Positions 1 through 64,000 of a stretch of DNA of 64,000 nt are shown piece after piece. The notes under the pieces are model-generated. The model made no database searches, had not been told where the DNA came from, and saw only the letters and a list, made by a program, of their open reading frames with translations. How positions within the stretch are numbered: the first letter of the stretch is position 1; each line of letters opens with the position of its first letter. Origin of the DNA: an uncultured Leptolinea sp. (GTDB taxonomy: Bacteria > Chloroflexota > Anaerolineae > Anaerolineales > Anaerolineaceae); contig CAIKMQ010000003.1 in the NCBI GenBank assembly GCA_903828565.1, forward strand, positions 124,001 through 188,000, written 5' to 3'. The translations under genes and the position numbers were made by a program.

Positions 1-1
1 T

Positions 2-946
2 GAGAGCATTCGGGCGCAGGTGGGTGATCACCGCGTCCTTTCTGCGGTCAGCGGCGGCGTGGATTCCAGCGTAGCGACCGCGCTGGTTCACCGGGCCATT
101 GGTAACCAGCTGGACGCTGTCTTTATTAATCACGGATTGCTTCGGCTGGATGAACAAAACCAGGTGGAAAAGGCTTTTCGTAAAGGCTTGCAGATGGATC
201 TCATCACCGTGGATGCCCGTGACACCTTTCTTGCCAACCTGCGGGGGGTTATCGACCCGGAAGAAAAGCGCAAAGTGATCGGAGAGACCTTCATTCGTCA
301 GTTTGAGCAGCAGGCACTGCTGCAGGGATCGCCCGATTTTCTGGTGCAGGGCACCATTTACCCCGATGTGGTGGAATCCAGTGCCCCTGAACGCAGCAAA
401 GGCGTGCGCATCAAAACGCATCACAATGTCGGTGGATTGCCGGAGAGAATGCACTTTCAGCTGATTGAACCGCTGCGCTTTTTATTCAAGGATGAGGTAC
501 GCAAGGTGGGTGAAGCGCTAGGGTTACCTCATGAACTCGTCTGGCGACAGCCTTTTCCCGGGCCGGGGTTGGCAGTCCGTTGCCTGGGGGAGATCTCGGA
601 AGACCGATTGGAGAGCCTGCGACAGGCAGACCACATTTTCACTTCTGAACTGGAACGTGCTGGATTATTGAACCTTACCGGTGGAGATGTGGAAAGTGCA
701 TCACAGGCTTTTGCGGTCCTGCTGCCCGTCCGCTCGGTAGGCGTGATGGGAGACCAACGAACCTATCAGGAAACCTGTGTGCTGAGGGCTGTTTCTACGG
801 ATGATTTTATGACCGCCAGCTGGACCCGGCTGCCGTATGATCTGCTCTCCGTGGTTTCGAGCCGCATCGTCAATGAAGTACTTGGAATCAACCGGGTGGT
901 GCTGGATATCACCGGCAAACCACCGGCTACGATCGAATGGGAGTGA
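2..946 (+). CDS. guaA: GMP synthase, C-terminal part (5' end outside window)
   Basis: This is the ATP-pyrophosphatase and dimerisation portion of GMP synthase, which amidates XMP to GMP in purine synthesis. The reading frame is open from base 2, so the gene starts upstream and the glutaminase domain is missing. A GTG at 20 is in frame but is not the start, because sense codons precede it. The PP-loop SGGVDSS lies near the beginning. The later motifs [17 protein letters not shown] and PFPGPGL and the C-terminal end IEWE are typical of GuaA. The stop is followed after 3 bases by the next ATG, so it may be co-transcribed with the membrane protein downstream, although the two have no obvious functional link. 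Confidence 0.96.
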
Positions 947-949
947 CCT

Positions 950-1906
950 ATGAATTTCAGTGAGATACTTACACAAGCTTGGAAGATCACCTGGAAGCAC
1001 AAGGTGTTATGGATTTTCGGCATTCTGGCCAGTCTTGGGCAGGGTGGAGGTGGTGGAAGTTCCAATTCCAGGGTGGATGGCAGCAACTATACCGATCTCC
1101 CGACCGAATGGACACATACATTTACGCAGGCATCCAATTACCTCTCACAGGTGGACTGGTGGATCTGGATGCTGGTGGCAATTGTGTTCATTGTGCTGTG
1201 TTTTGTTCTCTATGGGCTTTCTACATTAGGCGAAGTCGGTCTGATCACCGGCACACAGCAAGCCGAGAAGATAGAAGGAAAGCTTCAGTTCAACACAGTT
1301 TTTCGAATGAGCCAGCCATATTTCTGGCGTATTTTTGCCTTCAATTTACTGGCCGGTCTGGCGATCGCGCTGATGATCGTGCTATTGGTGGCGCCATTGG
1401 TCGGATTGGGGATCCTCACGGACGGGATCGCCCTGATTTTCATGATACCGTTGGCATGCGTTGTGATCCTCCCCGGTTCGATCATCCTGGGTATCGTGAT
1501 GCGGCAGGCGGTCATCGCCATGGTGACCGAGAATCTGGGGATGCTCCCTGGCCTTGCCCGTGCCTGGCTGGTCGTCCGGAAGAATCCTGGTCCGGTGGCT
1601 GTGATGGCGATCATTCTGGCTGTGGGCGGCGGTATCGTTGGTTTCATCATTGCCATTCCAGCCGTACTGGCAGTTACCCCGATAATGGTTCCACTGTTTA
1701 CCGGCTCGACAGATATGCTGGTACAGGCAATCCTGGTTTCCGTGGCTCTGATTTGTGCCTATTCACCGATACTACTGCTGGCTTCCGGCATCTTGACGGC
1801 CTTTACCAGTGTTGCCTGGGTACTGACCTACCTGCGGTTGTCTCGACCGGCTGCGGACCAGACACCCGCAGTGGCTGTGCTATCTGAAACTCCTCCCGGA
1901 ATATGA
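950..1906 (+). CDS. Polytopic membrane protein, function unknown
   Basis: This 318-residue protein has an N-terminal segment rich in Trp and Lys followed by a hydrophobic stretch, a Gly/Ser linker with five consecutive Gly at about residues 32-36, and then about five further hydrophobic segments. The organisation resembles the glycerophosphoryl-diester-phosphodiesterase-type membrane domain families, but I cannot assign it to one. It begins 3 bases after guaA and its last 4 bases overlap the start of the following FHA gene (ATGA), which suggests translational coupling. The two membrane proteins may therefore work together at the cell surface. That pairing is inference; the membrane nature is plain from sequence. 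Confidence 0.75.
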   Translation: MNFSEILTQAWKITWKHKVLWIFGILASLGQGGGGGSSNSRVDGSNYTDLPTEWTHTFTQASNYLSQVDWWIWMLVAIVFIVLCFVLYGLSTLGEVGLITGTQQAEKIEGKLQFNTVFRMSQPYFWRIFAFNLLAGLAIALMIVLLVAPLVGLGILTDGIALIFMIPLACVVILPGSIILGIVMRQAVIAMVTENLGMLPGLARAWLVVRKNPGPVAVMAIILAVGGGIVGFIIAIPAVLAVTPIMVPLFTGSTDMLVQAILVSVALICAYSPILLLASGILTAFTSVAWVLTYLRLSRPAADQTPAVAVLSETPPGI

Positions 1907-3735
1907 GAAAAATTGCCCTGTTGTGCCTGTGTTGCTGCCTGCTGCTGCCTGCCGGGGTGGTTGCTGCTGAGGGTGGAGCGGAGGCTGTTCTTTCTGATCT
2001 GGATATCACCGCCTTCCCGGATGTGTCAGCGTACCTGGATGTACGCAACCCGGATGGTACGTTCATTGACGGGCTGACAGCGGATAGTGTCTCGATACTG
2101 GAAGACGGGCGCAGCCTGCCGGTTACCAACCTGCAGGAGCAGCGGGTGGGTTTGCAGATCACTGTGGCCATCAACGCCGGCCCAACTTTTGCTTACCGTA
2201 ACAACCTGGGTATCACCCGTTATACCTATCTGGAGGAGTATCTGAACCAGTGGGCTGACCGGCAGAAAGAGAACGATCTGGATGACTTGAGCCTGATCAC
2301 AAATTCAGGGATCCGGCAGCTGCATCTGAAAGATGCCCTCACTTGGCAGACGGTATTTGTCTCATATAAACCAGATCTACAGAATGCCGCGCCGTCGCTT
2401 GACCTGTTGGGCCAGGCGGTGGATATTGCACGCGATTTCACGCCAGGACAGCGGATGGAGAAGGCGATCTTGTACATCACCCCCCTGCCAGACTTTCCAC
2501 TGGGTGGGGTCCTGCCAGATGTAATCAGCCAGGCGAACCAGGCAGGGACGCATATCTACGTGTGGATGCTGGCATCGCGTGCCAGTTTTAACGACCCGCG
2601 GGCAGAAGAACTGCGCGAACTGGCAGTGCAAACAGGTGGCCAGTTCACTGCCTTCTCTGGCGCGGAAGAAATGCCAACCATCTCCAGCTTGCTGGAGCCA
2701 TTGCGCTCCACATATAAAGCCAATTACCGGTCCATAGCGAATACGAGCGGACAGCATAACGTAGCCGGTCAGGTTTTGCTCAGCCAGCAGATCGTCACAT
2801 CTCTGCCGGTGAACTATTCCATCACACTGCAGCCTGGGGTACCCGTTTTTATCAACCCGCCGGCGCAGGTCATCCGCTCCACAGCCAAGCGCGGGGAGGA
2901 TACCCTTGGCTCTCTCTCACCGGCATTGCAGCCGCTGGAGATCCAAATGGATTTTCCGGATGGCCATACCCGTAAACTAATTCGGTCAGCTCTGCTGGTC
3001 GATGGCACCCTGGTGGCTGAAAATCAGGTGGAACCATTCGAGCGCTTCAACTGGGATATTCGCGAATTCCGTAAAGAAGGCATCCATTTACTGCGGGTGC
3101 AGGTCACGGATGAGCTGGGGATGGTCAGCGAAAGCCGCGAAATTCCGGTGGAAATTGCGATCGTTCTGCCGGCCATCAACCGCTGGGCGGACTTTCTCAA
3201 TGGCGGCGGTATCTACCTGCTGCTGTTTGCCATCTTTGGGGCGGGAATCGGCGCTTCAATCGGTTTCTTAAAATTACAGAAACAGGGTGGAATACAGGTC
3301 TTTCTGCAGCGTATCGCAAAAGCAAAGCGGCAGAGACCGGCGCAGCGTGTGAGGTCGGTAGCTGCGGTACAGAATCCTGGAAGATATCGCCCCGCCGCTG
3401 AACATTCAGCCGAATTGGTGCTGGTATCACATGATATCGATTCCGCTGCTGGATATAATATCCCCCTGGGAGATCGAAAGTTCACCATCGGGTCAGATCG
3501 TTTCCTGGCGGATGTGGTCTTGAATGGAGTCGGGATAGAAGGAAGGCATACCCTCATTTGGCATGATGTGGAAGGACGTTACCATGCGTCGGATGCTACG
3601 CCGGGGGCTGGCACACTGGTCAACGGTCAGATTGTGTCGGCGGAAGGCAGCCTGCTGAGACCGGGGGATGAGGTACGGGTTGGCCAGGTACTTTACCGGT
3701 ACGAAGAGCACCCGCTGCATACCCGCCCTTACTAG
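1903..3735 (+). CDS. Secreted/membrane vWA-like protein with cytoplasmic FHA domain
   Basis: The 610-residue product starts with a signal peptide (about residues 1-22). An extracellular region of about 400 residues follows whose layout (a Thr/Asp-rich strand, then a helix-rich part around TPGQRMEKAILYITPLPD) resembles a von Willebrand factor A fold. A clean MIDAS DxSxS is not evident, so metal binding is doubtful. A single membrane helix lies near residues 430-455 (LLLFAIFGAGIGASIGFL), followed by a basic stretch. The C-terminal about 90 residues look like an FHA phosphothreonine-binding domain (FTIGSD, GIEGRHTLI, GTLVNG, LRPGDEVRVG). The predicted topology is outside vWA-like domain and inside FHA. 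It overlaps the upstream membrane gene by 4 bases. Confidence 0.75.
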   Translation: MRKIALLCLCCCLLLPAGVVAAEGGAEAVLSDLDITAFPDVSAYLDVRNPDGTFIDGLTADSVSILEDGRSLPVTNLQEQRVGLQITVAINAGPTFAYRNNLGITRYTYLEEYLNQWADRQKENDLDDLSLITNSGIRQLHLKDALTWQTVFVSYKPDLQNAAPSLDLLGQAVDIARDFTPGQRMEKAILYITPLPDFPLGGVLPDVISQANQAGTHIYVWMLASRASFNDPRAEELRELAVQTGGQFTAFSGAEEMPTISSLLEPLRSTYKANYRSIANTSGQHNVAGQVLLSQQIVTSLPVNYSITLQPGVPVFINPPAQVIRSTAKRGEDTLGSLSPALQPLEIQMDFPDGHTRKLIRSALLVDGTLVAENQVEPFERFNWDIREFRKEGIHLLRVQVTDELGMVSESREIPVEIAIVLPAINRWADFLNGGGIYLLLFAIFGAGIGASIGFLKLQKQGGIQVFLQRIAKAKRQRPAQRVRSVAAVQNPGRYRPAAEHSAELVLVSHDIDSAAGYNIPLGDRKFTIGSDRFLADVVLNGVGIEGRHTLIWHDVEGRYHASDATPGAGTLVNGQIVSAEGSLLRPGDEVRVGQVLYRYEEHPLHTRPY

Positions 3736-3737
3736 CC

Positions 3738-3766
3738 TTGACCGCTCCTGCCATGTAGCGTATAAT
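3738..3766 (+). promoter_or_regulatory. Sigma70-type promoter for tRNA-Arg
   Basis: TTGACC at 3738-3743 and a perfect TATAAT at 3761-3766 are separated by 17 bases. The -10 box ends 19 bases before the tRNA 5' end, a normal distance for a tRNA promoter with a short 5' leader. It sits just after the stop of the FHA gene. Confidence 0.8.
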
Positions 3767-3785
3767 CCAACCGCTAAATTATTTA

Positions 3786-3858
3786 GCCCCCGTAGCTCAA
3801 TGGATAGAGCGCCTGCTTGCGGAGCAGTAGGTTGGGCGTTCGAGTCGCCCCGAGGGCA
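3786..3858 (+). tRNA. tRNA-Arg, anticodon GCG
   Basis: The sequence folds as a cloverleaf of 73 bases. The acceptor strands are 3786-3792 and 3851-3857 with one C-A mismatch. The D stem is GCTC/GAGC, the anticodon loop is TTGCGGA at 3817-3823 with GCG at 3819-3821, and the T arm is GGGCG-TTCGAGT-CGCCC. The base pair at the top of the anticodon stem (27/43) is C-T. CCA is not encoded. The anticodon reads CGC (and CGU by wobble). Most bacteria use an A34 (inosine) tRNA for this box, so GCG is unusual. A strong promoter precedes it. Confidence 0.85.
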
Positions 3859-3908
3859 CACCTGGGTGGAGCGGGAAACCGCTCCATGTTTCTTTTAAGT
3901 GGGCTGAA

Positions 3909-4757
3909 ATGAACAATTCTGATATCCAAATACTTCTTACCAATGATGATGGCATCCGATCCCCAGGCCTGTGGGCAGCAGCTGAGGCTCTTTCCTGCCT
4001 GGGTTATGTCACTGTGGCTGCACCGCGTGATCAATGGTCCGGTGCCGGCCGCAGCCACCCGAATCACACCGACGGCAGTATCACCCTGCAAACGCTGACC
4101 GTCCACGGTGTGGACTGGACAGTCTACGCGGTGAATGGAACGCCGGCGCAGACTGTAGCGCATGGTGTGCTGGAGATCTGCCCGCGGAAACCGGACCTGG
4201 TAGTCTCAGGGATCAATTACGGCGAAAATGTTGGTTCCGGAACGACGATCTCGGGTACGGTGGGCGCGGCGTTGGAAGGGGCTGGTTTTGGCATCCCTTC
4301 GATGGCGGTTTCATTACAGACGCATGAATCTTACAACCTATCCTATTCGCGGGATATTGACTTCACCTCATCCAAATACTTTGTGACCCTGTTCGCTGAA
4401 CTGTTATTACGACATCAAATGCCGCAGGATGTGGATGTATTGAAGATCGAGATCCCGGACAATGCCACAACAGCTACCCCCTGGCGTGTGACGCGCGTGG
4501 GTATGAATCCCTACTATCATGCCTCACTACCCAGGCGCAAAAGCTGGGACGAACCTAACCGGATGCAGTACACCATCCAGTTCGATGCGCAGGAGCTGGA
4601 TCCATCGTCGGACGTGCATGCGCTGCGGGTGGAGCGCGTGGTTTCGGTCACGCCATTGACGTTGGATATGACATCGCGTATATCTCTGGAGGACCTGGAT
4701 GCATTTCTCCACAATAGTACAAACAAAGACCAGTCCGGTTGTGAACCCCAGAAATAA
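3909..4757 (+). CDS. surE: 5'/3'-nucleotidase SurE
   Basis: SurE is a metal-dependent phosphatase acting on nucleoside monophosphates and is linked to survival under stress. The N-terminal LLTNDDG carries the metal-binding aspartates. Further family motifs are VAAPRDQWSGAG (metal-binding serine region), VNGTPAQTVAHG and LVVSGINYGENVGSG. The length of 282 residues is slightly above the usual 250-260 because of a C-terminal extension rich in polar residues. The gene starts at ATG 3909, 50 bases after tRNA-Arg. A weak hairpin followed by a T-run lies after the stop. Assignment is by motif and is secure; the physiological substrate is not shown by sequence. Confidence 0.93.
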   Translation: MNNSDIQILLTNDDGIRSPGLWAAAEALSCLGYVTVAAPRDQWSGAGRSHPNHTDGSITLQTLTVHGVDWTVYAVNGTPAQTVAHGVLEICPRKPDLVVSGINYGENVGSGTTISGTVGAALEGAGFGIPSMAVSLQTHESYNLSYSRDIDFTSSKYFVTLFAELLLRHQMPQDVDVLKIEIPDNATTATPWRVTRVGMNPYYHASLPRRKSWDEPNRMQYTIQFDAQELDPSSDVHALRVERVVSVTPLTLDMTSRISLEDLDAFLHNSTNKDQSGCEPQK

Positions 4758-4766
4758 TACAGGCAA

Positions 4767-4787
4767 GCCGGGACCACCGGCCTTTTT
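4767..4787 (+). terminator. Weak intrinsic terminator after surE
   Basis: GCCGG (4767-4771) can pair with CCGGC (4777-4781), and CTTTTTA follows. The stem is only 5 bp, so this is a modest candidate. Confidence 0.45.
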
Positions 4788-4792
4788 AGTGG

Positions 4793-4820
4793 TTGTATTT
4801 TTTACTGTAAATGCTATGCT
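4793..4820 (+). promoter_or_regulatory. Probable promoter for the 4.8-kb membrane-protein gene
   Basis: TTGTAT (4793-4798) and TATGCT (4815-4820) are 16 bases apart. The -10 box lies about 26 bases before ATG 4847, with the ribosome-binding site AAGGAGTG between them. Confidence 0.5.
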
Positions 4821-4846
4821 AGAGAAAATTGTTTAAGGAGTGAAAG

Positions 4847-5380
4847 ATGACAAATAATGAACCTCAGAAAACGGAGGGCGGTAAGCGTCGTTCCGGCCTG
4901 GTAGCCGGGCTGATCTTGGTGGGTGTTGGCGTATTGCTTTTGCTGCAGAATATCTTCTCGAGCCAGGATTTCGGGCTTTTCATTCTGCCATTACTTGGGG
5001 TGATCTTCCTGGCAGCCGGGTTGTATGCCGGCCGGCGCGGATTGCTCATCCCCGGCGGCATCCTGCTGGGGATTGGTGCTGGTGTCTTTGTGACACAACG
5101 GGCTATCCCTGAAATGGATGGTAACCGGGAAGGCGGTATCATCCTCATCTGCTTCGCAGCAGGCTGGGTACTGATCTCACTGTTATCGCTGATCGTCAAA
5201 GATGAAGATGGAACGGATTGGATGCGGTGGCCCTTGATCCCTGGTGGTATCCTCGGCTTGATCGGTGGATTATTGCTGTTGGGAGAGTCTGGCGAAAAAT
5301 GGCTAGATTATTTAGGACAGGGTTGGCCTGTCATCCTCATCCTGGCCGGGTTGTTCCTTCTCTGGAAGCGCCTAAGATAA
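4847..5380 (+). CDS. Small membrane protein with LiaF/DUF5668-like helices
   Basis: The product has 177 residues: a short charged N-terminus (Lys/Arg-rich to about residue 16) and then about six closely spaced hydrophobic helices containing repeated GGILLGIG/GGILGLIGG glycine motifs. This repeated Gly-rich helix pattern is like the short transmembrane modules (DUF5668/LiaF-like N-terminal region) found in envelope-stress proteins, but the soluble LiaF domain is absent. AAGGAGTG precedes the ATG at a good distance. It has its own promoter and a strong terminator, so it appears monocistronic. No biochemical role can be read from the sequence. Confidence 0.75.
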   Translation: MTNNEPQKTEGGKRRSGLVAGLILVGVGVLLLLQNIFSSQDFGLFILPLLGVIFLAAGLYAGRRGLLIPGGILLGIGAGVFVTQRAIPEMDGNREGGIILICFAAGWVLISLLSLIVKDEDGTDWMRWPLIPGGILGLIGGLLLLGESGEKWLDYLGQGWPVILILAGLFLLWKRLR

Positions 5381-5395
5381 CCACAATGCAATTCG

Positions 5396-5434
5396 CACTC
5401 ACCCCCATGCTTCCAGCAGGGGGTGAGTGTTTTT
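5396..5434 (+). terminator. Strong intrinsic terminator
   Basis: CACTCACCCCC (5396-5406) pairs perfectly over 11 bp with GGGGGTGAGTG (5419-5429) across a 12-base loop, followed by five T. It ends the 4847-5380 gene. Confidence 0.88.
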
Positions 5435-5495
5435 AAACACTTATGAGCGAGATCATTCTGCCGTATAATCACGTCACATTCATGGAAAGTAAACG

Positions 5496-6143
5496 ATGAA
5501 GAAAATACCTCTGGAACCTTTTTTTCAGCAACTGACACCGGATGAGTGCAAGGTGGTGGAGAGCCTGGATACCCCAGTGAAGATCGCGCGGTTTTTAGAT
5601 GGTGTGCAATACCCCGGGGGTGAACGAAACCGCAGCATGGTGAATGTACTGCGTGAGCTTCAGGCGCACTGCCTGGATGGTGGGCTGTTCGCGGCGCTGA
5701 TGCTGCATCGCCTGGGGCATCCTGCTGTGATGATCGACCTGCTGCCGGAGCCCGGCATGGATGATGACCACATCCTGGCGTTATTCCGTCAGAATGGACG
5801 CTGGGGGTGTGTCGCTAAAAGCAACTTTACCGGGTTGCGCTACCGAGACCCGGTATATGCCAACTTGCGAGAGCTGGTGATGTCTTATTTTGAGGTCTAC
5901 TTCAATATGCAGGGCGTGAAAACTTTAAGGGGTTACACTCGTCCAATCCATCTGGCACGTTTTTCCCACCTCAACTGGTTGACCGAAGATACAGGAGTGG
6001 ATGCAATCGAAAAATACTTGAAAGGACTGCCGGCCATTCCATTGTTGACTACCCGGATGATCCAGGATCTGACGAACATGGATGAGCGCTCGCTACAGGC
6101 TGGAATGTTCGGTGTCAATCTGAATGGGCTTTATAAAGGATGA
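5496..6143 (+). CDS. Transglutaminase-like superfamily protein
   Basis: This 215-residue soluble protein has a cysteine in QAHCLDGGLFAALMLHRLG and a histidine in MDDDHILALFRQNGRWG. The spacing and context fit the Cys-His core of transglutaminase-like proteins (arylamine-acetyltransferase/transglutaminase fold). A third acidic residue is not obvious, so catalytic activity is unproven. A -10 box TATAAT at 5464-5469 with a weak TTATGA 17 bases upstream could drive it. The gene is followed at 67 bases by a small membrane-protein gene and may share a transcript with it. No signal peptide is visible. Confidence 0.65.
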   Translation: MKKIPLEPFFQQLTPDECKVVESLDTPVKIARFLDGVQYPGGERNRSMVNVLRELQAHCLDGGLFAALMLHRLGHPAVMIDLLPEPGMDDDHILALFRQNGRWGCVAKSNFTGLRYRDPVYANLRELVMSYFEVYFNMQGVKTLRGYTRPIHLARFSHLNWLTEDTGVDAIEKYLKGLPAIPLLTTRMIQDLTNMDERSLQAGMFGVNLNGLYKG

Positions 6144-6210
6144 CGGACAGCAACCGGAAGCTGATTTCTGCGTATGTAGAATGTAATACCAACTGCCTAA
6201 AGGAGAAAGA

Positions 6211-6435
6211 ATGACTACTGATCAGGAATGCTGCAAAGAACATCATTATTATCGTAAGGTGAAAGTGTTCAACCGGGGTGGGTCTCAGGCAGTCTATGGA
6301 CTGGGTTTCATCGGCGCAGCCATATATTATATCAGCCACGCAACAACGTTTTGGCTGGGCGTATTGGGATTCTTAAAGGCATTGGTATGGCCAGTTTTCC
6401 TGGTACATGCCGCCATGACAGCCCTGGGAATGTAG
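6211..6435 (+). CDS. Small one- or two-helix membrane protein
   Basis: The product has 74 residues. After a polar N-terminus containing adjacent Cys and a Lys/Arg-rich patch comes the stretch GGSQAVYGLGFIGAAIYYISHA, then a second hydrophobic segment to the C-terminus. The motif AVYGLGFIGAxxYY is one I associate with small uncharacterised bacterial membrane proteins. AAGGAGAAAG precedes ATG 6211. A perfect hairpin follows about 80 bases later. Codon use and start context look real; function is unknown. Confidence 0.7.
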   Translation: MTTDQECCKEHHYYRKVKVFNRGGSQAVYGLGFIGAAIYYISHATTFWLGVLGFLKALVWPVFLVHAAMTALGM

Positions 6436-6514
6436 ATCGCACGAGTTCGTACAAAACCCGGGTCGGGCGGTGATTCCCGGCAGTACTGGCCAAGTAAAAC
6501 GTACTTAATTGAGA

Positions 6515-6541
6515 AAAATCCTCCCTTCAGGGGAGGATTTT
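6515..6541 (+). terminator. Hairpin terminator between small membrane gene and PLP enzyme
   Basis: AAAATCCTCCC (6515-6525) pairs with GGGAGGATTTT (6531-6541) around loop TTCAG. The T-run is part of the stem, as is common where a terminator works on both strands. The next gene starts 30 bases later. Confidence 0.7.
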
Positions 6542-6570
6542 CAGTCTATAATCAAGGCGGAGGAAAACCT

Positions 6571-7803
6571 ATGACCACACCGCGTACCCATGGCTTCTGC
6601 ACCACCGCCATCCATACTGCCGAACATGAACACCCGAAGCATTCCCATGCATCACCGATCTACCCCACATCCACATTCTCTTTTCCCGATGTAGCTACCG
6701 GGCAAGCCATCTGGCGTGGTGAAGAAGCCGGGCACATATATACCCGCCTAAGCAACCCGAACCTGGAAGCGCTGGCTGAGAAGATCACCGCGTTGGAGGC
6801 GTTCGATCTTGTGCAGCAGAACCCAGACACCCCGCTGAAAGACCTGGCCGCTGGATTGGTGTTCTCGAGCGGTATGGCCGCCATTACCACCACCCTACTG
6901 GCTTGCCTGAAGGGTGGCGATACGGTCATTGCGCAATCCCAGTTGTACGGTGCGACTTTTTCCTTCTTAAAGAATATTGCGCCAACCTATGGCATAAAAG
7001 TAGTTTTGATGAAATCAACCAACCCGCAGGATTGGGAACAGGCTTTCGCGGCGAATCCCGGCGCGCGGCTGGCATACTGCGAATCCCCGTCGAACCCATC
7101 CATGGATGTCGTGGATCTGGCCGCGCTGGCAGAGATCGCCCACCGGTATGGTGCCTGGGCGGCGGTGGATAACACCTTTGCCACTCCGTTCTGCCAGCGT
7201 CCGCTGACGCTGGGGATGGATATTACTATTCATTCCACCACCAAATACCTGGCGGGTCATGGGCAGGTTGTCGGCGGCGCGGTTGTGTCCCGCCATACAG
7301 CTTTTGTCCGCGGAGAACTAACCAAGATGATGCAGACCCTGGGCTGCAATCCCTCCCCGTTTGACTGCTGGCTGGCTGCCGGTGGATTAAAGACCTTCTC
7401 ATTGCGTATGCAGAAACATTGCGATAATGCAGAGATCGTAGCTGCCTACCTGGCGAAACACCCGGCGGTATCTATTGTGCATTTCCCCGGCCTGCCATCC
7501 CATCCCGGGCATGTGGTAGCCGGTAAACAGATGAGCCGTCACGGTGCCATGATCTCTTTCGAACTGAAAGGTGGTTACGATGCCGGCGTTAAAATGATGG
7601 ATCGGGTGAAACTGGCAACCCTGGCTGTTTCTCTCGGTGCAGTGGACAGCCTGATCCAGCACCCTGCCAGCATGACACATTCCAAAGTGTCGCGCGAAGA
7701 CCGGCTGACACAGGGCATAACTGACGGGTTGATCCGCCTGTCGGTCGGTGTGGAAGACGTGGAAGATATCATCGCTGATCTCGAACAGGCAATGGCTGCC
7801 TGA
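6571..7803 (+). CDS. Cys/Met metabolism PLP-dependent enzyme (methionine gamma-lyase/cystathionine gamma-synthase type)
   Basis: This 410-residue fold-type-I PLP enzyme belongs to the family that includes cystathionine gamma-synthase, methionine gamma-lyase and O-acetylhomoserine sulfhydrylase. The PLP lysine is K225 in HSTTKYLAGHG. Other family landmarks are YTRLSNPNLEALAEKITALE near the N-terminus, SSGMAAI, VDNTFATP and SLGAVDSLIQHPASMTHS near the C-terminus. I cannot separate a lyase from a sulfhydrylase by eye; the SLGAVDSLIQHP context and absence of adjacent Met-synthesis genes leave both open. It is bracketed by terminators, so probably monocistronic. GGCGGAGGAAAACC provides the ribosome-binding site. 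Confidence 0.88.
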   Translation: MTTPRTHGFCTTAIHTAEHEHPKHSHASPIYPTSTFSFPDVATGQAIWRGEEAGHIYTRLSNPNLEALAEKITALEAFDLVQQNPDTPLKDLAAGLVFSSGMAAITTTLLACLKGGDTVIAQSQLYGATFSFLKNIAPTYGIKVVLMKSTNPQDWEQAFAANPGARLAYCESPSNPSMDVVDLAALAEIAHRYGAWAAVDNTFATPFCQRPLTLGMDITIHSTTKYLAGHGQVVGGAVVSRHTAFVRGELTKMMQTLGCNPSPFDCWLAAGGLKTFSLRMQKHCDNAEIVAAYLAKHPAVSIVHFPGLPSHPGHVVAGKQMSRHGAMISFELKGGYDAGVKMMDRVKLATLAVSLGAVDSLIQHPASMTHSKVSREDRLTQGITDGLIRLSVGVEDVEDIIADLEQAMAA

Positions 7804-7823
7804 TAGATACCCGGCCAATTGAA

Positions 7824-7853
7824 GCCCGCGGATGAATATGCGCGGGCTTTTTT
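7824..7853 (+). terminator. Intrinsic terminator after PLP enzyme
   Basis: GCCCGCG (7824-7830) pairs with CGCGGGC (7841-7847) across a 10-base loop and is followed by TTTTTTT. Confidence 0.85.
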
Positions 7854-7900
7854 GTTAATTCCTTCCTCCCTTGCCAGGCTTTTGCTGTATAATAAAAATA

Positions 7901-8034
7901 CCTTCGGGGCAGGGTGCGGATCGCATGATCCAATTCCCGATCGGTGGTAACTCGTCAGAGAAGCCCACGAGTCCAGTAATGGACATGATCCGGTGCAAAT
8001 CCGGAGCCGACGGTATAGTCCGGATAAAAGAAGG
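7901..8034 (+). promoter_or_regulatory. FMN riboswitch (RFN element)
   Basis: The conserved six-helix FMN aptamer is readable in order. The closing stem is CCTTC (7901-7905) with GAAGG (8030-8034). Then come CGGGGCAGGGTG (7905-7916), ATTCCCGATCGGTGGTAA (7933-7950), AGCCCACGAG (7962-7971), GATCCGGTGCAAATCCGGAG (7987-8006) and CGACGGTATAGTCCGGAT (8008-8025). A TATAAT at 7888-7893 supplies the -10 of the promoter; no clear -35 is seen. The element precedes a riboflavin-type ABC importer and is followed by a terminator hairpin, so FMN binding is expected to switch transcription off. Confidence 0.96.
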
Positions 8035-8074
8035 ATCAGGAACAGTGTATATTGCCTGTTTGTTTGCCTGCCTG

Positions 8075-8107
8075 CCCCGTGGAATCTGATACACGGGGTT
8101 TTTCTTT
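8075..8107 (+). terminator. Riboswitch expression-platform terminator
   Basis: CCCCGTG (8075-8081) pairs with CACGGGG (8092-8098) across a 10-base loop and is followed by TTTTTCTTTT. It lies 40 bases after the FMN aptamer and just before the permease coding region, which is where the regulated terminator of an FMN riboswitch is expected. Confidence 0.85.
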
Positions 8108-8892
8108 TGCTGGTTGTATTAAATAAGCACAGATTCTGGTTCGTTGCTCTCACCGCCATCATTGCGCTGGTTGTGTGGCAGGCGGTAGCGTGGATCTGGC
8201 GGCTGCCGGCGTTCATCCTTCCCACCCCCTTTCAGGTGGCAGCCCGTTTCTGGCAGGCGTTGATGGATGGCAGCCTGATCCGCCATCTGTTGATCACCCT
8301 GATTGAAGTACTGGCCGGTCTGACTGCAGGCGTGGGGTTTGCCACACTTACCGGGTACTGGCTTGCCAAGTCACGCCCAGCGGAACGATTGCTTTCCCCT
8401 TACCTGGTAGCCAGCCAGGCGCTGCCGATGGTCGCCATCGCACCGCTGCTGATCATCTGGTTCGGTTCGGGGCTGGTCTCCAAAATCCTGATCTGCACGC
8501 TGACGGTCTTCTTTCCCATACTGATCAACACCATCGTTGGTGTGCGGGCGGTACCTGAAAGCCTGCGGGAGTTGGTGCGCAGCCTGCATGCCACACCTGC
8601 CCAAACCCTGCGATATCTTGAAGTCCCCGCAGCGCTGCCGGTATTCCTCGGTGGATTGCGGGTCGGCGCCACGTTGTCAGTGATCGGCGCTGTGGTCGGT
8701 GAGTTCGTTGGCTCAGACCGCGGGCTGGGCTTCCTCATCAACGTCGGCCGGGGGCAATATGATACAGCGCTGGTCTTTGCCACCATTCTTACACTGATAG
8801 CTCTTGCCCTGTCCCTTTACTATTCCGTGGTACTGCTGGAAAAACTCACATTGCGCTGGAATAGGAATTATTCATCCCAATCAAGGAGTTGA
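8107..8892 (+). CDS. ribX: Riboflavin ABC transporter permease (RibX type)
   Basis: This is a BPD-type inner-membrane permease of the SsuC/TauC/ThiX class with about six hydrophobic helices. The EAA-like loop is near ESLRELVRSLHATPAQTLRYLEVPAALPVFLGGLRVG. No ATG exists near the N-terminus. The reading frame continues upstream into the riboswitch, but the most sensible start is TTG 8107 (or CTG 8110), giving about 261 residues; the start is uncertain. Control by the FMN riboswitch and the adjacent binding protein and ATPase argue for riboflavin as substrate, as described for RibXY in Chloroflexi. It is followed after 2 bases by the binding-protein ATG. Confidence 0.85.
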   Translation: MLVVLNKHRFWFVALTAIIALVVWQAVAWIWRLPAFILPTPFQVAARFWQALMDGSLIRHLLITLIEVLAGLTAGVGFATLTGYWLAKSRPAERLLSPYLVASQALPMVAIAPLLIIWFGSGLVSKILICTLTVFFPILINTIVGVRAVPESLRELVRSLHATPAQTLRYLEVPAALPVFLGGLRVGATLSVIGAVVGEFVGSDRGLGFLINVGRGQYDTALVFATILTLIALALSLYYSVVLLEKLTLRWNRNYSSQSRS

Positions 8893-8894
8893 TC

Positions 8895-9875
8895 ATGTTT
8901 CTCAGGAAGACCGCTCTCATTCTCATTGTGCTGACCCTCGGTTTGACCGGATGTGCCCTGGCAGCTCCCTCCTCCCCTGCCAGCTTAACACCTGTTTCGC
9001 TGCCGCTAGGGTATGTCCCCAATGTCCAGTTCGCCCCCCTGTACGTCGCCATGGAAAAGGGTTACTTCAAAGACGCCGGTATCGACCTGACATTGGATTA
9101 CAGCTTTGAAACAGATGCCATGGCTCTGGTTGGCGCGAATAAATTGCAGTTTGCCATGGTATCCGGTGAGCAGGTATTGCTGGCCCGCGCACAGGCTTTG
9201 CCGGTGGTATATATCTCTGCCTGGTATCAGGATTTTCCGGTGGGTATCGTTTCGCTGACATCCGCGGGTATTACCAGCCCGGCAGACCTCAAAGGTAAAT
9301 CTATCGGAGTGCCGGTACTATCCGGTGCCAGCTATATCGGATTGCGCGCATTGCTCTCAGCCGGCGGATTGGAAGAAAAGGATGTGAACATCCAGGTCGT
9401 TGGCTTCAACCAGGTGGAGGCGCTTGTCTCCGGACAAGTGGATGCGGCTGTAGTGTATGTGGCCAATGAACCTGTGCAGCTGAAAGCCCGCGGGTATGAT
9501 ATTCAAGTGCTGCGTGTAGCAGATTACATGGAACTTGTATCCAATGGCCTTGTGACCAACGAAACTACCCTGGCGGCGAACCCCGCACTGGCTGCAGCCC
9601 TGGCAGCTGCCATCCAGAAGGGAATCGTTTACACGGCTGCGCACCCCGAAGAAGCCTATGAGATCAGCAAGCAATATGTCGAAAACCTGGCGCAGGCTGA
9701 CGCAGCCACGCAGCAGGCTGTCTTGGCCGAATCCATTGGGATGTGGCAGATCGAAAAACCCGGCTATACTTCACCGGCCTCCTGGCAGAACATGGCGGAT
9801 GTCCTCACAGGCATGGGCATGCTACCGAATGCTTCCGGTCTGGAACAGGCCTATACCAACCAATTTAGCCAGTAA
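8895..9875 (+). CDS. ribY: Riboflavin-binding lipoprotein (RibY, NMT1/THI5-like)
   Basis: The product has about 326 residues. A lipoprotein signal with lipobox LTGC ends near residue 19, followed by a Ser/Pro-rich tether. The mature part is an NMT1/THI5-like periplasmic-binding fold (VSLPLGYVPNVQFAPLYVAMEKGYFKDAGID, LKGKSIGVP, GQVDAAVVY). ATG 8895 is chosen over TTG 8889 because AAGGAG lies 6 bases upstream. The family also binds thiamine-pyrimidine precursors and sulfonates, but the FMN riboswitch at the head of the operon supports riboflavin. Its stop codon overlaps the ATPase ATG (TAATG). Confidence 0.88.
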   Translation: MFLRKTALILIVLTLGLTGCALAAPSSPASLTPVSLPLGYVPNVQFAPLYVAMEKGYFKDAGIDLTLDYSFETDAMALVGANKLQFAMVSGEQVLLARAQALPVVYISAWYQDFPVGIVSLTSAGITSPADLKGKSIGVPVLSGASYIGLRALLSAGGLEEKDVNIQVVGFNQVEALVSGQVDAAVVYVANEPVQLKARGYDIQVLRVADYMELVSNGLVTNETTLAANPALAAALAAAIQKGIVYTAAHPEEAYEISKQYVENLAQADAATQQAVLAESIGMWQIEKPGYTSPASWQNMADVLTGMGMLPNASGLEQAYTNQFSQ

Positions 9876-10636
9876 TGGAACCGATCCTGCTCTGCCGCCA
9901 TGTGACACACACCTTCCCGGATGGGAACGGTGGATTGCAGGCATTGAACGATCTCTCGTTTGATGTTTGTCCGCAGGAGTTTGTGTGTGTCCTCGGCCCA
10001 TCCGGTTGCGGTAAGACCACCCTGTTGCGTTTACTGGCCGGGCTGCTGTCACCGACCGGCGGACAGGTTCTTTTTCAGGGCCAACCGGCGTCCGCAGCGC
10101 GCACGGGCTTTGTCTTTCAAAGTGCCAACCTGATGCCATGGCGGACTGTACTGCAAAATATCCTGCTCCCGCTGGAACTGGCAGGCGGGGTGGATGATAC
10201 CGGCCGCCGCGAAGCAGCGGCGTTGATCGAACTGGTCGGCCTTTCAGGTTTTGAGCAAGCCTGGCCGGCCGACCTCTCGGGAGGCATGGCACAGCGTGTC
10301 GCCATCGCCCGGGCACTCATCCATGATCCGGATATCCTGCTGCTGGATGAACCATTTGGCGCGTTGGATGCCCTGACACGTGACCGCATGGGCAGCGAAC
10401 TGCTGCGCATCTGGCAGGCACAACGCAAGACGGTCGTGATGGTCACTCACTCCATCAGTGAGGCAGTATTACTGGCAGACCGTGTGCTGGTGCTTACCCC
10501 GCGGCCGGGTACCCTGGCTGTGGATCAGAAAATCGCCCTTCCCCGACCCCGGGTGGAAGAAATGCGCTATTCAGCAGATTTTGGCCGCCTGGCCCGGGAG
10601 ATCAAAGGGGCCATTAGCAGTTTACCATTCAGTTAG
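9875..10636 (+). CDS. ABC transporter ATP-binding protein of the riboflavin importer
   Basis: This 253-residue ATPase energises the RibX/RibY importer. Walker A is GPSGCGKTT, the signature is LSGGMAQR, Walker B is ILLLDEPFGALDALTR and the switch histidine is in VMVTHSISEA. It resembles the SsuB/TauB subfamily. The start overlaps the ribY stop by one base, so translation is coupled. No further gene follows closely: about 100 bases containing a new -10 box separate it from the AGPS-like gene. Confidence 0.92.
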   Translation: MEPILLCRHVTHTFPDGNGGLQALNDLSFDVCPQEFVCVLGPSGCGKTTLLRLLAGLLSPTGGQVLFQGQPASAARTGFVFQSANLMPWRTVLQNILLPLELAGGVDDTGRREAAALIELVGLSGFEQAWPADLSGGMAQRVAIARALIHDPDILLLDEPFGALDALTRDRMGSELLRIWQAQRKTVVMVTHSISEAVLLADRVLVLTPRPGTLAVDQKIALPRPRVEEMRYSADFGRLAREIKGAISSLPFS

Positions 10637-10743
10637 GCACACTTCTATTCCTGTTTATTCCCTGTTTATTTTTATCTAGAAATCAGGTAAGCAACCTCTT
10701 TCCACCTATATAATAAGAGCATCCCTGTTTGTGGAGGCTGCTC

Positions 10744-12330
10744 ATGAAACGCTGGAATGGCTGGGGTAATACTGCAACAGATTACCCCCTGGCAGAAAGC
10801 GCGCGGGATTTCCTGCGTGGTGTCGTCGGACCGGGGGAAGTGATCCCCGATGCAACCTATGAACAGGTACTTACCAGCGCTCCTCCAGGAAGGATCCCCC
10901 CTCATCCCCTGCTGAAAACCGATGCACCGGAACGCCTGTCCCACAGCCTGGGGCAGAGCCTGTCTGACTGGCTGGCTTTACGCCATGGCCGGGTTACCCG
11001 TTTTACCGACGCGGTTGCATACCCGAATGACCGGGTTCAGGTGGCAGAGCTGATCGCCCTGGCACGCAGCAAAGGCTGGGTGGTCGTCCCTTACGGCGGT
11101 GGCAGCAGTGTGCTCGGCCATCTCACCCCTGCCAAAGAGTTGCCGACACTGACGATAGACCTGGGCCGGATGGATCGGCTGATGGACCTGAACGAACACA
11201 GCCATACCGCCAGGCTCGAAGCGGGCGTGGCAGGCCCGCAGGTGGAGGAGCTGCTGAATGCCCGCGGATACACGCTGGGGCACTTTCCACAGAGTTTCGA
11301 GTACTCCACAGTGGGAGGGTGGGTTGCCACACGTTCGGTGGGGCAGCAGTCTTACCGCTACGGCCGGGTGGATGAAATGTTGATCGGGTGTGACCTGGAG
11401 ACACCTGCCGGTCCGTGGAATCTTCCAGCCATCCCCGCGAGCGCGGCAGGCCCGGATATACGCCAGCTGGTTCTGGGCAGCGAAGGCCGCCTGGGTGTGA
11501 TCACGTCGGCTGTACTGCGGGTTCACCCGCTGCCTGAAGAGGAACGGTTTCTGGCTATTTTCTTTCCCGACTGGCAGCATGGCGCTGACGCCGCCCGCGA
11601 GATCACACAGCACGAAATCCCTGTTTCCATGCTGCGCCTGGCAGATGCCACCGAAACCATGACGACCTTGCAGTTGGCCGGTAAGCCCCGCCTGACCGAC
11701 CTGGCCAATAACGGACTGAAGTTAATTGGCATGGGGGGTGAAAAGACCCTGCTAATCTATGGATTGACCGGTACTGAAAGCAATTGCCGCCAAACATACC
11801 GGCAAGTTCAATCTGTCGCCCGCCGGCACGGCGGTTTCGCCGTGGATTTCTTTATCGGGCATACCTGGCAGAAATCACGGTTCCTAACTCCTTACCTGCG
11901 TAATACCCTGTGGGAAGCCGGCTACGCGTTGGATACACTGGAAACCTGCCTGGATTGGAACCGGGCTCTGCCCTGCATTGCTGCCATCAAACAGGCGATC
12001 ACTGCCGCAGTGGCGGAAGGCGGGGAACGAAGCCTGGTCTTTGGCCATCTTTCACATATGTACCCGGAGGGTGCCAGTTGCTATGTCACATACCTGTGGC
12101 GCCGCTCCGCCGACCCGGAAGGAACGCTGGCAACCTGGAAGCGGATCAAAGCCGCAGCCAGTGGTGTGATCGTTGCCCATGGAGGTACCATCAGCCACCA
12201 GCACGGTGTCGGTACCGATCACAAACCCTGGCTGGAAGCAGAAAAAGGCCGGTTGGGGTTGGAACTGCTGAAAGCAGCCGCGCATACCGCGGATCCGCTG
12301 GGTATGATGAACCCGGGCAAATTGATCTAG
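10744..12330 (+). CDS. FAD-linked oxidase, alkyl-DHAP synthase (AGPS)-like
   Basis: This 528-residue protein has the PCMH/FAD-binding-4 fold: VVVPYGGGSSVLGHL near residue 115, then HFPQSFEYSTVGGWVATRSVGQQSYRYG and LVLGSEGRLGVITSAVLRVHPLPEE. The C-terminal half ends in GTISHQHGVGTDHKPWL. This pattern matches the alkyldihydroxyacetonephosphate-synthase branch, where the equivalent loop normally has three His; here the middle one is Gln. ATG 10744 is preferred over TTG 10729 because GGAGG lies 6 bases before it. A TATAAT at 10709-10714 may be its promoter. It is followed 8 bases later by a GlpD-like gene, suggesting a glycerol-3-phosphate or ether-lipid pathway. Confidence 0.82.
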   Translation: MKRWNGWGNTATDYPLAESARDFLRGVVGPGEVIPDATYEQVLTSAPPGRIPPHPLLKTDAPERLSHSLGQSLSDWLALRHGRVTRFTDAVAYPNDRVQVAELIALARSKGWVVVPYGGGSSVLGHLTPAKELPTLTIDLGRMDRLMDLNEHSHTARLEAGVAGPQVEELLNARGYTLGHFPQSFEYSTVGGWVATRSVGQQSYRYGRVDEMLIGCDLETPAGPWNLPAIPASAAGPDIRQLVLGSEGRLGVITSAVLRVHPLPEEERFLAIFFPDWQHGADAAREITQHEIPVSMLRLADATETMTTLQLAGKPRLTDLANNGLKLIGMGGEKTLLIYGLTGTESNCRQTYRQVQSVARRHGGFAVDFFIGHTWQKSRFLTPYLRNTLWEAGYALDTLETCLDWNRALPCIAAIKQAITAAVAEGGERSLVFGHLSHMYPEGASCYVTYLWRRSADPEGTLATWKRIKAAASGVIVAHGGTISHQHGVGTDHKPWLEAEKGRLGLELLKAAAHTADPLGMMNPGKLI

Positions 12331-12338
12331 GAGGCCGC

Positions 12339-13928
12339 GTGTATCTTCCTTCACAGAGAAATGAATACTGGGATTCCCTCTCGCAACCCTGGGACGTGCT
12401 GGTGATCGGAGGCGGCATCACCGGTGCGGGCATTTTCAATCTGGCTGCCCGCAATGGTTTACGCACATTGCTGGTGGAAGCGGGTGATTACGCTTCCGGG
12501 ACCTCAAGCCGCAGTTCCAAGCTGGTGCACGGTGGTTTCCGCTACTTGAAAAATCGGCAGTTCAGCGTAACGCGCGAATCCGTACGGGAACGCGAACGCC
12601 TGCTGCGTCAGGCTCCTGGCCTGGTCACCCCGCTGCAATTCCTATTACCCAACCTGGGTTTCAGCCGAGGAACAGATGAGATGTTCCGGGTTGGTGTGCT
12701 GATGTATGACCTGCTGGCTCCCAAGTGGGCGCATGGCAGCCTCTCTCGCGCCCGGGCAAGTGCTCTTTGTCCGCAGTTGACCAACCCCAAGCTTTCGGGG
12801 GGATATTACTACTACGATGCTGAGGTGGATGATTGCCGCCTGGTATTGCGGGTGTTGCAGGAAGGTTGCGCGGCTGGTGGAACAGCGCTCAATTATGTGC
12901 GTGCCACCTCCCTGCTCTTCCAAGCAGATGGCCAGGTAGCCGGGGTTGCACTGAAGGATGTTTCACCTGAAGGCAATCACCGTGAACTGGAAGTAAAAGC
13001 CCGGGTAGTGATTAATGCCACCGGGCCGTGGACGGACACCTTGCGGGGGCAGGTGGGGCAGGAAGCGCGCATCCGTAAACAACGCGGCAGCCATCTTTTC
13101 CTGCCCTTCGACCGCCTGCCGCTGACCCGCGCCATTACATTGCTGCATCCGCGCGATAAACGCGCCATGTTTGTCTTTCCCTGGGAAGGCGTGACAATCA
13201 TTGGTACGACCGATCTGGATCACCCGCCGGAAATGGAAAAGGCGCACCCTGAACCTGTGATCACCACGCCCGAAGTGGATTATATGCTGGAAGCGTTGGA
13301 TTACCTCTTCCCTGCCAGCAGGTTGGGGCGCGAAGACATCCTTTCCACCATGGCAGGATTACGCCCAATCGTCACAAGCGGTGAAAATAATCCGTCGCGT
13401 GAATCGCGCAAGCATGCCCTGTGGGTGGACCGCGGCCTGGTCACGATCACTGGCGGCAAGTTGACCACCTACCGGGTGATGGCTCGGGAAGCGCTGGCGG
13501 CAAGCCTTCCGTTGTTGGCAGGCCGGAAGAGTATTGAAACGCACCTGCCGGTGTTGATCCCGCCCACGGGGGGTTTTCCGGCGGGCATGCCGGCAGAGAT
13601 CACTGGCAGGCTGGCGGCGCGTTTCGGTTGGGAAGGCAGCCGCATCGCCCGCGAGTACCCGGCAGAGGAGATGGAATTACTGCCACCACTGCCAGCCATA
13701 AAAACAGAAATCCGTTTTGCCGCCCGCGAAGAAGGCGTGCAGCACCTGGATGACCTGATGCTGAGGCGTACCCGCCTGGGGATCACCTTGCCAGGTGGCG
13801 GGCGTGACCTTCTACCTGAGATACGCAAAATGGCTCAGGGCGAATTAGGTTGGAGTGACGAGCGTTGGTCGAATGAAGAGAAACGATACCTATCCCTCTG
13901 GCAGGAATGCTATTCTCTGCCGAATTGA
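12339..13928 (+). CDS. glpD: FAD-dependent glycerol-3-phosphate dehydrogenase (GlpD family)
   Basis: The product is about 529 residues. The N-terminal dinucleotide-binding motif is DVLVIGGGITGAGIFNLAARNG, followed by the GlpD signature GTSSRSSKLVHGGFRYL. Further landmarks are INATGPWTD, RKQRGSHLFLP, FVFPWEGVTIIGTTD and STMAGLRPIV. The usual C-terminal helical domain (about residues 405-520) is present. The open frame extends upstream to 11910 inside the AGPS-like gene, but GTG 12339 with AGGAGG directly in front is the credible start. The enzyme oxidises glycerol-3-phosphate to DHAP at the membrane. It is followed by an FGGY kinase. Confidence 0.92.
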   Translation: MYLPSQRNEYWDSLSQPWDVLVIGGGITGAGIFNLAARNGLRTLLVEAGDYASGTSSRSSKLVHGGFRYLKNRQFSVTRESVRERERLLRQAPGLVTPLQFLLPNLGFSRGTDEMFRVGVLMYDLLAPKWAHGSLSRARASALCPQLTNPKLSGGYYYYDAEVDDCRLVLRVLQEGCAAGGTALNYVRATSLLFQADGQVAGVALKDVSPEGNHRELEVKARVVINATGPWTDTLRGQVGQEARIRKQRGSHLFLPFDRLPLTRAITLLHPRDKRAMFVFPWEGVTIIGTTDLDHPPEMEKAHPEPVITTPEVDYMLEALDYLFPASRLGREDILSTMAGLRPIVTSGENNPSRESRKHALWVDRGLVTITGGKLTTYRVMAREALAASLPLLAGRKSIETHLPVLIPPTGGFPAGMPAEITGRLAARFGWEGSRIAREYPAEEMELLPPLPAIKTEIRFAAREEGVQHLDDLMLRRTRLGITLPGGGRDLLPEIRKMAQGELGWSDERWSNEEKRYLSLWQECYSLPN

Positions 13929-13942
13929 CCCAAGGAGGTAAT

Positions 13943-15505
13943 ATGCCCGGTGACTGGATTTTAGCAATTGATCACGGAACGCAGAGCGCGCGTGCCATTA
14001 TTTTTGACCTGCATGGCAACCTGCTGTTTAAAGCCCGTGTGCCGTTGCCGGAATATATATCGACTGAACCTGGCATGTCTGAGCAAGAGCCTGAAATTTT
14101 CTGGCAGGTCGTGTGTGAGGCTTGCCAGAAATTGTGGGCTATGCCCGGGGTGGATAAGAAAAGGCTGGCTGGCCTGGCGATTACCACCCAACGATCCACG
14201 GTCATTTGTTTGGGTGCAGATGGAAAGCCGGTGCGGCGCGCCATCACCTGGATGGATAACCGCCGGGCTTTTGGGTTGAAACCGGTCAGCGGACTCTGGG
14301 GGGTTCTTTTCGCGCTCTCCGGTATGTCATCCACTGTGGCTTACCTGCAGACGGAAGCTGAATGTAATTACATCCGTTTATATGAGCCGGAAATCTGGAA
14401 AAAAACAGCCAAATTCCTGCTGCTCTCGGGGTATCTAACCTATCGCATGACCGGCAGCCTGATCGATTCCACCGGCTGTCAGGTGGGCTACATCCCCTTC
14501 GATTACAAGGCCAAACGCTGGTCTTCGGCCATGGACTGGAAGTGGCAGGCGGTGCCAATGGATCACAGCCAGCTCCCCGACCTGGTTCCGCCCGCCGCGC
14601 GCCTGGGTGAGGTCTCGCGCGAGGCCAGCCTGGCGACAGGTATTCCCGCGGGGCTTCCGGTGATTGCTTCAGCGGCTGATAAAGCCACCGAAGTGATTGG
14701 CGCGGGCTGCCTTGAACCGCATGTCGCGTGCGTCAGCTACGGTACCACCGCTACGATCAATACAACCCATCGCAAGTATGTGGAGGTGATTCCCCTGATC
14801 CCGCCGTACCCGTCCGCGGTGCCGGATGCCTACAGCCTGGAAAGCCAGGTGACCCGTGGGTACTGGATGGTATCGTGGTTCAAACAGCAATTTGGGGGAA
14901 TGGAACAACAGGAGGCCGAGAAACGGGGCGTGGAAGCGGAACTATTACTGGAAGAACTGGTGGCCGGTATTCCACCGGGATCACTGGGTTTGATGCTTCA
15001 GCCCTTCTGGTCTCCCGGGTTGAAATACCCCGGGCCGGAAGCCAAGGGTGCCATCCTCGGGTTTGGGGATGTACATGGCAAAGCCCATGTCTATAAAGCT
15101 ATTCTCGAAGGGATTGCCTACGCCTTGCGGGAAGGGGCGCTGCGCACCGAGAAACGCAGCGGAGTGCGCATCCGCGAGATCCGTGTGGCGGGGGGCGGCA
15201 GCCAATCTGAGACTGCCATGCAGCTCACCGCGGACGTGTTTGGCATACCTGCAGCCCGCCCGCATGTCTACGAGGCATCCGGCCTTGGGGCTGCCATTGA
15301 TGCTGCGGTCGGCCTGGGGCTCTATGAGGACTTTGCAGGTGCGATCGCAGGCATGACCCGTGTGGCGCGCGTATATGAACCGGATCCATCAGCCAGCCGC
15401 ATTTATGATGAACTCTTCCAGCGGGTATATTTAAAGATGTACTCCACTCTGAAGCCTCTGTATGAGGATATTCGCAGCATTACCGGGTATCCGCCGCAGG
15501 TATAA
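13943..15505 (+). CDS. FGGY-family carbohydrate kinase (glycerol kinase-like)
   Basis: The product is about 520 residues with the two FGGY domains: AIDHGTQSARAIIFD at the N-terminus (phosphate loop), GLAITTQRST, ITWMDNRR, then SAADKATEVIGAGC and the ATP-binding IREIRVAGGGSQSETAMQLTADVFGIPAARP. Glycerol kinase, xylulokinase and related enzymes share this layout and I cannot fix the substrate. Position directly behind GlpD favours glycerol or a related polyol. ATG 13943 has AAGGAGG 6 bases upstream. A strong terminator closes the three-gene unit. Confidence 0.87.
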   Translation: MPGDWILAIDHGTQSARAIIFDLHGNLLFKARVPLPEYISTEPGMSEQEPEIFWQVVCEACQKLWAMPGVDKKRLAGLAITTQRSTVICLGADGKPVRRAITWMDNRRAFGLKPVSGLWGVLFALSGMSSTVAYLQTEAECNYIRLYEPEIWKKTAKFLLLSGYLTYRMTGSLIDSTGCQVGYIPFDYKAKRWSSAMDWKWQAVPMDHSQLPDLVPPAARLGEVSREASLATGIPAGLPVIASAADKATEVIGAGCLEPHVACVSYGTTATINTTHRKYVEVIPLIPPYPSAVPDAYSLESQVTRGYWMVSWFKQQFGGMEQQEAEKRGVEAELLLEELVAGIPPGSLGLMLQPFWSPGLKYPGPEAKGAILGFGDVHGKAHVYKAILEGIAYALREGALRTEKRSGVRIREIRVAGGGSQSETAMQLTADVFGIPAARPHVYEASGLGAAIDAAVGLGLYEDFAGAIAGMTRVARVYEPDPSASRIYDELFQRVYLKMYSTLKPLYEDIRSITGYPPQV

Positions 15506-15545
15506 CCAGCGGATCTTGGCTGTTGAGTTATTTGATTTCTGATTG

Positions 15546-15576
15546 TGCCTGAAGAGCGAGGCTCTTCAGGCATTTT
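15546..15576 (+). terminator. Strong intrinsic terminator after FGGY kinase
   Basis: TGCCTGAAGAGC (15546-15557) and GCTCTTCAGGCA (15561-15572) form a perfect 12-bp stem with a 3-base loop, then TTTT. Confidence 0.9.
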
Positions 15577-15606
15577 CACGCCTGGAGTGACTGATTGGAA
15601 CAAATA

Positions 15607-15635
15607 TTGCATTTCATCGTCTGAATGGTTAACAT
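15607..15635 (+). promoter_or_regulatory. Promoter for the SIMPL gene pair
   Basis: TTGCAT (15607-15612) and TAACAT (15630-15635) are separated by 17 bases. The -10 box is 18 bases before ATG 15654, leaving a short leader that contains GGAGG. Confidence 0.55.
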
Positions 15636-15653
15636 ACACAAATGGAGGCTTCA

Positions 15654-16397
15654 ATGAAGATTCAAAAAACGATCTATGGGATCGCGGCAACCATGCTCGT
15701 CTTCTCTCTTCTGCTTAGCGCGTCTAGTTTGAATGGCGGCGGCGGTGGTGGCGGTGGATCAGCGGATCAGCCAACGATCTCGGTAACCGGTAATGGGCGG
15801 GTGACATTAAAACCCGATATTGCCATGATCAATATCGGTGTGCACACAGAAAATGCGGATGTAACAGCTGCCCTTTCTGAGAATAACGTCAAGGCGCAAG
15901 CATTACGTGCCACCCTGGAAGAACATGGCGTTCTACCGCAGGATATTCAAACCACGAGTTTCACGGTTTATCAGAGCCAGGTGTATGGACCGATGGGTGA
16001 TGATCTGGGACTAAAATATATGGTGGATAACACCGTGTACATTACCTTGAGAGACCTTTCGCGAATGGGCGATATTTTGACCGCCGTGGTGGATAGCGGA
16101 GCGAACAACATCTATGGCATCACCTTTGATGTGTCAGACCGCACCGCAGCCCTCAGTCAGGCTCGCCTGGAAGCCATGGCAGATGCCCGTTCACAGGCGG
16201 AAGAGTTAGCCCAGGCGGTAGGCAGCTCGGTGGGGCAGGTTGTATTGATCAGCGTCTTCACCTATACACCCACTTACTACTCCCCCTATGGTTACGGGGG
16301 TGGGGGTGGAGCTGAGATGGCACCCTCTGTTCCCGTTTCCAGCGGTCAGCTGACGGTTGCTGTGGATATCTACATCACCTACGAATTAGTGAAATAG
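15654..16397 (+). CDS. Secreted SIMPL-domain (DUF541) protein, copy 1
   Basis: The product is about 247 residues. A signal peptide (to about residue 25) is followed by a Gly-run and Ser linker, then a SIMPL domain: ISVTGNGRVTLKPDIAMINIGVHTEN, repeated Ala-rich helices, QTTSFTVYQSQVYG, NTVYITLRDLSRMGDIL, NIYGITFDVSDRTA and ARLEAMADARSQAEELA. ATG 15654 is chosen over 15642 because GGAGG precedes it. SIMPL proteins are surface or periplasmic oligomers, linked in some bacteria to oxidative-stress tolerance. It sits 10 bases before a close paralogue, so the two are probably translated from one mRNA. Confidence 0.85.
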   Translation: MKIQKTIYGIAATMLVFSLLLSASSLNGGGGGGGGSADQPTISVTGNGRVTLKPDIAMINIGVHTENADVTAALSENNVKAQALRATLEEHGVLPQDIQTTSFTVYQSQVYGPMGDDLGLKYMVDNTVYITLRDLSRMGDILTAVVDSGANNIYGITFDVSDRTAALSQARLEAMADARSQAEELAQAVGSSVGQVVLISVFTYTPTYYSPYGYGGGGGAEMAPSVPVSSGQLTVAVDIYITYELVK

Positions 16398-16407
16398 AAA
16401 GGATAAA

Positions 16408-17127
16408 ATGAAACGTTCAATATTGCTCGTCATACTAATAGTTTCCATGTTCGTCCTAACGGCTTGCGCGGCACCAGCAACAACCAGTGCGGCGGTAGCT
16501 CCTCTGCAGCGACAACTGACTGTCACCGGTAACGGCAAGGTGAATATCGTCCCGGACATCGCCAGCATCAATATTGGCGTCCACACCCAGGAAGCTACCG
16601 TGAGTGAAGCCCTGGCCGCTAACACCAGCCAGAGCCAGGCCGTATCCGACGCGCTGCAGGCCGCCGGTATCAAGCTGGAGGATATACAGACCACCGCTTT
16701 CAATGTGTACCCCTACCAGAACTACGGCCCGATGGGTGAAATGCTGGAAGTGGCTTATGTGGTGGATAACTCTGTCATCGTGACCGTGCGTGACCTGTCG
16801 CAACTGGACAAGATCCTGGAAACGGTGGTGCAATCTGGCGCCAATAACATCAACGGCATCACCTTTGATGTCTCTGACCGGACAGCAGCTATGAGCGAAG
16901 CCCGTCTGGCCGCAGTGGCGGATGCCCGTGCTCAGGCAGAAGAACTGGCCGGTGCGGCTGGTGCAAAGCTGGATGATGTGCTTTACATCAATGTGTCTTC
17001 ATACAGCCAGCCGTACGGCACCTATTCGCTCAAGGGCGATGCGGCAATGGCTGCCAGCAGTGTTCCGGTTTCAGCCGGGCAGATTCAGGTAGTGGTGGAT
17101 GTCACCCTCACCTATGGCTTGAAATAG
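16408..17127 (+). CDS. SIMPL-domain (DUF541) lipoprotein, copy 2
   Basis: The product is 239 residues and clearly paralogous to the preceding gene over its whole mature length (same ITNGITFDVSDRTA-like and ADARAQAEELA segments). It differs in having a lipoprotein signal ending LTACAAP, so it would be membrane anchored while copy 1 may be released. GAAAGGATAAA precedes ATG 16408. The tandem arrangement suggests a recent duplication and possibly a hetero-oligomer. A strong terminator follows. Confidence 0.87.
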   Translation: MKRSILLVILIVSMFVLTACAAPATTSAAVAPLQRQLTVTGNGKVNIVPDIASINIGVHTQEATVSEALAANTSQSQAVSDALQAAGIKLEDIQTTAFNVYPYQNYGPMGEMLEVAYVVDNSVIVTVRDLSQLDKILETVVQSGANNINGITFDVSDRTAAMSEARLAAVADARAQAEELAGAAGAKLDDVLYINVSSYSQPYGTYSLKGDAAMAASSVPVSAGQIQVVVDVTLTYGLK

Positions 17128-17144
17128 ATTTGATAAAAACAGGT

Positions 17145-17175
17145 CCGGGGCGCCTTTGGCGCCCCGGTTTGCTTT
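17145..17175 (+). terminator. Terminator between convergent SIMPL and aminotransferase genes
   Basis: CCGGGGCGCC (17145-17154) and GGCGCCCCGG (17158-17167) form a perfect 10-bp stem with loop TTT, followed by TTTGCTTTT. Confidence 0.85.
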
Positions 17176-17192
17176 TAATGGGTGGAGTAGGT

Positions 17193-18542
17193 TTACAGGA
17201 TCTGTTTTACCATCTCGCGGAAGGTGCGGGTATGGTAATCTACATCGGCTTCGGTGGTAGCTGGTGACATCAAGGACATGTTATGAAAAGGTGTCATCAG
17301 GATGCCGCGATTCAAGGCTGCCAGGTGCATATAGCGGTCCAGGTCAAAATCTACTGCCGCTTCAGCATCCCCACCATTGCGGGGTGTCTGCGGGCAGAAC
17401 CAGTATTCTCCGCGGGCTCCCAGACGGTTGACTACCCAGGGCAAGCCGTATTCAGTAATGACCTGATGAACACCGTCCGTCCAGCGTTCTGCCAGAGGAA
17501 TGGTGTGGGCAAATGCCTCATCAGTCAGAACATTGGTCAGGGTGGCTTTTACGGCCGCGAGTGAGAGGGCGTTTCCCGCCAGGGTGCCACCAATGCCGCC
17601 AACATCCGCCTCGTCGATCGTGGTCGTCTCGCCGATCCGATCCGCGACTTCTTGCGTGAAGCCGTACACCCCAACCGGGATGCCACTGCCGAGAGGTTTG
17701 CCAATTGTGAGGAAGTCCGGTTGCAGCCCGTAGGCTTTCGTATATCCACCCGGGCCGGTGCAGATGGTGTGAGTTTCATCGATCACCAGGTATGTGCCGT
17801 ATTTGCGAGTGAGTTCGCGCAGTGCGTCATGGTACCCGGGGTCCGGGTGAATGATGCCAATATTGGTCATGGCTGGTTCAGCGAGCACACAGGCAATATC
17901 GCCAGGAGCGAGGGCAGACTCTAATGCCTGCAGGTTGTTCCATTCGATTACGCGCGTGGTGGTTGCGGGGTTGACTTGCGGCCCAACGGATCCGGGGCGC
18001 GGACCGGGGACGCCGTTGTTGATGGTGCAGAAGGTCTCATCCACGGTGCCGTGGTAGCAGTAATTGTAGACCAACACATAAGGCCGCCGGGTGATATGCC
18101 GGGCTATCCGCAGCACAAATCGGTTGGCATCCGTCGCTGTCAGGGTAGTTTGCCAGTATTTCAGGCCGAAACGGCGCTGCATCTCTTCACCCACCCAGAT
18201 GGAATCTTCGGTGGGGAGCATAAAGGTGATGCCGTGATCCAGTTGATCTTTGATTGCCTGAATGGATCCAGCCGGGCTGTGACCTGTCATGGCACCGGTA
18301 TCCCCCAGGCAGAAATCGATGTAATCATGCCCGTCCACGCAGGTAAAATGTGCGCCGTGGGCTTCTTTGACGAAGAGCGGAAATCCACCAGCCCAACGCA
18401 CCATCCAGTTCATTGGCACGCCTGCCAGCAGGCTGTTCTGCGCGCGCTGGTACAGTTCGTACGAACGGGGATGACGCTGACGGAAATCATTCAGCTCTTT
18501 TTCCAGTACGACGGTCAACTTCTGTCGATCGATCTTAGACAT
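17193..18542 (-). CDS. Class-III PLP aminotransferase (glutamate-1-semialdehyde mutase-like)
   Basis: The product is 449 residues, chosen to start at 18542 (MSKIDRQK) because AGGAGAGG lies just upstream; the open frame extends 43 codons further but without a start context. The PLP lysine is K282 in LTIGKPLGSGIP, and the Asp/Glu of LVIDETHT precedes it. The substrate-loop motif reads TLTATDANRFVLRIAR, where glutamate-semialdehyde mutases have NSGTEA, so a different amine substrate is likely. No haem genes are nearby. It diverges from the radical SAM gene across a 232-base gap in which I see no clear promoter for this gene. Confidence 0.82.
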   Translation of the reverse strand: MSKIDRQKLTVVLEKELNDFRQRHPRSYELYQRAQNSLLAGVPMNWMVRWAGGFPLFVKEAHGAHFTCVDGHDYIDFCLGDTGAMTGHSPAGSIQAIKDQLDHGITFMLPTEDSIWVGEEMQRRFGLKYWQTTLTATDANRFVLRIARHITRRPYVLVYNYCYHGTVDETFCTINNGVPGPRPGSVGPQVNPATTTRVIEWNNLQALESALAPGDIACVLAEPAMTNIGIIHPDPGYHDALRELTRKYGTYLVIDETHTICTGPGGYTKAYGLQPDFLTIGKPLGSGIPVGVYGFTQEVADRIGETTTIDEADVGGIGGTLAGNALSLAAVKATLTNVLTDEAFAHTIPLAERWTDGVHQVITEYGLPWVVNRLGARGEYWFCPQTPRNGGDAEAAVDFDLDRYMHLAALNRGILMTPFHNMSLMSPATTEADVDYHTRTFREMVKQIL

Positions 18543-18774
18543 ATCCTCTCCTGCCGGTCTAGGGTGTACTGCCAGATTAATTATGACAGGGAACACCTTG
18601 CAAGCAAGCCAAATCTCCGCGAAAACGCCAAATATATTTCCTAAAATAACAGGATATTTATCACCCCGCACGGAATGCCTTCAGACCACCAGGCGATACA
18701 GAACGAAATCTTCCCGTAGTTGGCATGGTATAATCCTCCAGCATCCGTAAATCGGACAAAACAATCATATTTGG

Positions 18775-20568
18775 ATGACCCTCATGTTTACACCTGATCT
18801 CACTTTTCTGCACGCCCCGTCTGTCTATGACTTCCGGCGTGAATCCATCCTGTACGGGCCTGTCAGCGACATGGTCCCCTCCACACCCGTATTCGAGATG
18901 TACCCCATCGGTTTCACGACCATGGCAGAGTACCTGGAGCGCCATGGGCTACAGACACGCATCATCAACCTGGCTGTGCGCATGCTGCATGACGCCAAAT
19001 TCGATGTGGAAAACGCCATCCGTAAAATGGATAGCGCCGCTTTCGGGATCGACCTGCACTGGATGCCGCACGCTCATGGTTCCATCGAGATCGCGCGCAT
19101 CGTAAAACGCCTTCACCCCAATAAACCGGTGATCTTCGGCGGGTTTTCCTCCACCTACTATCACAAAGAGCTGATCTTGTACCCGTGTGTGGATTTTGTC
19201 ATGCGCGGTGATTCCACTGAGAAGCCCATGCTGCAGTGGATGCGCTACCTGACCACAGGCGGCAACCCGCACCCCTCTCCGCATTCTGTAGAGGCGCTGG
19301 AGTTGGAAAAAGTTCCGAACCTGGTATGGAAGGATTCGGATGGCGGGGTGCATGTCAACCCCATCACCTACAGCCCGGATAATTTGGATGGCATCATGCT
19401 GGATTACTCCGGAGTGCTGAAGAGTGTCGTGAGGTATCGCGACCTGGCCAGCACGCTGCCATTTAAGGCCTGGCGCCGTTACCCGATCACCGCCGCACTG
19501 ACCGTGCGTGGATGCAATTACAACTGCCTGACGTGCGGCGGCGGATGCGGCGCTTTTAAGAAACTGCACAACCGCAATGCGCCAGCTTTTCGCGACCCTG
19601 AAGACCTGGCAAACGATATCCGCCGGATCGGTTCTTACAGCAACGGCCCGATCTTTATTCTGGGTGATATCCGCCAGCCCGGTGATGAATATGCACACCG
19701 TTTCCTGGACGCGATCTCAGGATACAAGAAACCTCTGTTCATTGAATTATTCGATGCCGCTCCGCGAGAATTCTTCCAACGGGTGGCGAAAGCCATCCCC
19801 AACTTTGTGGTCGAGATCTCAATGGAATCGCACGATGAAAAAGTCCGGCGGGCTTTTGGCAGGCCTTATTCCAACGCTGCCATTGAGAAGTCGCTGGATG
19901 ATGCCCTGGATGCCGGCTGCCAGCGGCTGGACTTGTTCTTTATGACCGGGTTAAAAGAGCAGACACCTGAAAGCGTGATGGAAACAGTGGACTACTCCCG
20001 CCGGATGTTGGAGCGTTATTCCAAAGGTGGCGAAAACCGTGTCATTCCATTCATCTCCCCCATGGCACCATTCCTGGATCCTGGCAGCCGGGCTTTTGAA
20101 GAACCGGAGAAGCACGGTTACACCCTCTTTGCGCGAACGCTGGAAGAACACCGTCAGCTGTTGTTGCAACCCAGCTGGAAGTATGTGTTGAATTATGAAA
20201 CGAAATGGATGAACCGGCACCAGATCGCGGATGCAACTTATGAGGCCGGTCGGCGCCTGAACCAGATCAAAGCGGAAAATGGGGTCATTGATCAGCGTAC
20301 AGCGCAGGTGACTGATGCGCGCATCGGGCGGGCGGTCAAACTGATGAAGGAGATCGATCGCGTCATGGCGATCGATGACCTGGCTGACCGCAAGCGCCAG
20401 TTGGATGAATTAAAGCAGCAGGTGGACCATTCGAATGAAAGCACTGTGGCAGATAAGCGCGAGCTGGAGACATCTATGCGTGGCCCGCGGTTGAATTTGG
20501 TCAACGCCGCCGGGGTGGTCATTCAGGAGGTCTGGAAGGATATCACCCGCTCCTCACCGGATAAATAA
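18775..20568 (+). CDS. B12-binding-domain-type radical SAM protein
   Basis: The product is about 597 residues. The N-terminal part (DLTFLHAPSVYDFRRESILYGPVSDMVPSTPVFEMYPIGFTTMAEYLERHG cut across several segments) has the Rossmann-like layout of cobalamin-binding domains. A radical SAM core follows with RGCNYNCLTCGGG; the CxxxCxxC cysteines are about residues 247, 251 and 254. The C-terminal 120 residues are charged and helical. The enzyme is a reductive SAM radical enzyme of unknown product. A TATAAT at 18729-18734 could be its -10. No ribosome-binding site is clear; ATG 18784 is an alternative start. A terminator hairpin follows closely. Confidence 0.85.
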   Translation: MTLMFTPDLTFLHAPSVYDFRRESILYGPVSDMVPSTPVFEMYPIGFTTMAEYLERHGLQTRIINLAVRMLHDAKFDVENAIRKMDSAAFGIDLHWMPHAHGSIEIARIVKRLHPNKPVIFGGFSSTYYHKELILYPCVDFVMRGDSTEKPMLQWMRYLTTGGNPHPSPHSVEALELEKVPNLVWKDSDGGVHVNPITYSPDNLDGIMLDYSGVLKSVVRYRDLASTLPFKAWRRYPITAALTVRGCNYNCLTCGGGCGAFKKLHNRNAPAFRDPEDLANDIRRIGSYSNGPIFILGDIRQPGDEYAHRFLDAISGYKKPLFIELFDAAPREFFQRVAKAIPNFVVEISMESHDEKVRRAFGRPYSNAAIEKSLDDALDAGCQRLDLFFMTGLKEQTPESVMETVDYSRRMLERYSKGGENRVIPFISPMAPFLDPGSRAFEEPEKHGYTLFARTLEEHRQLLLQPSWKYVLNYETKWMNRHQIADATYEAGRRLNQIKAENGVIDQRTAQVTDARIGRAVKLMKEIDRVMAIDDLADRKRQLDELKQQVDHSNESTVADKRELETSMRGPRLNLVNAAGVVIQEVWKDITRSSPDK

Positions 20569-20576
20569 TGTTTTCC

Positions 20577-20599
20577 GGGCGGCTTGTTGGCCGCCCTTT
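20577..20599 (+). terminator. Intrinsic terminator between convergent genes
   Basis: GGGCGGC (20577-20583) pairs with GCCGCCC (20590-20596) across a 6-base loop and is followed by TTTC. The ArsR-type gene ends 5 bases further on the other strand. Confidence 0.7.
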
Positions 20600-20603
20600 C
20601 GGT

Positions 20604-21173
20604 TTAAACCCGCCAGTAGACGCCACCTCCGCCTTCACGTTCCATCAGGTGATATTCGATCATCCCACGCCGCAGGCTGGCTGTATCTGTGTGGAAGCGC
20701 AGCAGGATCTCGTTGACTTCTTTTTCAGGGTAACGCTTACCCATCTCAAAAGCTGCAGCCACATGCTTCAGCAGGATGATGAATTTCTTTTGCTGGGCGG
20801 GGAAAGCGGTGATGTGCCCGGTTTCATCCAGGAAGGTCTGCAAAACTTTCCGCTCGAATGCATCTACATCCACGGATTGTGAGAGGCGCGGCAGGTTTTC
20901 GGGCTTAAGCAGCCGTGAGGACATCTCATGCAGCGCTTTTTCTCGCAGGGAGTAGTAATAATAATGGCCGGAAGGTCGAACGGAAGCCAGCCCGATATGC
21001 GCCAGCATGCTCAGGTGATTAGATGCCGTAGAGATGCTGATGTTCAGCAGCTCGGCCACCTCACCTACGCTATGCTCTCCCCCTGCCAGAATACCGATGA
21101 TCCGCAGCCGGTTGGCATCTGAGAGGGCTTTGAAGAACTCCAGTAGTTCATTGAACACTTCATCCTGAGTCAT
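20604..21173 (-). CDS. ArsR-family regulator with C-terminal DUF2087
   Basis: The product is 189 residues from ATG 21173, which has GAGGTG 6 bases upstream; GTG 21182 is in frame but poorly placed. Residues about 5-80 form an ArsR winged helix: FKALSDANRLRIIGILAGGEHSVGEVAELLNISISTASNHLSMLAHIG, ending in the wing SGHYYYYSL. Residues about 110-189 (ITAFPAQQKKFIILLKHVAAAFEMGKRYPEKEVNEIL cut to segments, then HTDTASLRRGMIEYHLMER) match the DUF2087 helical domain. It lacks the cysteine pairs of metal-sensing ArsR proteins. A perfect inverted repeat overlaps its own promoter, which predicts autorepression. Confidence 0.88.
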   Translation of the reverse strand: MTQDEVFNELLEFFKALSDANRLRIIGILAGGEHSVGEVAELLNISISTASNHLSMLAHIGLASVRPSGHYYYYSLREKALHEMSSRLLKPENLPRLSQSVDVDAFERKVLQTFLDETGHITAFPAQQKKFIILLKHVAAAFEMGKRYPEKEVNEILLRFHTDTASLRRGMIEYHLMEREGGGGVYWRV

Positions 21174-21186
21174 TTTGTTCACCTCG

Positions 21187-21240
21187 TATCATTACGATAT
21201 AAACCGTAATGATATTATCACAGCAGAATAGTAATATCAA
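21187..21240 (-). promoter_or_regulatory. Promoter and palindromic operator of the ArsR-DUF2087 gene
   Basis: On the minus strand TTGATA (21240-21235) and TAATAT (21217-21212) are 17 bases apart. The inverted repeat TATCATTACG (21187-21196) / CGTAATGATA (21205-21214), 10 perfect bp with an 8-base spacer, overlaps the -10 box and expected start point. A repressor bound there would block transcription. Confidence 0.75.
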
Positions 21241-21333
21241 GAGGGGAAAGGATTTTCGCAGGTTGGGTTTTTAATCAAAACCATCCCCCGTTGATGGAAC
21301 GAGGGATGGGGCCCGTTGGGTGAAAATGGATAT

Positions 21334-22224
21334 TTACACCCTGAAATCGTAGATGCCGTTTTCCAGCGGATAATGATGGCGGCAGGAGTTGCATTGAATC
21401 CCGCTGGGCTTTTCCTGCATGTCTGTTCCACCACACGCCGGGCAGCGGAAGAAACCGGGTAGAACCGCAAGGGTGTCATTATTTGCGGGTAGGGTTGCCC
21501 GGACGAAGACGCTGGGTGTCAGCTGCCAGAGATTACCGGTGAGGGAGAAAAGCGCATCCAAGCCTACCAGCAGTTTCAGCGGCAGCAACCGCTTGAACAG
21601 GGGGAAGCGCAGGTGAGAGACGGTCAGCTGGCGCTCGATCTTGAAACCCAGTTTCCCCAGCCATTCGCGGATGGCTGCCGGGTGGAAGTCGAAGTTCAGT
21701 TCCACAAACTCCACCGGTTCACGGGTAAAGGGATTCCATTTCTGCTTTCCCAGCAGATATCTGGCAATGGCTTTCAGGTTCAGCTTGCTGGCATATTCCA
21801 GAATGAAAATGCCGGGTGCAGCCAATACCCGCCGTGCCTGCGCAAGTGCCAGCGGGGCATCTGCCATGTGGTGCAGGGTGCGGATCATGGTGGCACCGTC
21901 GAACAGGCCGTCCACGAATGGCAGCTTGTAGACATCCGCGGCTACATAGATATATCGCTTGCTGTCTCCCAGCCGCGCGCGCGCCTGTTCCAACTGGGTA
22001 TGGGAGTAATCCACCAGCACAATACGTTCGTAACCGGCGTAACGTGGGGTGTTTCGCCCGGCACCGGCACCCAGTTCCAGCAGCAGGGTACCTCGGGCAG
22101 GCAGCAGCCGCCGCAAGGCAACGGCTTCAGCGCCATCTTCATAGGCGCGGTCGGCATGCTCCCAGAAGGAAGCCTGGTAGTCAGAGTTCGTGTAGTCGCA
22201 GACAGGTGGTGTGTTTAGAGTCAT
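21334..22224 (-). CDS. SAM-dependent methyltransferase with C-terminal zinc-ribbon (Trm112-like) segment
   Basis: The product is 296 residues. A class-I methyltransferase domain shows motif I LLLELGAGAGRNTPRY, an acidic residue in IVLVDYS and DGATMIRTLHHMADAPLALAQARRVL. The last 40 residues contain two Cys pairs, FRCPACGG and QCNSCRHHYPLENGIYDF, as in Trm112/YcaR-like zinc ribbons; having it C-terminal in the same chain is notable. The substrate is unknown. ATG 22224 has no obvious ribosome-binding site and lies 25 bases after the 3' end of the SRP RNA on the same strand, so readthrough from the SRP promoter is possible. Confidence 0.8.
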   Translation of the reverse strand: MTLNTPPVCDYTNSDYQASFWEHADRAYEDGAEAVALRRLLPARGTLLLELGAGAGRNTPRYAGYERIVLVDYSHTQLEQARARLGDSKRYIYVAADVYKLPFVDGLFDGATMIRTLHHMADAPLALAQARRVLAAPGIFILEYASKLNLKAIARYLLGKQKWNPFTREPVEFVELNFDFHPAAIREWLGKLGFKIERQLTVSHLRFPLFKRLLPLKLLVGLDALFSLTGNLWQLTPSVFVRATLPANNDTLAVLPGFFRCPACGGTDMQEKPSGIQCNSCRHHYPLENGIYDFRV

Positions 22225-22248
22225 AAGTAAGTGGGTGCGGATAGGTTT

Positions 22249-22342
22249 CCCGGCGGCACCCGGAGTGTGCCCCTTACCGCTGCTTCCTCTCGGACCTGAC
22301 GGGGTTCAAGGCGTTCCGCCGCGCCGGACCCACCCGGCACCC
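22249..22342 (-). ncRNA. ffs: Signal recognition particle RNA, small bacterial form (4.5S)
   Basis: On the minus strand the conserved SRP domain IV is present: GTCAGGTCC, a GAGA tetraloop and GGAAGCAGC, flanked by GAACCCC and GGTAAGGGG. The tetraloop is GAGA rather than the common GGAA, but still GNRA. The outer strands (CCGGGTGGGTCCGG at the 5' side, CCGGGTGCCGCCGGG at the 3' side) can pair with small bulges. The ends are estimated: the 5' end from the promoter and the 3' end from the outer helix. The RNA binds Ffh for co-translational targeting. Confidence 0.9.
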
Positions 22343-22348
22343 GGCGTA

Positions 22349-22377
22349 AGGATACCGTAAGGCAGAAGGATTGTCAA
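22349..22377 (-). promoter_or_regulatory. Promoter of the SRP RNA
   Basis: Minus-strand TTGACA (22377-22372) and TATCCT (22354-22349) have a 17-base spacer, placing the start near 22342. The -35 lies in the palindrome TGTCAATTGACA (22372-22383), so the opposite strand also carries a TTGACA facing the tRNA-Ser cluster. Confidence 0.75.
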
Positions 22378-22450
22378 TTGACAGCGGGATTTTCCACATG
22401 GAATAGCACGGCTGTGGTAAAATCTTTTGGCTTAAGCGGTTAAGTGACCG

Positions 22451-22535
22451 GGAGGGGTGGCCGAGCGGCCTAAGGCGCTTGTCTTGAAAACAAGTGTGGG
22501 GCAACCCACCGTGGGTTCGAATCCCACCTCCTCCG
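22451..22535 (+). tRNA. tRNA-Ser, anticodon TGA
   Basis: The class-II tRNA has acceptor strands GGAGGGG (22451-22457) and CTCCTCC (22528-22534), anticodon stem CTTGT/ACAAG with loop CTTGAAA, a long variable arm and T arm GTGGG-TTCGAAT-CCCAC (22511-22527). The discriminator is G, as is usual for Ser. CCA is not encoded (CCT follows). Confidence 0.94.
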
Positions 22536-22558
22536 CCTTGATCAATGCTGAAGCCGGT

Positions 22559-22586
22559 GTGGGTTGGAATCCCACCTCCTCCGCCT
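22559..22586 (+). repeat. Displaced copy of the tRNA-Ser(TGA) 3' end
   Basis: The 28 bases repeat the T arm, acceptor strand and following CCT of tRNA-Ser(TGA) (22511-22538) with one difference (C at 22518, G at 22566). The offset is 48 bases. No other tRNA parts are present, so it is not a functional tRNA. Tail duplicates like this arise from integration at a tRNA attachment site or from slippage. Confidence 0.85.
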
Positions 22587-22632
22587 ACTTAATTGCGGAA
22601 GTAGAATTAATTTCATGCTAGTCATACCTCCC

Positions 22633-22721
22633 GGGGAGGTGCCAGAGTGGCCGATTGGGCTCGCCTGCTAAGTGAGTGCTGGGGTTAAACTCAGCCGTGG
22701 GTTCAAATCCCACCCTCCCCG
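22633..22721 (+). tRNA. tRNA-Ser, anticodon GCT
   Basis: Class-II tRNA: acceptor GGGGAGG (22633-22639) with CCTCCCC (22714-22720), anticodon stem CTCGC/GTGAG with loop CTGCTAA, long variable arm, T arm GTGGG-TTCAAAT-CCCAC (22697-22713), and discriminator G at 22721. It reads AGC/AGU serine codons. Confidence 0.94.
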
Positions 22722-22727
22722 CCTTTA

Positions 22728-22750
22728 GACCACCGCAAGGTGGTCTTTTT
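22728..22750 (+). terminator. Terminator of the tRNA-Ser transcript
   Basis: GACCACC (22728-22734), loop GCAA, GGTGGTC (22739-22745), TTTTT. It follows tRNA-Ser(GCT) by 6 bases. Confidence 0.9.
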
Positions 22751-22801
22751 ATTAAATCGTATACTCCATAGATTGCATGGGGTGCTGTGCAAGGGATGCT
22801 A

Positions 22802-22816
22802 TTCAAATCCCACCCT
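22802..22816 (+). repeat. Short displaced copy of the tRNA-Ser(GCT) T-arm end
   Basis: TTCAAATCCCACCCT repeats bases 22702-22716 of tRNA-Ser(GCT) exactly, at an offset of 100 bases and beyond the terminator. It is only 15 bases long, so it is weaker evidence than the first copy, but it is the same part of the same kind of tRNA. Confidence 0.6.
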
Positions 22817-22850
22817 TGAAACCGCGGGCAAGGCGTGTAACAATTAAAGT

Positions 22851-23630
22851 ATGAACGAGAGCCATTTACTTACTTTGCTCAGTGACACGCCCATTTCCCT
22901 GTTGCGCTGGTTCGACACCATCGGATCCACCAATGATGCGGCATTGGAATGGCTGGCGGCTGGCGCGCCGGACTTTGCGCTTGTCGCGGCGGATCAACAG
23001 ACAGCCGGCCGCGGAAGATTGCAGCGCCGTTGGATCACAAATCCCGGTTCTGCCCTGGCTTTTTCTGTCATTATCCACCTCACAGCGGATGAAGAAGCTC
23101 ACTCCGGCCTGATCCCTTTGATGGCTGGGGCTGCGGTCTGCCAGGCAATGGAGCATCGCTACGCTCTGCACCCGCGCATCAAGTGGCCCAACGATATCCT
23201 GCTTGGCGGGCGCAAGACTTGCGGCATCCTGGTGGAAAGTCAGTGGCTGGGCAGCCAGGCATCAGCTGTTATTGGCATCGGGGTGAATATCACTCCGGAA
23301 GCTGTACCGGAAGTTGAACCGGGAGCCCTGCCGGCAACGTGTGTGGAAGAAGCAGCCAACCTGCCTATCGATCGGTTTGCCCTGCTTGGCAGCATTCTAA
23401 AAAGCTTGGGAGGCTGGAGGGCGGCTGCCAACTGGGATGTGCTGGCGCTTTTCATTCAGTCCCGGTTGGCATACTTGGGTGAGACGATCGAACTGATTGA
23501 ACCGAACAGCCAGCCGCGTGCGGGCATTTTCGCCGGGTTGGATGCCAGCGGCGCAGCCATCATCGATCTGCCGGAAGGACGCGAGTTGATTCGTGCCGGG
23601 GATGTGCGTTTGCGTCCGGCTTCCAGGTGA
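22851..23630 (+). CDS. birA: Biotin--[acetyl-CoA-carboxylase] ligase, monofunctional
   Basis: The 259-residue enzyme attaches biotin to the carboxylase carrier protein through biotinyl-AMP. Motifs are DTIGSTNDAALEW, DQQTAGRGRLQRRW (adenylate loop), RIKWPNDILLGGRKTCGILVES and AVIGIGVNI, followed by a small C-terminal SH3-like part. The N-terminal helix-turn-helix of repressor-type BirA is missing, so it should not regulate transcription. ATG 22851 follows the tRNA-Ser region. Confidence 0.94.
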   Translation: MNESHLLTLLSDTPISLLRWFDTIGSTNDAALEWLAAGAPDFALVAADQQTAGRGRLQRRWITNPGSALAFSVIIHLTADEEAHSGLIPLMAGAAVCQAMEHRYALHPRIKWPNDILLGGRKTCGILVESQWLGSQASAVIGIGVNITPEAVPEVEPGALPATCVEEAANLPIDRFALLGSILKSLGGWRAAANWDVLALFIQSRLAYLGETIELIEPNSQPRAGIFAGLDASGAAIIDLPEGRELIRAGDVRLRPASR

Positions 23631-23677
23631 ATTCCCGGGCTAAATCATGGTATATTGGTGTAGTGAAGAGGTGAAAA

Positions 23678-23893
23678 ATGCCAACTGATCTGCAGGAAAA
23701 CGAAGAGATCCAACCATTCATGCCAGCCGAACCATTCGTTCCCACCGATGTTCTGGAGCGGTCGGCAGACGCTGAGCGCAGGTTCTTGGGTATGACCGCC
23801 GTACAGCGGTTTGTCATCATGCTGCTGTTGTTCATCCTCACGGTACTGATCGGCAGCCTGCTGCTGGTAGCTACCGGAAAGATCGTGTTCTAA
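23678..23893 (+). CDS. Small single-helix membrane protein
   Basis: The product is 71 residues: an acidic, Pro-rich N-terminal half with two PAEPFVP-like segments, then the helix FVIMLLLFILTVLIGSLLLVATG at residues about 46-68. GAGGTGAAAA precedes ATG 23678. A perfect terminator follows. Codon pattern and context look genuine; no function can be assigned. Confidence 0.7.
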   Translation: MPTDLQENEEIQPFMPAEPFVPTDVLERSADAERRFLGMTAVQRFVIMLLLFILTVLIGSLLLVATGKIVF

Positions 23894-23908
23894 TCTGATA
23901 TAAAGATC

Positions 23909-23937
23909 AACAGGCCCCGTGGGGCCTGTTTTTTTTA
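23909..23937 (+). terminator. Intrinsic terminator between convergent genes
   Basis: AACAGGCCCC (23909-23918), loop GT, GGGGCCTGTT (23921-23930), then six or more T. The gyrA stop is immediately beyond. Confidence 0.9.
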
Positions 23938-26490
23938 TTAATCATCATTTTGACTGTTATCTGGCGGTTCAGGCGGGGTATTTTCCACTTCTCCCTTGCC
24001 ATTGCCATTTTCAACCCCATTGCCAGTCCCATTCGCCGCGCCTTCCGGCAGGTCCTTGCGTGAGATGCGCGCGATCGAGGCGACCTTGTTTCCCTTTTCA
24101 ATATCGATCAAATGCACCCCGCGGGTAGCACGCCCGGTACGTGATACTTTGGATGCTTTCATCCGCATGACGATACCGGCGGTGGTGATCAGCGTCAGCT
24201 CATCTTCTGCAGTCACCACGCGGGCTACAGCTACCTGGCCGATCTGTGCCAGGCTCTTCTGGTTGATGGTTGCCACGCCCTGTCCACCGCGCGATTTTGA
24301 CGGGTAATCTGCCAGGTCGGTGCGCTTGCCATAGCCGTTCTCGGTCACTACCAACAGGTCTGCCCCGGGCTCTACCACCTCGGCCCCGGTGAGCCTGTCA
24401 CCGTCACGCAGGCGGATACCTGTGACACCGCCTGCATTACGACCCATGGGGCGCAATGCGCTTTCCGGGTAGCGCAGGGCATTGCCGTTGGCAGTTACCA
24501 GGATCAAATCATCTTTGCCGCTGGTGAGAATAGCCCACCGCAGGTGGTCGTTCGCATCCAGGTTGATGGCGATCAGCCCGGAGGGGCGGACGCTGGCCAG
24601 TTCTGAAAGCTTCATCCGTTTTACCCTGCCCCGCAGCGTTACCAGGGTGCAGTAAGCGGCTGCATTGAAATCAGGCACATTGACAGCCGCCGTGATCAAC
24701 TCTCCGCCATCCAGTGAAAGAATATTATTGATCGAGATCCCGCGATCGGTCCGCCCGGCATCTGGAATCTGGTATACCTTTTCAGAGTAAACCTTGCCAC
24801 GATCAGAGAAGAACAGCACCGTATCTAGCGTGCTGGCAGGAATCATCATGATGATCTCATCCTCCTCGCGCATGTTCTGGCCGATCACACCTCTGCCGCC
24901 GCGGCTCTGGGTGCGGAAGGTGGTGGCCGGCACCCGTTTGATGTATCCACGCTGCGAGATGGAGATCAACACCGCTTCTTCAGCTACCAGGTCTTCTTCC
25001 TTGAAATCTTCCCGGGCTTCGGCGGTGATCTTGGTACGGCGTTCGTCACCGTATTTGTCTGCCATTTCCAACAGGTCTGCGCGGATCACTCCCAAAATCT
25101 TGCGCGGGTTGGCCAGCAGGTCTTCCAGATATGCGATCCGCTCCAGAACTTCTTTATGTTCTTCTTCGATCTTCAAACGTTCGAGGGCTGCCAGCCGGCG
25201 CAATTGCAGGTCCAGGATTGCCTGAGACTGGATCTCGCTCAGCTTGAAACGTTCCATCAGGCGGGTGCGCGCGCTATCCGCATCCGGTGATTCGCGAATG
25301 GTCTGGATGACATCATCCAGGTTTGCCAGTGCGATCAGGTAGCCTTGCAGGATATGCGCGCGGGCGCGGGCTTTATCCAGCTCGTATTCTGTGCGGCGTT
25401 GAATGACCGCCTGGCGGTGTTCGAGAAACACCTGCAGGGCACGGCGCAGAGAAAGTGCCCGCGGCTCACCATCTACCAGCGCAAGCATATGCACACCGAA
25501 AGTGGTTTGCAGAAGGGTGTACTTGTACAGCTGGTTCAACACCTTCTTGGGTTGAGCACCGCGTTTCAATTCAATATAGATGGTCATACCGCGGCGGTCC
25601 GATTCATCCCGCAGGTCGGTGATGGCATCTATTTTGCCATCACGCACCAGTTCAGCAATCCGTTCGATCAAGCTGGCTTTGTTCACCTGGTAAGGGATCT
25701 CGGTGATAATGATGGCGTAACGGCCGTTCTTCTGTTCCTCAATGTGTGCCACACCGCGGATAGTGAGCTTGCCGCGGCCGGTGCTGTACATCTGGCGGAT
25801 GCTCTCCCGGCCGATGATGATGCCTCCGGTCGGGAAATCCGGGCCGGGCAGGAATTCCATCAGCTGCTCGGTTGAGATCTCTTCCAGGTTGTCGTAATGG
25901 TCGATCACGTAGGTAATCGCGCCGATCAGTTCGCGCAGGTTATGCGGGGGGATATTGGTAGCCATGCCCACCGCGATGCCGGAGGAGCCGTTGAGAAGAA
26001 GATTGGGCAGCCTGGAGGGAAGCACCAGGGGTTCTTTCAACGAGCCATCGAAATTATCGGTGAAATCCACCGTGTTCTTGTCGATATCTTGCATCATTTC
26101 TTCGGCCATGCGGCCCATGCGGGCCTCAGTGTAACGCATGGCAGCCGGGGCATCCCCATCGACCGAGCCGAAGTTCCCCTGGCCGTCCACCAGCGGGTAA
26201 CGCATCGAGAAATCTTGCACCATGCGAGCCATGGCATCATATACCGAGGCATCCCCGTGGGGATGATATTTTCCCAGCACTTCACCCACGATACGGGCGG
26301 ATTTTTTATAGCTGGCATTTGCGCGCATACCCAGGTCATCCATGGCAAACAGAATGCGGCGATGTACCGGCTTGAGGCCGTCACGCGCATCGGGCAGAGC
26401 CCGCGCTACGATGACGCTCATGGCGTAATCCAGGTATGCTGAGCGCATCTGCTGGTCAATATCGACTTGTTGAATGGGGGTGTTTTCCAT
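23938..26490 (-). CDS. gyrA: DNA gyrase subunit A
   Basis: The 850-residue subunit breaks and rejoins DNA during negative supercoiling. The catalytic tyrosine is Y120 in [15 protein letters not shown]. The quinolone-binding region is [12 protein letters not shown]: the residue aligned to E. coli Ser83 is Ala81, with Asp85 aligned to Asp87. The C-terminal beta-pinwheel has repeated blades and the GyrA box QSRGGRG near residue 540. An acidic/Pro tail ends the protein. No gyrB is next to it. It is divergent from the metallophosphoesterase gene; on the minus strand a TATAAT lies about 40 bases upstream of ATG. Confidence 0.96.
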
Positions 26491-26625
26491 AAATATCCGG
26501 GGATCCTTTGCGAGTTAAACCTGTTAATTATACCGCATCCGTGAATGCGGTCGCGTATATCGCGTATATAATGGAGCATAGTGCAGAGGTAGCTTATCTC
26601 TGCGACCGGGAAAGGTTTTTTGACA

Positions 26626-28176
26626 ATGAAAAGATGGATCACCTGTTTACTGGCAGTGGTTGTGATTCTGGCTGGTTGCCAGGCCGGGGAGGTTGAAAGT
26701 GCGACTACTGAGCCGACTGCCACAGCCATTCCTCCTGTCCCTTCCCACACAGCTACCTATGTGCTGGAAATCCTTCCCACGCTGCGCCCGGTACAGGATC
26801 GAACCACATTACCGGCCCAAGGTTCGGTGGAATTCAAAGTCATCCACTGGAATGACTTTCATGGTGCGCTGGTGGAAAGGACAACACCGGAAGGTACTTG
26901 GGTTCCCGGGATTGCGCGCCTGGCCAGTGTCGTGAGGGTGGAAAGCAGTGTGCTGGGGGCAGATCATACCCTGGTACTGGATGCCGGGGATTGGGTACCG
27001 GTCGGTAACCCGAAGACCGTTGATGCCCAAATGAGCCTTTTCAAAAGCATGGGATTGGATGCCATGACAGTTGGCAACCATGACCTGTGGAGAGGTTTGC
27101 CTGCTTTGCTGGTTTTCGCAAGCGAATCCCTGCCGGTTGAAGTGCTTTCCCTGAATATGATGGGGAGGGAAGCAGGTGGTTGCGTGGATAGTCAGTTGAT
27201 CAATGGGTACCAGATCTATGAGATTACGGGTAATGATGGCACTATAGTTCGTGTGGCGGTTGTGGGCGTGGGAATGGAGGGGTTGGAGCGCGAAAATGTT
27301 CAGAGCGCGTATAAAACGATCTGTTACACCAATCCGGTAACCTCTTATGAGGTCCTCTATCCATCTCTGGTGGAGCGCGAAAAAGCGGATGTTGTGATTG
27401 TGGTCAGCCACAGTGGCTTGGAAAGAGACGAGGATTTTGCCCGTCAGACCAATGCCCTGGGAATTGCCCCTGACCTGATCATCAGCGGTCACTCACATTC
27501 CTGGATGACGAATCCTGTTGTAATAGGAAAGACCCAAATAGCACAGGTTGGGGAATTCGGCCGTGCGGTTGGGATCTTCGACCTGATCTATAACCGCGAT
27601 TCTGCCGCGTTGGATTCATCCTGGCGGCAGGTGGTATTCAGCCCCTGCTCGCAGGTGGATGATGAGACGCAATCCCGCCTGCGACAGGCATTGCCGGACC
27701 TGGTCATCCCAGATCCGCAGCCCTGCGTTGTCAGGCAGTTACCGCAAGGCGCGATCTACCTGGCTGATATGCAGCCTCTTTCCGCCAGTGTCGGATACTG
27801 GTCATTGGGAGTGGGCACTTTCCCGGCGACCGATGAAGGCATGGTGCAGGGGGGGATGATCACCAGCCACGGGGAGTCTTTTCCGAAAGGCTTGTTCGCG
27901 CATGCCCCCTCTGAACTGGTTTATAACCTGGGTGGCCTATACACGAGGTTCCACGCCCTAATCAACTTAAAGGAGATCGCCTGCGGAAATGGCGCAGAGT
28001 TCGTGGTGCTGCTGGATGGTCACGAAGTGTTCCGTTCAGAAGTACTGACGGCTGAGTCGGAGCCGGTGGAAGTCAGCCTGGATGTGACCCGAGCTAAAAA
28101 GCTGACCCTGCGCACGGATGAATTGGGGAGGAATGACTGTGACGCAACCATCTGGGGAGACCCGTACGTGGAGTAA
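26626..28176 (+). CDS. Lipoprotein metallophosphoesterase with C-terminal NPCBM domain
   Basis: The product is 516 residues from ATG 26626. A lipoprotein signal ends in LAGC, then a Thr/Pro linker. The calcineurin-like/5'-nucleotidase N-domain is clear: HWNDFHGAL, VLDAGDWV, VGNHDLWRG, VVSHSGLERD and SGHSHSW metal-binding motifs. The usual UshA C-terminal substrate domain is absent. Instead, about residues 385-516 look like an NPCBM/NEW2 domain (SLGVGTFPATDEGMVQGG, SFPKGLFAHAPSELVYNLGG, FVVLLDGHEVFRS, DCDATIWGDP), a putative carbohydrate-binding module. It is probably anchored outside the cell and acts on phosphate esters near a glycan surface. Confidence 0.82.
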   Translation: MKRWITCLLAVVVILAGCQAGEVESATTEPTATAIPPVPSHTATYVLEILPTLRPVQDRTTLPAQGSVEFKVIHWNDFHGALVERTTPEGTWVPGIARLASVVRVESSVLGADHTLVLDAGDWVPVGNPKTVDAQMSLFKSMGLDAMTVGNHDLWRGLPALLVFASESLPVEVLSLNMMGREAGGCVDSQLINGYQIYEITGNDGTIVRVAVVGVGMEGLERENVQSAYKTICYTNPVTSYEVLYPSLVEREKADVVIVVSHSGLERDEDFARQTNALGIAPDLIISGHSHSWMTNPVVIGKTQIAQVGEFGRAVGIFDLIYNRDSAALDSSWRQVVFSPCSQVDDETQSRLRQALPDLVIPDPQPCVVRQLPQGAIYLADMQPLSASVGYWSLGVGTFPATDEGMVQGGMITSHGESFPKGLFAHAPSELVYNLGGLYTRFHALINLKEIACGNGAEFVVLLDGHEVFRSEVLTAESEPVEVSLDVTRAKKLTLRTDELGRNDCDATIWGDPYVE

Positions 28177-28250
28177 TCGCGGCACCTCCTCGATACGTGT
28201 ATAAATCCGCAATCCGATTGCAGATTAGTACACTTTATTATTTCCTGTAC

Positions 28251-28721
28251 TTACTCCTCCAACCCCTGGAGCAAGAACTGCAGGGCTGCCTCGGCAGCCT
28301 GGTTCTTCACTTCGATGCGCACACCTGAGAAGAGGTATTTTTGGGCTGTATCCCCACTGGGGGTGCTGAGCCCGATCCAGACCGTGCCGACCGGTTTCTG
28401 CGGCAGCCCGCCGCCCGGGCCGGCAATTCCGCTGACTGAAAGTCCGACCTCAGTGTTTAGCGCCAGGCGCACGCCGCGCGCCATTTCCAGCACCGTCTCA
28501 CTGGAGACCGCGCCGTGATCGATCAATGTCTCATGGCGCACGCCCAGTAAGGTTTCTTTGGCGTAATAGGCATAGGCTGTGATGCTTCCCTGATAATACT
28601 CCGAACTGCCGGGGATGTTGGTGATACGGTGGCTAACCAGCCCCCCGGTGCAGGATTCTGCCACTGCCAGTTTCCACCCTCTCTCCAGCAGCAGCTTACC
28701 GATTAGTGCTTCAATATCCAT
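28251..28721 (-). CDS. pncC: Nicotinamide-nucleotide amidohydrolase PncC (CinA C-terminal domain)
   Basis: The 156-residue protein is a stand-alone CinA C-terminal domain. Motifs: LAVAESCTGGLVSHRIT at the N-terminus, YYQGSITAYAYYAKETLLGV, DHGAVSSETVLEMARG and VSGIAGPGGG with KPVGTVWIGL. It deamidates NMN in the pyridine-nucleotide salvage route. The MoaB-like N-domain of full CinA is missing, which is common. It diverges from uvrC with 85 bases between them. Confidence 0.92.
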   Translation of the reverse strand: MDIEALIGKLLLERGWKLAVAESCTGGLVSHRITNIPGSSEYYQGSITAYAYYAKETLLGVRHETLIDHGAVSSETVLEMARGVRLALNTEVGLSVSGIAGPGGGLPQKPVGTVWIGLSTPSGDTAQKYLFSGVRIEVKNQAAEAALQFLLQGLEE

Positions 28722-28806
28722 TGCAAATCTCCGTGGAGGTATTCTACCTTATTCCCATTATTCAAGGGTGACCGGGCAGCATGCAGGGTGGTGCTAAAAT
28801 ACAGGC

Positions 28807-30666
28807 ATGGAGATCGCTTCCCATATTCAGGGCATTTTGGATACCCTGCCGCTCAAACCCGGCTGTTACATCATGAAGAACAGCGAGGGGACGATTATTT
28901 ATGTGGGCAAGGCAATCAACCTGCGCAACCGGGTGCGCTCGTACTTCCACAAGCCGGCGGAATGGGACCACAAACTACACAGCCTGGTTCCAGCCATAGC
29001 CGATATTGAGTGGATCGTGGTCGGTTCTGAACTTGAGGCTCTCATCCTGGAGATGAACCTTATCAAGAAGCATCGTCCGCGCTTCAATGTGCGCCTGAAG
29101 GACGATAAACGCTACCCGTACATCAAAGTTCACTGGGCGGCGGATTACCCTAAAGTAACGATCACCCGCGAGATGGAAAAGGACGGCAGCCGCTATTTTG
29201 GCCCGTATACTTCGGTTTGGGCTGTGCATCAAACCATGGACCTGCTGCGGCGAATATTTCCATACCTCACCTGCGACCGCGTGATCACCGGAGCGGATGA
29301 GCGTGCCTGCCTGTATTTTGACATCCACCTTTGCAGCGCGCCTTGCATCGGAGCGATCAACCGAGAGGCCTACCGCCAGAGCATGGATGACCTTTGCTCA
29401 TTCCTGGACGGCCACACTGCGCCGATCATCACCCGGCTGCAGGCTGAAATGGAGCAAGCTGCGATTGAGCTGCGTTTTGAAAAAGCGGCTGCCCTGCGCG
29501 ACCAGGTGAACGCCATCAACACCGTGGTGGAAAAGCAGAAGGTCATTACCACCGAGCAAATGGATTCGGATGTCATTGCGATGGCGCGCGAAGAGGGCGA
29601 AGCTTGCGTGCAGATCTTCTTCATCCGCGCAGGGAAGTTGATCGGGCGCGAGTATTTTATTCTGGAAGGCACCGAAGACTCCAGTGATTCCGAAGTAGTT
29701 TCCCAGTTCCTGAAGCAGTTCTACTCAGAGGCCGCGGCGCTGCCATCCGAGGTGCTGCTGCCGAACGAGGTGGAAGAGGCGAATATTATCAAACAGTGGC
29801 TGGCTGCGCGCAATAACAGCCAGAAGGTGGAACTGCTGGTGCCGCGCGAAGGGGTCACCCACGAACTGGTGGCTATGGCTGCTGAGAATGCTGCCGATAC
29901 GCTCACCTCGCTGCGGGCGCGCTGGCAGGCGGATACTCACCGCCAGGCCGAAGCACTGACAGAATTGCAGACCGCCCTGGGGTTGCCGCATCCACTCAAC
30001 AAGATCGAATGCTACGATATCTCCAATACCCAGGGGACGGCTTCTGTGGGCAGCATGGTGGTCTTTGAACAGGGAGTGCCGAGCAAAGGCAATTACCGTC
30101 AGTTCAACATCAAGGGGGTGCAGGGACCGGATGATTTTGCCAGTATGGAAGAGGTGCTGATCCGTCGTTTCAAACGCTGGCAGGCAGCAGAAGATGAAGA
30201 TGCGCCCGGGAAGAAACCGGATCCGGCATTCGCCGTATTGCCCGACCTGTTGATGGTAGATGGCGGCAAGGGGCAATTGGGCAGGGCGGTCAAGGTATTG
30301 GAGGGTTACGGCCTGGCCGAACGGGTGCCGGTGGTTGGCCTTGCCAAACAGCAGGAGGAACTTTTCAGGCCAGGCATGGAAGAATCGCTGGTGCTGCCGA
30401 GACACTCCCAGGCGCTTTATCTCATCCAGCGGGTGCGGGATGAAGCCCACCGCTTTGCCATCACCGCGCATCGTAAAAAAAGAACCAAACTTGGGCTGGC
30501 CTCGCGATTGGATGCCATCCCTGGCGTTGGGCCGGCACGCCGCCGTGCTTTGCTGGTGCATTTTGGCTCCATTGAAGCCATTCGAACCGCCAGCCTGGAA
30601 CAGCTCGCGGAAGTGAAAGGCGTGACCGAGAGTGTGGCACGCGCAGTGAAAGCCGGACTGGAATGA
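28807..30666 (+). CDS. uvrC: UvrABC system protein C
   Basis: The 619-residue nucleotide-excision-repair endonuclease has its GIY-YIG domain at residues about 13-95 (GCYIMKNSEGTIIYVGKAINLRNRVRSYF cut to pieces), the UVR motif near residues 205-240, the RNase H-like UvrC domain with IECYDISNTQGTASVGSMVVF and LLMVDGGKGQLG, and tandem helix-hairpin-helix at the C-terminus (LDAIPGVGPARRRALLVHFGS). All regions and the expected length are present, so it should be functional. Confidence 0.96.
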   Translation: MEIASHIQGILDTLPLKPGCYIMKNSEGTIIYVGKAINLRNRVRSYFHKPAEWDHKLHSLVPAIADIEWIVVGSELEALILEMNLIKKHRPRFNVRLKDDKRYPYIKVHWAADYPKVTITREMEKDGSRYFGPYTSVWAVHQTMDLLRRIFPYLTCDRVITGADERACLYFDIHLCSAPCIGAINREAYRQSMDDLCSFLDGHTAPIITRLQAEMEQAAIELRFEKAAALRDQVNAINTVVEKQKVITTEQMDSDVIAMAREEGEACVQIFFIRAGKLIGREYFILEGTEDSSDSEVVSQFLKQFYSEAAALPSEVLLPNEVEEANIIKQWLAARNNSQKVELLVPREGVTHELVAMAAENAADTLTSLRARWQADTHRQAEALTELQTALGLPHPLNKIECYDISNTQGTASVGSMVVFEQGVPSKGNYRQFNIKGVQGPDDFASMEEVLIRRFKRWQAAEDEDAPGKKPDPAFAVLPDLLMVDGGKGQLGRAVKVLEGYGLAERVPVVGLAKQQEELFRPGMEESLVLPRHSQALYLIQRVRDEAHRFAITAHRKKRTKLGLASRLDAIPGVGPARRRALLVHFGSIEAIRTASLEQLAEVKGVTESVARAVKAGLE

Positions 30667-30723
30667 GCAACTATCTGCCGAAAGAATGTAGAATGAATGT
30701 ACTTCAGCAAGGCAGGCATCGCA

Positions 30724-31575
30724 ATGATTCGTAAACGGCATCCAACCCTGGGTATTGCCCTCTCCGGCGGCGGAGCGCGCGGGCTGGCGCATATCGGTTT
30801 CTTGAAGGTCCTGGAGCGTGAAGGTATCCGGGTGGATTACCTTTCCGGGACCAGCATGGGGTCGGTCATTGCCACTGCCTATGCCCGCGGCATGCCTTTG
30901 GATGAAATGGAACGTGAAGTCGTTCATAACACTACTACGCGCAATATGATCCGCATGGTCAGCATCACACCGCCAACGCGCGGGCTGGTAGAGACGGGTA
31001 AATTGCGCGCCATCCTCTCTCACTTCATCCCCGAAGAAACCACATTCGAAGGGTTGCGTATTCCGACAGCCATCTGTGCCACCGACCTGATCCGCTCTCA
31101 ACCCGTGACCCTCAGCCGGGGGTTGGTGCTGCCGGCTGTGATGGCATCCTGCGCGGTACCGGGTATTTTCCCCTCCGTAGAAATGCCCCCCATGCGGCTG
31201 GTGGATGGTGGCGTTCTGAATAACCTGCCAGTGGACCTGGCACAGGCCCTGGGGGCGCAGTGCGTCATCGCTGTGGATGTGCAGGCAGACACCGAAGACA
31301 GCGGGCCGCATGAAGAGCATTTTGTCGGCGGCAACCTGCCATTTCACATGCCGGGAGCGCTGCGGGATATTGTCTGGTCATCATCCATGATGATCGCGCG
31401 CATCACACAGATGCAGTTGGAACGCACCCGGCCGGATCTATATTTGCGAGCCCCGGTGCCTGTGGATGTGAGCATGTTCCTGGGGTTCCAGCGGGCACGG
31501 GAGGTCATCGCTGCTGGTGAAGCACTGGCAGAAAGTGCGCTGCCGCGCATCCGCGCACTGCTGGGAATCGATTGA
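30724..31575 (+). CDS. Patatin-like phospholipase (RssA/YchK type)
   Basis: From ATG 30724 the product is 283 residues; ATG 30697 is an in-frame alternative. The oxyanion loop SGGGARGLAHIG, nucleophile elbow SGTSMGSVIA and catalytic Asp in LVDGGVLNNLPV are all present, so a Ser-Asp dyad hydrolase acting on lipid esters is expected. No signal peptide is visible, so it is probably cytoplasmic or peripheral. A downstream small gene starts 17 bases after the stop and may be coupled. Confidence 0.88.
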   Translation: MIRKRHPTLGIALSGGGARGLAHIGFLKVLEREGIRVDYLSGTSMGSVIATAYARGMPLDEMEREVVHNTTTRNMIRMVSITPPTRGLVETGKLRAILSHFIPEETTFEGLRIPTAICATDLIRSQPVTLSRGLVLPAVMASCAVPGIFPSVEMPPMRLVDGGVLNNLPVDLAQALGAQCVIAVDVQADTEDSGPHEEHFVGGNLPFHMPGALRDIVWSSSMMIARITQMQLERTRPDLYLRAPVPVDVSMFLGFQRAREVIAAGEALAESALPRIRALLGID

Positions 31576-31592
31576 GAAATGAAGGAGTGAGC

Positions 31593-31910
31593 ATGTTGGA
31601 TTTCCTGCGTCGTTTATTATCCCCCACCACACCCCGCTTAACCCGCGAACAGACCCGTGAAGCCCAGGCATTGTTTGTGGAATTGATCAATATCGGCCGT
31701 AAGGAAGACTACCTGGCAGAGACCCCGGGCGGAGCATTCACCGGCCAGTGCCATCACCGGCGGGCGCGCGAGATTGGGGCGCGCCTGAACCAGATAGGTG
31801 GGACCGATCTGATGTGGCAAACCTACGAGAAGGTGCGGCGGTCGCTGGGCAAACAACTGTGCGATCACCTGGAATATGCCTGGACCGGTATCGGCACCTG
31901 GTTGGCTTGA
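31593..31910 (+). CDS. Small conserved-looking protein of unknown function
   Basis: The product is 105 residues from ATG 31593, with GAAGGAG 7 bases upstream; TTG 31572 is rejected for lack of context. It is Arg/Gln/Leu-rich, with no signal peptide or membrane helix. The segment TREQTREAQALFVELINIGRKEDYL and the basic HHRRAREIGARLNQIGG are helical. Proximity to the patatin gene suggests a shared transcript. I do not recognise the family. Confidence 0.65.
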   Translation: MLDFLRRLLSPTTPRLTREQTREAQALFVELINIGRKEDYLAETPGGAFTGQCHHRRAREIGARLNQIGGTDLMWQTYEKVRRSLGKQLCDHLEYAWTGIGTWLA

Positions 31911-32053
31911 TATCATGGATACTTATTTTGAAGCCATCCAAACCTGCGGAAATTTACTGGTTTACTTCTAGAAAATTACCATAGATCAGTATCAGCTAAA
32001 AAATGGTTAATCACTGAAGCATTACAGAAAACAATTAAGCCTGTCTGCGTAGG

Positions 32054-33073
32054 ATGAAAATGGATTTGGATAGTTGGGCATTAAACTGGTTGATGGATCC
32101 GGGTGATTCAGGTGTTCGATACCTGGCCATGAGAGACCTGCTAGGTCTTGCGCCTGACGAACCCCAACTTGTTCAGCAGCGTGATATTGCCCATCACGAA
32201 GGACCCATCGCAGAGATTCTTAATGCGATGAACAAAGAAGGTTACTGGGAATTGCCAGGTTCTGGTTATTATCCAAAATACACTGGTACTGTCTGGTCGA
32301 TCCTGCTACTTGCGCAACTCGGCGCAAACACCTTTGCCGATCCACGTGTTGTTACTGCCTGCCGTTACATTCTTGATCACGCGCTCACTTCTGAAGGTCA
32401 ATTTACGGTAAATGGTTTGGCATCAGGAATGGCTGATTGCCTACAAGGAAATTTATGCTATTCGTTGCAAGAGATGGGGTGTGATGATCCTCGATTGGAC
32501 ATGGCTTTTGAATGGATGGCTCGCACAGTGACGGGCGAGGGTATTTTGCCTATGACCAGCCCACATCCCCAGGGAACTCAACGTTACTACGCTGGAAAAT
32601 GTGGTCCGCTGTTTGCTTGTGGAAGTAATAGCAAATTGCCTTGCGCCTGGGGAGGGGTAAAAGTCATGCTGGCGTTTTCACGGCTTCCAGACGAAAAACG
32701 GACTCGGATGATTGCTGCAGCCATCCGTCAGGGTATTGATTTCTTTCTGAGCGTAGATCCAGTTTCAGCCGCATATCCCAACGGTTACAACGATAAACCC
32801 AGCAGCAACTGGTGGAAATTCGGTTTTCCGGTATTTTATGTTACCGATTTACTGCAAAATGTGGAATCTCTGGTAAGGCTCGGATACGGGAAGGATCCCC
32901 GGCTGGCGAATGCTTTGGATCTGATCAAGTCAAAACAGGCCCCTCAAGGTTTCTGGTTGCTCGAATATGATTACGAGGGTAAAACCTGGGGTAATTTTGG
33001 TGTTAAAAAGCAGGCAAATAAGTGGGTGACCCTGAGGGCTCTTCGGGTTTTGAAAATGGCTGAGAGAATGTAA
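32054..33073 (+). CDS. Prenyltransferase/squalene-oxidase-repeat-like (alpha/alpha toroid) protein
   Basis: The 339-residue product has repeated helices with YLAMRDLLG, YWELPGSGYYPKYTGTVWSILLLAQLG, YILDHAL, QGFWLLEYDYEGKTWGNFG motifs typical of the alpha/alpha toroid of terpene-cyclase-like proteins. Similar proteins in environmental bacteria are often labelled nitrogen-fixation NifH by mistake; nothing here resembles nitrogenase. The gene looks AT-richer than its neighbours and uses more A/T-ending codons. The preceding 140 bases are AT-rich without a clear gene. This suggests acquisition by transfer, with moderate confidence. It ends 2 bases from a convergent gene. Confidence 0.7.
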   Translation: MKMDLDSWALNWLMDPGDSGVRYLAMRDLLGLAPDEPQLVQQRDIAHHEGPIAEILNAMNKEGYWELPGSGYYPKYTGTVWSILLLAQLGANTFADPRVVTACRYILDHALTSEGQFTVNGLASGMADCLQGNLCYSLQEMGCDDPRLDMAFEWMARTVTGEGILPMTSPHPQGTQRYYAGKCGPLFACGSNSKLPCAWGGVKVMLAFSRLPDEKRTRMIAAAIRQGIDFFLSVDPVSAAYPNGYNDKPSSNWWKFGFPVFYVTDLLQNVESLVRLGYGKDPRLANALDLIKSKQAPQGFWLLEYDYEGKTWGNFGVKKQANKWVTLRALRVLKMAERM

Positions 33074-33075
33074 TT

Positions 33076-33561
33076 CTAAGGTTGCTGATCTTGATTGTTT
33101 CCCCGAGCAAATAAGTTCAACCATTCATCAACCTCATCTGGAGATAACGTGGGCATAGTTGTGTCAGCAGACGGATGAATTCGTCTTGCTGTTGCCATTC
33201 TGAGGACAAACTCAGCGGCTTCCACTACTTGAGCCCTTTTTGTTCTGGCTTCTCCTTGAATTCGCCGATCTGAGGTGACCACTGTCCAGTTCTTGACACT
33301 TCCACCCAATGAATGGATGCGTTTAATGATTTGTTCGTCTGCGATCGTATGGGTGGAGACAAAGACGGCTTTGACACGCCCGGAAATACGCGTTCCGACA
33401 TAGCCGGGGGCTGCGCGGTCAAAATATACTTCAATGGCTACCTGCTCCGTGCGCGCAAAATCCGACAGCAGGTTCAGCAGTTTCTCCTCATCGTCCATGT
33501 CCTGCAGGCTTAGCCCCGGCACATGCGGGATCAGGTTATGTCCATCGACCAGGTATGGCAT
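33076..33561 (-). CDS. NYN-domain (YacP-like) ribonuclease
   Basis: The product is 161 residues from ATG 33561, preceded by GGAGGGAGAA. The N-terminal YLVDGHNLIPHVPG holds the first acidic residue of the PIN-like NYN fold. Further conserved elements are EVYFDRAAPGYVGTRISGRVKAVFVSTHTIADEQIIKRI and WTVVTSDRRIQGEAR. YacP/Rae1-type proteins cleave RNA, some on the ribosome. The gene is convergent with the toroid gene, 2 bases from its stop. Confidence 0.85.
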   Translation of the reverse strand: MPYLVDGHNLIPHVPGLSLQDMDDEEKLLNLLSDFARTEQVAIEVYFDRAAPGYVGTRISGRVKAVFVSTHTIADEQIIKRIHSLGGSVKNWTVVTSDRRIQGEARTKRAQVVEAAEFVLRMATARRIHPSADTTMPTLSPDEVDEWLNLFARGNNQDQQP

Positions 33562-33643
33562 TTCTCCCTCCATTTGACAATACCAACACAATCACAGGTA
33601 AGTATTTACGGTATTATGCTATCATATCCACAGGGATTAAACT

Positions 33644-34168
33644 ATGAATCAGTCCAAGCGACTTCTTTTATACCTTTTATTGAATGTAATCCTCTCCGCC
33701 TGCACCATCCTCACCGTATTGTGGGTCTGGGATCGGCCGTCCCAACCTTTACAGCACTTGCTGGGGGCCAGCCAAACAGGTGCCGGGACAGGGCCTTCCC
33801 TGTCAGCCGCCCCGGTGGAACCAGCCGCCACAGCTACCGAGATCAAGGAATACCCGCAGGGGCTGATCAGCATCAGCAGTATCATTGGTGCCGGCAGCGC
33901 CGCGGATGAAAAAGTCACCATCACCCGCCAGGGAACCGGCGAGTTGCAGATGGCTGGCTGGAAGTTGGAAGACAGTGACGGTAATGTCTTCACTTTCCCC
34001 GGCCTGACCTTATATGAGAACGGCGCGATCATTATCCACAGCAGCGCCGGCATGGATACCGTCATCGATCTCTACTGGAATCAAACCGGGGCAGTCTGGC
34101 AGGAGGGCGACACGGCCATCCTCTACGATCCGCTGGGCGAGATACAGGCAACCTACACCATACCCTGA
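33644..34168 (+). CDS. Lipoprotein-like protein with lamin-tail domain
   Basis: The product is 174 residues. The N-terminal hydrophobic stretch LLLYLLLNVILSACTILTVLWVW is a signal or anchor; the Cys could be lipidated but the stretch continues after it, so an uncleaved anchor is equally possible. A Pro/Ala-rich linker leads to a beta domain matching lamin-tail motifs (ISSIIGAGSAADEKVTI, MAGWKLEDSDGNVFTFPGLTLYENGAIIIHSSAG, WNQTGAVWQEGDTAILYDPLGE). It ends one base before dnaX and is probably in its operon. Confidence 0.75.
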   Translation: MNQSKRLLLYLLLNVILSACTILTVLWVWDRPSQPLQHLLGASQTGAGTGPSLSAAPVEPAATATEIKEYPQGLISISSIIGAGSAADEKVTITRQGTGELQMAGWKLEDSDGNVFTFPGLTLYENGAIIIHSSAGMDTVIDLYWNQTGAVWQEGDTAILYDPLGEIQATYTIP

Positions 34169-34169
34169 T

Positions 34170-35879
34170 ATGTCACAAGCACTCTATAGAAAATGGCGCC
34201 CCGGAACCTGGGAAGAAGTGGTCGGACAGGATCCCATCGTTCAGACCTTGAAAAATGCCATCGCCACCGGCAGGGTGGGGCATGCTTACCTGTTCTCCGG
34301 TCCGCGCGGTACCGGGAAGACAACGACTGCCCGCCTGCTTGCAAAAGCCGTCAATTGCACCGGGGAAGGTAGCGAAAAACCCTGCGATACCTGCCCGAAT
34401 TGCCAGGCTGTGCGGGATGGATCATTCCTGGACCTGATCGAGATCGATGCTGCCACGAATACCGGTGTGGATGATGTCCGCGATCTGAAAGAGAAGATCA
34501 ATTTTGCTCCAAATGTGGGCAAATATAAAGTGTATCTCATTGATGAAGTACACATGTTCACCAACAACGCTTTCAATGCGCTGCTCAAGACGCTGGAAGA
34601 ACCACCGGCGCATGCCATGTTCATCCTGGCGACCACAGATCTGGAGAAAGTCCCTGCAACTATCCTCTCGCGCTGCCAACGCTATGAGTTCCGCCGCATA
34701 CCCATCCCCACGGTTGTCGGCCTGTTGAAGAAGAACGCGGAGGCTGAAGGCATCTCCATCCCTGAAGAAGTATTGACGCTGATTGCCCGCCAATCGACAG
34801 GCAGCATGCGCGATGCCATCTCCTTCCTGGATCAGCTGGCTTCCACCGGTCGCGCGGTCACAAGGGAGGATGCGCTCAACCTTCTGGGAACGGCAACGCA
34901 CGAATCGATCGCTGGCATGGTGGACGCATTGATCGCTGGAGAAGCCGGCACCGCCATCGACCGGCTGCAAACCGCCCTGGATGCCGGTGTGGATGCCCGT
35001 CCACTGGCAAGGCAGATGGTGGATTACCTGCACGGATTATTGTTAGCCAAGAACAATCGTGCCGGCTTGATCGACGCCACCCGCGAAGCACGCGAAGCGA
35101 TGGAGAAACAGGCGCGTAAGCTAGAAATCCGCCAGATACTGGCAATGTTGGAACGGTTCCACCCGCTGGCAGCGGACACCAACCTGACCACCTGGCAGCC
35201 GGGGCTAGGTTTTGAGCTGGCACTGGTGGAATCGATCGAATCCATGACAACCCTGGCAGCAGCCGAACAGCCGCAGGCTAAGGGGCTCGCATCAGCTGGA
35301 CCGCAGGTTGGTCAGCATGGTGCTTCTGCCGTTGCATCCCGTCCGGCAAGCGTCACAAAGTCAGCTGCAGAAGCACCGGCAGCCGCGGCACAGCCCCCAC
35401 AGGGTGGCATAAAAGCCCCTGCCCGGGTTGAGGAGGGATCGAGAACCTCCGGCGTGATGGCCAAAGACGCAGATATATCCCCCGCGCCGCCGGTAATACA
35501 AGTTGGCGGAGAAGTAAGCAGCATTGCAGCCGGATGGAAAAAAGTGAGCGAGAACGCGCGCCGCTTCAATCCGGCTACTCAGGCGTTGGTAAACAGCTGC
35601 CGGCCTGTATCCATGAAAGATGGTGTTCTCTATCTGGCCTTTAATAGCCCGGTGATCAAAGAAAAAATGGAAAAACAAGATCACCTGGAAAACACACGCC
35701 AGGCAATCAAGGCGGTATTGGGGTTGGATCTTCAGATCCGCTGTATGGTATCATCTGCCGGAGAAGGATCCGGCCAGGCTGCCATGGATGGCGAAAATAT
35801 GGTGAGCGTGGCTGTGCGTGAATTGGGCGGGCGGGTGGTTAAAGTCTCTCCCGTGAAGGATGAAGATCAAGGAAAATAA
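34170..35879 (+). CDS. dnaX: DNA polymerase III subunits gamma/tau
   Basis: The 569-residue clamp-loader ATPase starts at ATG 34170; the longer open frame upstream runs through the lamin-tail gene. SQALYRKWRPGTWEEVVGQ opens the protein. Walker A is FSGPRGTGKTTTARL, zinc-binding cysteines are in CDTCPNCQAVRDG, Walker B is YLIDEVHM and sensor I is MFILATTDLEKVP. A Pro/Ala-rich hinge at about 365-470 separates a C-terminal tau-like domain. I see no obvious A-run for a programmed frameshift. It is followed by ybaB and recR in the usual order. Confidence 0.95.
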   Translation: MSQALYRKWRPGTWEEVVGQDPIVQTLKNAIATGRVGHAYLFSGPRGTGKTTTARLLAKAVNCTGEGSEKPCDTCPNCQAVRDGSFLDLIEIDAATNTGVDDVRDLKEKINFAPNVGKYKVYLIDEVHMFTNNAFNALLKTLEEPPAHAMFILATTDLEKVPATILSRCQRYEFRRIPIPTVVGLLKKNAEAEGISIPEEVLTLIARQSTGSMRDAISFLDQLASTGRAVTREDALNLLGTATHESIAGMVDALIAGEAGTAIDRLQTALDAGVDARPLARQMVDYLHGLLLAKNNRAGLIDATREAREAMEKQARKLEIRQILAMLERFHPLAADTNLTTWQPGLGFELALVESIESMTTLAAAEQPQAKGLASAGPQVGQHGASAVASRPASVTKSAAEAPAAAAQPPQGGIKAPARVEEGSRTSGVMAKDADISPAPPVIQVGGEVSSIAAGWKKVSENARRFNPATQALVNSCRPVSMKDGVLYLAFNSPVIKEKMEKQDHLENTRQAIKAVLGLDLQIRCMVSSAGEGSGQAAMDGENMVSVAVRELGGRVVKVSPVKDEDQGK

Positions 35880-35888
35880 GGAGCGAAG

Positions 35889-36239
35889 ATGGCAAAAGGA
35901 TATAATCGCCCGATGGGCGGTGGCGGCGGAATGGCAGGCGGCGGGGGCATGATGTCTCAGTTGAAAAAACTGCAGGAGCAGATGGCTGTCGCACAAGACC
36001 AGCTTGCTGTGGAAACTGTCACTGCCAGCGTGGGGGGTGGTGTGGTCAAGGTGACGATGACCGGTGATCAACACTGCAAATCTGTGACCATCGACCCTGA
36101 GCTGCTCAAAGATGCGGATGCCGAAATGCTGCAAGATCTGGTGCTCAGCGCCGTCAACGCAGCATTGGATCAGAGCCGGGATATGGCCAGCGAGAAGCTT
36201 GGCCCGCTTTCCGGCGGCCTGGGAGGGCTGGGCCTCTAA
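35889..36239 (+). CDS. ybaB: YbaB/EbfC nucleoid-associated protein
   Basis: The product is 116 residues. After an unusual Gly/Met-rich N-terminus (GGGGGMAGGGGMM), the core QLKKLQEQMAVAQDQLAVETVTASVGGGVVKVTMTGDQHCKSVTIDPELL, in segments, matches YbaB/EbfC dimers that bind DNA. It sits between dnaX and recR as in most bacteria. AAGGAGCG precedes ATG 35889. The stop overlaps the recR start (TAATG). Confidence 0.92.
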   Translation: MAKGYNRPMGGGGGMAGGGGMMSQLKKLQEQMAVAQDQLAVETVTASVGGGVVKVTMTGDQHCKSVTIDPELLKDADAEMLQDLVLSAVNAALDQSRDMASEKLGPLSGGLGGLGL

Positions 36240-36844
36240 TGGCTGGCCTGCCCGAACCGCTGCAGGACCTGGTGGATGCCTTTTCGCGCCTACCGGGTAT
36301 TGGACCTAAAACCGCTTCGCGCCTGGCTTTCTATTTATTGAACTCTCCGGATGAGGTGTCTCACGGGCTTTCTTCAGCGCTGGAAGGGTTGAAGGCAGGG
36401 ATCACGCTTTGCCCGGAGTGTTTTAATATCACCCTGGCGGGACGCGAGCGTTGCGAGATTTGTTCTTCATCTCAACGTGATACAGCCAGCCTGTGTGTGG
36501 TCGAAAAGCCGTTGGATGTTCTGGTCCTAGAAAAAACCGGTGCCTTCACAGGCCGGTACCATGTACTGCACGGTGTACTTTCACCGATCGAAGGCATTGG
36601 CCCGAATGATCTGCGAATACGCGAATTGTTGGATCGTGTCCGCAATGGAGATATCCACGAGGTGATCCTGGCGACAAATCCCAGCATGGAAGGGGATGCA
36701 ACCGCCCAGTACCTGCAAAAGCAGCTGGCCGGCAGCGGCGCGCGCGTCACCCGCCTGGCCCGCGGACTGCCGGTGGGCGGAGAATTGGAGTACGCTGACC
36801 AGAATACGCTGCTGCGCGCGCTGGCCGGCCGGCAGGAGCTGTAA
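36239..36844 (+). CDS. recR: Recombination protein RecR
   Basis: The 201-residue protein loads RecA in the RecFOR pathway. It shows helix-hairpin-helix LPGIGPKTASRLAFYLL, the zinc finger CPECFNITLAGRERCEIC, and a Toprim domain (VVEKPLDVLVLEKTGAFTGRYHVLHGVLSPIEGIGP, in segments), then LARGLPVGGELEYADQNTLLRAL. It is translationally coupled to ybaB. A strong terminator follows. Confidence 0.95.
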   Translation: MAGLPEPLQDLVDAFSRLPGIGPKTASRLAFYLLNSPDEVSHGLSSALEGLKAGITLCPECFNITLAGRERCEICSSSQRDTASLCVVEKPLDVLVLEKTGAFTGRYHVLHGVLSPIEGIGPNDLRIRELLDRVRNGDIHEVILATNPSMEGDATAQYLQKQLAGSGARVTRLARGLPVGGELEYADQNTLLRALAGRQEL

Positions 36845-36855
36845 GTAGAACATGA

Positions 36856-36890
36856 ATCAAATCCCGGCTGCGCGCCGGGATTTGATTTTA
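36856..36890 (+). terminator. Intrinsic terminator of the dnaX-ybaB-recR operon
   Basis: ATCAAATCCCGGC (36856-36868) pairs over 13 bp with GCCGGGATTTGAT (36874-36886) and is followed by TTTTA. The convergent peptidase gene ends within it. Confidence 0.9.
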
Positions 36891-37613
36891 GCTGTTATTC
36901 TGTAGTAAGAAACGCGGTTGGGAGCCTGACAGCATCGACCGGACAATTTTTAGCGTATTCAGCCAGTCGTCCAAGACGAGCGTTTCATAATCATGATGCT
37001 CTCCGGAATAGCCAATGCTGATATTGACTCCGCAGATTTCTCTGCATAAAGTCACGATATCTGTACAGGAACCTTTATCAGGCACTGAATATCCGGTCGC
37101 ACTCTCAATATACTGGCGAAATATATCTGTTACAGAAATATCATAGTACTTGCAATCCTGGCTACCTTGTCTATCCAGCTCCAGCATGTAGGCATGTTGA
37201 TTAATCTCATCTGCAATTTCAGGCTGGTAATCCATCAGATACTGCGCGCCAAAGCTGCCGTTCTCTTCACCATCTGTTATCAGCAGAGAATGCCCGGACT
37301 CGCGCAGGCACCACAGCGCAGCGCAGCCGGCGCGGTCATCCGCGCCAATGCCAACACCTGCCGTGCCGGAACTGAAAATTCCATTCTCCAGCACAACGAC
37401 ATGGGTGTCGGACTTGCCATGCCATTTTGTATCGGCATGCGCCACCAGCAGCACCCTGTCTGGCCGGCTACCGGGGACGTAGACAAAGCGTCTCTGTCCG
37501 CCGCCGGAGTATTCCCGGGCATTGGGCAAAGTCAGAAAACGGGCAAAAACCGCGTCCGTTTCTCCCAACGACATCTCTAAAAATCCAATCAAAATATCAA
37601 CTTCGTTATTCAT
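36888..37613 (-). CDS. M20/M28/M42-like zinc peptidase
   Basis: The product is 241 residues from ATG 37613 (AAAGGGG upstream). Metal-site motifs of a co-catalytic zinc peptidase are readable: LLVAHADTKWHG (first His/Asp), GVGIGADDRAGCAALW (bridging Asp), ITDGEENGSFGAQ (catalytic Glu pair) and YSGEHHDYE (last His). No lid domain is apparent, so it is a compact aminopeptidase-like enzyme. It is the last gene of the leftward MerR-VWA cluster, about 110 bases after a small ORF. Substrate unknown. Confidence 0.72.
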   Translation of the reverse strand: MNNEVDILIGFLEMSLGETDAVFARFLTLPNAREYSGGGQRRFVYVPGSRPDRVLLVAHADTKWHGKSDTHVVVLENGIFSSGTAGVGIGADDRAGCAALWCLRESGHSLLITDGEENGSFGAQYLMDYQPEIADEINQHAYMLELDRQGSQDCKYYDISVTDIFRQYIESATGYSVPDKGSCTDIVTLCREICGVNISIGYSGEHHDYETLVLDDWLNTLKIVRSMLSGSQPRFLLQNNS

Positions 37614-37723
37614 GTATAAAACCCCTTTCATATTTTTTATCCGAAATGGCGGAATGTGCCGGGCTGCAGCTGCAGCCGTGAGGGTTCAAACCATCATTGT
37701 TTGTCACGCGGACGGGAAAGACA

Positions 37724-37915
37724 TTAGACAACTTTCCTGGCTTTGGCTTCCAGCCCCAACACATCCTCTTCCGCGTCAGTGCCGAAGCGCCTGGCGCTGT
37801 CGCAGAAATTATCCCAGGTACCCTCAGCAATTAAAATCTCTTTAAGTGTCTTGCCCGGGTTGGCGTCCAGTTTACCTTTCATCTCTATCAGACCAATTCG
37901 TTGAAATTCCTTCAC
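37724..37915 (-). CDS. Small ORF, possibly coupled to the preceding mini-ORF
   Basis: The open frame codes 63 residues, hydrophilic, ending in basic Lys-Ala-Arg-Lys-Val-Val. It starts at GTG 37915, overlapping the stop of the mini-ORF 37912-37980 as GTGA; ATG 37882 is an alternative. Its composition (NPGKTLKEILIAEGTWDNF, EEDVLGLEAKARK) looks protein-like rather than random. It belongs to the leftward cluster between the VWA gene and the peptidase. I do not recognise it and it may be the second half of a frameshifted small gene. Confidence 0.5.
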   Translation of the reverse strand: MKEFQRIGLIEMKGKLDANPGKTLKEILIAEGTWDNFCDSARRFGTDAEEDVLGLEAKARKVV

Positions 37916-37980
37916 GACTCAGCCAGATCCTCTTCATTCGTTAAACGAAAGTACTCTTTTTTCTTATTATCAGCCATCAT
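37912..37980 (-). CDS. Mini-ORF of 22 codons with strong ribosome-binding site
   Basis: GGAGG lies just upstream of tandem ATGs at 37980 and 37977. The peptide is highly charged (Lys-rich then Glu-rich). Its stop TGA (37914-37912) overlaps GTG 37915 of the next ORF. It could be a leader peptide or the N-terminal part of one small protein split by a frameshift. An in-frame TGA at 37921-37919 in the second frame means a frameshift would have to fall within the last few bases. Confidence 0.45.
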   Translation of the reverse strand: MMADNKKKEYFRLTNEEDLAES

Positions 37981-37993
37981 ATCCTCCAGTTTT

Positions 37994-38030
37994 GAGAAGT
38001 CCCGAACACTGCGGTTGTTCGGGACTTCTC
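37994..38030. repeat. 15-bp perfect inverted repeat ahead of the mini-ORF
   Basis: GAGAAGTCCCGAACA (37994-38008) and TGTTCGGGACTTCTC (38016-38030) pair perfectly across a 7-base loop. Neither side is followed by a T-run, so it does not look like a standard terminator. It lies directly upstream of the GGAGG of the mini-ORF on the minus strand and 40 bases after the VWA stop. It may stabilise or process the mRNA between the two genes. Confidence 0.75.
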
Positions 38031-38069
38031 AGCATCCCCTGATTTCCCCCAGAGTAATTCGACGAACTC

Positions 38070-39305
38070 TTACCGGTTGAAGCGTTTGCGGTCGCGGTAT
38101 TCCTGCTGGTGGCTAGTCTTGCGGTCTGATTCTTCCATGCCGCGGTGAATGCGCATGGACATATTGGCATAAAGCTTAGCATCTTCATCGGCCAGGTAAA
38201 GCATATTCTCCTTTACCTTCTGTAAAAGTACATCACTGCCTTCCACCCCCAACCCCAAACGTTCAAGACGCAGGGCTTCACTGGCGGTTTCTGCAACATC
38301 TACAACAGCATATCGCTGCATCATATCCATATCCGGCTTTGCCTGGTCGACTGTGGCATCATCTGCATACTGCAGGTTCAAACTGCCAGTCACTGTCGTA
38401 TTGGCAATGCCTCCCTGCGCGGTCACCTCTACCGGAACGGTCAATTTCGCTTCGCCAGTGTATACCGGAGTGGTCAGGCGCACGTAGTATTCGATCTCCT
38501 GATTGGAGTACAGGTCGCCGCAATGAATGGTGAATTGCTGGCCAACGGTTTCTGAGCGCCAGCCGGCTGGCACCTGGGCGGTGACACCAGCGGGTAGCTG
38601 CAGATGAACCTGCACACCGGTGGACACCATGGCGGTCAACTCACCCAGTTCCAGCGCCAGAATGGCTGGAATCTCTTTTGCCTGGGCGATGTAGTAGAAC
38701 TTTCCACCGCCTTCATTGGCCATGGCTTCAAGCAGGTGTTCATTGAACCTCAACCCCAGCCCGAAACAGGAAGTAGCAATTCCTCGCATGTGGATCTGTT
38801 TGGCGTGCATAGCCAGTTCACCGGGGTCGGTGATGCCGACATTGGCCTGGCCATCCGTCAGTAACAGGCAGCGATTGATCTCACCGGGGCGCATGGTATT
38901 CGCGATCTGCTGACACCCTGCCAGCCAGCCGCCGGAAAGATGGGTCGATCCTCCGGTATACACCCTTGAGATGGTATTGATGATCTCACGCTTGTTATCC
39001 GGAGTGGCAGGCACGCTGGAAACCAGCACGTCCACGGAATCATCGAATAGCACTACGGAGAAATGGTCGGTATCTTTCAGCAGCCCAACGACATGGATGG
39101 CGGCTTTTTTTGCGTCTTCCAGTTTTCCGCCGGACATGGATCCGCTGCGGTCAATGACCAGCGCCAGGTTGACAGGCGACCGTTCGATTACCGCGGTCAA
39201 TTCCGGTGCCTTGAGCGCAATTTCGATGATACGGCGGGTAGGGATGCTCTTCTTTACAAAAATGGTATCGGCAGATAACTTTAAAGAGATAGATTTTTCG
39301 GTCAT
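38070..39305 (-). CDS. VWA-domain protein
   Basis: The product is 411 residues with a vWA domain at about 43-220: MIDAS motif VIDRSGSMSGGKLEDAK (D52, S54, S56), the Thr in GGSTHLSGG and the Asp in LLLTDGQANVGI, so metal-dependent ligand binding is intact. A beta-rich middle (about 225-330) and a helical C-terminus follow; there is no signal peptide or membrane helix, so it is cytoplasmic. AAGGAGGAAC precedes ATG 39305. It lies 60 bases after the MerR-type gene on the same strand and probably shares its promoter. Confidence 0.85.
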   Translation of the reverse strand: MTEKSISLKLSADTIFVKKSIPTRRIIEIALKAPELTAVIERSPVNLALVIDRSGSMSGGKLEDAKKAAIHVVGLLKDTDHFSVVLFDDSVDVLVSSVPATPDNKREIINTISRVYTGGSTHLSGGWLAGCQQIANTMRPGEINRCLLLTDGQANVGITDPGELAMHAKQIHMRGIATSCFGLGLRFNEHLLEAMANEGGGKFYYIAQAKEIPAILALELGELTAMVSTGVQVHLQLPAGVTAQVPAGWRSETVGQQFTIHCGDLYSNQEIEYYVRLTTPVYTGEAKLTVPVEVTAQGGIANTTVTGSLNLQYADDATVDQAKPDMDMMQRYAVVDVAETASEALRLERLGLGVEGSDVLLQKVKENMLYLADEDAKLYANMSMRIHRGMEESDRKTSHQQEYRDRKRFNR

Positions 39306-39364
39306 AATGTTCCTCCTTTTGACCTTAACATGGTTTGATATCCCGGTGTTTTACCCGGCGGCTT

Positions 39365-39958
39365 TCAAAGAAGCCTGAACATTTGCCGGAGAGCGATCAT
39401 GATGCTATGCAGTTTCTCTCCGGCCCTTAGCTCGACATCCTCGCGAATGGAGAGGGTAACTCCATCTGCCACAGGATGTTGGCGCCAGCCTGTTTGCCCG
39501 GTAACCGGCCGTCGCTGCCTCGGCAAGGGGGCGCTGGCTGACTGTGACAGTGCTGCTGGCATTGGTTTCTCTTCCTGCACGACAATGCCTGGCGCCAGGA
39601 TGTTCTGGATGTACCCGGCAGCGGTATTGTCCTCAGCGATCGAGTGATATCCCTGCCTGTTTGGCAGTTCCTTGTAAAAACGACGCCGTTTTTCTTCAGA
39701 ACCCAGCAGGGCAGCAATCTCATCAGTTTTGACCTGTTCCATTACCCGGCGAATCTCACGCAAGGGCAAGAAATCAGCTTGCAATGCTTTTATCAGGCGG
39801 ATGCGTTCCAGATATTCTGCCTGATAGTAGGCATATCGACCCCGGCTGGTGGGAGCGGGCAGTAATCCCTCGGCAATGTAGTACCGGATGGTACGGGTGG
39901 TTACGCCTACCTGGTCTGCCAACTCATGGATTAAAAATTGTACTTCGTCAAAAGTCAT
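39365..39958 (-). CDS. MerR-family transcriptional regulator
   Basis: The product is 197 residues. Residues about 8-75 form the MerR winged helix: IHELADQVGVTTRTIRYYIAEGLLPAPTSRGRYAYYQAEYLERIRLIKAL. The middle is a Pro/Gln-rich linker and the C-terminus a short effector-like part; no Cys metal site is seen. Two strong promoters with dyads lie upstream, one of them (39990-40018) with the dyad between -35 and -10, which is the MerR operator position. It heads a leftward cluster with a VWA protein, small ORFs and a peptidase. Confidence 0.87.
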   Translation of the reverse strand: MTFDEVQFLIHELADQVGVTTRTIRYYIAEGLLPAPTSRGRYAYYQAEYLERIRLIKALQADFLPLREIRRVMEQVKTDEIAALLGSEEKRRRFYKELPNRQGYHSIAEDNTAAGYIQNILAPGIVVQEEKPMPAALSQSASAPLPRQRRPVTGQTGWRQHPVADGVTLSIREDVELRAGEKLHSIMIALRQMFRLL

Positions 39959-39989
39959 GGTTGATGTACCGTCCTATCTGATATGAAAT

Positions 39990-40018
39990 ATTATAACACA
40001 GTAACGTAGTACTGTCAA
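39990..40018 (-). promoter_or_regulatory. Promoter P1 of the MerR-VWA cluster with spacer dyad
   Basis: Minus-strand TTGACA (40018-40013) and TATAAT (39995-39990) are perfect consensus boxes 17 bases apart. The dyad ACAGTA-N6-TACTGT (39998-40015) fills the spacer, as in MerR operators. The expected start is about 25 bases before ATG 39958. Confidence 0.85.
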
Positions 40019-40165
40019 GTGTATTTAATTGTTCAACTACCGGCTATGAAAGGTCAATAGGCAAAGTGTGAAAGCATTCGGTGATTTGTGATGGCACGAT
40101 TGCCAACTGATTATCCGGGGTTAATTAGGAAGGTCAAGCACCTACTATCTTCCCCATTAAAAAGC

Positions 40166-40207
40166 CAGTAATACTGTCATTATAGCAGAAGACAGCGGCG
40201 GTGTCAA
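40166..40207 (-). promoter_or_regulatory. Promoter P2 upstream of the MerR gene, with related dyad
   Basis: A second perfect promoter on the minus strand: TTGACA (40207-40202), 17-base spacer, TATAAT (40184-40179). Just downstream lies CAGTAATACTG (40166-40176), a palindrome sharing the CAGTA/TACTG half-sites of P1 with a shorter gap. It would give a leader of about 210 bases before the MerR ATG, or a separate short RNA. The rest of 39959-40235 holds no ORF I would support. Confidence 0.75.
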
Positions 40208-40235
40208 GCAAGATGATTGCGCAACTCACTTACAT

Positions 40236-40541
40236 TTATTCTGGATCCCAGGTGCGCTCCCGGTTGACAGCCAGCTTGCTCAGCACAGCCTGTTCCAGGT
40301 CAATACCGCTGACCTGTGCCAGTTGAAGCAGGTAGAGGGTGACATCCGCCAGTTCTCCTGCCAGTTCGGTCGGGTCGGAAGGCTGGTCATCCCACTGAAA
40401 ATGCTCCAGTACTTCGGCCGCTTCCAGGTTAAGCGAAATGGCCAGGTTGCGCGCAGTCTGCGGGCGCAGGCTGCCGGGGTCGTACCAGCCTTTGGAACGG
40501 ACAAATTCATCCATGTGTCGGGTCAGTTCTTGAATATCCAT
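40236..40541 (-). CDS. MazG-like nucleotide pyrophosphohydrolase
   Basis: The 101-residue all-alpha protein has the MazG/dCTPase pattern: RPQTARNLAISLNLEAAEVLEHFQW with the first acidic pair and ELAGELADVTLYLLQLAQVSGIDL with the second, the EExxE/ExxD metal site. It probably hydrolyses non-canonical or excess NTPs to monophosphates. It reads toward the MerR region; promoter P2 lies just after its stop. Confidence 0.88.
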   Translation of the reverse strand: MDIQELTRHMDEFVRSKGWYDPGSLRPQTARNLAISLNLEAAEVLEHFQWDDQPSDPTELAGELADVTLYLLQLAQVSGIDLEQAVLSKLAVNRERTWDPE

Positions 40542-40631
40542 AGAATAATCATAGCAGTTTTTCAGTCAGGCAACCGTTTGATTGCGCATTTGCAGCAGGC
40601 GGGCTACAATTTCTGCCAGAAAGGCACCGCG

Positions 40632-41762
40632 ATGACGATTGAAAGTTATTACTCCAGTACATATGAAGATTCCCGCCAGCAATTCATAGATTCACTGCAG
40701 ATCGTTCGACAGTATTACCCCCAGGCGTATCTGTATACCCATACGCTCACCAGTGACCCGAACCTGCACATAGACTGGATCGTCGCGCATCCGCCAAAGA
40801 AGGAGCACCTATTCATTCTCACCAGCGGTGAGCATGGGATCGAGGGATACACCGGCGCAGCCATGCAGCAGCTTTTTCTGCGCGAATATCTACCAAATAT
40901 CGACCACATCACCGCGGGCATGGTTTTAGTTCATGCCATCAATCCGTACGGCATGAAGTACCATCGCAAGGTCAACGGCCAGAATGTGGACTTGAACCGC
41001 AACTTTGCAGTGGGGCCGGAGGGTTTTGATCCGGCATTCAACCCGGACGCCCGCCGGATGGAGGCACTGGTATATCCACGCCGGCCGATAAATGCCGGTA
41101 TACTGCAGCGCAACTGGTTCTTGTTGCGTGTGTTGTGGTCCGCTCTCGTTCTCGGACGGCGGGTGTTCATGGCCGGTTCCCTTATGGGACAGTACTGTTA
41201 CCCGGATGGGATTTTCTACGGATCTACTGGCCAGGTGGAAGAAACCCGGGTGATGCTGGCACTCTACCGCAGCCTTTTCGCGGAGTATCCACAAGTTCTG
41301 CATCTCGATTTGCACACCGGCTACGGCCCGCGCTACCAGATGAGCCTGGTGAATTCACCGCGGCAGCCGGCAAGTTCGCTTGAGTTATCTGCCCGGTATC
41401 ATTACCCCCTGGTGCAGAAAGCTGACCCCGAGGAGTTTTATTCGCTTCACGGAGATATGGTGGACACTCTTTACCAGGTTGCCGCGGAGTTTCCTCAGCT
41501 GCGCCAGTTCTACAGTGCCGCCTGTGAGTTCGGTACTTATGGCGATTCATTGGCAGCTGGTATCCGCTCGTTGCGGACGATGGTATTTGAAATGCAGGCA
41601 CGGCGTTTTGGTACATCCGATCCCCGTTCGCTGGTCTGGGTGGAAGATCAGTTTGACGAACTCTACTACCCTGCCGAGGTTGAATGGAGGAAGAAAGCCG
41701 CCACCGATATGCGCCAGGCATTGGATGGCATCCTGACCGCAGAAGGCTTTTTGCGCGCTTAG
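40632..41762 (+). CDS. M14/DUF2817-type zinc peptidase
   Basis: The product is 376 residues from ATG 40632 (AAAGGCACC upstream); the open frame extends to 40323 but overlaps MazG antisense. Zinc-site motifs of the M14-like DUF2817 family are present: ILTSGEHGIEGYTGAAMQQLF (His and Glu), HAINPYGMKYHRKVNGQNVDLNRNFA and VLHLDLHTGYGPRYQM (third His). No signal peptide. Members are predicted carboxypeptidases of unknown substrate. Confidence 0.85.
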   Translation: MTIESYYSSTYEDSRQQFIDSLQIVRQYYPQAYLYTHTLTSDPNLHIDWIVAHPPKKEHLFILTSGEHGIEGYTGAAMQQLFLREYLPNIDHITAGMVLVHAINPYGMKYHRKVNGQNVDLNRNFAVGPEGFDPAFNPDARRMEALVYPRRPINAGILQRNWFLLRVLWSALVLGRRVFMAGSLMGQYCYPDGIFYGSTGQVEETRVMLALYRSLFAEYPQVLHLDLHTGYGPRYQMSLVNSPRQPASSLELSARYHYPLVQKADPEEFYSLHGDMVDTLYQVAAEFPQLRQFYSAACEFGTYGDSLAAGIRSLRTMVFEMQARRFGTSDPRSLVWVEDQFDELYYPAEVEWRKKAATDMRQALDGILTAEGFLRA

Positions 41763-42067
41763 GTACTATCCTTTCGTGCGAACTGGCAACCTTTCAGGGC
41801 AGGAAAGAAAGACAGTAGATGCCTTATCACCCCCTGTATTGAGCCGACCGCTGCGCATGCCAGATAGTCTTCCCGGGAACCCCGCTCCCGATTTTTCCAT
41901 TATTTCAGAAAACTTTACCTGGGTTCAAGGCCACCAGGCTGACGGTCACCAACACCTTTTTGTCATTCAATCAAAGACGCAACCTTTACCGTATAGTAGA
42001 TGGCACAATCCGGGCGGTATGCCAAACACCGGGTATGTTTTATAATTAGGCCGGAAGGAATCAATCA
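41763..42067 (+). other. Intergenic region with promoter-like -10 box
   Basis: This 305-base stretch lies between the M14-like gene and the KimA-like transporter. A TATAAT at 42041-42046 precedes GGAAGGA and the GTG start at 42068. An 89-codon open frame (41776-42045) exists but lacks a ribosome-binding site and looks unstructured. I searched for a c-di-AMP (ydaO) riboswitch, which controls some KimA genes, and did not find its conserved blocks. Confidence 0.6.
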
Positions 42068-43999
42068 GTGCAGATCAACCCGAACCACGACAATATTTTT
42101 GAAGAAACGATCGACCGAAAGCCCAACCCGGCATGGTCTCATCTTTTTATAGGTAAACCGATCGCAACAGCGGAAGCTGCTCACCAGGCTATTGGCAAGC
42201 TGGTGGGATTGGCGGTCTTCTCCTCAGACGCGCTTTCATCCGTAGCCTACGGCCCGCAGGAGCTCATGACCATCCTGTTGGTTGCGGGTGTAGCCACCCT
42301 GCATCTTTCTTTACCACTGGTTATTGGTATTGTCGTCCTGCTGGCCATCCTGACTTTCTCGTACGAGCAGACCATCCATGCTTACCCGGGCGGAGGCGGC
42401 GCATACATTGTCGCCCGTGACAATCTGGGAGAATTGCCAGCCCAGACCGCCGGGGCAGCCTTAATGACGGACTACATCCTCACCGTTGCCGTCTCGATTT
42501 CATCCGGTGTGGCACAGCTTACTTCTGCGTACCCGGTTCTGTACCCGTACCGTGTCGAGATCGCTGTTGCGATGATCATCCTCATAATGGTCATCAACCT
42601 GCGCGGCGTGAAAGAATCCGGTACCACTTTCGCCATTCCGACCTATTTCTTCCTGGTGATGATGTTCGTCACCTTGATCTTGGGTCTGGTTAAGTATGCC
42701 ACAGGTACTCTCGGTGTCGTGGTGGATCCCCCCGTGGTGGAACCCGGTGTTCAAGCGATCACCATCTTCCTCATCCTGAAAGCATTTGCCAACGGAACCA
42801 CCTCGTTGACAGGTGTGGAAGCCATCTCTAACGGTATCACCGCATTCAAAGAACCGCGTTCCAAAAACGCCGGCGCCACCCTGATCTGGATGGCAGGTAT
42901 CCTGGGTACCATGCTGGTCGCCACTACGTTCCTGGCGATCAAGATCGGTGCTCTGCCGGCAGAGAGCGAGACAGTCATTTCACAGGTGGCTCGCACTATC
43001 TACAACAACCGGGGTATCCTTTACCTGGCTACCATCTCATCCACTACGATCATCCTGATCATGGCCGCGAACACAGCTTTTGCTGATTTTCCGCGCCTGG
43101 GCGCGTTGATCGCCGGCGACGGGTTCTTGCCCAAACAACTGACCACAAAGGGCAGCCGCTTGGTCTTCTCACGGGGCATTATGACGCTGGCAGCCCTGGC
43201 ATCCCTGCTGGTCATCCTCTTCAAAGCCAGTGTTTCCGGTTTGATCCCACTGTATGCCATTGGCGTCTTCCTGTCCTTCACGCTTTCTCAGGGTGGGATG
43301 GCGCGACGTTGGTGGAAATCCGGGCACATGAATCCCGGTACAGAAATTAAGGAACCTGGATCCATCCTACGCTATACCCCTGGATGGGTCAGCAAAATGA
43401 TCATCAATGGTTTTGGTTCTGTTTTGACTCTGGTCGTGATGAGTATTTTTGCCGTAACCAAGTTTAAAGATGGCGCCTGGGTGGTAGTGGTTATTACTCC
43501 CCTCCTGGTAGTTGGTTTTTACACGATCCACTGGCACTACAAAGGCCTGGCTGAACAACTTTCACTTGATGCGAGGGTATACCCTAACCGGGTGATACGC
43601 AACCGTGTCATTATGCCCATTGGCGGGGTTCACAATGGTACCCTGATGGCCCTTAAATATGCCCGCACCTTATCTACGGATATAACCGCACTGCATATCA
43701 GTATCGATCCCATCGAAACAGAGAAGATCGAAAACAAGTGGACCAAATGGGGCGACGGTGTACGCCTGGTGGTCCTACATTCACCTTACCGTGAGTTCAT
43801 GGAACCGCTGCTGGAGTATGTGGAACAACTATCGGAAGAGCTTGCACCAAATGAGGTAATCACCATCGTGGTGCCGCAATTCAACCCGCGCCGCCTGTGG
43901 ACGCGCTTTCTACATACCCGCACCGCTGAGACCATCCGCAAAAGCCTGTTGAACCTGGATAACATCGTCATCCTGGAAGTGCCCTATCAGGTGAAATAA
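42068..43999 (+). CDS. APC-superfamily transporter, KimA-like potassium importer
   Basis: The product is 643 residues starting at GTG 42068 with GGAAGGA upstream. About 12 membrane helices occupy residues 40-500, with APC signatures such as SSDALSSVAYGPQE, AYPGGGGAYIVARDNLGE and LILKAFANGTTSLTGVEAISNGI. The soluble C-terminal 150 residues (NRVIMPIGGVHNGTLMALKYARTLSTDITALHI) resemble a UspA fold. This arrangement matches KimA/YdaO proton-coupled K+ importers better than amino-acid permeases, so K+ uptake is the leading inference. It is followed by the rpsB leader. Confidence 0.78.
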   Translation: MQINPNHDNIFEETIDRKPNPAWSHLFIGKPIATAEAAHQAIGKLVGLAVFSSDALSSVAYGPQELMTILLVAGVATLHLSLPLVIGIVVLLAILTFSYEQTIHAYPGGGGAYIVARDNLGELPAQTAGAALMTDYILTVAVSISSGVAQLTSAYPVLYPYRVEIAVAMIILIMVINLRGVKESGTTFAIPTYFFLVMMFVTLILGLVKYATGTLGVVVDPPVVEPGVQAITIFLILKAFANGTTSLTGVEAISNGITAFKEPRSKNAGATLIWMAGILGTMLVATTFLAIKIGALPAESETVISQVARTIYNNRGILYLATISSTTIILIMAANTAFADFPRLGALIAGDGFLPKQLTTKGSRLVFSRGIMTLAALASLLVILFKASVSGLIPLYAIGVFLSFTLSQGGMARRWWKSGHMNPGTEIKEPGSILRYTPGWVSKMIINGFGSVLTLVVMSIFAVTKFKDGAWVVVVITPLLVVGFYTIHWHYKGLAEQLSLDARVYPNRVIRNRVIMPIGGVHNGTLMALKYARTLSTDITALHISIDPIETEKIENKWTKWGDGVRLVVLHSPYREFMEPLLEYVEQLSEELAPNEVITIVVPQFNPRRLWTRFLHTRTAETIRKSLLNLDNIVILEVPYQVK

Positions 44000-44066
44000 C
44001 CCCGATCGGATATCCAGATTCCAGAGTTGTATCGCTTGTCCCTCTGGCGGATTCTTACATTTTCTA

Positions 44067-44200
44067 TGTTATAATCGTTGCGCCCCGGGATTACCCGGGA
44101 GTACCCATCTCACACGGCTCCAGACTTGGCTGAGCGTGCTCCGTATTCGGAGCTTCTGCCCGGGATGACGGAGCCGGAGGCCAAACGCTAAGGAGTTTTT
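44067..44200 (+). promoter_or_regulatory. Promoter and structured leader of rpsB-tsf
   Basis: An extended -10 (TG at 44067-44068, TATAAT 44070-44075) precedes a leader of about 120 bases. The leader has CCCGGG-ATTA-CCCGGG (44084-44099), GCTCCG-TATT-CGGAGC (44138-44153) and a long-range pairing of CGGCTCC (44115-44121) with GGAGCCG (44170-44176) that encloses the hairpin. This is consistent with an autogenous ribosomal-protein leader binding S2; that role is inference. AAGGAG precedes ATG 44201. Confidence 0.65.
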
Positions 44201-45034
44201 ATGTCTACAGTGATTTCCATGAAAGCACTTCTCGAAAGCGGCGTCCATTTCGGTCACCGCACCAATAAGTGGGACCCCCACATGCGCCCTTATATCTTCA
44301 CCGAGCGCAATGGTATCCACATCATTGACCTGCAGCAGACTGTCAAAGCCCTCAATACAGCCTACAACCTGGTTCGCGATACTGTCGCGAACGGTGGTGT
44401 CGTTCTCTTCATCGGCACCAAGCGCCAGGCACAGGAAACTGTGAAAGAAGAAGCGGAACGCTGCGGTATGCCGTATGTCACCGAACGCTGGCTGGGCGGT
44501 ATGTTGACCAACTGGTCCACCATGTTTGCTCGTATCAACGAGTTGAATCGCCTGGAAAAAATGCGCGAGACCGGCGAGATCAACCGCCTGACCAAGAAGG
44601 AAGGCCTGCTGATCGGTCGCGAGATCAACCGCTTGCTCATCCGCCTGAGCGGTGTGCGTAAAATGACACGCATCCCAGACCTGGTTTTCGTGGTGGATAT
44701 TGACCGCGAAGAAACAGCCATCAAAGAAGCCAATAAAACCGGCACCCCCGTGATCGCAATGGTGGATACCAACTGCAACCCGGTCGGTGTAGATTATGTC
44801 ATCCCCTCCAACGATGATGCCATTCGCGCGATCAAACTGATGGTTGCCAAGATCGCTGATGCGGCCATCGAAGGCAAGACCATGCTTGAAAAAGACGGTC
44901 AGGGTGGTACAGCTGAGACATTCTTAGCTGTTGAACCAGAATTGACCGACGAAGATCTGCTCGGCGATGCCACCCGCGCCAAGATGTCCCAAACTGCGGC
45001 GGCTGAAGAACCCGACGCTGATGTTGAAGCCTAA
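44201..45034 (+). CDS. rpsB: 30S ribosomal protein S2
   Basis: The 277-residue protein opens with [43 protein letters not shown] (in segments) and contains [32 protein letters not shown] and [11 protein letters not shown], all S2 landmarks. The C-terminal 45 residues are an acidic, Ala-rich extension beyond the usual core. It is followed 25 bases later by tsf, the conserved gene order. Confidence 0.97.
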
Positions 45035-45059
45035 ACCACACCAAACAGGAAAGTAGAAA

Positions 45060-45668
45060 ATGGCACAAATCACCACCGAAATGATCAAACAGCTGCGCGA
45101 AGCAACTGCGGCTGGCATCTCTGATTGCAAAAAAGCTCTTGAAAGCGCTGAAGGCGATTACAGCAAGGCTGTCGATTACCTGCGCGAAAAAGGCCTCGCC
45201 ACCGCTGCCAAACGTGCAGACCGCGCAGCATCTGCTGGCGTTGTAGAACTATACTCTCACGGTGATGGCCGCGTGGGCGTCATGGTCGAAGTGAACTGTG
45301 AAACTGATTTTGTTGGCCGCACTGAGAATTTCCGCAAGTTTGCTCATGAGATCGCACTGCAGGTAGCCGCCGCCGCCCCCCGCTATATCAAGGAAGAAGA
45401 CATCCCCGAAGCCGATATTGAGCATGAACGCGGGATTGCAACCGCCAAGGCGAAGGAAGAGAATAAACCGGAAGCGATCATCCCGAAGATTGTGGATGGC
45501 GCCCTGGAAAAATTCAAGAACGAAACAGTCCTGCTGCGCCAGGCCTATATCCGTGATGATAAAGTGACCATCCAGGCACTGCTGAATGATGCCATCGTTT
45601 CGATGGGCGAGAATATTGTAGTGCGTCGTTTTGCCCGATGGGAACTGGGCGAAAGCACACAGGGATAA
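45060..45668 (+). CDS. tsf: Elongation factor Ts
   Basis: The 202-residue nucleotide exchange factor for EF-Tu has the N-terminal UBA-like domain (IKQLREATAAGISDCKKALESAEGDYSKAVDYLREKG, in segments) and the TDFV motif in VNCETDFVGRTENF. It is a short form lacking part of the second core subdomain, as in several non-proteobacterial lineages. A terminator follows. Confidence 0.96.
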   Translation: MAQITTEMIKQLREATAAGISDCKKALESAEGDYSKAVDYLREKGLATAAKRADRAASAGVVELYSHGDGRVGVMVEVNCETDFVGRTENFRKFAHEIALQVAAAAPRYIKEEDIPEADIEHERGIATAKAKEENKPEAIIPKIVDGALEKFKNETVLLRQAYIRDDKVTIQALLNDAIVSMGENIVVRRFARWELGESTQG

Positions 45669-45678
45669 AACAAAGAGT

Positions 45679-47656
<1,978 letters not shown>

Positions 47657-47663
47657 AAATCAC

Positions 47664-47697
47664 AAAGCCGGGACGCGGTTCACCCGGCTTTATTCTT
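47664..47697 (+). terminator. Terminator after the MFS gene
   Basis: AAAGCCGGG (47664-47672) pairs with CCCGGCTTT (47683-47691) across a 10-base loop and is followed by ATTCTTT. About 170 bases then precede frr, holding a TATAAT at 47832-47837 and no ORF. Confidence 0.7.
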
Positions 47698-47869
47698 TAT
47701 TGATATCAGATTCGATATCCAGTACTTTGATTATCAGGCAAATCATTGTTTGAATGACCATGTTGAGCTCCTACACGACACATGGATGAAATTCATGGCG
47801 GATAGTCCATATCCGCTGACGTGAAATACACTATAATTACAGCAGACCATTTGACTTCGAGGAGGAGCC

Positions 47870-48427
47870 GTGATCAAAGAATCTGTGAAAGAAGCCGAAG
47901 GGCACATGAAAACTGCCATTGTGGCGCTTGAAGACGTTTTGGCCACAATCCGTACCGGGCGTGCATCCCCTGCAATCGTTGAAAAACTCCCCGTGGAATA
48001 CTACGGAACCGCCACGCCATTGATGCAGCTGGCAAGCATCAGCATCCCTGAACCCCGGCAATTGCTGATCAAACCCTTTGACGCATCATCCATCAAGAAC
48101 ATTGAGAAAGCCATCTTGGCTTCAGAACTGGGGTTGACGCCTAACAATGATGGCAAAGTCATCCGCTTGAATCTCCCTCCATTGACCGAAGAGCGCCGCC
48201 GGGATCTCGTCAAAGTTGTCCATCATCAACTGGAAGCCTCCCGCGTAGAGATCCGAAATGTCCGCAGAGATATGATCAAAGATCTGCGAGAATATGAGAA
48301 AGAAAAGCTGATCTCGGAAGATGACCTGGCACTGGGAGAAGAAGAACTGCAGAAGCTGACCGATCACTACATCGAGCTGATCGATACACACGGCACGAAA
48401 AAAGAAAAAGAGATCATGGAAGTTTGA
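47870..48427 (+). CDS. frr: Ribosome recycling factor
   Basis: The 185-residue protein releases ribosomes after termination with EF-G. KEAEGHMKTAIVALEDVLATIRTGRASPAIVEKLPVEYYGTATPL (in segments) and LNLPPLTEERRRDLVKVVH are RRF signatures. The start is GTG 47870, with GGAGGAG upstream. A -10 TATAAT at 47832 may give it its own promoter after the preceding terminator. Confidence 0.97.
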   Translation: MIKESVKEAEGHMKTAIVALEDVLATIRTGRASPAIVEKLPVEYYGTATPLMQLASISIPEPRQLLIKPFDASSIKNIEKAILASELGLTPNNDGKVIRLNLPPLTEERRRDLVKVVHHQLEASRVEIRNVRRDMIKDLREYEKEKLISEDDLALGEEELQKLTDHYIELIDTHGTKKEKEIMEV

Positions 48428-48437
48428 CGGTAGTTGG

Positions 48438-49175
48438 ATGTCACCTTCAACCCGCAAGACCAAAGAACACCCCGTTCCGCAGCATATCGCAGTCATCATG
48501 GATGGCAATGGCCGCTGGGCGAAAAAGCGCGGATTGCCGCGGTTGGCTGGCCATCAGGCAGGCACTGAAAATCTGCGCCGAATTATCCGTGCTTGCGTCG
48601 AACTGGGCGTACGTTACCTGACGATCTACGCATTCTCCACTGAAAACTGGGGCCGTCCACGCGAAGAAGTAGACGGTTTATTAAAGATCCTTGAAAGCGT
48701 GATCGAAAGAGAATTGAACGAGCTTCATAAAGAAGGCGTGCAGCTGCGGCATATTGGCCGTCTGGAGAGATTGCCAGAAAACCTGCGGCGTAAGGTTACT
48801 GATGCGATCGAATTGACCCGGAATAATGACCGCCTGACTGTGATTGTGGCCTTCAATTACGGTGGAAAAGATGAGATTGTTCATGCTGTAGAGCAGATTA
48901 TCCGGGTTGGCACAAAACCCGAAGATATCACCGAGGATTTGATCAGCCAGCATCTGTTCACCGTTGGCATTCCGGACCCTGAGCTGGTCATCCGTACATC
49001 GGGTGAGATGCGCCTTTCCAATTTCCTTGTCTGGCAGGCGGCGTATTCCGAGCTCTATATCACGCCGGTACTCTGGCCGGATTTCGGGCGGGAAGAACTG
49101 ATCAAAGCGGTCAATGCATACCAGCTACGCAACCGTCGTTTTGGTTTGCTCGAAGAAGAACCACCAAAGGATTGA
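48438..49175 (+). CDS. uppS: Isoprenyl transferase (undecaprenyl diphosphate synthase)
   Basis: The 245-residue cis-prenyltransferase makes the lipid carrier for cell-wall and glycan synthesis. Motifs: HIAVIMDGNGRWAKKRGLPRLAGH, LTIYAFSTENWGRP, VAFNYGGKDEIV and PDPELVIRTSGEMRLSNFLVWQAAYSE. It follows frr at 10 bases and precedes cdsA, a conserved envelope-lipid gene order. Confidence 0.96.
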   Translation: MSPSTRKTKEHPVPQHIAVIMDGNGRWAKKRGLPRLAGHQAGTENLRRIIRACVELGVRYLTIYAFSTENWGRPREEVDGLLKILESVIERELNELHKEGVQLRHIGRLERLPENLRRKVTDAIELTRNNDRLTVIVAFNYGGKDEIVHAVEQIIRVGTKPEDITEDLISQHLFTVGIPDPELVIRTSGEMRLSNFLVWQAAYSELYITPVLWPDFGREELIKAVNAYQLRNRRFGLLEEEPPKD

Positions 49176-49185
49176 TCATCGAAAT

Positions 49186-49995
49186 ATGCTGAAACAACGT
49201 TTGATCGTTGCCTTCATCCTGCTGCCTATTGGTCTGGCAGCAGTGTTTATGGGCGGTTTATACTTTACCCTGCTGATCACGATTTTCCTTGTCCTGGCAG
49301 CCTGGGAATACACCCGCCTGATGAACCTGTGCGGTGCGAAACCCGCCACCTGGCTGGTGGTGGGCGGTACCCTGTCTATCATCGCGACGCGGCATTTGCT
49401 GCAATTCAAGTATGCTGACTTGCTGCTCAGTGTGATTATTCTGCTGGCGATGACGCACCACCTGGTGAGTTATGAGCGCGGAAGAGATCAAGCTGCTACG
49501 GATTTCACATCCACGCTGGGGGGTATCCTCTACATCGGCTGGATCGGTTCCTACCTGATATCGCTGCGTCTGATGGACGGCGGTTTATGGTGGTTCCTTG
49601 TCGCTCTTCCGGCAACCTGGCTGGCAGATGTTGGAGCATTTTTTATTGGCAGCGCATTTGGCAGACACCCAATGTCCCGCCGGGTCAGCCCCAAGAAAAC
49701 CTGGGAAGGCTATTTCGGGGGTATTGTGGTGTCTGTAGCGGGCACTATTGGTTTGGCAGCTCTCTGGCGTATTTGGGGATCATCCATCCCAACCGGGCAG
49801 GCTGCCATCATCGCCCTGGTGATGAGCGCATTGACGACCCTGGGAGACCTGTCAGAGAGTGTCTTCAAACGCCAGGCCGGAGTCAAAGATTCGGGTAGCC
49901 TGTTGCCAGGTCATGGCGGTTTCTTCGACCGGGTAGATTCCTGGCTGTGGGCCGGGGTAGTTGCCTATTATCTGGTGTCATTATGTTGGGTGTAG
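49186..49995 (+). CDS. cdsA: Phosphatidate cytidylyltransferase
   Basis: The 269-residue integral membrane enzyme makes CDP-diacylglycerol. The start is ATG 49186; the longer frame overlaps uppS. The CdsA signature is complete: SPKKTWEGYFGGIVVS and GDLSESVFKRQAGVKDSGSLLPGHGGFFDRVDSW. About eight hydrophobic helices are present. It follows uppS by 10 bases and precedes glpX by 13. Confidence 0.95.
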   Translation: MLKQRLIVAFILLPIGLAAVFMGGLYFTLLITIFLVLAAWEYTRLMNLCGAKPATWLVVGGTLSIIATRHLLQFKYADLLLSVIILLAMTHHLVSYERGRDQAATDFTSTLGGILYIGWIGSYLISLRLMDGGLWWFLVALPATWLADVGAFFIGSAFGRHPMSRRVSPKKTWEGYFGGIVVSVAGTIGLAALWRIWGSSIPTGQAAIIALVMSALTTLGDLSESVFKRQAGVKDSGSLLPGHGGFFDRVDSWLWAGVVAYYLVSLCWV

Positions 49996-50008
49996 CAGGA
50001 GGATCAAA

Positions 50009-50992
50009 GTGAATTCCACACCGACAAGAAACTTAGCCATGGAACTGGTCCGGGTGACTGAAGCAGCCGCTCTTTCTGCCGCACGTTTTATGGGCCGGGG
50101 CGATAAAGAAGGTGCGGATGGGGCTGCTGTTGAAGCCATGCGCCTGGTTCTGAATACGGTGGATATGGATGGCATCATCGTGATCGGCGAGGGGGAGAAA
50201 GACAATGCCCCCTGGCTTTACAACGGCGAAAAACTGGGAAATGGCAGCCGACCCCTGGTGGATATTGCGGTTGACCCGATCGATGGCACCCGCTTACTGG
50301 CCAACGGGTCTCCCAATTCCATTTCCTCTGTCGCTCTGGCACCGCGGGGAACAATGTACAACCCCGGGCCGTTCGTATATATGCACAAGATTGCGGTTGG
50401 CCCGGCAGCAAGGGATGCGATCGACATCAACGCCTCTGTGAAGGAAAACCTGAACAATGTCGCTCATGCGCTTGGGCAGAAGGTGGAAAATGTGACCGTG
50501 GTAATTTTGGATCGCGATCGCCATCTGGATTTGATCAAAGAAGTACGTGCCTGCGGGGCGCGCATCCGCCTGATGCCTGATGGCGATATTGCCGGAGCCT
50601 TAATGACCTGCATGGATAATTCGGGTGTAGACGTGTTGATGGGTATCGGTGGTACTCCGGAAGGTGTGATGGCCGCCTGCGCGTTGCGTTGCATGGGTGG
50701 TAACCTGGTGGGGAAACCCTTTGCCCGCAATGAGGCCGAAAAGCAGCGTGCGATTGAAATGGGTGTGGATTTCAGCCAGGCGCTTTCCATTGAGGACTTG
50801 GTATCTTCAGATGATGTGTTCTTCGCGGCTACGGGTGTGACGAACGGAGACCTTCTGAGCGGGGTGGATTACATTCCCAACGGCGCAAAGACCGACAGCC
50901 TGGTGATGCGCGGATTGACCGGAACCATCCGCCAGATCAAGGCGACCCACAGGCTGGATAAGCTGGATCTGATCTCCAGCGTGCAGTATTAA
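50009..50992 (+). CDS. glpX: Fructose-1,6-bisphosphatase class II
   Basis: The 327-residue enzyme starts at GTG 50009 with AGGAGGA upstream. Metal and substrate motifs: IVIGEGEKDNAPWLYNGE, VDIAVDPIDGTRLLANG, LMGIGGTPEGVMAACALR and ATGVTNGDLL. It dephosphorylates fructose-1,6-bisphosphate in gluconeogenesis; related GlpX proteins also act on sedoheptulose-1,7-bisphosphate. Its place behind cdsA looks incidental. A terminator follows. Confidence 0.95.
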   Translation: MNSTPTRNLAMELVRVTEAAALSAARFMGRGDKEGADGAAVEAMRLVLNTVDMDGIIVIGEGEKDNAPWLYNGEKLGNGSRPLVDIAVDPIDGTRLLANGSPNSISSVALAPRGTMYNPGPFVYMHKIAVGPAARDAIDINASVKENLNNVAHALGQKVENVTVVILDRDRHLDLIKEVRACGARIRLMPDGDIAGALMTCMDNSGVDVLMGIGGTPEGVMAACALRCMGGNLVGKPFARNEAEKQRAIEMGVDFSQALSIEDLVSSDDVFFAATGVTNGDLLSGVDYIPNGAKTDSLVMRGLTGTIRQIKATHRLDKLDLISSVQY

Positions 50993-50996
50993 AAGC

Positions 50997-51027
50997 AAGA
51001 CACCTCCGCAGTGCGGAGGTGTCTTTT
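50997..51027. terminator. Bidirectional terminator between glpX and the Met-rich protein gene
   Basis: AAGACACCTCCGCA (50997-51010) and TGCGGAGGTGTCTT (51012-51025) form a nearly perfect stem whose T-rich ends serve both convergent genes. Confidence 0.85.
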
Positions 51028-51049
51028 ACAGTTATTGAGCAGGCGGGGT

Positions 51050-51604
51050 TTACCGGCAGCCAAAACCGTTGTGCATTCCCGGCTGATTCTCTTTCATCCA
51101 ATCAGCCTGGTCTTGAGAGATGGCACCATCGGCAAGGGCTTTATCAATGGCGGCCACATGGGCTTCATCACGCAGCGTCTGAAACTCAGCTACGGTCAAA
51201 CCTTTTTCCGCTGCCAGGTCCAAAAGGCTCTTGCCATCGGTCAGGCTGGCGGATAGTTCGTCGCTGGTCATGCCAAGTTTTTCAGCCAGGGCATCCTGCA
51301 TGTAGGTGTGCATCACATTCATGCCTGCGGCATTACCGGAGAATTGGCCATTGCCCATCATCCCGCGATCACGTCCAAACTGCTGGTTGCCCATCATCTC
51401 GTTACCACGTCCGAACTGCTGATTGTCCATCATTCGTCCGCCGTTTGCCGAGTGACCATTGCCCATCATTCCAGAAAAGTCTTGCCCCCAGGTTTGTCCC
51501 GGGAAAGCGGCCTGTGCCTGGTCAGCGCGCACAAAGTTCACTACGCCAAAGGCTAACGCCGCAACGGCGACAACAGCAACCACGATCACTACAATATTCT
51601 TCAT
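51050..51604 (-). CDS. Met-rich envelope protein, DUF2680-like
   Basis: The product is 184 residues. An N-terminal hydrophobic signal-anchor (IVVIVVAVVAVAALAFGVVNFV) is followed by a low-complexity region with about four Met/Asn/Gln/Gly motifs (MMGNG, MMDNQQFGRG, MMGNQQFGRD, MMGNGQFSG) at residues 45-90. The C-terminal 90 residues are helical (YMQDALAEKLGMTSDELSASLTDGKSLLDLAAEKGLT), resembling DUF2680. Met-rich segments often bind Cu(I)/Ag(I); that use here is inference. AAGGAG precedes ATG 51604. Three TGTGAA direct repeats lie upstream, overlapping the expected -35. Confidence 0.75.
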   Translation of the reverse strand: MKNIVVIVVAVVAVAALAFGVVNFVRADQAQAAFPGQTWGQDFSGMMGNGHSANGGRMMDNQQFGRGNEMMGNQQFGRDRGMMGNGQFSGNAAGMNVMHTYMQDALAEKLGMTSDELSASLTDGKSLLDLAAEKGLTVAEFQTLRDEAHVAAIDKALADGAISQDQADWMKENQPGMHNGFGCR

Positions 51605-51667
51605 TCATACTCCTTGTTGGTTTTGATTGACTACAAGGCATATGATACCGATGAGTTATGAACAACC

Positions 51668-51695
51668 TGTGAAACGGATGTGAAGATGTTGTGAA
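51668..51695. promoter_or_regulatory. Three TGTGAA direct repeats at 11-bp period (OmpR-type operator candidate)
   Basis: TGTGAA occurs at 51668-51673, 51679-51684 and 51690-51695, exactly 11 bases apart. On the minus strand a TATCAT (51647-51642) is placed so that its -35 would fall on the proximal repeat, the layout used for class-II activation by OmpR/PhoB-type regulators. The array sits between the divergent Met-rich gene and the response-regulator gene. Confidence 0.75.
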
Positions 51696-51730
51696 GGTTC
51701 CCCATACCCGCAGGTCGTTCATGGGACGAA

Positions 51731-51739
51731 TGCTATAAT
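51731..51739 (+). promoter_or_regulatory. Extended -10 promoter of the two-component operon
   Basis: TG at 51731-51732, one base, then TATAAT 51734-51739. The expected start point coincides with ATG 51746, so the mRNA may be leaderless; no ribosome-binding site is seen. Confidence 0.6.
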
Positions 51740-51745
51740 GACGAT

Positions 51746-52429
51746 ATGGAACGAATATTGATCATCGAAGACGAGATGGAACTGGTTCGAGTGCTGCGCA
51801 GCTATCTGGAAAAGGCTGGCTACAGCGTCATCCACGCAACACGCGGCGATGAAGGGCTTGCCCGCTGGGAAGCAGATAAGCCGGATCTCGTTTTGTTGGA
51901 CCTGAACCTCCCCGGTATAGATGGCCTGGATATTGCCCGCCAGATGCGGAAAAAGTCGGACATCCCGATTTTAATGCTGACCGCAAGGGTGGATGAATTG
52001 GATCGACTGATCGGCCTTGAGCTTGGCGCTGATGACTATATCTCTAAACCATTTTCTCCCCGCGAGGTAGTTGCCCGGGTGAAAGCGGTGTTGCGGCGGA
52101 CCGGCTCATCAGTCCGACCGGAGGCGAAAATCACGCAGATCGGAGAGTTGTCGATCGATATGGATGCGCATCAGGTAAAGCTTGGCGGAGTTGAGTTGGA
52201 GTTGACCCCCACCGAATTCAGCCTGCTGGCTGCATTGGCCGCGCAACCCGGGCGGGTTTTCAGCCGCCTGCAATTACTGGAATACTCGCAGGGCACGGCC
52301 TATGAAGGATACGAACGCACGATCGATGCGCACATCAAGAACCTGCGGGCAAAGATCGAACCGGATTCACACAACCCGCAATACATTGAAACAGTTTTTG
52401 GCGTGGGATACCGTTTCCACAAAGAGTAA
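51746..52429 (+). CDS. OmpR-family response regulator
   Basis: The 227-residue regulator has a receiver domain with acidic pair D9/E10, phosphoacceptor D52 in VLLDLNLP, T79 and K101 (ISKPFSPRE), and a C-terminal winged helix at about 130-225 (LELTPTEFSLLAALAAQPGRVFSRLQLLE, YERTIDAHIKNLRAKIE). No Shine-Dalgarno is evident at ATG 51746. The histidine-kinase ATG starts 3 bases after its stop. The TGTGAA repeats upstream are the natural candidate for its binding site. Confidence 0.93.
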   Translation: MERILIIEDEMELVRVLRSYLEKAGYSVIHATRGDEGLARWEADKPDLVLLDLNLPGIDGLDIARQMRKKSDIPILMLTARVDELDRLIGLELGADDYISKPFSPREVVARVKAVLRRTGSSVRPEAKITQIGELSIDMDAHQVKLGGVELELTPTEFSLLAALAAQPGRVFSRLQLLEYSQGTAYEGYERTIDAHIKNLRAKIEPDSHNPQYIETVFGVGYRFHKE

Positions 52430-52432
52430 AGA

Positions 52433-53815
52433 ATGAATCTGCGCCTGCGTTTTGCCATCTCCTTTATCCTGATCGCATTGGTGTCCATTGTGGCAGTGGT
52501 TGCTTTCGCCCGGGTGAATGTCGCCCGGGAAGTGAACACCTATATGTTTCGCGGTGGTATGGTCGGCGTGAATGTACTGGTAAGCAACCTGGAGGTGTAT
52601 TACCAGTCTAATGGATCATGGGAGGGTGTCAGCGCCCAGCTGGATACTGCCAGAACAAATGGCGGGCATATGGCAGGTATGCTGGGTAAAGAAGGTCAGG
52701 GTGCCATGCAGCAGGATATGTTGCTGGCAGATATGAATTATGAAATCCTGTACGACACCCGCAGAGCCAGGATGGGCGAAGCCTTGAGCGTGAGTGAAAA
52801 AGCTGGCGCAATCGTCCTGCTGGGCAGTGACAGCCAGCCGGTTGGATACCTGTTCATCTCCGGCGGTATGCAATTCCAACCAGGGGCTGACCGTGAATTG
52901 GTGGATAAGCTTAATCAGGCGGCGATTAATGCCGGCCTGATCGCCGGCGGGCTTTCACTGTTGGTTGCGGGCTTGCTGGGCTACCTGATCCTGAGGCCGG
53001 TGCAGCGCCTGACTGCCGCAGCGAACCGGATTGCCAGCGGTGACCTGGCAGAACGTGTGCCTGTCAACGGAAATGATGAAATGGCTGTGCTGGGCAAGGC
53101 ATTTAACACAATGGCCCAGTCGCTTGAAACAGCACAGATCAACCGCAAGGCGATGACAGCCGATATTGCCCACGAACTGCGTACGCCACTGGCAATTCAG
53201 CGAGCTATTTTGGAAGCGATCACGGATGGCATCTATCCGCTGGACCTTCAGCAAATACAGCTGGTGACGCAGCAGAACCAATCCCTGACCCGCCTGGTGG
53301 ATGATCTACGAATACTGGCGCTGGCAGATGCTGGTGAATTGCGTCTGGATATCGATACAGTCGACGCGAAAGGTCTGCTCAGCCGGCTGGTCGCTGAGTT
53401 TGAACCCACCGTATCAGAACGCAGCATTCAGCTGGCAATACCTGGTGTGGATATGAACGGGCAATGGCTGGTTCGTGCGGATGCTTTCCGCCTGGGCCAG
53501 GTGATCAAAAACCTTCTCAGCAATGCATGCCGCTATTCTCCAGATGGAGGGGCGGTCATCAGCCAACTTTCCAGGGAGGGAAACTGGATATTGCTGAGTA
53601 TCAGTGACTCCGGCTCCGGAATTCCTGCCGGGGAGGAAGAGAGCATTTTCGAACGTTTCTTCCGCTCTGATCAGTCACGCAGCCGCGAAGATGGTGGAAC
53701 CGGCCTCGGCCTGGCCATTGCCCGTCAGCTGGCACGGGCTCACGGGGGCGACCTGACGGCTATCAACAAGCCGGAGGGTGGTGCGCAATTCATTTTACGG
53801 CTGCCTGCCGCATAA
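52433..53815 (+). CDS. Sensor histidine kinase
   Basis: The 460-residue protein has TM1 at about 7-26, an extracytoplasmic sensor of about 135 residues, TM2 near 165-187, a HAMP domain, HisKA with H247 in DIAHELRTPLAIQ and a HATPase domain (NLLSNACRYSPDGG, SDSGSGIP, GGTGLGLAIARQLARAHGGDL). The sensor part holds a Met/His-rich stretch (HMAGMLGKEGQGAMQQDM), which invites comparison with metal sensing and with the Met-rich protein divergent from this operon. That link is inference. It is paired with the response regulator at 51746. Confidence 0.92.
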   Translation: MNLRLRFAISFILIALVSIVAVVAFARVNVAREVNTYMFRGGMVGVNVLVSNLEVYYQSNGSWEGVSAQLDTARTNGGHMAGMLGKEGQGAMQQDMLLADMNYEILYDTRRARMGEALSVSEKAGAIVLLGSDSQPVGYLFISGGMQFQPGADRELVDKLNQAAINAGLIAGGLSLLVAGLLGYLILRPVQRLTAAANRIASGDLAERVPVNGNDEMAVLGKAFNTMAQSLETAQINRKAMTADIAHELRTPLAIQRAILEAITDGIYPLDLQQIQLVTQQNQSLTRLVDDLRILALADAGELRLDIDTVDAKGLLSRLVAEFEPTVSERSIQLAIPGVDMNGQWLVRADAFRLGQVIKNLLSNACRYSPDGGAVISQLSREGNWILLSISDSGSGIPAGEEESIFERFFRSDQSRSREDGGTGLGLAIARQLARAHGGDLTAINKPEGGAQFILRLPAA

Positions 53816-53893
53816 CTTCTGCTTCCATTCTGCGGGATCATTCCATTCAAATCACCATTTGTCATAATGATTTAAGAGATTAAACATATCCAT

Positions 53894-54040
53894 TTGGTTA
53901 GTCTCAGCAAGTAAAATATGATACATTTAATACTTGTAAGAACAAGCTGAGCGGCATCGTTGTAGTGGATTTGATTCCCCGGCGATGTAACGCACTCCCC
54001 GCAAGCGGGTTAAATCTCACAACGAGGAGAAATACGATTT
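53894..54040 (+). promoter_or_regulatory. Promoter and possible structured leader of the P-type ATPase
   Basis: TTGGTT (53894-53899), 17 bases, TATGAT (53917-53922). The leader of about 110 bases can form GCGGCATCG (53951-53959) with CGATGT plus CGC (53983-53993, AA bulge), and a small hairpin CCCG-CAAG-CGGG (53998-54009), before CGAGGAG. I compared it with the manganese yybP-ykoY riboswitch, common ahead of such ATPases, and could not find its conserved core. Confidence 0.5.
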
Positions 54041-56899
54041 ATGCCTACCCAACCAACCAAGCAGGCGAATAAGGATGATGTTCAAGTCAGCTGGCACGCT
54101 CTCAGTCAGAATGAGGTCGTGCAGCGACTCAGCACCCCGTTACCGAGCGGATTGACATCTGAAGAGGTAGCCAGAAGACAGGCCCAATATGGATTGAACC
54201 AGTTGACCGAAGCTCCACGACCGGGGTTTCTGGCCAAACTGTATGATCAGCTAAAGGGTTTTGTCGTTGTTTTACTGATCGTGGCGTCCATCATCTCAGC
54301 TGTTCTGGGAGATTGGATCGAGGCTGGTGCGATCATGGCGATCGTGGTTCTGAATGCCGTTCTGGGGGTTGTGCAGGAAAGCCGTGCCGAGCAGGCACTC
54401 GCCGCGTTGAAAAAACTGGCTGCGCCAGAAGCCCATGTATTGCGGGATGGCAAGCGCATTTCCGTCCCCGCCCCGCAGCTGGTTCCTGGTGATGTAGTAT
54501 TTTTAGAAGCAGGGAACTTTATCCCGGCAGATATCCGCCTGGTGGAAGCGGTCAATCTGAAGGTGGAAGAAGCAGCCCTGACAGGCGAGAGCCTGGCTGT
54601 GCAGAAACATGCCCAGGATGACCTGGCAGCGGATATCCCTCTGGGTGACCGCAAGAACAGTGTATTTATGGGAACTCTGGTCTCTTATGGCCGCGGACGC
54701 GGTGTGGTGGTTTCCACCGGCATGCATACCCAGTTGGGCCTGATCGCAACCATGCTGCAAGCTGTTGAGCTAGAGGAAACTCCGCTGCAAAAGAGGTTAG
54801 AAGACCTGGGAAAACTGCTGGGTGTGGCTTCACTGATCATCTGCGGTCTGGTTTTCGTCATTGAAGTGATTGGTGTGGTTCGGGTTTCGGGTGGGCTGCC
54901 TACTAATGGTACCGCCGGATGGCAACCCTTCATAGACAGCCTGGTCAATGCCTTCATGATCGCGGTCAGCCTGGCGATCGCTGCGGTGCCGGAAGGGCTG
55001 CCAGCGATCGTGACCATCAGCCTGGCGCTTGGGATGCGCGAAATGGTGAAGAAACATGCGCTCATCCGCAAGCTGGCATCGGTGGAGACATTGGGCTCGG
55101 CCACTGTGATCTGTTCTGATAAGACAGGCACCCTGACGCAGAACGAAATGACAGTTACCCGCCTGTGGGTGGATGGTACTTTTGTAGATGTCACCGGCAG
55201 TGGGTATTCCCCTGAAGGAGAGTTCCAGGTCGGTGGTAAAAAAGTAGATCTGGAAAATTACCCGGCTGTTTCTACGGCGCTGTGGGTCAGCGTGCTGAAT
55301 AATGACGCTCTGTTGGAAAAAGCTGACACCAACGCCGGGTTCCGGATGGTTGGTGACCCGACAGAAGGCGCTTTGTTGGTAGCTGCGGTCAAAGCCGGGG
55401 CGAAACTCAACGGTGTTTTGAAGGCGTACCCGCGACAGGATGAGATCCCCTTTGATTCTGTCCGGAAGAGAATGGTGACGGTACACGGCCTTGTCGCCCC
55501 TTCAGATGATGATATTTCGCCGGTCTATGGCGCTGGAAAGAAACAATGGTACGCGGTGGCTGTCAAAGGCGCTCCGGATGAGGTGCTGAAGCTCTGCACC
55601 AGTATCCAGTCTATGGATGACCGCTCTACCCGGCCATTGAATGAAAGCGCGCGGGCGGCCGTGTTGGCGGCCAACGATGCCATGACTGAGAAAGCCTTAC
55701 GGGTTCTCGGCCTGGCTTATAAACTGATCCCAGAGAACCCTGGCGGGATTAAACCGGAAGTGCTGGAGCAGGATCTGGTGTTTGCCGGCTTGATCGGAAT
55801 GATCGACCCGCCGCGGGTAGAAGTAAAACCGGCACTTGAAAAAGCCCGGGAAGCAGGCATTCGCACCGTCATGATCACAGGGGATTACCCGAACACCGCG
55901 CGCGCTATCGCGGAATCGATCGGCTTACTGCGGCCTGGCCGGCAAGTCCGCACCGGGGCGGAGATCGACCCGCTGAACGATGAGGAGATGCTGGCTGTGG
56001 CGCGCGAAACCGATGTGTACGCGCGGGTGTCTCCTGAACACAAGATGAAGATCGTGGAAGCCCTGCGCGCGGACGGCGAGGTGGTCGCCATGACCGGGGA
56101 CGGCGTCAATGACGCCCCGGCGATCAAGCTGGCTGATATCGGCATTGCCATGGGCATCACCGGTACCGATGTTGCCAAAGAGACTGCCGACATGGTGCTG
56201 ACCGATGATAACTATGTCAGTATCGTTTCTGCCGTTGAGCAGGGCCGTGTCATTTACAGCAATATCCGCAAGTTCGTGTACTACCTCATCTCATGCAATA
56301 TGGCGGAGATTGCCATCATTTTTCTGGCGACATTGTTTGGCTGGCCGTCACCGCTGACTGCCATCCAGTTGCTCTGGTTGAACCTGGTGACAGATGGCGC
56401 TCCGGCGCTGGCCCTGGGTACTGAAAAAGGCGACCCCGATATCATGCAGCAGCCTCCGCGTCCGCCGAAAGAGAGCATTATCAACCGCTTTATGCAGATC
56501 GGCGTGGTTATTCAAACCATCGCTATTACTTCAGTTGTGCTCGGTGCCTATTACCTGGGACGGCATACAGACCCCCAGCACATAGAGTTTGCGGAAACGA
56601 TGGCATTTGCCACCCTGAGCATCTCAGAGTTACTGCGAGCATACACCGCCCGTTCTGAGTACTTCCCCCTGTTGAAGATCGGGGTGTTCAAGAACCGCTG
56701 GATGAACTGGGCTGTACTCTCTTCCGTGGTCATGATCTTAGCTGTAATCTATGTTCCATTCCTGAACAACGTCTTCAACACCGTACCCCTCGGGCTGGCA
56801 CAATGGGAGGTGATCGTACCGCTGCTGTTCGTGCCTTCAGTGGCGGCTGAATTGACTAAAACATTCCTTTCCCCCATGCGCCGAAAAAAGACAGCTTAA
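54041..56899 (+). CDS. P-type Ca2+-transporting ATPase (type IIA)
   Basis: The 952-residue pump contains the N-terminal cation-ATPase domain, actuator motif ALTGES, phosphorylation site [16 protein letters not shown], nucleotide-binding domain and hinge [22 protein letters not shown]. The ion-site helices read [18 protein letters not shown] and [16 protein letters not shown], close to SERCA helices M4 and M6, so Ca2+ (or Mn2+) export is more likely than heavy-metal export; there is no CPC motif. It follows the two-component operon at 225 bases with its own promoter. A strong terminator ends it. Confidence 0.92.
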
Positions 56900-56911
56900 T
56901 AAGCATCAATT

Positions 56912-56944
56912 AGGAGCCTCCCCTGCCGGGGAGGCTCCTTTGTT
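56912..56944 (+). terminator. Intrinsic terminator after the ATPase
   Basis: AGGAGCCTCCCC (56912-56923), loop TGCC, GGGGAGGCTCCT (56928-56939), then TTTGTTT. The convergent rnhB stop lies at its end. Confidence 0.9.
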
Positions 56945-57642
56945 TATACTATCGAAACCGGAGGATTGGGTGGATCAGCAGGATTACCCGGCAGCAGATC
57001 GGCGATCGGACGGTAATGGATGCGGTGGGCGGAGGATGGGCCTTTTTCCGCCAGGCAACGTTGATGAAGAGCAGTACCGTACCCTTTATGCCGAGCGAAT
57101 TCGTACCCCGAGATGCTCACATCCAGTGCCTGCATGCAGGCATCCCGCGCGGTTTTTGCCAGGATGGATGCAGCTGCGATAGATAGAGATACACCATCCC
57201 CATGGATGATGGCTGTCTGGGGAAGGTCCAAATTGGGGAGATGGACATAGTCCACAAGGGCATGCGTGGGATGGGGTGTCAGTACCTGTAATGCGCGCAT
57301 CATCGCCAGACGGGTGGCGGGGAGGATGCCCAGGGTGTTGATCTCCTCTACACTAGCCTGCCCCACCCCCCATGAGGATGCGCATATTCGGATGAAGTCT
57401 GCAAATTTATCGCGTTGTGCCGGCGTGAGTTGTTTTGAATCGTTAACGCCATCAAGTAGGCGAGATATTCCCTCATTCGCCGGCAGGATCACTGCCCCGG
57501 CAAAGACAGGCCCAGCCCAGGCACCGCGCCCGGCTTCATCCACGCCGGCTACCATCAAGCTGCCACGCAGCCAGAGGGCTTGTTCAAAGACCAACCCCGG
57601 CCCAGCGGGTTCCGGAGTACAACGAACAGGTTTAGGGGGCAT
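56944..57642 (-). CDS. rnhB: Ribonuclease HII
   Basis: The 232-residue enzyme cuts RNA in RNA-DNA hybrids. The first catalytic pair is in MVAGVDEAGRGAWAGPVFAGAVIL, followed by DSKQLTPAQRDKF, HPTHALVDYV and IAAASILAKTARDACM with GYEFARHKGYGT. About 30 residues precede the conserved core, so a later start (M at 57555) is possible. The start overlaps the end of the glycosyltransferase gene by 11 bases, which argues for the longer form and coupling. Confidence 0.93.
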   Translation of the reverse strand: MPPKPVRCTPEPAGPGLVFEQALWLRGSLMVAGVDEAGRGAWAGPVFAGAVILPANEGISRLLDGVNDSKQLTPAQRDKFADFIRICASSWGVGQASVEEINTLGILPATRLAMMRALQVLTPHPTHALVDYVHLPNLDLPQTAIIHGDGVSLSIAAASILAKTARDACMQALDVSISGYEFARHKGYGTALHQRCLAEKGPSSAHRIHYRPIADLLPGNPADPPNPPVSIV

Positions 57643-58360
57643 ATTTGCCGCGCAGGTGATTCCAGCGGATCTTGAAGAGATCCAACATCATGCGGGCAGA
57701 ATCACACAGCACTTTCACTTTGGAATGTGGATCGTGGTACCAGGGGATACCCAGTTCCACCACGCGGAAACCACGCAGGCGGGCAATATATAGCAGTTCG
57801 ACATCAAATGTCCAACCGTTGATGGTTTGCAGCGGGAACAACTGGCTGGCAGTACCAGCGGAGAAGCATTTGAAACCACACTGGGAATCATGCAGCCCTG
57901 GCAGTGCAAGGATGCGTACGATCAGGTTAAAAATCCGTCCAATCAGGTGCCGGTAGGCTGGTTCATTGAAACGGCGGGCGTTCTTCCCCTCTCGCGAGGC
58001 GATCACGATATCAGCCTGAACGTTGGGGGGCAGGAAGCGGTTGATCTCTGTAACAGGCATTGAGAGGTCTACATCGCATATGAAGCGCCAATCTCCCCTG
58101 GCGGCCAACACACCGGCACGCACGGCCCGGCCTTTCCCCGGCAGATGTTCACGCAGTACGCGGACAGTTGGGTAATGTGCAGCAAAACCACTCGCGATCT
58201 CAAAGGTTGCATCTCTGCTGCCGTTTTCAACCACCAATATTTCCCACAAGTACGATTGACCCTCGAGATATGTGATAGTTTGCTCCAAAGCGCGCGGTAA
58301 CCTATCCGCTTCGTTGTGAGCAGGGAAGATCACAGAGAGAAAAACACCCGGTTTTGTCAC
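57632..58360 (-). CDS. Family-2 glycosyltransferase (dolichyl-phosphate glucosyltransferase-like)
   Basis: The 242-residue GT-A enzyme has SVIFPAHNEADRLPRALEQT, LVVENGSRDATFEI, PGKGRAVRAGVLAARGDW, ICDVDLSMPVTEI (metal-binding DxD-like) and DSQCGFKCFSAGTA. It matches the ALG5/polyprenyl-phosphate glycosyltransferase group but has no C-terminal membrane helices, so it is probably membrane associated. It likely transfers a hexose to a polyprenyl phosphate. It lies 8 bases downstream of a small ORF on the same strand. Confidence 0.85.
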   Translation of the reverse strand: MTKPGVFLSVIFPAHNEADRLPRALEQTITYLEGQSYLWEILVVENGSRDATFEIASGFAAHYPTVRVLREHLPGKGRAVRAGVLAARGDWRFICDVDLSMPVTEINRFLPPNVQADIVIASREGKNARRFNEPAYRHLIGRIFNLIVRILALPGLHDSQCGFKCFSAGTASQLFPLQTINGWTFDVELLYIARLRGFRVVELGIPWYHDPHSKVKVLCDSARMMLDLFKIRWNHLRGKYAP

Positions 58361-58368
58361 GAGGGAAT

Positions 58369-58674
58369 TTAGAAGAAAGGTATTCCCGGTAATCGGTCCG
58401 CGCTTGCGGGATCATCAGACAGGCACAGTGATGGATTCTCTTTGCCGCAGCGGACGATCTCACCGATGACAGTAAACGTGCTTGCCAGGCGCGGTTGACG
58501 GCTGCCAGCGGCAATCCGCTTGCCAGCTGTCAGCTGATCCAGCAATTGCAGCCGGGTGAATATGATGCGATCTGAGTACGACGAGCCGCGGCGCTGGTAC
58601 AGCCGGGCAGATTCCAGCTGACCCGAGATGGTCAAACGGATTGCTTCGATCATAAAGTCATATTTTTCGCTCAT
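58369..58674 (-). CDS. Small protein of unknown function
   Basis: The product is 101 residues, soluble, with a basic middle (YQRRGSSYSDRIIFTRLQLLDQLTAGKRIAAGSRQP) and two Cys toward the C-terminus (RCGKENPSLCLSDDP). The segment ASTFTVIGEIVR is beta-like. It precedes the glycosyltransferase by 8 bases and follows tRNA-Pro by about 80. Codon use looks coding. I do not recognise the family. Confidence 0.6.
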   Translation of the reverse strand: MSEKYDFMIEAIRLTISGQLESARLYQRRGSSYSDRIIFTRLQLLDQLTAGKRIAAGSRQPRLASTFTVIGEIVRCGKENPSLCLSDDPASADRLPGIPFF

Positions 58675-58756
58675 GCGGCAATTATAACTGCGAAACCAAT
58701 GTCAGGAAATGCAGCTGTTTGTTTTAGGTATAATGGGGGGAATCTGATTAATAAAG

Positions 58757-58829
58757 TCGGGGTGGGCGGACTTGAACCGCCGACCCCCGCGTCCCAAACG
58801 CGGTGCGCTGCCAACTGCGCTACACCCCG
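58757..58829 (-). tRNA. tRNA-Pro, anticodon TGG
   Basis: On the minus strand the acceptor CGGGGTG (58829-58823) pairs with CACCCCG (58764-58758), discriminator A. The anticodon stem CCGCG/CGCGG encloses loop TTTGGGA with anticodon TGG. The T arm has the usual GTTCAAGTC-type sequence. CCA is not encoded. Confidence 0.93.
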
Positions 58830-58838
58830 GCGGATGAG

Positions 58839-58868
58839 AGTATAATGCGAACCATGCCAAAACGTCAA
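58839..58868 (-). promoter_or_regulatory. Promoter of tRNA-Pro, overlapping a divergent -10
   Basis: Minus-strand TTGACG (58868-58863), 18-base spacer, TATACT (58844-58839), 9 bases from the tRNA 5' end. On the plus strand TATAAT (58841-58846) overlaps it, just ahead of the esterase gene. Confidence 0.75.
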
Positions 58869-59768
58869 GCATCCCGGTGGGCCCGCAGCAATTGGGCAGT
58901 CACTTTCCTGATCACACTGGCCACCCTATTATGGATGGCAGCGTGTGCTCCGGTGGAAAGCCTGCCGCCAACTGCTGTCCCCGGCATCCCCACCAGTACC
59001 CTCGCTGCCGTTTCCGCAGCATCCGATGAAATAACGGCGACTTTTGCACCCGCTGGCACCGAAATACCTGTGTGTAATCAACCCCGAGGAACGGTATCCC
59101 GCTCTTACATTACTTCCAAAGAATTACCGGGAAGGTTGTATTACACGCTCTATCTTCCGCCGTGCTATGAAGCAGGCGGTCCGTACCCCACCCTTTACCT
59201 GCTGCACGGCAAAAGCTATCAGGATGACCAGTGGATCCGCCTGGGCCTTCCTGAGATCATGGATGCCGGGATTGCTTCCGGTGAACTGCCGCCTTTCATA
59301 GTGATCATGCCTTACGACAAAGGCTGGGATGACCCGGATGAAGGTCGGCTGGATTATGCCATTGCCCGCTCGCTGGTACCGTGGATTGACAAGAGTTACA
59401 ACACACAGAAAGATTCTGGTTTCCGTGCGGTAGGCGGTCTATCACGCGGCGCTGCCTGGGCTTTTCACCTGGATGTGCAGTTTCCCGGTACTTTTGGTGT
59501 AGTTGGCTTGCACAGCCCGGCTTTCTTCCGGGGTGACAAGCGTGAAATGGAAACCATGCTGGATACATTGGCCAGTAAGAATAACACGCGAATCATCCTG
59601 GATATTGGGGACCAGGACCCTGAGTTGAATTACACAACCCGCTTCGAAAGATCTCTGACTGAGAAGGGAATCGCGCACAGCTGGGAAGTATCTGGCGGCA
59701 CCCACACAGAGGCCTACTGGCGGGAGCATCTGGTTGGCTACCTGCAAGCTTACTCGCAGGATTGGTAA
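58854..59768 (+). CDS. Lipoprotein esterase (alpha/beta hydrolase, Fes/EstA type)
   Basis: From ATG 58854 the product is 304 residues; ATG 58845 is an alternative start inside the -10 box. A signal with lipobox-like MAACAP and a Ser/Thr/Ala-rich linker precede the hydrolase domain: YYTLYLPPCYEAGGPYPTLYLLHGKSYQDDQW, PFIVIMPYDKGWDD, nucleophile elbow VGGLSRGAAWAFHL, acid DIGDQDPEL and His in GGTHTEAYWREHL. It probably hydrolyses an ester outside the cell. A hairpin follows. Confidence 0.85.
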   Translation: MPKRQASRWARSNWAVTFLITLATLLWMAACAPVESLPPTAVPGIPTSTLAAVSAASDEITATFAPAGTEIPVCNQPRGTVSRSYITSKELPGRLYYTLYLPPCYEAGGPYPTLYLLHGKSYQDDQWIRLGLPEIMDAGIASGELPPFIVIMPYDKGWDDPDEGRLDYAIARSLVPWIDKSYNTQKDSGFRAVGGLSRGAAWAFHLDVQFPGTFGVVGLHSPAFFRGDKREMETMLDTLASKNNTRIILDIGDQDPELNYTTRFERSLTEKGIAHSWEVSGGTHTEAYWREHLVGYLQAYSQDW

Positions 59769-59790
59769 AGCAACAAGAGACAGATTATTT

Positions 59791-59820
59791 GAAAGACCCC
59801 CGGAAAACCGGGGGTCTTTC
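59791..59820. terminator. Palindromic terminator-like hairpin between convergent genes
   Basis: GAAAGACCCCCGG (59791-59803), loop AAAA, CCGGGGGTCTTTC (59808-59820): 13 perfect bp. T-rich ends are inside the stem, so it may act for both the esterase and glutamate dehydrogenase genes. Confidence 0.7.
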
Positions 59821-59853
59821 ATGGAAGGAGGTAAGCGAACCTGTATTGCTAAA

Positions 59854-61140
59854 TTAGATCCAGCCGCGTAGTTCCATCGCTTTTACAACACGGGCAATGG
59901 CAACCATATAAGCGGCATCGCGCATATAGACTTTCTGGGCCAGGGACATTTCCAACACTCCGTGGAAAGCCTGTGTCATCTTGGTATCCAGACGGCTAAG
60001 AACTTCTTCCTTCGTCCAGTAGTAATTCATATCGTTCTGAACGCCTTCGAAGTAAGAGCAGGTCACGCCGCCGGCATTTGCCAGGAAGTCGGGAATAACG
60101 AAGATATTTTTGCTCTTGAAGACTTCATCAGCCTCAGGGGTGGTGGGACCATTGGCGCCTTCAGCTACGATGCGAACGCGGGGGCTGATCTTCTGCACGG
60201 TTTCGGCATTGATCTGGCCTTCCAGCGCGCTCGGAATGAGCACATCGGCTTCTTTGGTGATCCAGGCGTCACCTTCTTCGATTTGATAGCCTGCTTCGAT
60301 GGCTTTCTTCTTGTCGATCGAACCGTACTGGTCGGTGATGGTCATCAGGAAGTGAGGATCGATGCCGTCCTTGTGGCTGACGGTATAAGAAACGCGGTCT
60401 TCGCGGTCGTAGTATGAAACGCAGGCCACCTTACCGCCGAGCATTTCAATGAAACCGATTGCGGCATACTGAGCTACATTGCCAAAACCCTGGATGGCAG
60501 CCACGCATTTGGTGGAGTCCATTTTGAGGTGCTTCATGGCTTCGCGGACGGTGTAAATGACACCATAACCGGTGGCTTCGGTACGGCCGAGTGATCCGCC
60601 GCCGCCGAGGGGTTTACCTGTGATTACGCCAGGGGTGTATTGGCCAACCAGCTTGGAATATTCATCCATCATCCAGCCCATCATCTGTGGGGTGGTACCA
60701 ACATCAGGAGCGGGGACATCCTGGCGCGGGCCGATATTGCGCCACATAACATCCACCCAGCCGCGGACCAGGCGTTCTTTTTCAGCCACTGAAAGGGTAG
60801 CAGGATCGACAATGATGCCGCCCTTGCCGCCGCCCAGGGGGATATCGGCAACTGCGCATTTCCAGGTCATCCAGGTGGCCAGAGCACGGACTGTGTCAAT
60901 GGTCTCGGACGGATGGAAGCGAATGCCGCCTTTGTTCGGGCCGCGGGCATCATTGTGCTGAACGCGGAAACCGGTGAACACACGGGTGGTGCCGTCATCC
61001 ATGACGACTGGAATGCGGAAGTGGAATTCCCTGGCTGGCCAGCGGAGGATCTCCCTGACCTGGGGGTCCAACTTGAGCAGGTCGGCAACGTGATCAAATT
61101 GCCTTTGTGCCATTTCAAAAGCGTTGGTTGATACAGCCAT
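59854..61140 (-). CDS. gdhA: Glu/Leu/Phe/Val dehydrogenase, probable glutamate dehydrogenase
   Basis: The product is 428 residues from ATG 61140, 6 bases after AGAGGAG; ATG 61146 is too close. Motifs: MDDGTTRVFTGFRVQHNDARGPNKGGIRFHP, AVADIPLGGGKGGIIVDP (catalytic Lys), DVPAPDVGT and the NAD(P) fold VAAIQGFGNVAQYAAIGFIEM. It interconverts glutamate and 2-oxoglutarate plus ammonia. A promoter-leader-terminator module lies upstream (61186-61307), so attenuation is possible. GatB is encoded next upstream. Confidence 0.93.
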   Translation of the reverse strand: MAVSTNAFEMAQRQFDHVADLLKLDPQVREILRWPAREFHFRIPVVMDDGTTRVFTGFRVQHNDARGPNKGGIRFHPSETIDTVRALATWMTWKCAVADIPLGGGKGGIIVDPATLSVAEKERLVRGWVDVMWRNIGPRQDVPAPDVGTTPQMMGWMMDEYSKLVGQYTPGVITGKPLGGGGSLGRTEATGYGVIYTVREAMKHLKMDSTKCVAAIQGFGNVAQYAAIGFIEMLGGKVACVSYYDREDRVSYTVSHKDGIDPHFLMTITDQYGSIDKKKAIEAGYQIEEGDAWITKEADVLIPSALEGQINAETVQKISPRVRIVAEGANGPTTPEADEVFKSKNIFVIPDFLANAGGVTCSYFEGVQNDMNYYWTKEEVLSRLDTKMTQAFHGVLEMSLAQKVYMRDAAYMVAIARVVKAMELRGWI

Positions 61141-61185
61141 GTGCATCTCCTCTTTACATGATAGTATTGGACTAAGTTAAAAAAT

Positions 61186-61213
61186 AATGCGGACATTTCG
61201 GAATGTCCGCATT
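61186..61213 (-). terminator. Terminator or attenuator ahead of glutamate dehydrogenase
   Basis: AATGCGGACATT (61186-61197) and AATGTCCGCATT (61202-61213) pair over 12 bp; on the minus strand ATTTTTTAA follows. It lies after promoter 61279-61307 and 46 bases before the gdhA ATG. It may end gatB transcripts, or attenuate gdhA, or end a small RNA of about 90 bases. Confidence 0.8.
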
Positions 61214-61278
61214 TACTTTTTCACCTCTTGGGTAAAGCCCTGTAAGTACAATGTTGCCACCTTTTCCTTATCAAATCC

Positions 61279-61307
61279 ATTATATTTTTGCCTCCCCCAC
61301 CCGTCAA
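61279..61307 (-). promoter_or_regulatory. Strong promoter between gatB and glutamate dehydrogenase
   Basis: Minus-strand TTGACG (61307-61302) and perfect TATAAT (61284-61279) with a 17-base spacer. The start would be near 61272. The leader to the hairpin contains GGG-CTTTA-CCC and an AAGGAAAAGG run but no convincing ORF. Confidence 0.8.
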
Positions 61308-61355
61308 CAGGATTAAGTACCTTCTTTGATATGATAACACTCATATATAATTTTA

Positions 61356-62819
61356 TTAATCAGATAATTGGCCCCCCATCAGGGCAGTCAATAACTCATC
61401 CAGAAGCATTTTCACGATCTTAGGGTCTGCCTGACCGCGGGTGTCGGCCATCACCTGGCCGAAGAACCACTGTGCCAGAGATACTTTGCCTTTCCGGTAG
61501 GCGGAAACTTCTGCCGGGTGAGCGTGCAATACCGCCTGAATGGTGGTTTTTAGTGAGTCAACGTCCGATACCTGCACCATCCCCTCGCGGGCAATGATCT
61601 CTTCCGGGTTTTTACCCGTATCGAGCATCCATTTCAGTAGTTGTTTCGCCATGGGTTGATTGATGGATCCTGTCTGCAGCCTGGCGAGCAGGTCGGCCAT
61701 ATTCGTAGGTGCCAACGGGTTGGCCTCCCAACCGATACCGCGGGCGTTCAGCTCTCCTGCCAATGGGCCGATAAGCCAACGGGCTGTTTCTTCCGCCAGT
61801 AAAATATCAGATGTGCAGCCAAGGAAGAATTGCTCCAGCCAGGGGTCAGCCAAGATCTGCTCAGCGAGTTCTAACGGGACGCTGTACTTCTGTTGGAATT
61901 GCCGGATACGTTCTTCCGGCAGGTCTGGCATCTCACGGCGGATGCGGTCCAGCCAGGCGCTGTCTACGACCAGGGGAGGCAGGTCGGGGTCGGGAAAGTA
62001 GCGGTAATCATGCGCTTCTTCCTTACCTCGCTGGGGAAAGGTGACCCCGGTATCTTCGTTCCAGCCGACCGTTTGCTGCTCCACCAATCCGCCGGAGAGC
62101 AGGACTTCCTGCTGACGCTGCATTTCGTAGGTAATCGCGCGCTCCATGGAGCGAAAGCTGTTCAGATTCTTGATTTCAGTGCGAGTCCCCAATAATTGGC
62201 TGCCGCGGGGGCGGAGGGATATATTGGCTTCGAACCGGATCTGGCCTTTTTCCATATCAGCGCTGCTTGCTTCAATGGCGCGTAATAATTGCTGTAGTTT
62301 CACGGCATACGCGCGGGCTTCAGCCGGGTTGCACAGGTCCGGCTCAGAGACGATCTCTAACAAGGGTACACCGGCGCGGTTTAGATCTACCAGGCTGTAC
62401 GCCTGCGGTTGTGTGATGTGGGTGAGTTTACCGGTATCTTCTTCCAGATGGACCCGCCGGATACGGATGACCTTCTCGCCCGCTACAGTACGGATGGTAA
62501 ACTTACCATTGACCGCCAGCGGTGTTTCGTATTGCGAGATCTGGTAACCCTTGGGCAGGTCCGGGTAAAAATAATTCTTGCGGGCAAAAATACTGCGGGG
62601 CAAAGGGGTACACCCGAGAGCCAGGGCTACCCGCAGTCCCAGTTCAACCGCCTGCCGATTGATCACCGGCAGGGTGCCGGGTAGCCCCAGGCAGACCGGG
62701 CAGACCGCACTGTTCGGTTCACTTTTGGCGGGGTCGGTGACTGTGCAGGCGCAGAACATTTTGGTGCGCGTGCTGAGCTCCGCATGCACCTCCAGGCCGA
62801 TGACCGCTTCGTAATCCAT
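61356..62819 (-). CDS. gatB: Aspartyl/glutamyl-tRNA(Asn/Gln) amidotransferase subunit B
   Basis: The 487-residue subunit of GatCAB starts with DYEAVIGLEVHAELSTRTKMFCACTV (zinc Cys pair with CPVCLGLPG), then NYFYPDLPKGYQISQYETPL, VHLEEDTGKLTH, DLNRAGVPLLEIVSEPD and DYRYFPDPDLPPL, plus the C-terminal YqeY-like tail. It channels ammonia to Glu-tRNA(Gln) or Asp-tRNA(Asn). It begins 7 bases after the aminotransferase stop and is probably co-transcribed with it. Confidence 0.96.
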   Translation of the reverse strand: MDYEAVIGLEVHAELSTRTKMFCACTVTDPAKSEPNSAVCPVCLGLPGTLPVINRQAVELGLRVALALGCTPLPRSIFARKNYFYPDLPKGYQISQYETPLAVNGKFTIRTVAGEKVIRIRRVHLEEDTGKLTHITQPQAYSLVDLNRAGVPLLEIVSEPDLCNPAEARAYAVKLQQLLRAIEASSADMEKGQIRFEANISLRPRGSQLLGTRTEIKNLNSFRSMERAITYEMQRQQEVLLSGGLVEQQTVGWNEDTGVTFPQRGKEEAHDYRYFPDPDLPPLVVDSAWLDRIRREMPDLPEERIRQFQQKYSVPLELAEQILADPWLEQFFLGCTSDILLAEETARWLIGPLAGELNARGIGWEANPLAPTNMADLLARLQTGSINQPMAKQLLKWMLDTGKNPEEIIAREGMVQVSDVDSLKTTIQAVLHAHPAEVSAYRKGKVSLAQWFFGQVMADTRGQADPKIVKMLLDELLTALMGGQLSD

Positions 62820-62825
62820 CAGGAG

Positions 62826-63989
62826 TTATCCCACGCGGCGCATAAAGCGTTCTAGGCGCCGCAGTGCTTCCTCAATCTTTTCATAGGAGGTAGCGTAGGA
62901 GCAACGGACAAAACCTTCTCCGCCAGTGCCGAAAGCGGAACCGGGCACCATTGCCACGTGTTCTTCATGAAGTAAACGCTCAGCAAAGGTCTCTTCATCC
63001 AGCCCGCTGAGGGTGATCTGTGGGAAGGCGTAGAAAGCCCCGCGTGGTTCAAAGGTCTTCAAGCCGAGGCTGTTCAATCCGCCGACGATCAACTGCCGGC
63101 GGCGGTCATACTCTGACACCATCTCGCGGACGAACGGCTCACCAGTCTTCAAAGCTTCCAGGGCGGCCAGCTGGCTCATGGTCGGTGCAGACATGACGGT
63201 GTATTGATGAATACGCAGCATGCCTTTGAGGATCTCTGCCGGTGCGGCAGCATAGCCGATACGCCAACCAGTCATGGCGTAAGCTTTTGAGAAGCCACCC
63301 AATAAAATGGTTCGCTCCTGCATGCCGGGGATGGAGGGGAAGCAGACGTGCTGGAAACCGTAAACCAGGCGGTCATAAATCTCGTCCGAGATCACCAGCA
63401 GGTCGTGCTTTTGAGCGACCTTCGCCAGCGCTTCCATGGTCTCGCGGGATGCTACAGCACCGGTCGGGTTGTTGGGATAGCCGAGGAAGAGTACTTTGGT
63501 TCGGGGTGTAATGGCAGCTTCAATATCTGCCGGTACCGGGGCAAAATTATTTTCCAGCCGACAGGGAACTTCCACTGCTTTCCCGCCCGCCAGTTCCACC
63601 TCTGCCTGGTAACTTACAAAGCAGGGTGTTGGAATGATTACCTCATCTCCCTGCTCCAGCACAGCATTAAAGACAAGGTAAAGGGCTTCAGAAACGCCAA
63701 CGGTGAGCATGATCTCTGTATCCGGGTTGTAGCTGACGCCGTACATCTTTTCTAGGTGCGCGGTGAGGGCCCGGCGCAGTTCGATAATCCCTGCGTTGGA
63801 GGTGTAATGTGTTTCCCCGTGTTGGATGGCTTGAATACCAGCAAGGCTGATCGGCTGCGGCGTAGTGAAATCTGGTTCGCCAATGCCAAGCGAGATGACA
63901 TCCTTCATGGTGGCTGCAATATCAAAGAATTTGCGGATGCCGGAAGGCTTTAGGTTGGTGACGCGCTGGTTCAAGAATGATTCTCGCAT
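62826..63989 (-). CDS. Class-I PLP aminotransferase (aspartate/aromatic type)
   Basis: The 387-residue fold-type-I enzyme has VISLGIGEPDFTTP, HYTSNAGIIELRRAL, FLGYPNNPTGAVAS, ISDEIYDRLVY and PLP lysine K235 in LLGGFSKAYAMTGWRIGYAA; the C-terminal Arg is in FVRCSYATS. It belongs to the broad AspC/alanine/aromatic group and substrate cannot be fixed by eye. AGGAG precedes ATG 63989 at the window edge. Confidence 0.92.
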   Translation of the reverse strand: MRESFLNQRVTNLKPSGIRKFFDIAATMKDVISLGIGEPDFTTPQPISLAGIQAIQHGETHYTSNAGIIELRRALTAHLEKMYGVSYNPDTEIMLTVGVSEALYLVFNAVLEQGDEVIIPTPCFVSYQAEVELAGGKAVEVPCRLENNFAPVPADIEAAITPRTKVLFLGYPNNPTGAVASRETMEALAKVAQKHDLLVISDEIYDRLVYGFQHVCFPSIPGMQERTILLGGFSKAYAMTGWRIGYAAAPAEILKGMLRIHQYTVMSAPTMSQLAALEALKTGEPFVREMVSEYDRRRQLIVGGLNSLGLKTFEPRGAFYAFPQITLSGLDEETFAERLLHEEHVAMVPGSAFGTGGEGFVRCSYATSYEKIEEALRRLERFMRRVG

Positions 63990-64000
63990 GGGTTTCTCCT

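Follow-up and report, generated by a model that had tools for sequence, protein, structure and literature searches.

A predicted PhoB-like operator of four 11-bp repeats beside a BaeSR-like two-component system and its recurrence before envelope protein genes of related bacteria

The region under study separates two divergent genes in a 64,000-base stretch of DNA, hereafter the window. The minus-strand gene encodes a predicted secreted protein rich in Met and Gly, and the plus-strand genes encode an OmpR/PhoB-type response regulator and a BaeS-like sensor histidine kinase (Table 1). Neither Pfam nor NCBIfam has a family that matches the Met-rich protein at E ≤ 0.001, and relatives of it are detected by phmmer. 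In its predicted structure the N-terminal half is of low confidence and the C-terminal domain is helical, with pLDDT above 90 over approximately residues 101–170. None of the 103 PDB matches in a structure search reached E ≤ 0.001. A terminator-like hairpin lies just past the gene; four such hairpins were found between 50950 and 54200, against 2.7 expected. The regulator is composed of a receiver domain (Response_reg, 105.8 bits) and a winged-helix DNA-binding domain (Trans_reg_C, 91.3 bits, both Pfam). The frame located 3′ of the regulator gene was read in 27 of the 30 orthologous loci described below. It encodes a transporter in L102 and a kinase in the other 26, about 18 of which, the window's included, carry a Met-rich extracytoplasmic stretch as judged by eye. 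Further along, 225 bp downstream of the kinase gene, lies the gene of a calcium-type P-type ATPase (54041–56899), whose product falls under the PMR1-type and SERCA-type cut-offs and just over the PMCA-type cut-off.

Table 1. Features of the locus in window coordinates. Promoter positions take TATCAT as -12 to -7, so that the repeats start at -60, -49, -38 and -27.
Feature	Position	Strand	Remark
Terminator-like hairpin, 13 pairs	50997..51025	-	just past the Met-rich gene
Target gene, predicted secreted Met/Gly-rich protein, 184 aa	51050..51604	-	
-10 box TATCAT of the Met-rich gene	51642..51647	-	exactly 9 bp past repeat 4
Repeat 4, TTCATA	51657..51662	-	about -27 to -22; conserved in relatives
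Repeat 3, TTCACA	51668..51673	-	about -38 to -33, expected position of a -35 box
Repeat 2, TTCACA	51679..51684	-	about -49 to -44; often degenerate in relatives
Repeat 1 (distal), TTCACA	51690..51695	-	about -60 to -55 of the Met-rich promoter; register conserved
-10 box TATAAT of the response regulator gene	51734..51739	+	6 nt ahead of the ATG
OmpR/PhoB-type response regulator, predicted reader of the repeats	51746..52429	+	
BaeS-like sensor histidine kinase	52433..53815	+	Met-rich extracytoplasmic stretch

On the plus strand the element reads as three TGTGAA hexamers starting at 51668, 51679 and 51690, between the divergent genes and at the exact 11-bp spacing that a sequence-only reading of the window had reported. 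That reading had counted three repeats and missed both a fourth, weaker copy in register with them (TATGAA at 51657) and the -10 box TATCAT. On the strand of the Met-rich gene the sequence runs (TTCACA-N5)3-TTCATA-N9-TATCAT, i.e. four 11-bp repeats. As had been proposed, a repeat occupies the -35 position, but it is the third repeat and not the most proximal one. A promoter search found no sigma-70-type -35/-10 pair at the Met-rich promoter. According to the sequence reading, the leader of the Met-rich gene is predicted to be about 31 nt long, with AAGGAG ahead of the ATG.

TGTGAA and TTCACA occur 11 and 9 times respectively in the 64,000 bases. Under independent placement about 5e-7 triples at 11-bp spacing are expected in the window on both strands, the spacing entered in this estimate having been chosen post hoc, after the sequence reading. 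Pairs of the same hexamer 6–40 bp apart are found in the window only within these three copies (spacings 11, 11 and 22). Allowing up to two mismatches, TGTGAA-N5-TGTGAA gave five matches in the window compared to 4.8 expected from shuffles, which is no excess, and TTCAYA-N5-TTCAYA-N9-TANNNT gave three, all inside this site, compared to 0.11 expected. The genome search for TGTGAA-N5-TGTGAA-N5-TGTGAA suggested by the sequence-only reading returned this single exact occurrence in 2.22 Mb.

Conservation was analysed upstream of orthologous regulators. The regulator was sought in 60 related genomes and in the window's own, and the 30 best loci were read, a single locus being taken per genome. Three of them (L098, L115 and L118) came without upstream sequence and were left out. 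In the remaining 27 the 1.5 kb upstream was searched for the highest-scoring series of four TTCAYA hexamers (maximum 24). With a period of 11, a score of at least 19 was reached in 16 of the 27 loci, including our own. The sequence-only reading had named absence of the repeats upstream of orthologues as what would speak against it; they are present at this score in 15 of the 26 relatives' loci. None of the 27 loci reached it at any of nine control periods (7–10 and 12–16). A score of at least 21 was obtained for nine loci at period 11 and for none at the control periods. Moreover, in 13 of the 16 sites, which were picked by their repeats alone, TANNNT stands at offset 9, and it never stands at offsets 0–8 or 10–19. 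Eleven loci fell below the four-repeat threshold. Five of these (L106, L111, L114, L116 and L119, picked by eye) carry a two-repeat version, and two more show a match to model R1, described below, further off on the same contig (G025:C198 and G037:C20).

Relatives of the Met-rich protein are encoded in eight other loci, divergently in L091 and upstream in the same direction in seven. All eight loci score at least 19, and six of them (five of the seven codirectional ones) at least 21. In each of the eight the site lies ahead of where the Met-rich gene probably starts; for L099, L109 and L113 this start is a later ATG taken by eye, the longest frame opening in or before the site. Since the site precedes the gene in both the divergent and the codirectional arrangement, it stays with the Met-rich gene across rearrangements of the locus. 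The regions ahead of 20 further OmpR-type regulators of the same genomes, two of them short (273 and 993 bases), yielded no site with a score of 19 or more.

A sequence-only model, R1, was constructed from 19 sites of other genomes, the window's genome not being used. Our own locus (L090) and L107 (score 19, no -10 box) were excluded from it, and the five two-repeat sites picked by eye were included. R1 recovered the window site moderately (17.8 bits, E 1.5e-4 in the window), as two separate pieces. In the window's genome 150 of the 447 first-look candidates were scored, so that the number of sites is at least five. The five top places all show by eye the four positions in register, N9 and TANNNT. 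Besides the intergenic window site ahead of the Met-rich gene, they are C32:6583, intergenic and ahead of a paralogue of the Met-rich protein; C9:107048, intergenic, with a degenerate third hexamer, ahead of a small membrane protein carrying a zinc ribbon (Pfam) at its C-terminus; C3:38495, intergenic and ahead of a MacAB-like efflux operon for a fusion protein, an ABC ATPase and a MacB-type permease (Pfam); and C35:9520, ahead of a DUF2202 protein, where repeat 1 reaches into the 3′ end of the frame before it. A pattern search of the genome returned C3:38496 with one mismatch and the C32 and C35 places with three; matches with three mismatches mean little alone, because a backwards control pattern also gave one match. 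No R1 match was found ahead of the P-type ATPase gene. The genome of the sister species (85% complete) yielded weak matches at best to the fusion protein and none to the zinc-ribbon and DUF2202 proteins.

Several candidates of the window's genome were rejected. The weak matches in C21, C30 and at C9:27064 (E 0.08–0.28) lie inside long reading frames, and three matches at C32:1958xx–1959xx (E 7–9) belong to a local tandem repeat. By eye, the latter region (L129, G000:C32 ~195800–195970) holds a ~65-bp tandem repeat with CATCTTCACCCATTCGT, apparently beside a tRNA-like 3′ end. A place with one mismatch followed by a 319-aa frame (C40:109207, L138) was not counted, as no further repeat was seen upstream by eye.

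R1 was then applied to all 61 genomes. At E ≤ 0.01 it gave at least 95 matches in 42 genomes, 17 of them training sites, and a reversed R1 decoy gave two matches in two genomes; at most 91 candidates were scored per genome, so that the counts are lower bounds. With a close regulator defined as a match at E ≤ 1e-81 and our own genome excluded, 23 of the 29 genomes that have a close regulator contain a non-training site at E ≤ 1e-3, compared to 6 of the 31 that lack one (Fisher p 6e-6, genomes being treated as independent and not corrected for kinship). The six genomes with strong sites and no close regulator are G006, G022, G035, G040, G042 and G058. G035 is 65% complete, but the other five are 87–97% complete, and a missing regulator is thus not the whole answer.

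Of the 46 non-training sites at E ≤ 1e-3, 41 were read. A script picked the first gene of each by start codon, ribosome-site score and length, and the calls in L175 and L190 are possibly wrong. The first gene encodes a relative of the Met-rich protein or of its paralogue at 16 of the 41 sites (phmmer E ≤ 1e-3). A Pfam scan covered 14 of the 25 other first genes, and nine reached a curated cut-off: DUF4405 in L170, L172 and L203, polyferredoxin (Fer4_5) in L186 and L199, DUF2202 in L207, a zinc ribbon in L192, VTC in L188 and cytochrome b in one gene of L179. The other five scanned (L168, L176, L185, L195 and L206) remained under cut-off. By eye only, L180 and L201 resemble DUF4405 proteins, L189 and L191 polyferredoxins, L197 the protein of L192, and L194 that of L176. 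DUF2202 also occurs as the second gene in L170, and a fusion protein as the third in L180. In L186, L189, L191 and L199 the polyferredoxin gene (by eye in L189 and L191) is followed 4–12 bp on by a second gene, whose product looks alike in all four loci and has no Pfam match in L186; polyferredoxin and second protein form a recurring two-gene unit under the four-repeat element. In L192, from 1047 to the end, the target is followed on the same strand by a 93-aa regulator-like, broken-off frame, a YHS/HMA frame and a P-type ATPase frame. The latter, of the E1-E2 type, contains CPC and DKTGT motifs, and the row is likely to represent a broken copy of the regulator gene beside a predicted copper pump.

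The window's genome is itself probably of Chloroflexota, perhaps of Anaerolineae. A phylum sample was scanned with at most 18 candidates scored per genome, by which one previously seen site, of G011, was lost. At least 16 of the 301 genomes have an R1 match at E ≤ 1e-4. Fifteen of the 17 places were read, and six precede a relative of the Met-rich protein or of its paralogue (E ≤ 1e-3). Among the genomes of named loci, 6 of 11 have a match at E ≤ 0.05, including an Oscillochloris and a 'Chloroflexi bacterium' MAG, and one Oscillochloris site lies ahead of a gene whose product is related to the Met-rich paralogue (E 2.5e-6). The loci of named relatives themselves (L010–L089, identity ≤ 53%) gave six weak matches at E ≤ 1, the best of which (E 0.02) lies just upstream of the L011 regulator.

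The solved structure closest to the regulator is that of Escherichia coli BaeR (4b09, E 1.5e-59), and the recognition helices are nearly identical (RTIDAHIKNLR in the window regulator, RTIDSHIKNLR in BaeR). Over the 30 loci this helix is nearly invariant ([ED]R[TS][IVL]D.H[IV]KN[LIM]R), which fits a conserved half-site. No curated cut-off was reached among the 25 NCBIfam matches listed for each of the regulator and the kinase (of 105 and 89). Thus the regulator scores below the equivalog cut-offs for PhoB (TIGR02154, 223.1 bits against 296.2) and BaeR (NF007982, 243.6 against 380), and the kinase below those for BaeS (NF012163, 256.4 against 500; NF007837, 229.6 against 603); the CopRS/CusRS/SilRS subfamily models likewise remain under cut-off (TIGR01387, 159.9 against 279.2; TIGR01386, 188.3 against 292.55).

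Tandem hexamers with an 11-bp period are a known type of site for OmpR-family regulators. They form the boxes of WalR, Bacillus subtilis PhoP and CiaR, with different hexamers and different regulons. The E. coli Pho box consists of head-to-tail 11-bp repeats of the half-site CTGTCA that end about 10 bp ahead of the -10 box. At PhoB promoters, which have no canonical -35, the regulator makes contact with sigma region 4 (PMC4496699). The present system resembles PhoB in the family of its regulator and in a promoter without a canonical -35, and differs in its half-site (TTCAyA), in usually having four positions in register, and in targeting envelope proteins. Mycobacterium tuberculosis PhoP is bound as a head-to-tail dimer to 7-bp TCACAGC motifs with a 4-bp spacer, i.e. 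an 11-bp period, and binds more tightly to three or four motifs (PMC4832192). The half-site is similar and the period the same; however, the recognition-helix contacts listed there (Asn212, Val213, Glu215, Ser216, Tyr217 and Tyr220) and the targets are other than here. With BaeSR, which has BaeR sites upstream of spy and mdtA in E. coli (PMC7657598), the system shares, besides the recognition helix, a secreted protein and an efflux operon as targets of its sites. It differs in that the efflux operon is MacAB-like rather than RND and in that the proteins fall under the equivalog cut-offs. Finally, in Synechocystis copMRS a Met-rich periplasmic copper-binding protein is encoded beside a two-component system that controls CopM and efflux (PMC4335983). 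There too a gene for a Met-rich protein adjoins a two-component system, but CopM has DUF305 domains and the window protein matches no Pfam family.

We consider it likely that the repeats constitute a PhoB-like class II operator by which the adjacent BaeSR-like regulator activates an envelope regulon. As for an operator, they are direct tandem repeats of about 11 bp, four in register and conserved at period 11 only. As for a class II promoter, they stand at a fixed distance from the -10 box in place of a canonical -35. The register, the fixed N9, the conservation, the sites across the genome with their targets and the association with the regulator are all read directly from the sequences. In the mechanism that we infer, two to four phosphorylated regulator molecules would line up on the 11-bp repeats in head-to-tail fashion. 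The proximal pair, at -38 to -22, would keep RNA polymerase and sigma region 4 in place over TATCAT, as PhoB does, and the gene of the Met-rich secreted protein would be switched on rather than repressed. Class II activation is favoured here by two traits of the layout, the constant N9 spacing to the -10 box and the lack of a -35. Since four further promoters with the element precede predicted secreted, membrane or efflux proteins, the element would mark the regulon of a BaeSR-like envelope system. The proposal of the sequence-only reading, an OmpR/PhoB-type tandem site most likely read by the neighbouring regulator, is supported by the conservation, the fixed -10 spacing, and the decoy and paralogue controls.

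The adjacent regulator might instead read the element as a repressor that covers -60 to -22 and blocks RNA polymerase until a signal arrives. The repeats do overlap the -35 region and the spacer; however, the Met-rich promoter shows no usable -35 (no sigma-70-type match), and a roadblock needs no fixed spacing, unlike the 9 bp kept exactly in 13 of 16 sites. Together with a layout that is that of PhoB-type activation, this makes repression improbable. We give marginally less credit still to a different OmpR-type regulator of the genome as the reader of the sites. Such candidates exist, since 32 regions of the genome match the regulator, and the six genomes with strong sites and no close regulator would be accommodated. 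Against it, 0 of 20 paralogue upstream regions, two of them short, reach the threshold, compared to 16 of 27 orthologous loci, and the presence of the element goes with that of the adjacent type of regulator. A chance or simple tandem-repeat artefact can hardly be entertained: the hexamers are short and the spacing was picked post hoc, but some 5e-7 triples were expected, the element is conserved in other genera, and the decoy control is clear.

The preferred reading, activation of the Met-rich gene, leaves apart the divergent regulator gene, for which the sequence-only reading had predicted autoregulation. In the window the repeats face the Met-rich gene, as they do in the sister species, and end 38 bp before the TATAAT of the regulator gene, with no N9 relation to it; direct autoregulation is thus unsupported here. 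The regulator gene moreover has its own TATAAT 6 nt ahead of the ATG. Elsewhere the regulator gene follows the Met-rich gene (seven loci), or it has two repeats, N9 and a -10 box at its own promoter (L111, L114, L116 and L119), and autoregulation is therefore plausible in those genomes. Overall, we regard it as doubtful that these repeats serve to activate the divergent regulator gene as well.

As to the signal, we would guess at a soft metal, for example Cu(I)/Ag(I), or at oxidative damage to the envelope. Copper or silver is plausible given the Met-rich stretches of the sensors and targets, the gene row with the CPC-motif ATPase and the analogy to CopM/CopRS; methionine oxidation is an alternative signal. 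We tentatively propose, as a possibility short of an even chance, an envelope stress regulon extending over the phylum, probably Chloroflexota. In it, the Met-rich stretch of a BaeSR-like sensor would read soft metal or oxidation, and a four-subunit operator would induce secreted Met-rich scavengers, redox membrane proteins of the DUF4405 and polyferredoxin types, DUF2202 proteins and efflux of the MacAB type. No function is known for several targets of this proposed regulon. Activation of the PhoB-like type from tandem repeats is already known, but the regulon attached to it here is apparently undescribed: neither motif nor regulon was found in the literature searched, whose coverage leaves out most subscription journals.

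To judge from sequence comparison, many related bacteria have the same predicted four-repeat switch ahead of genes for secreted Met-rich proteins and of other envelope genes. An isolated motif thereby becomes a testable regulon with a simple grammar (four TTCAyA at 11 bp, N9, TANNNT), and families of unknown function, namely the Met-rich family, DUF4405 and DUF2202, gain a common context. Promoters with two to four repeats also offer a natural series on regulator stacking versus promoter strength.

Variants of the layout were seen upstream of two other regulators, TCCATA-N5-TCCACA-N9-TATGCT in L243 (G041:C821) and TCCATC-N5-TCCACA-N9-TATCTT in L235 (G027:C7). The geometry is the same, with TCCAYA for TTCAYA, and these may perhaps be sister regulators with shifted specificity. 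At the regulator gene itself, the TATAAT 6 nt ahead of the ATG makes it possible that the mRNA is leaderless in the window. By eye, TATAAT stands 6–7 nt ahead of the regulator ATG in 10 of the 30 loci, namely the window, L091, L093, L094, L099, L100, L102, L103, L106 and L108, and TACAAT stands there in L111, L112 and L114. A -10 box 6–7 nt before the ATG in so many loci suggests that a leaderless mRNA for the regulator may be conserved.
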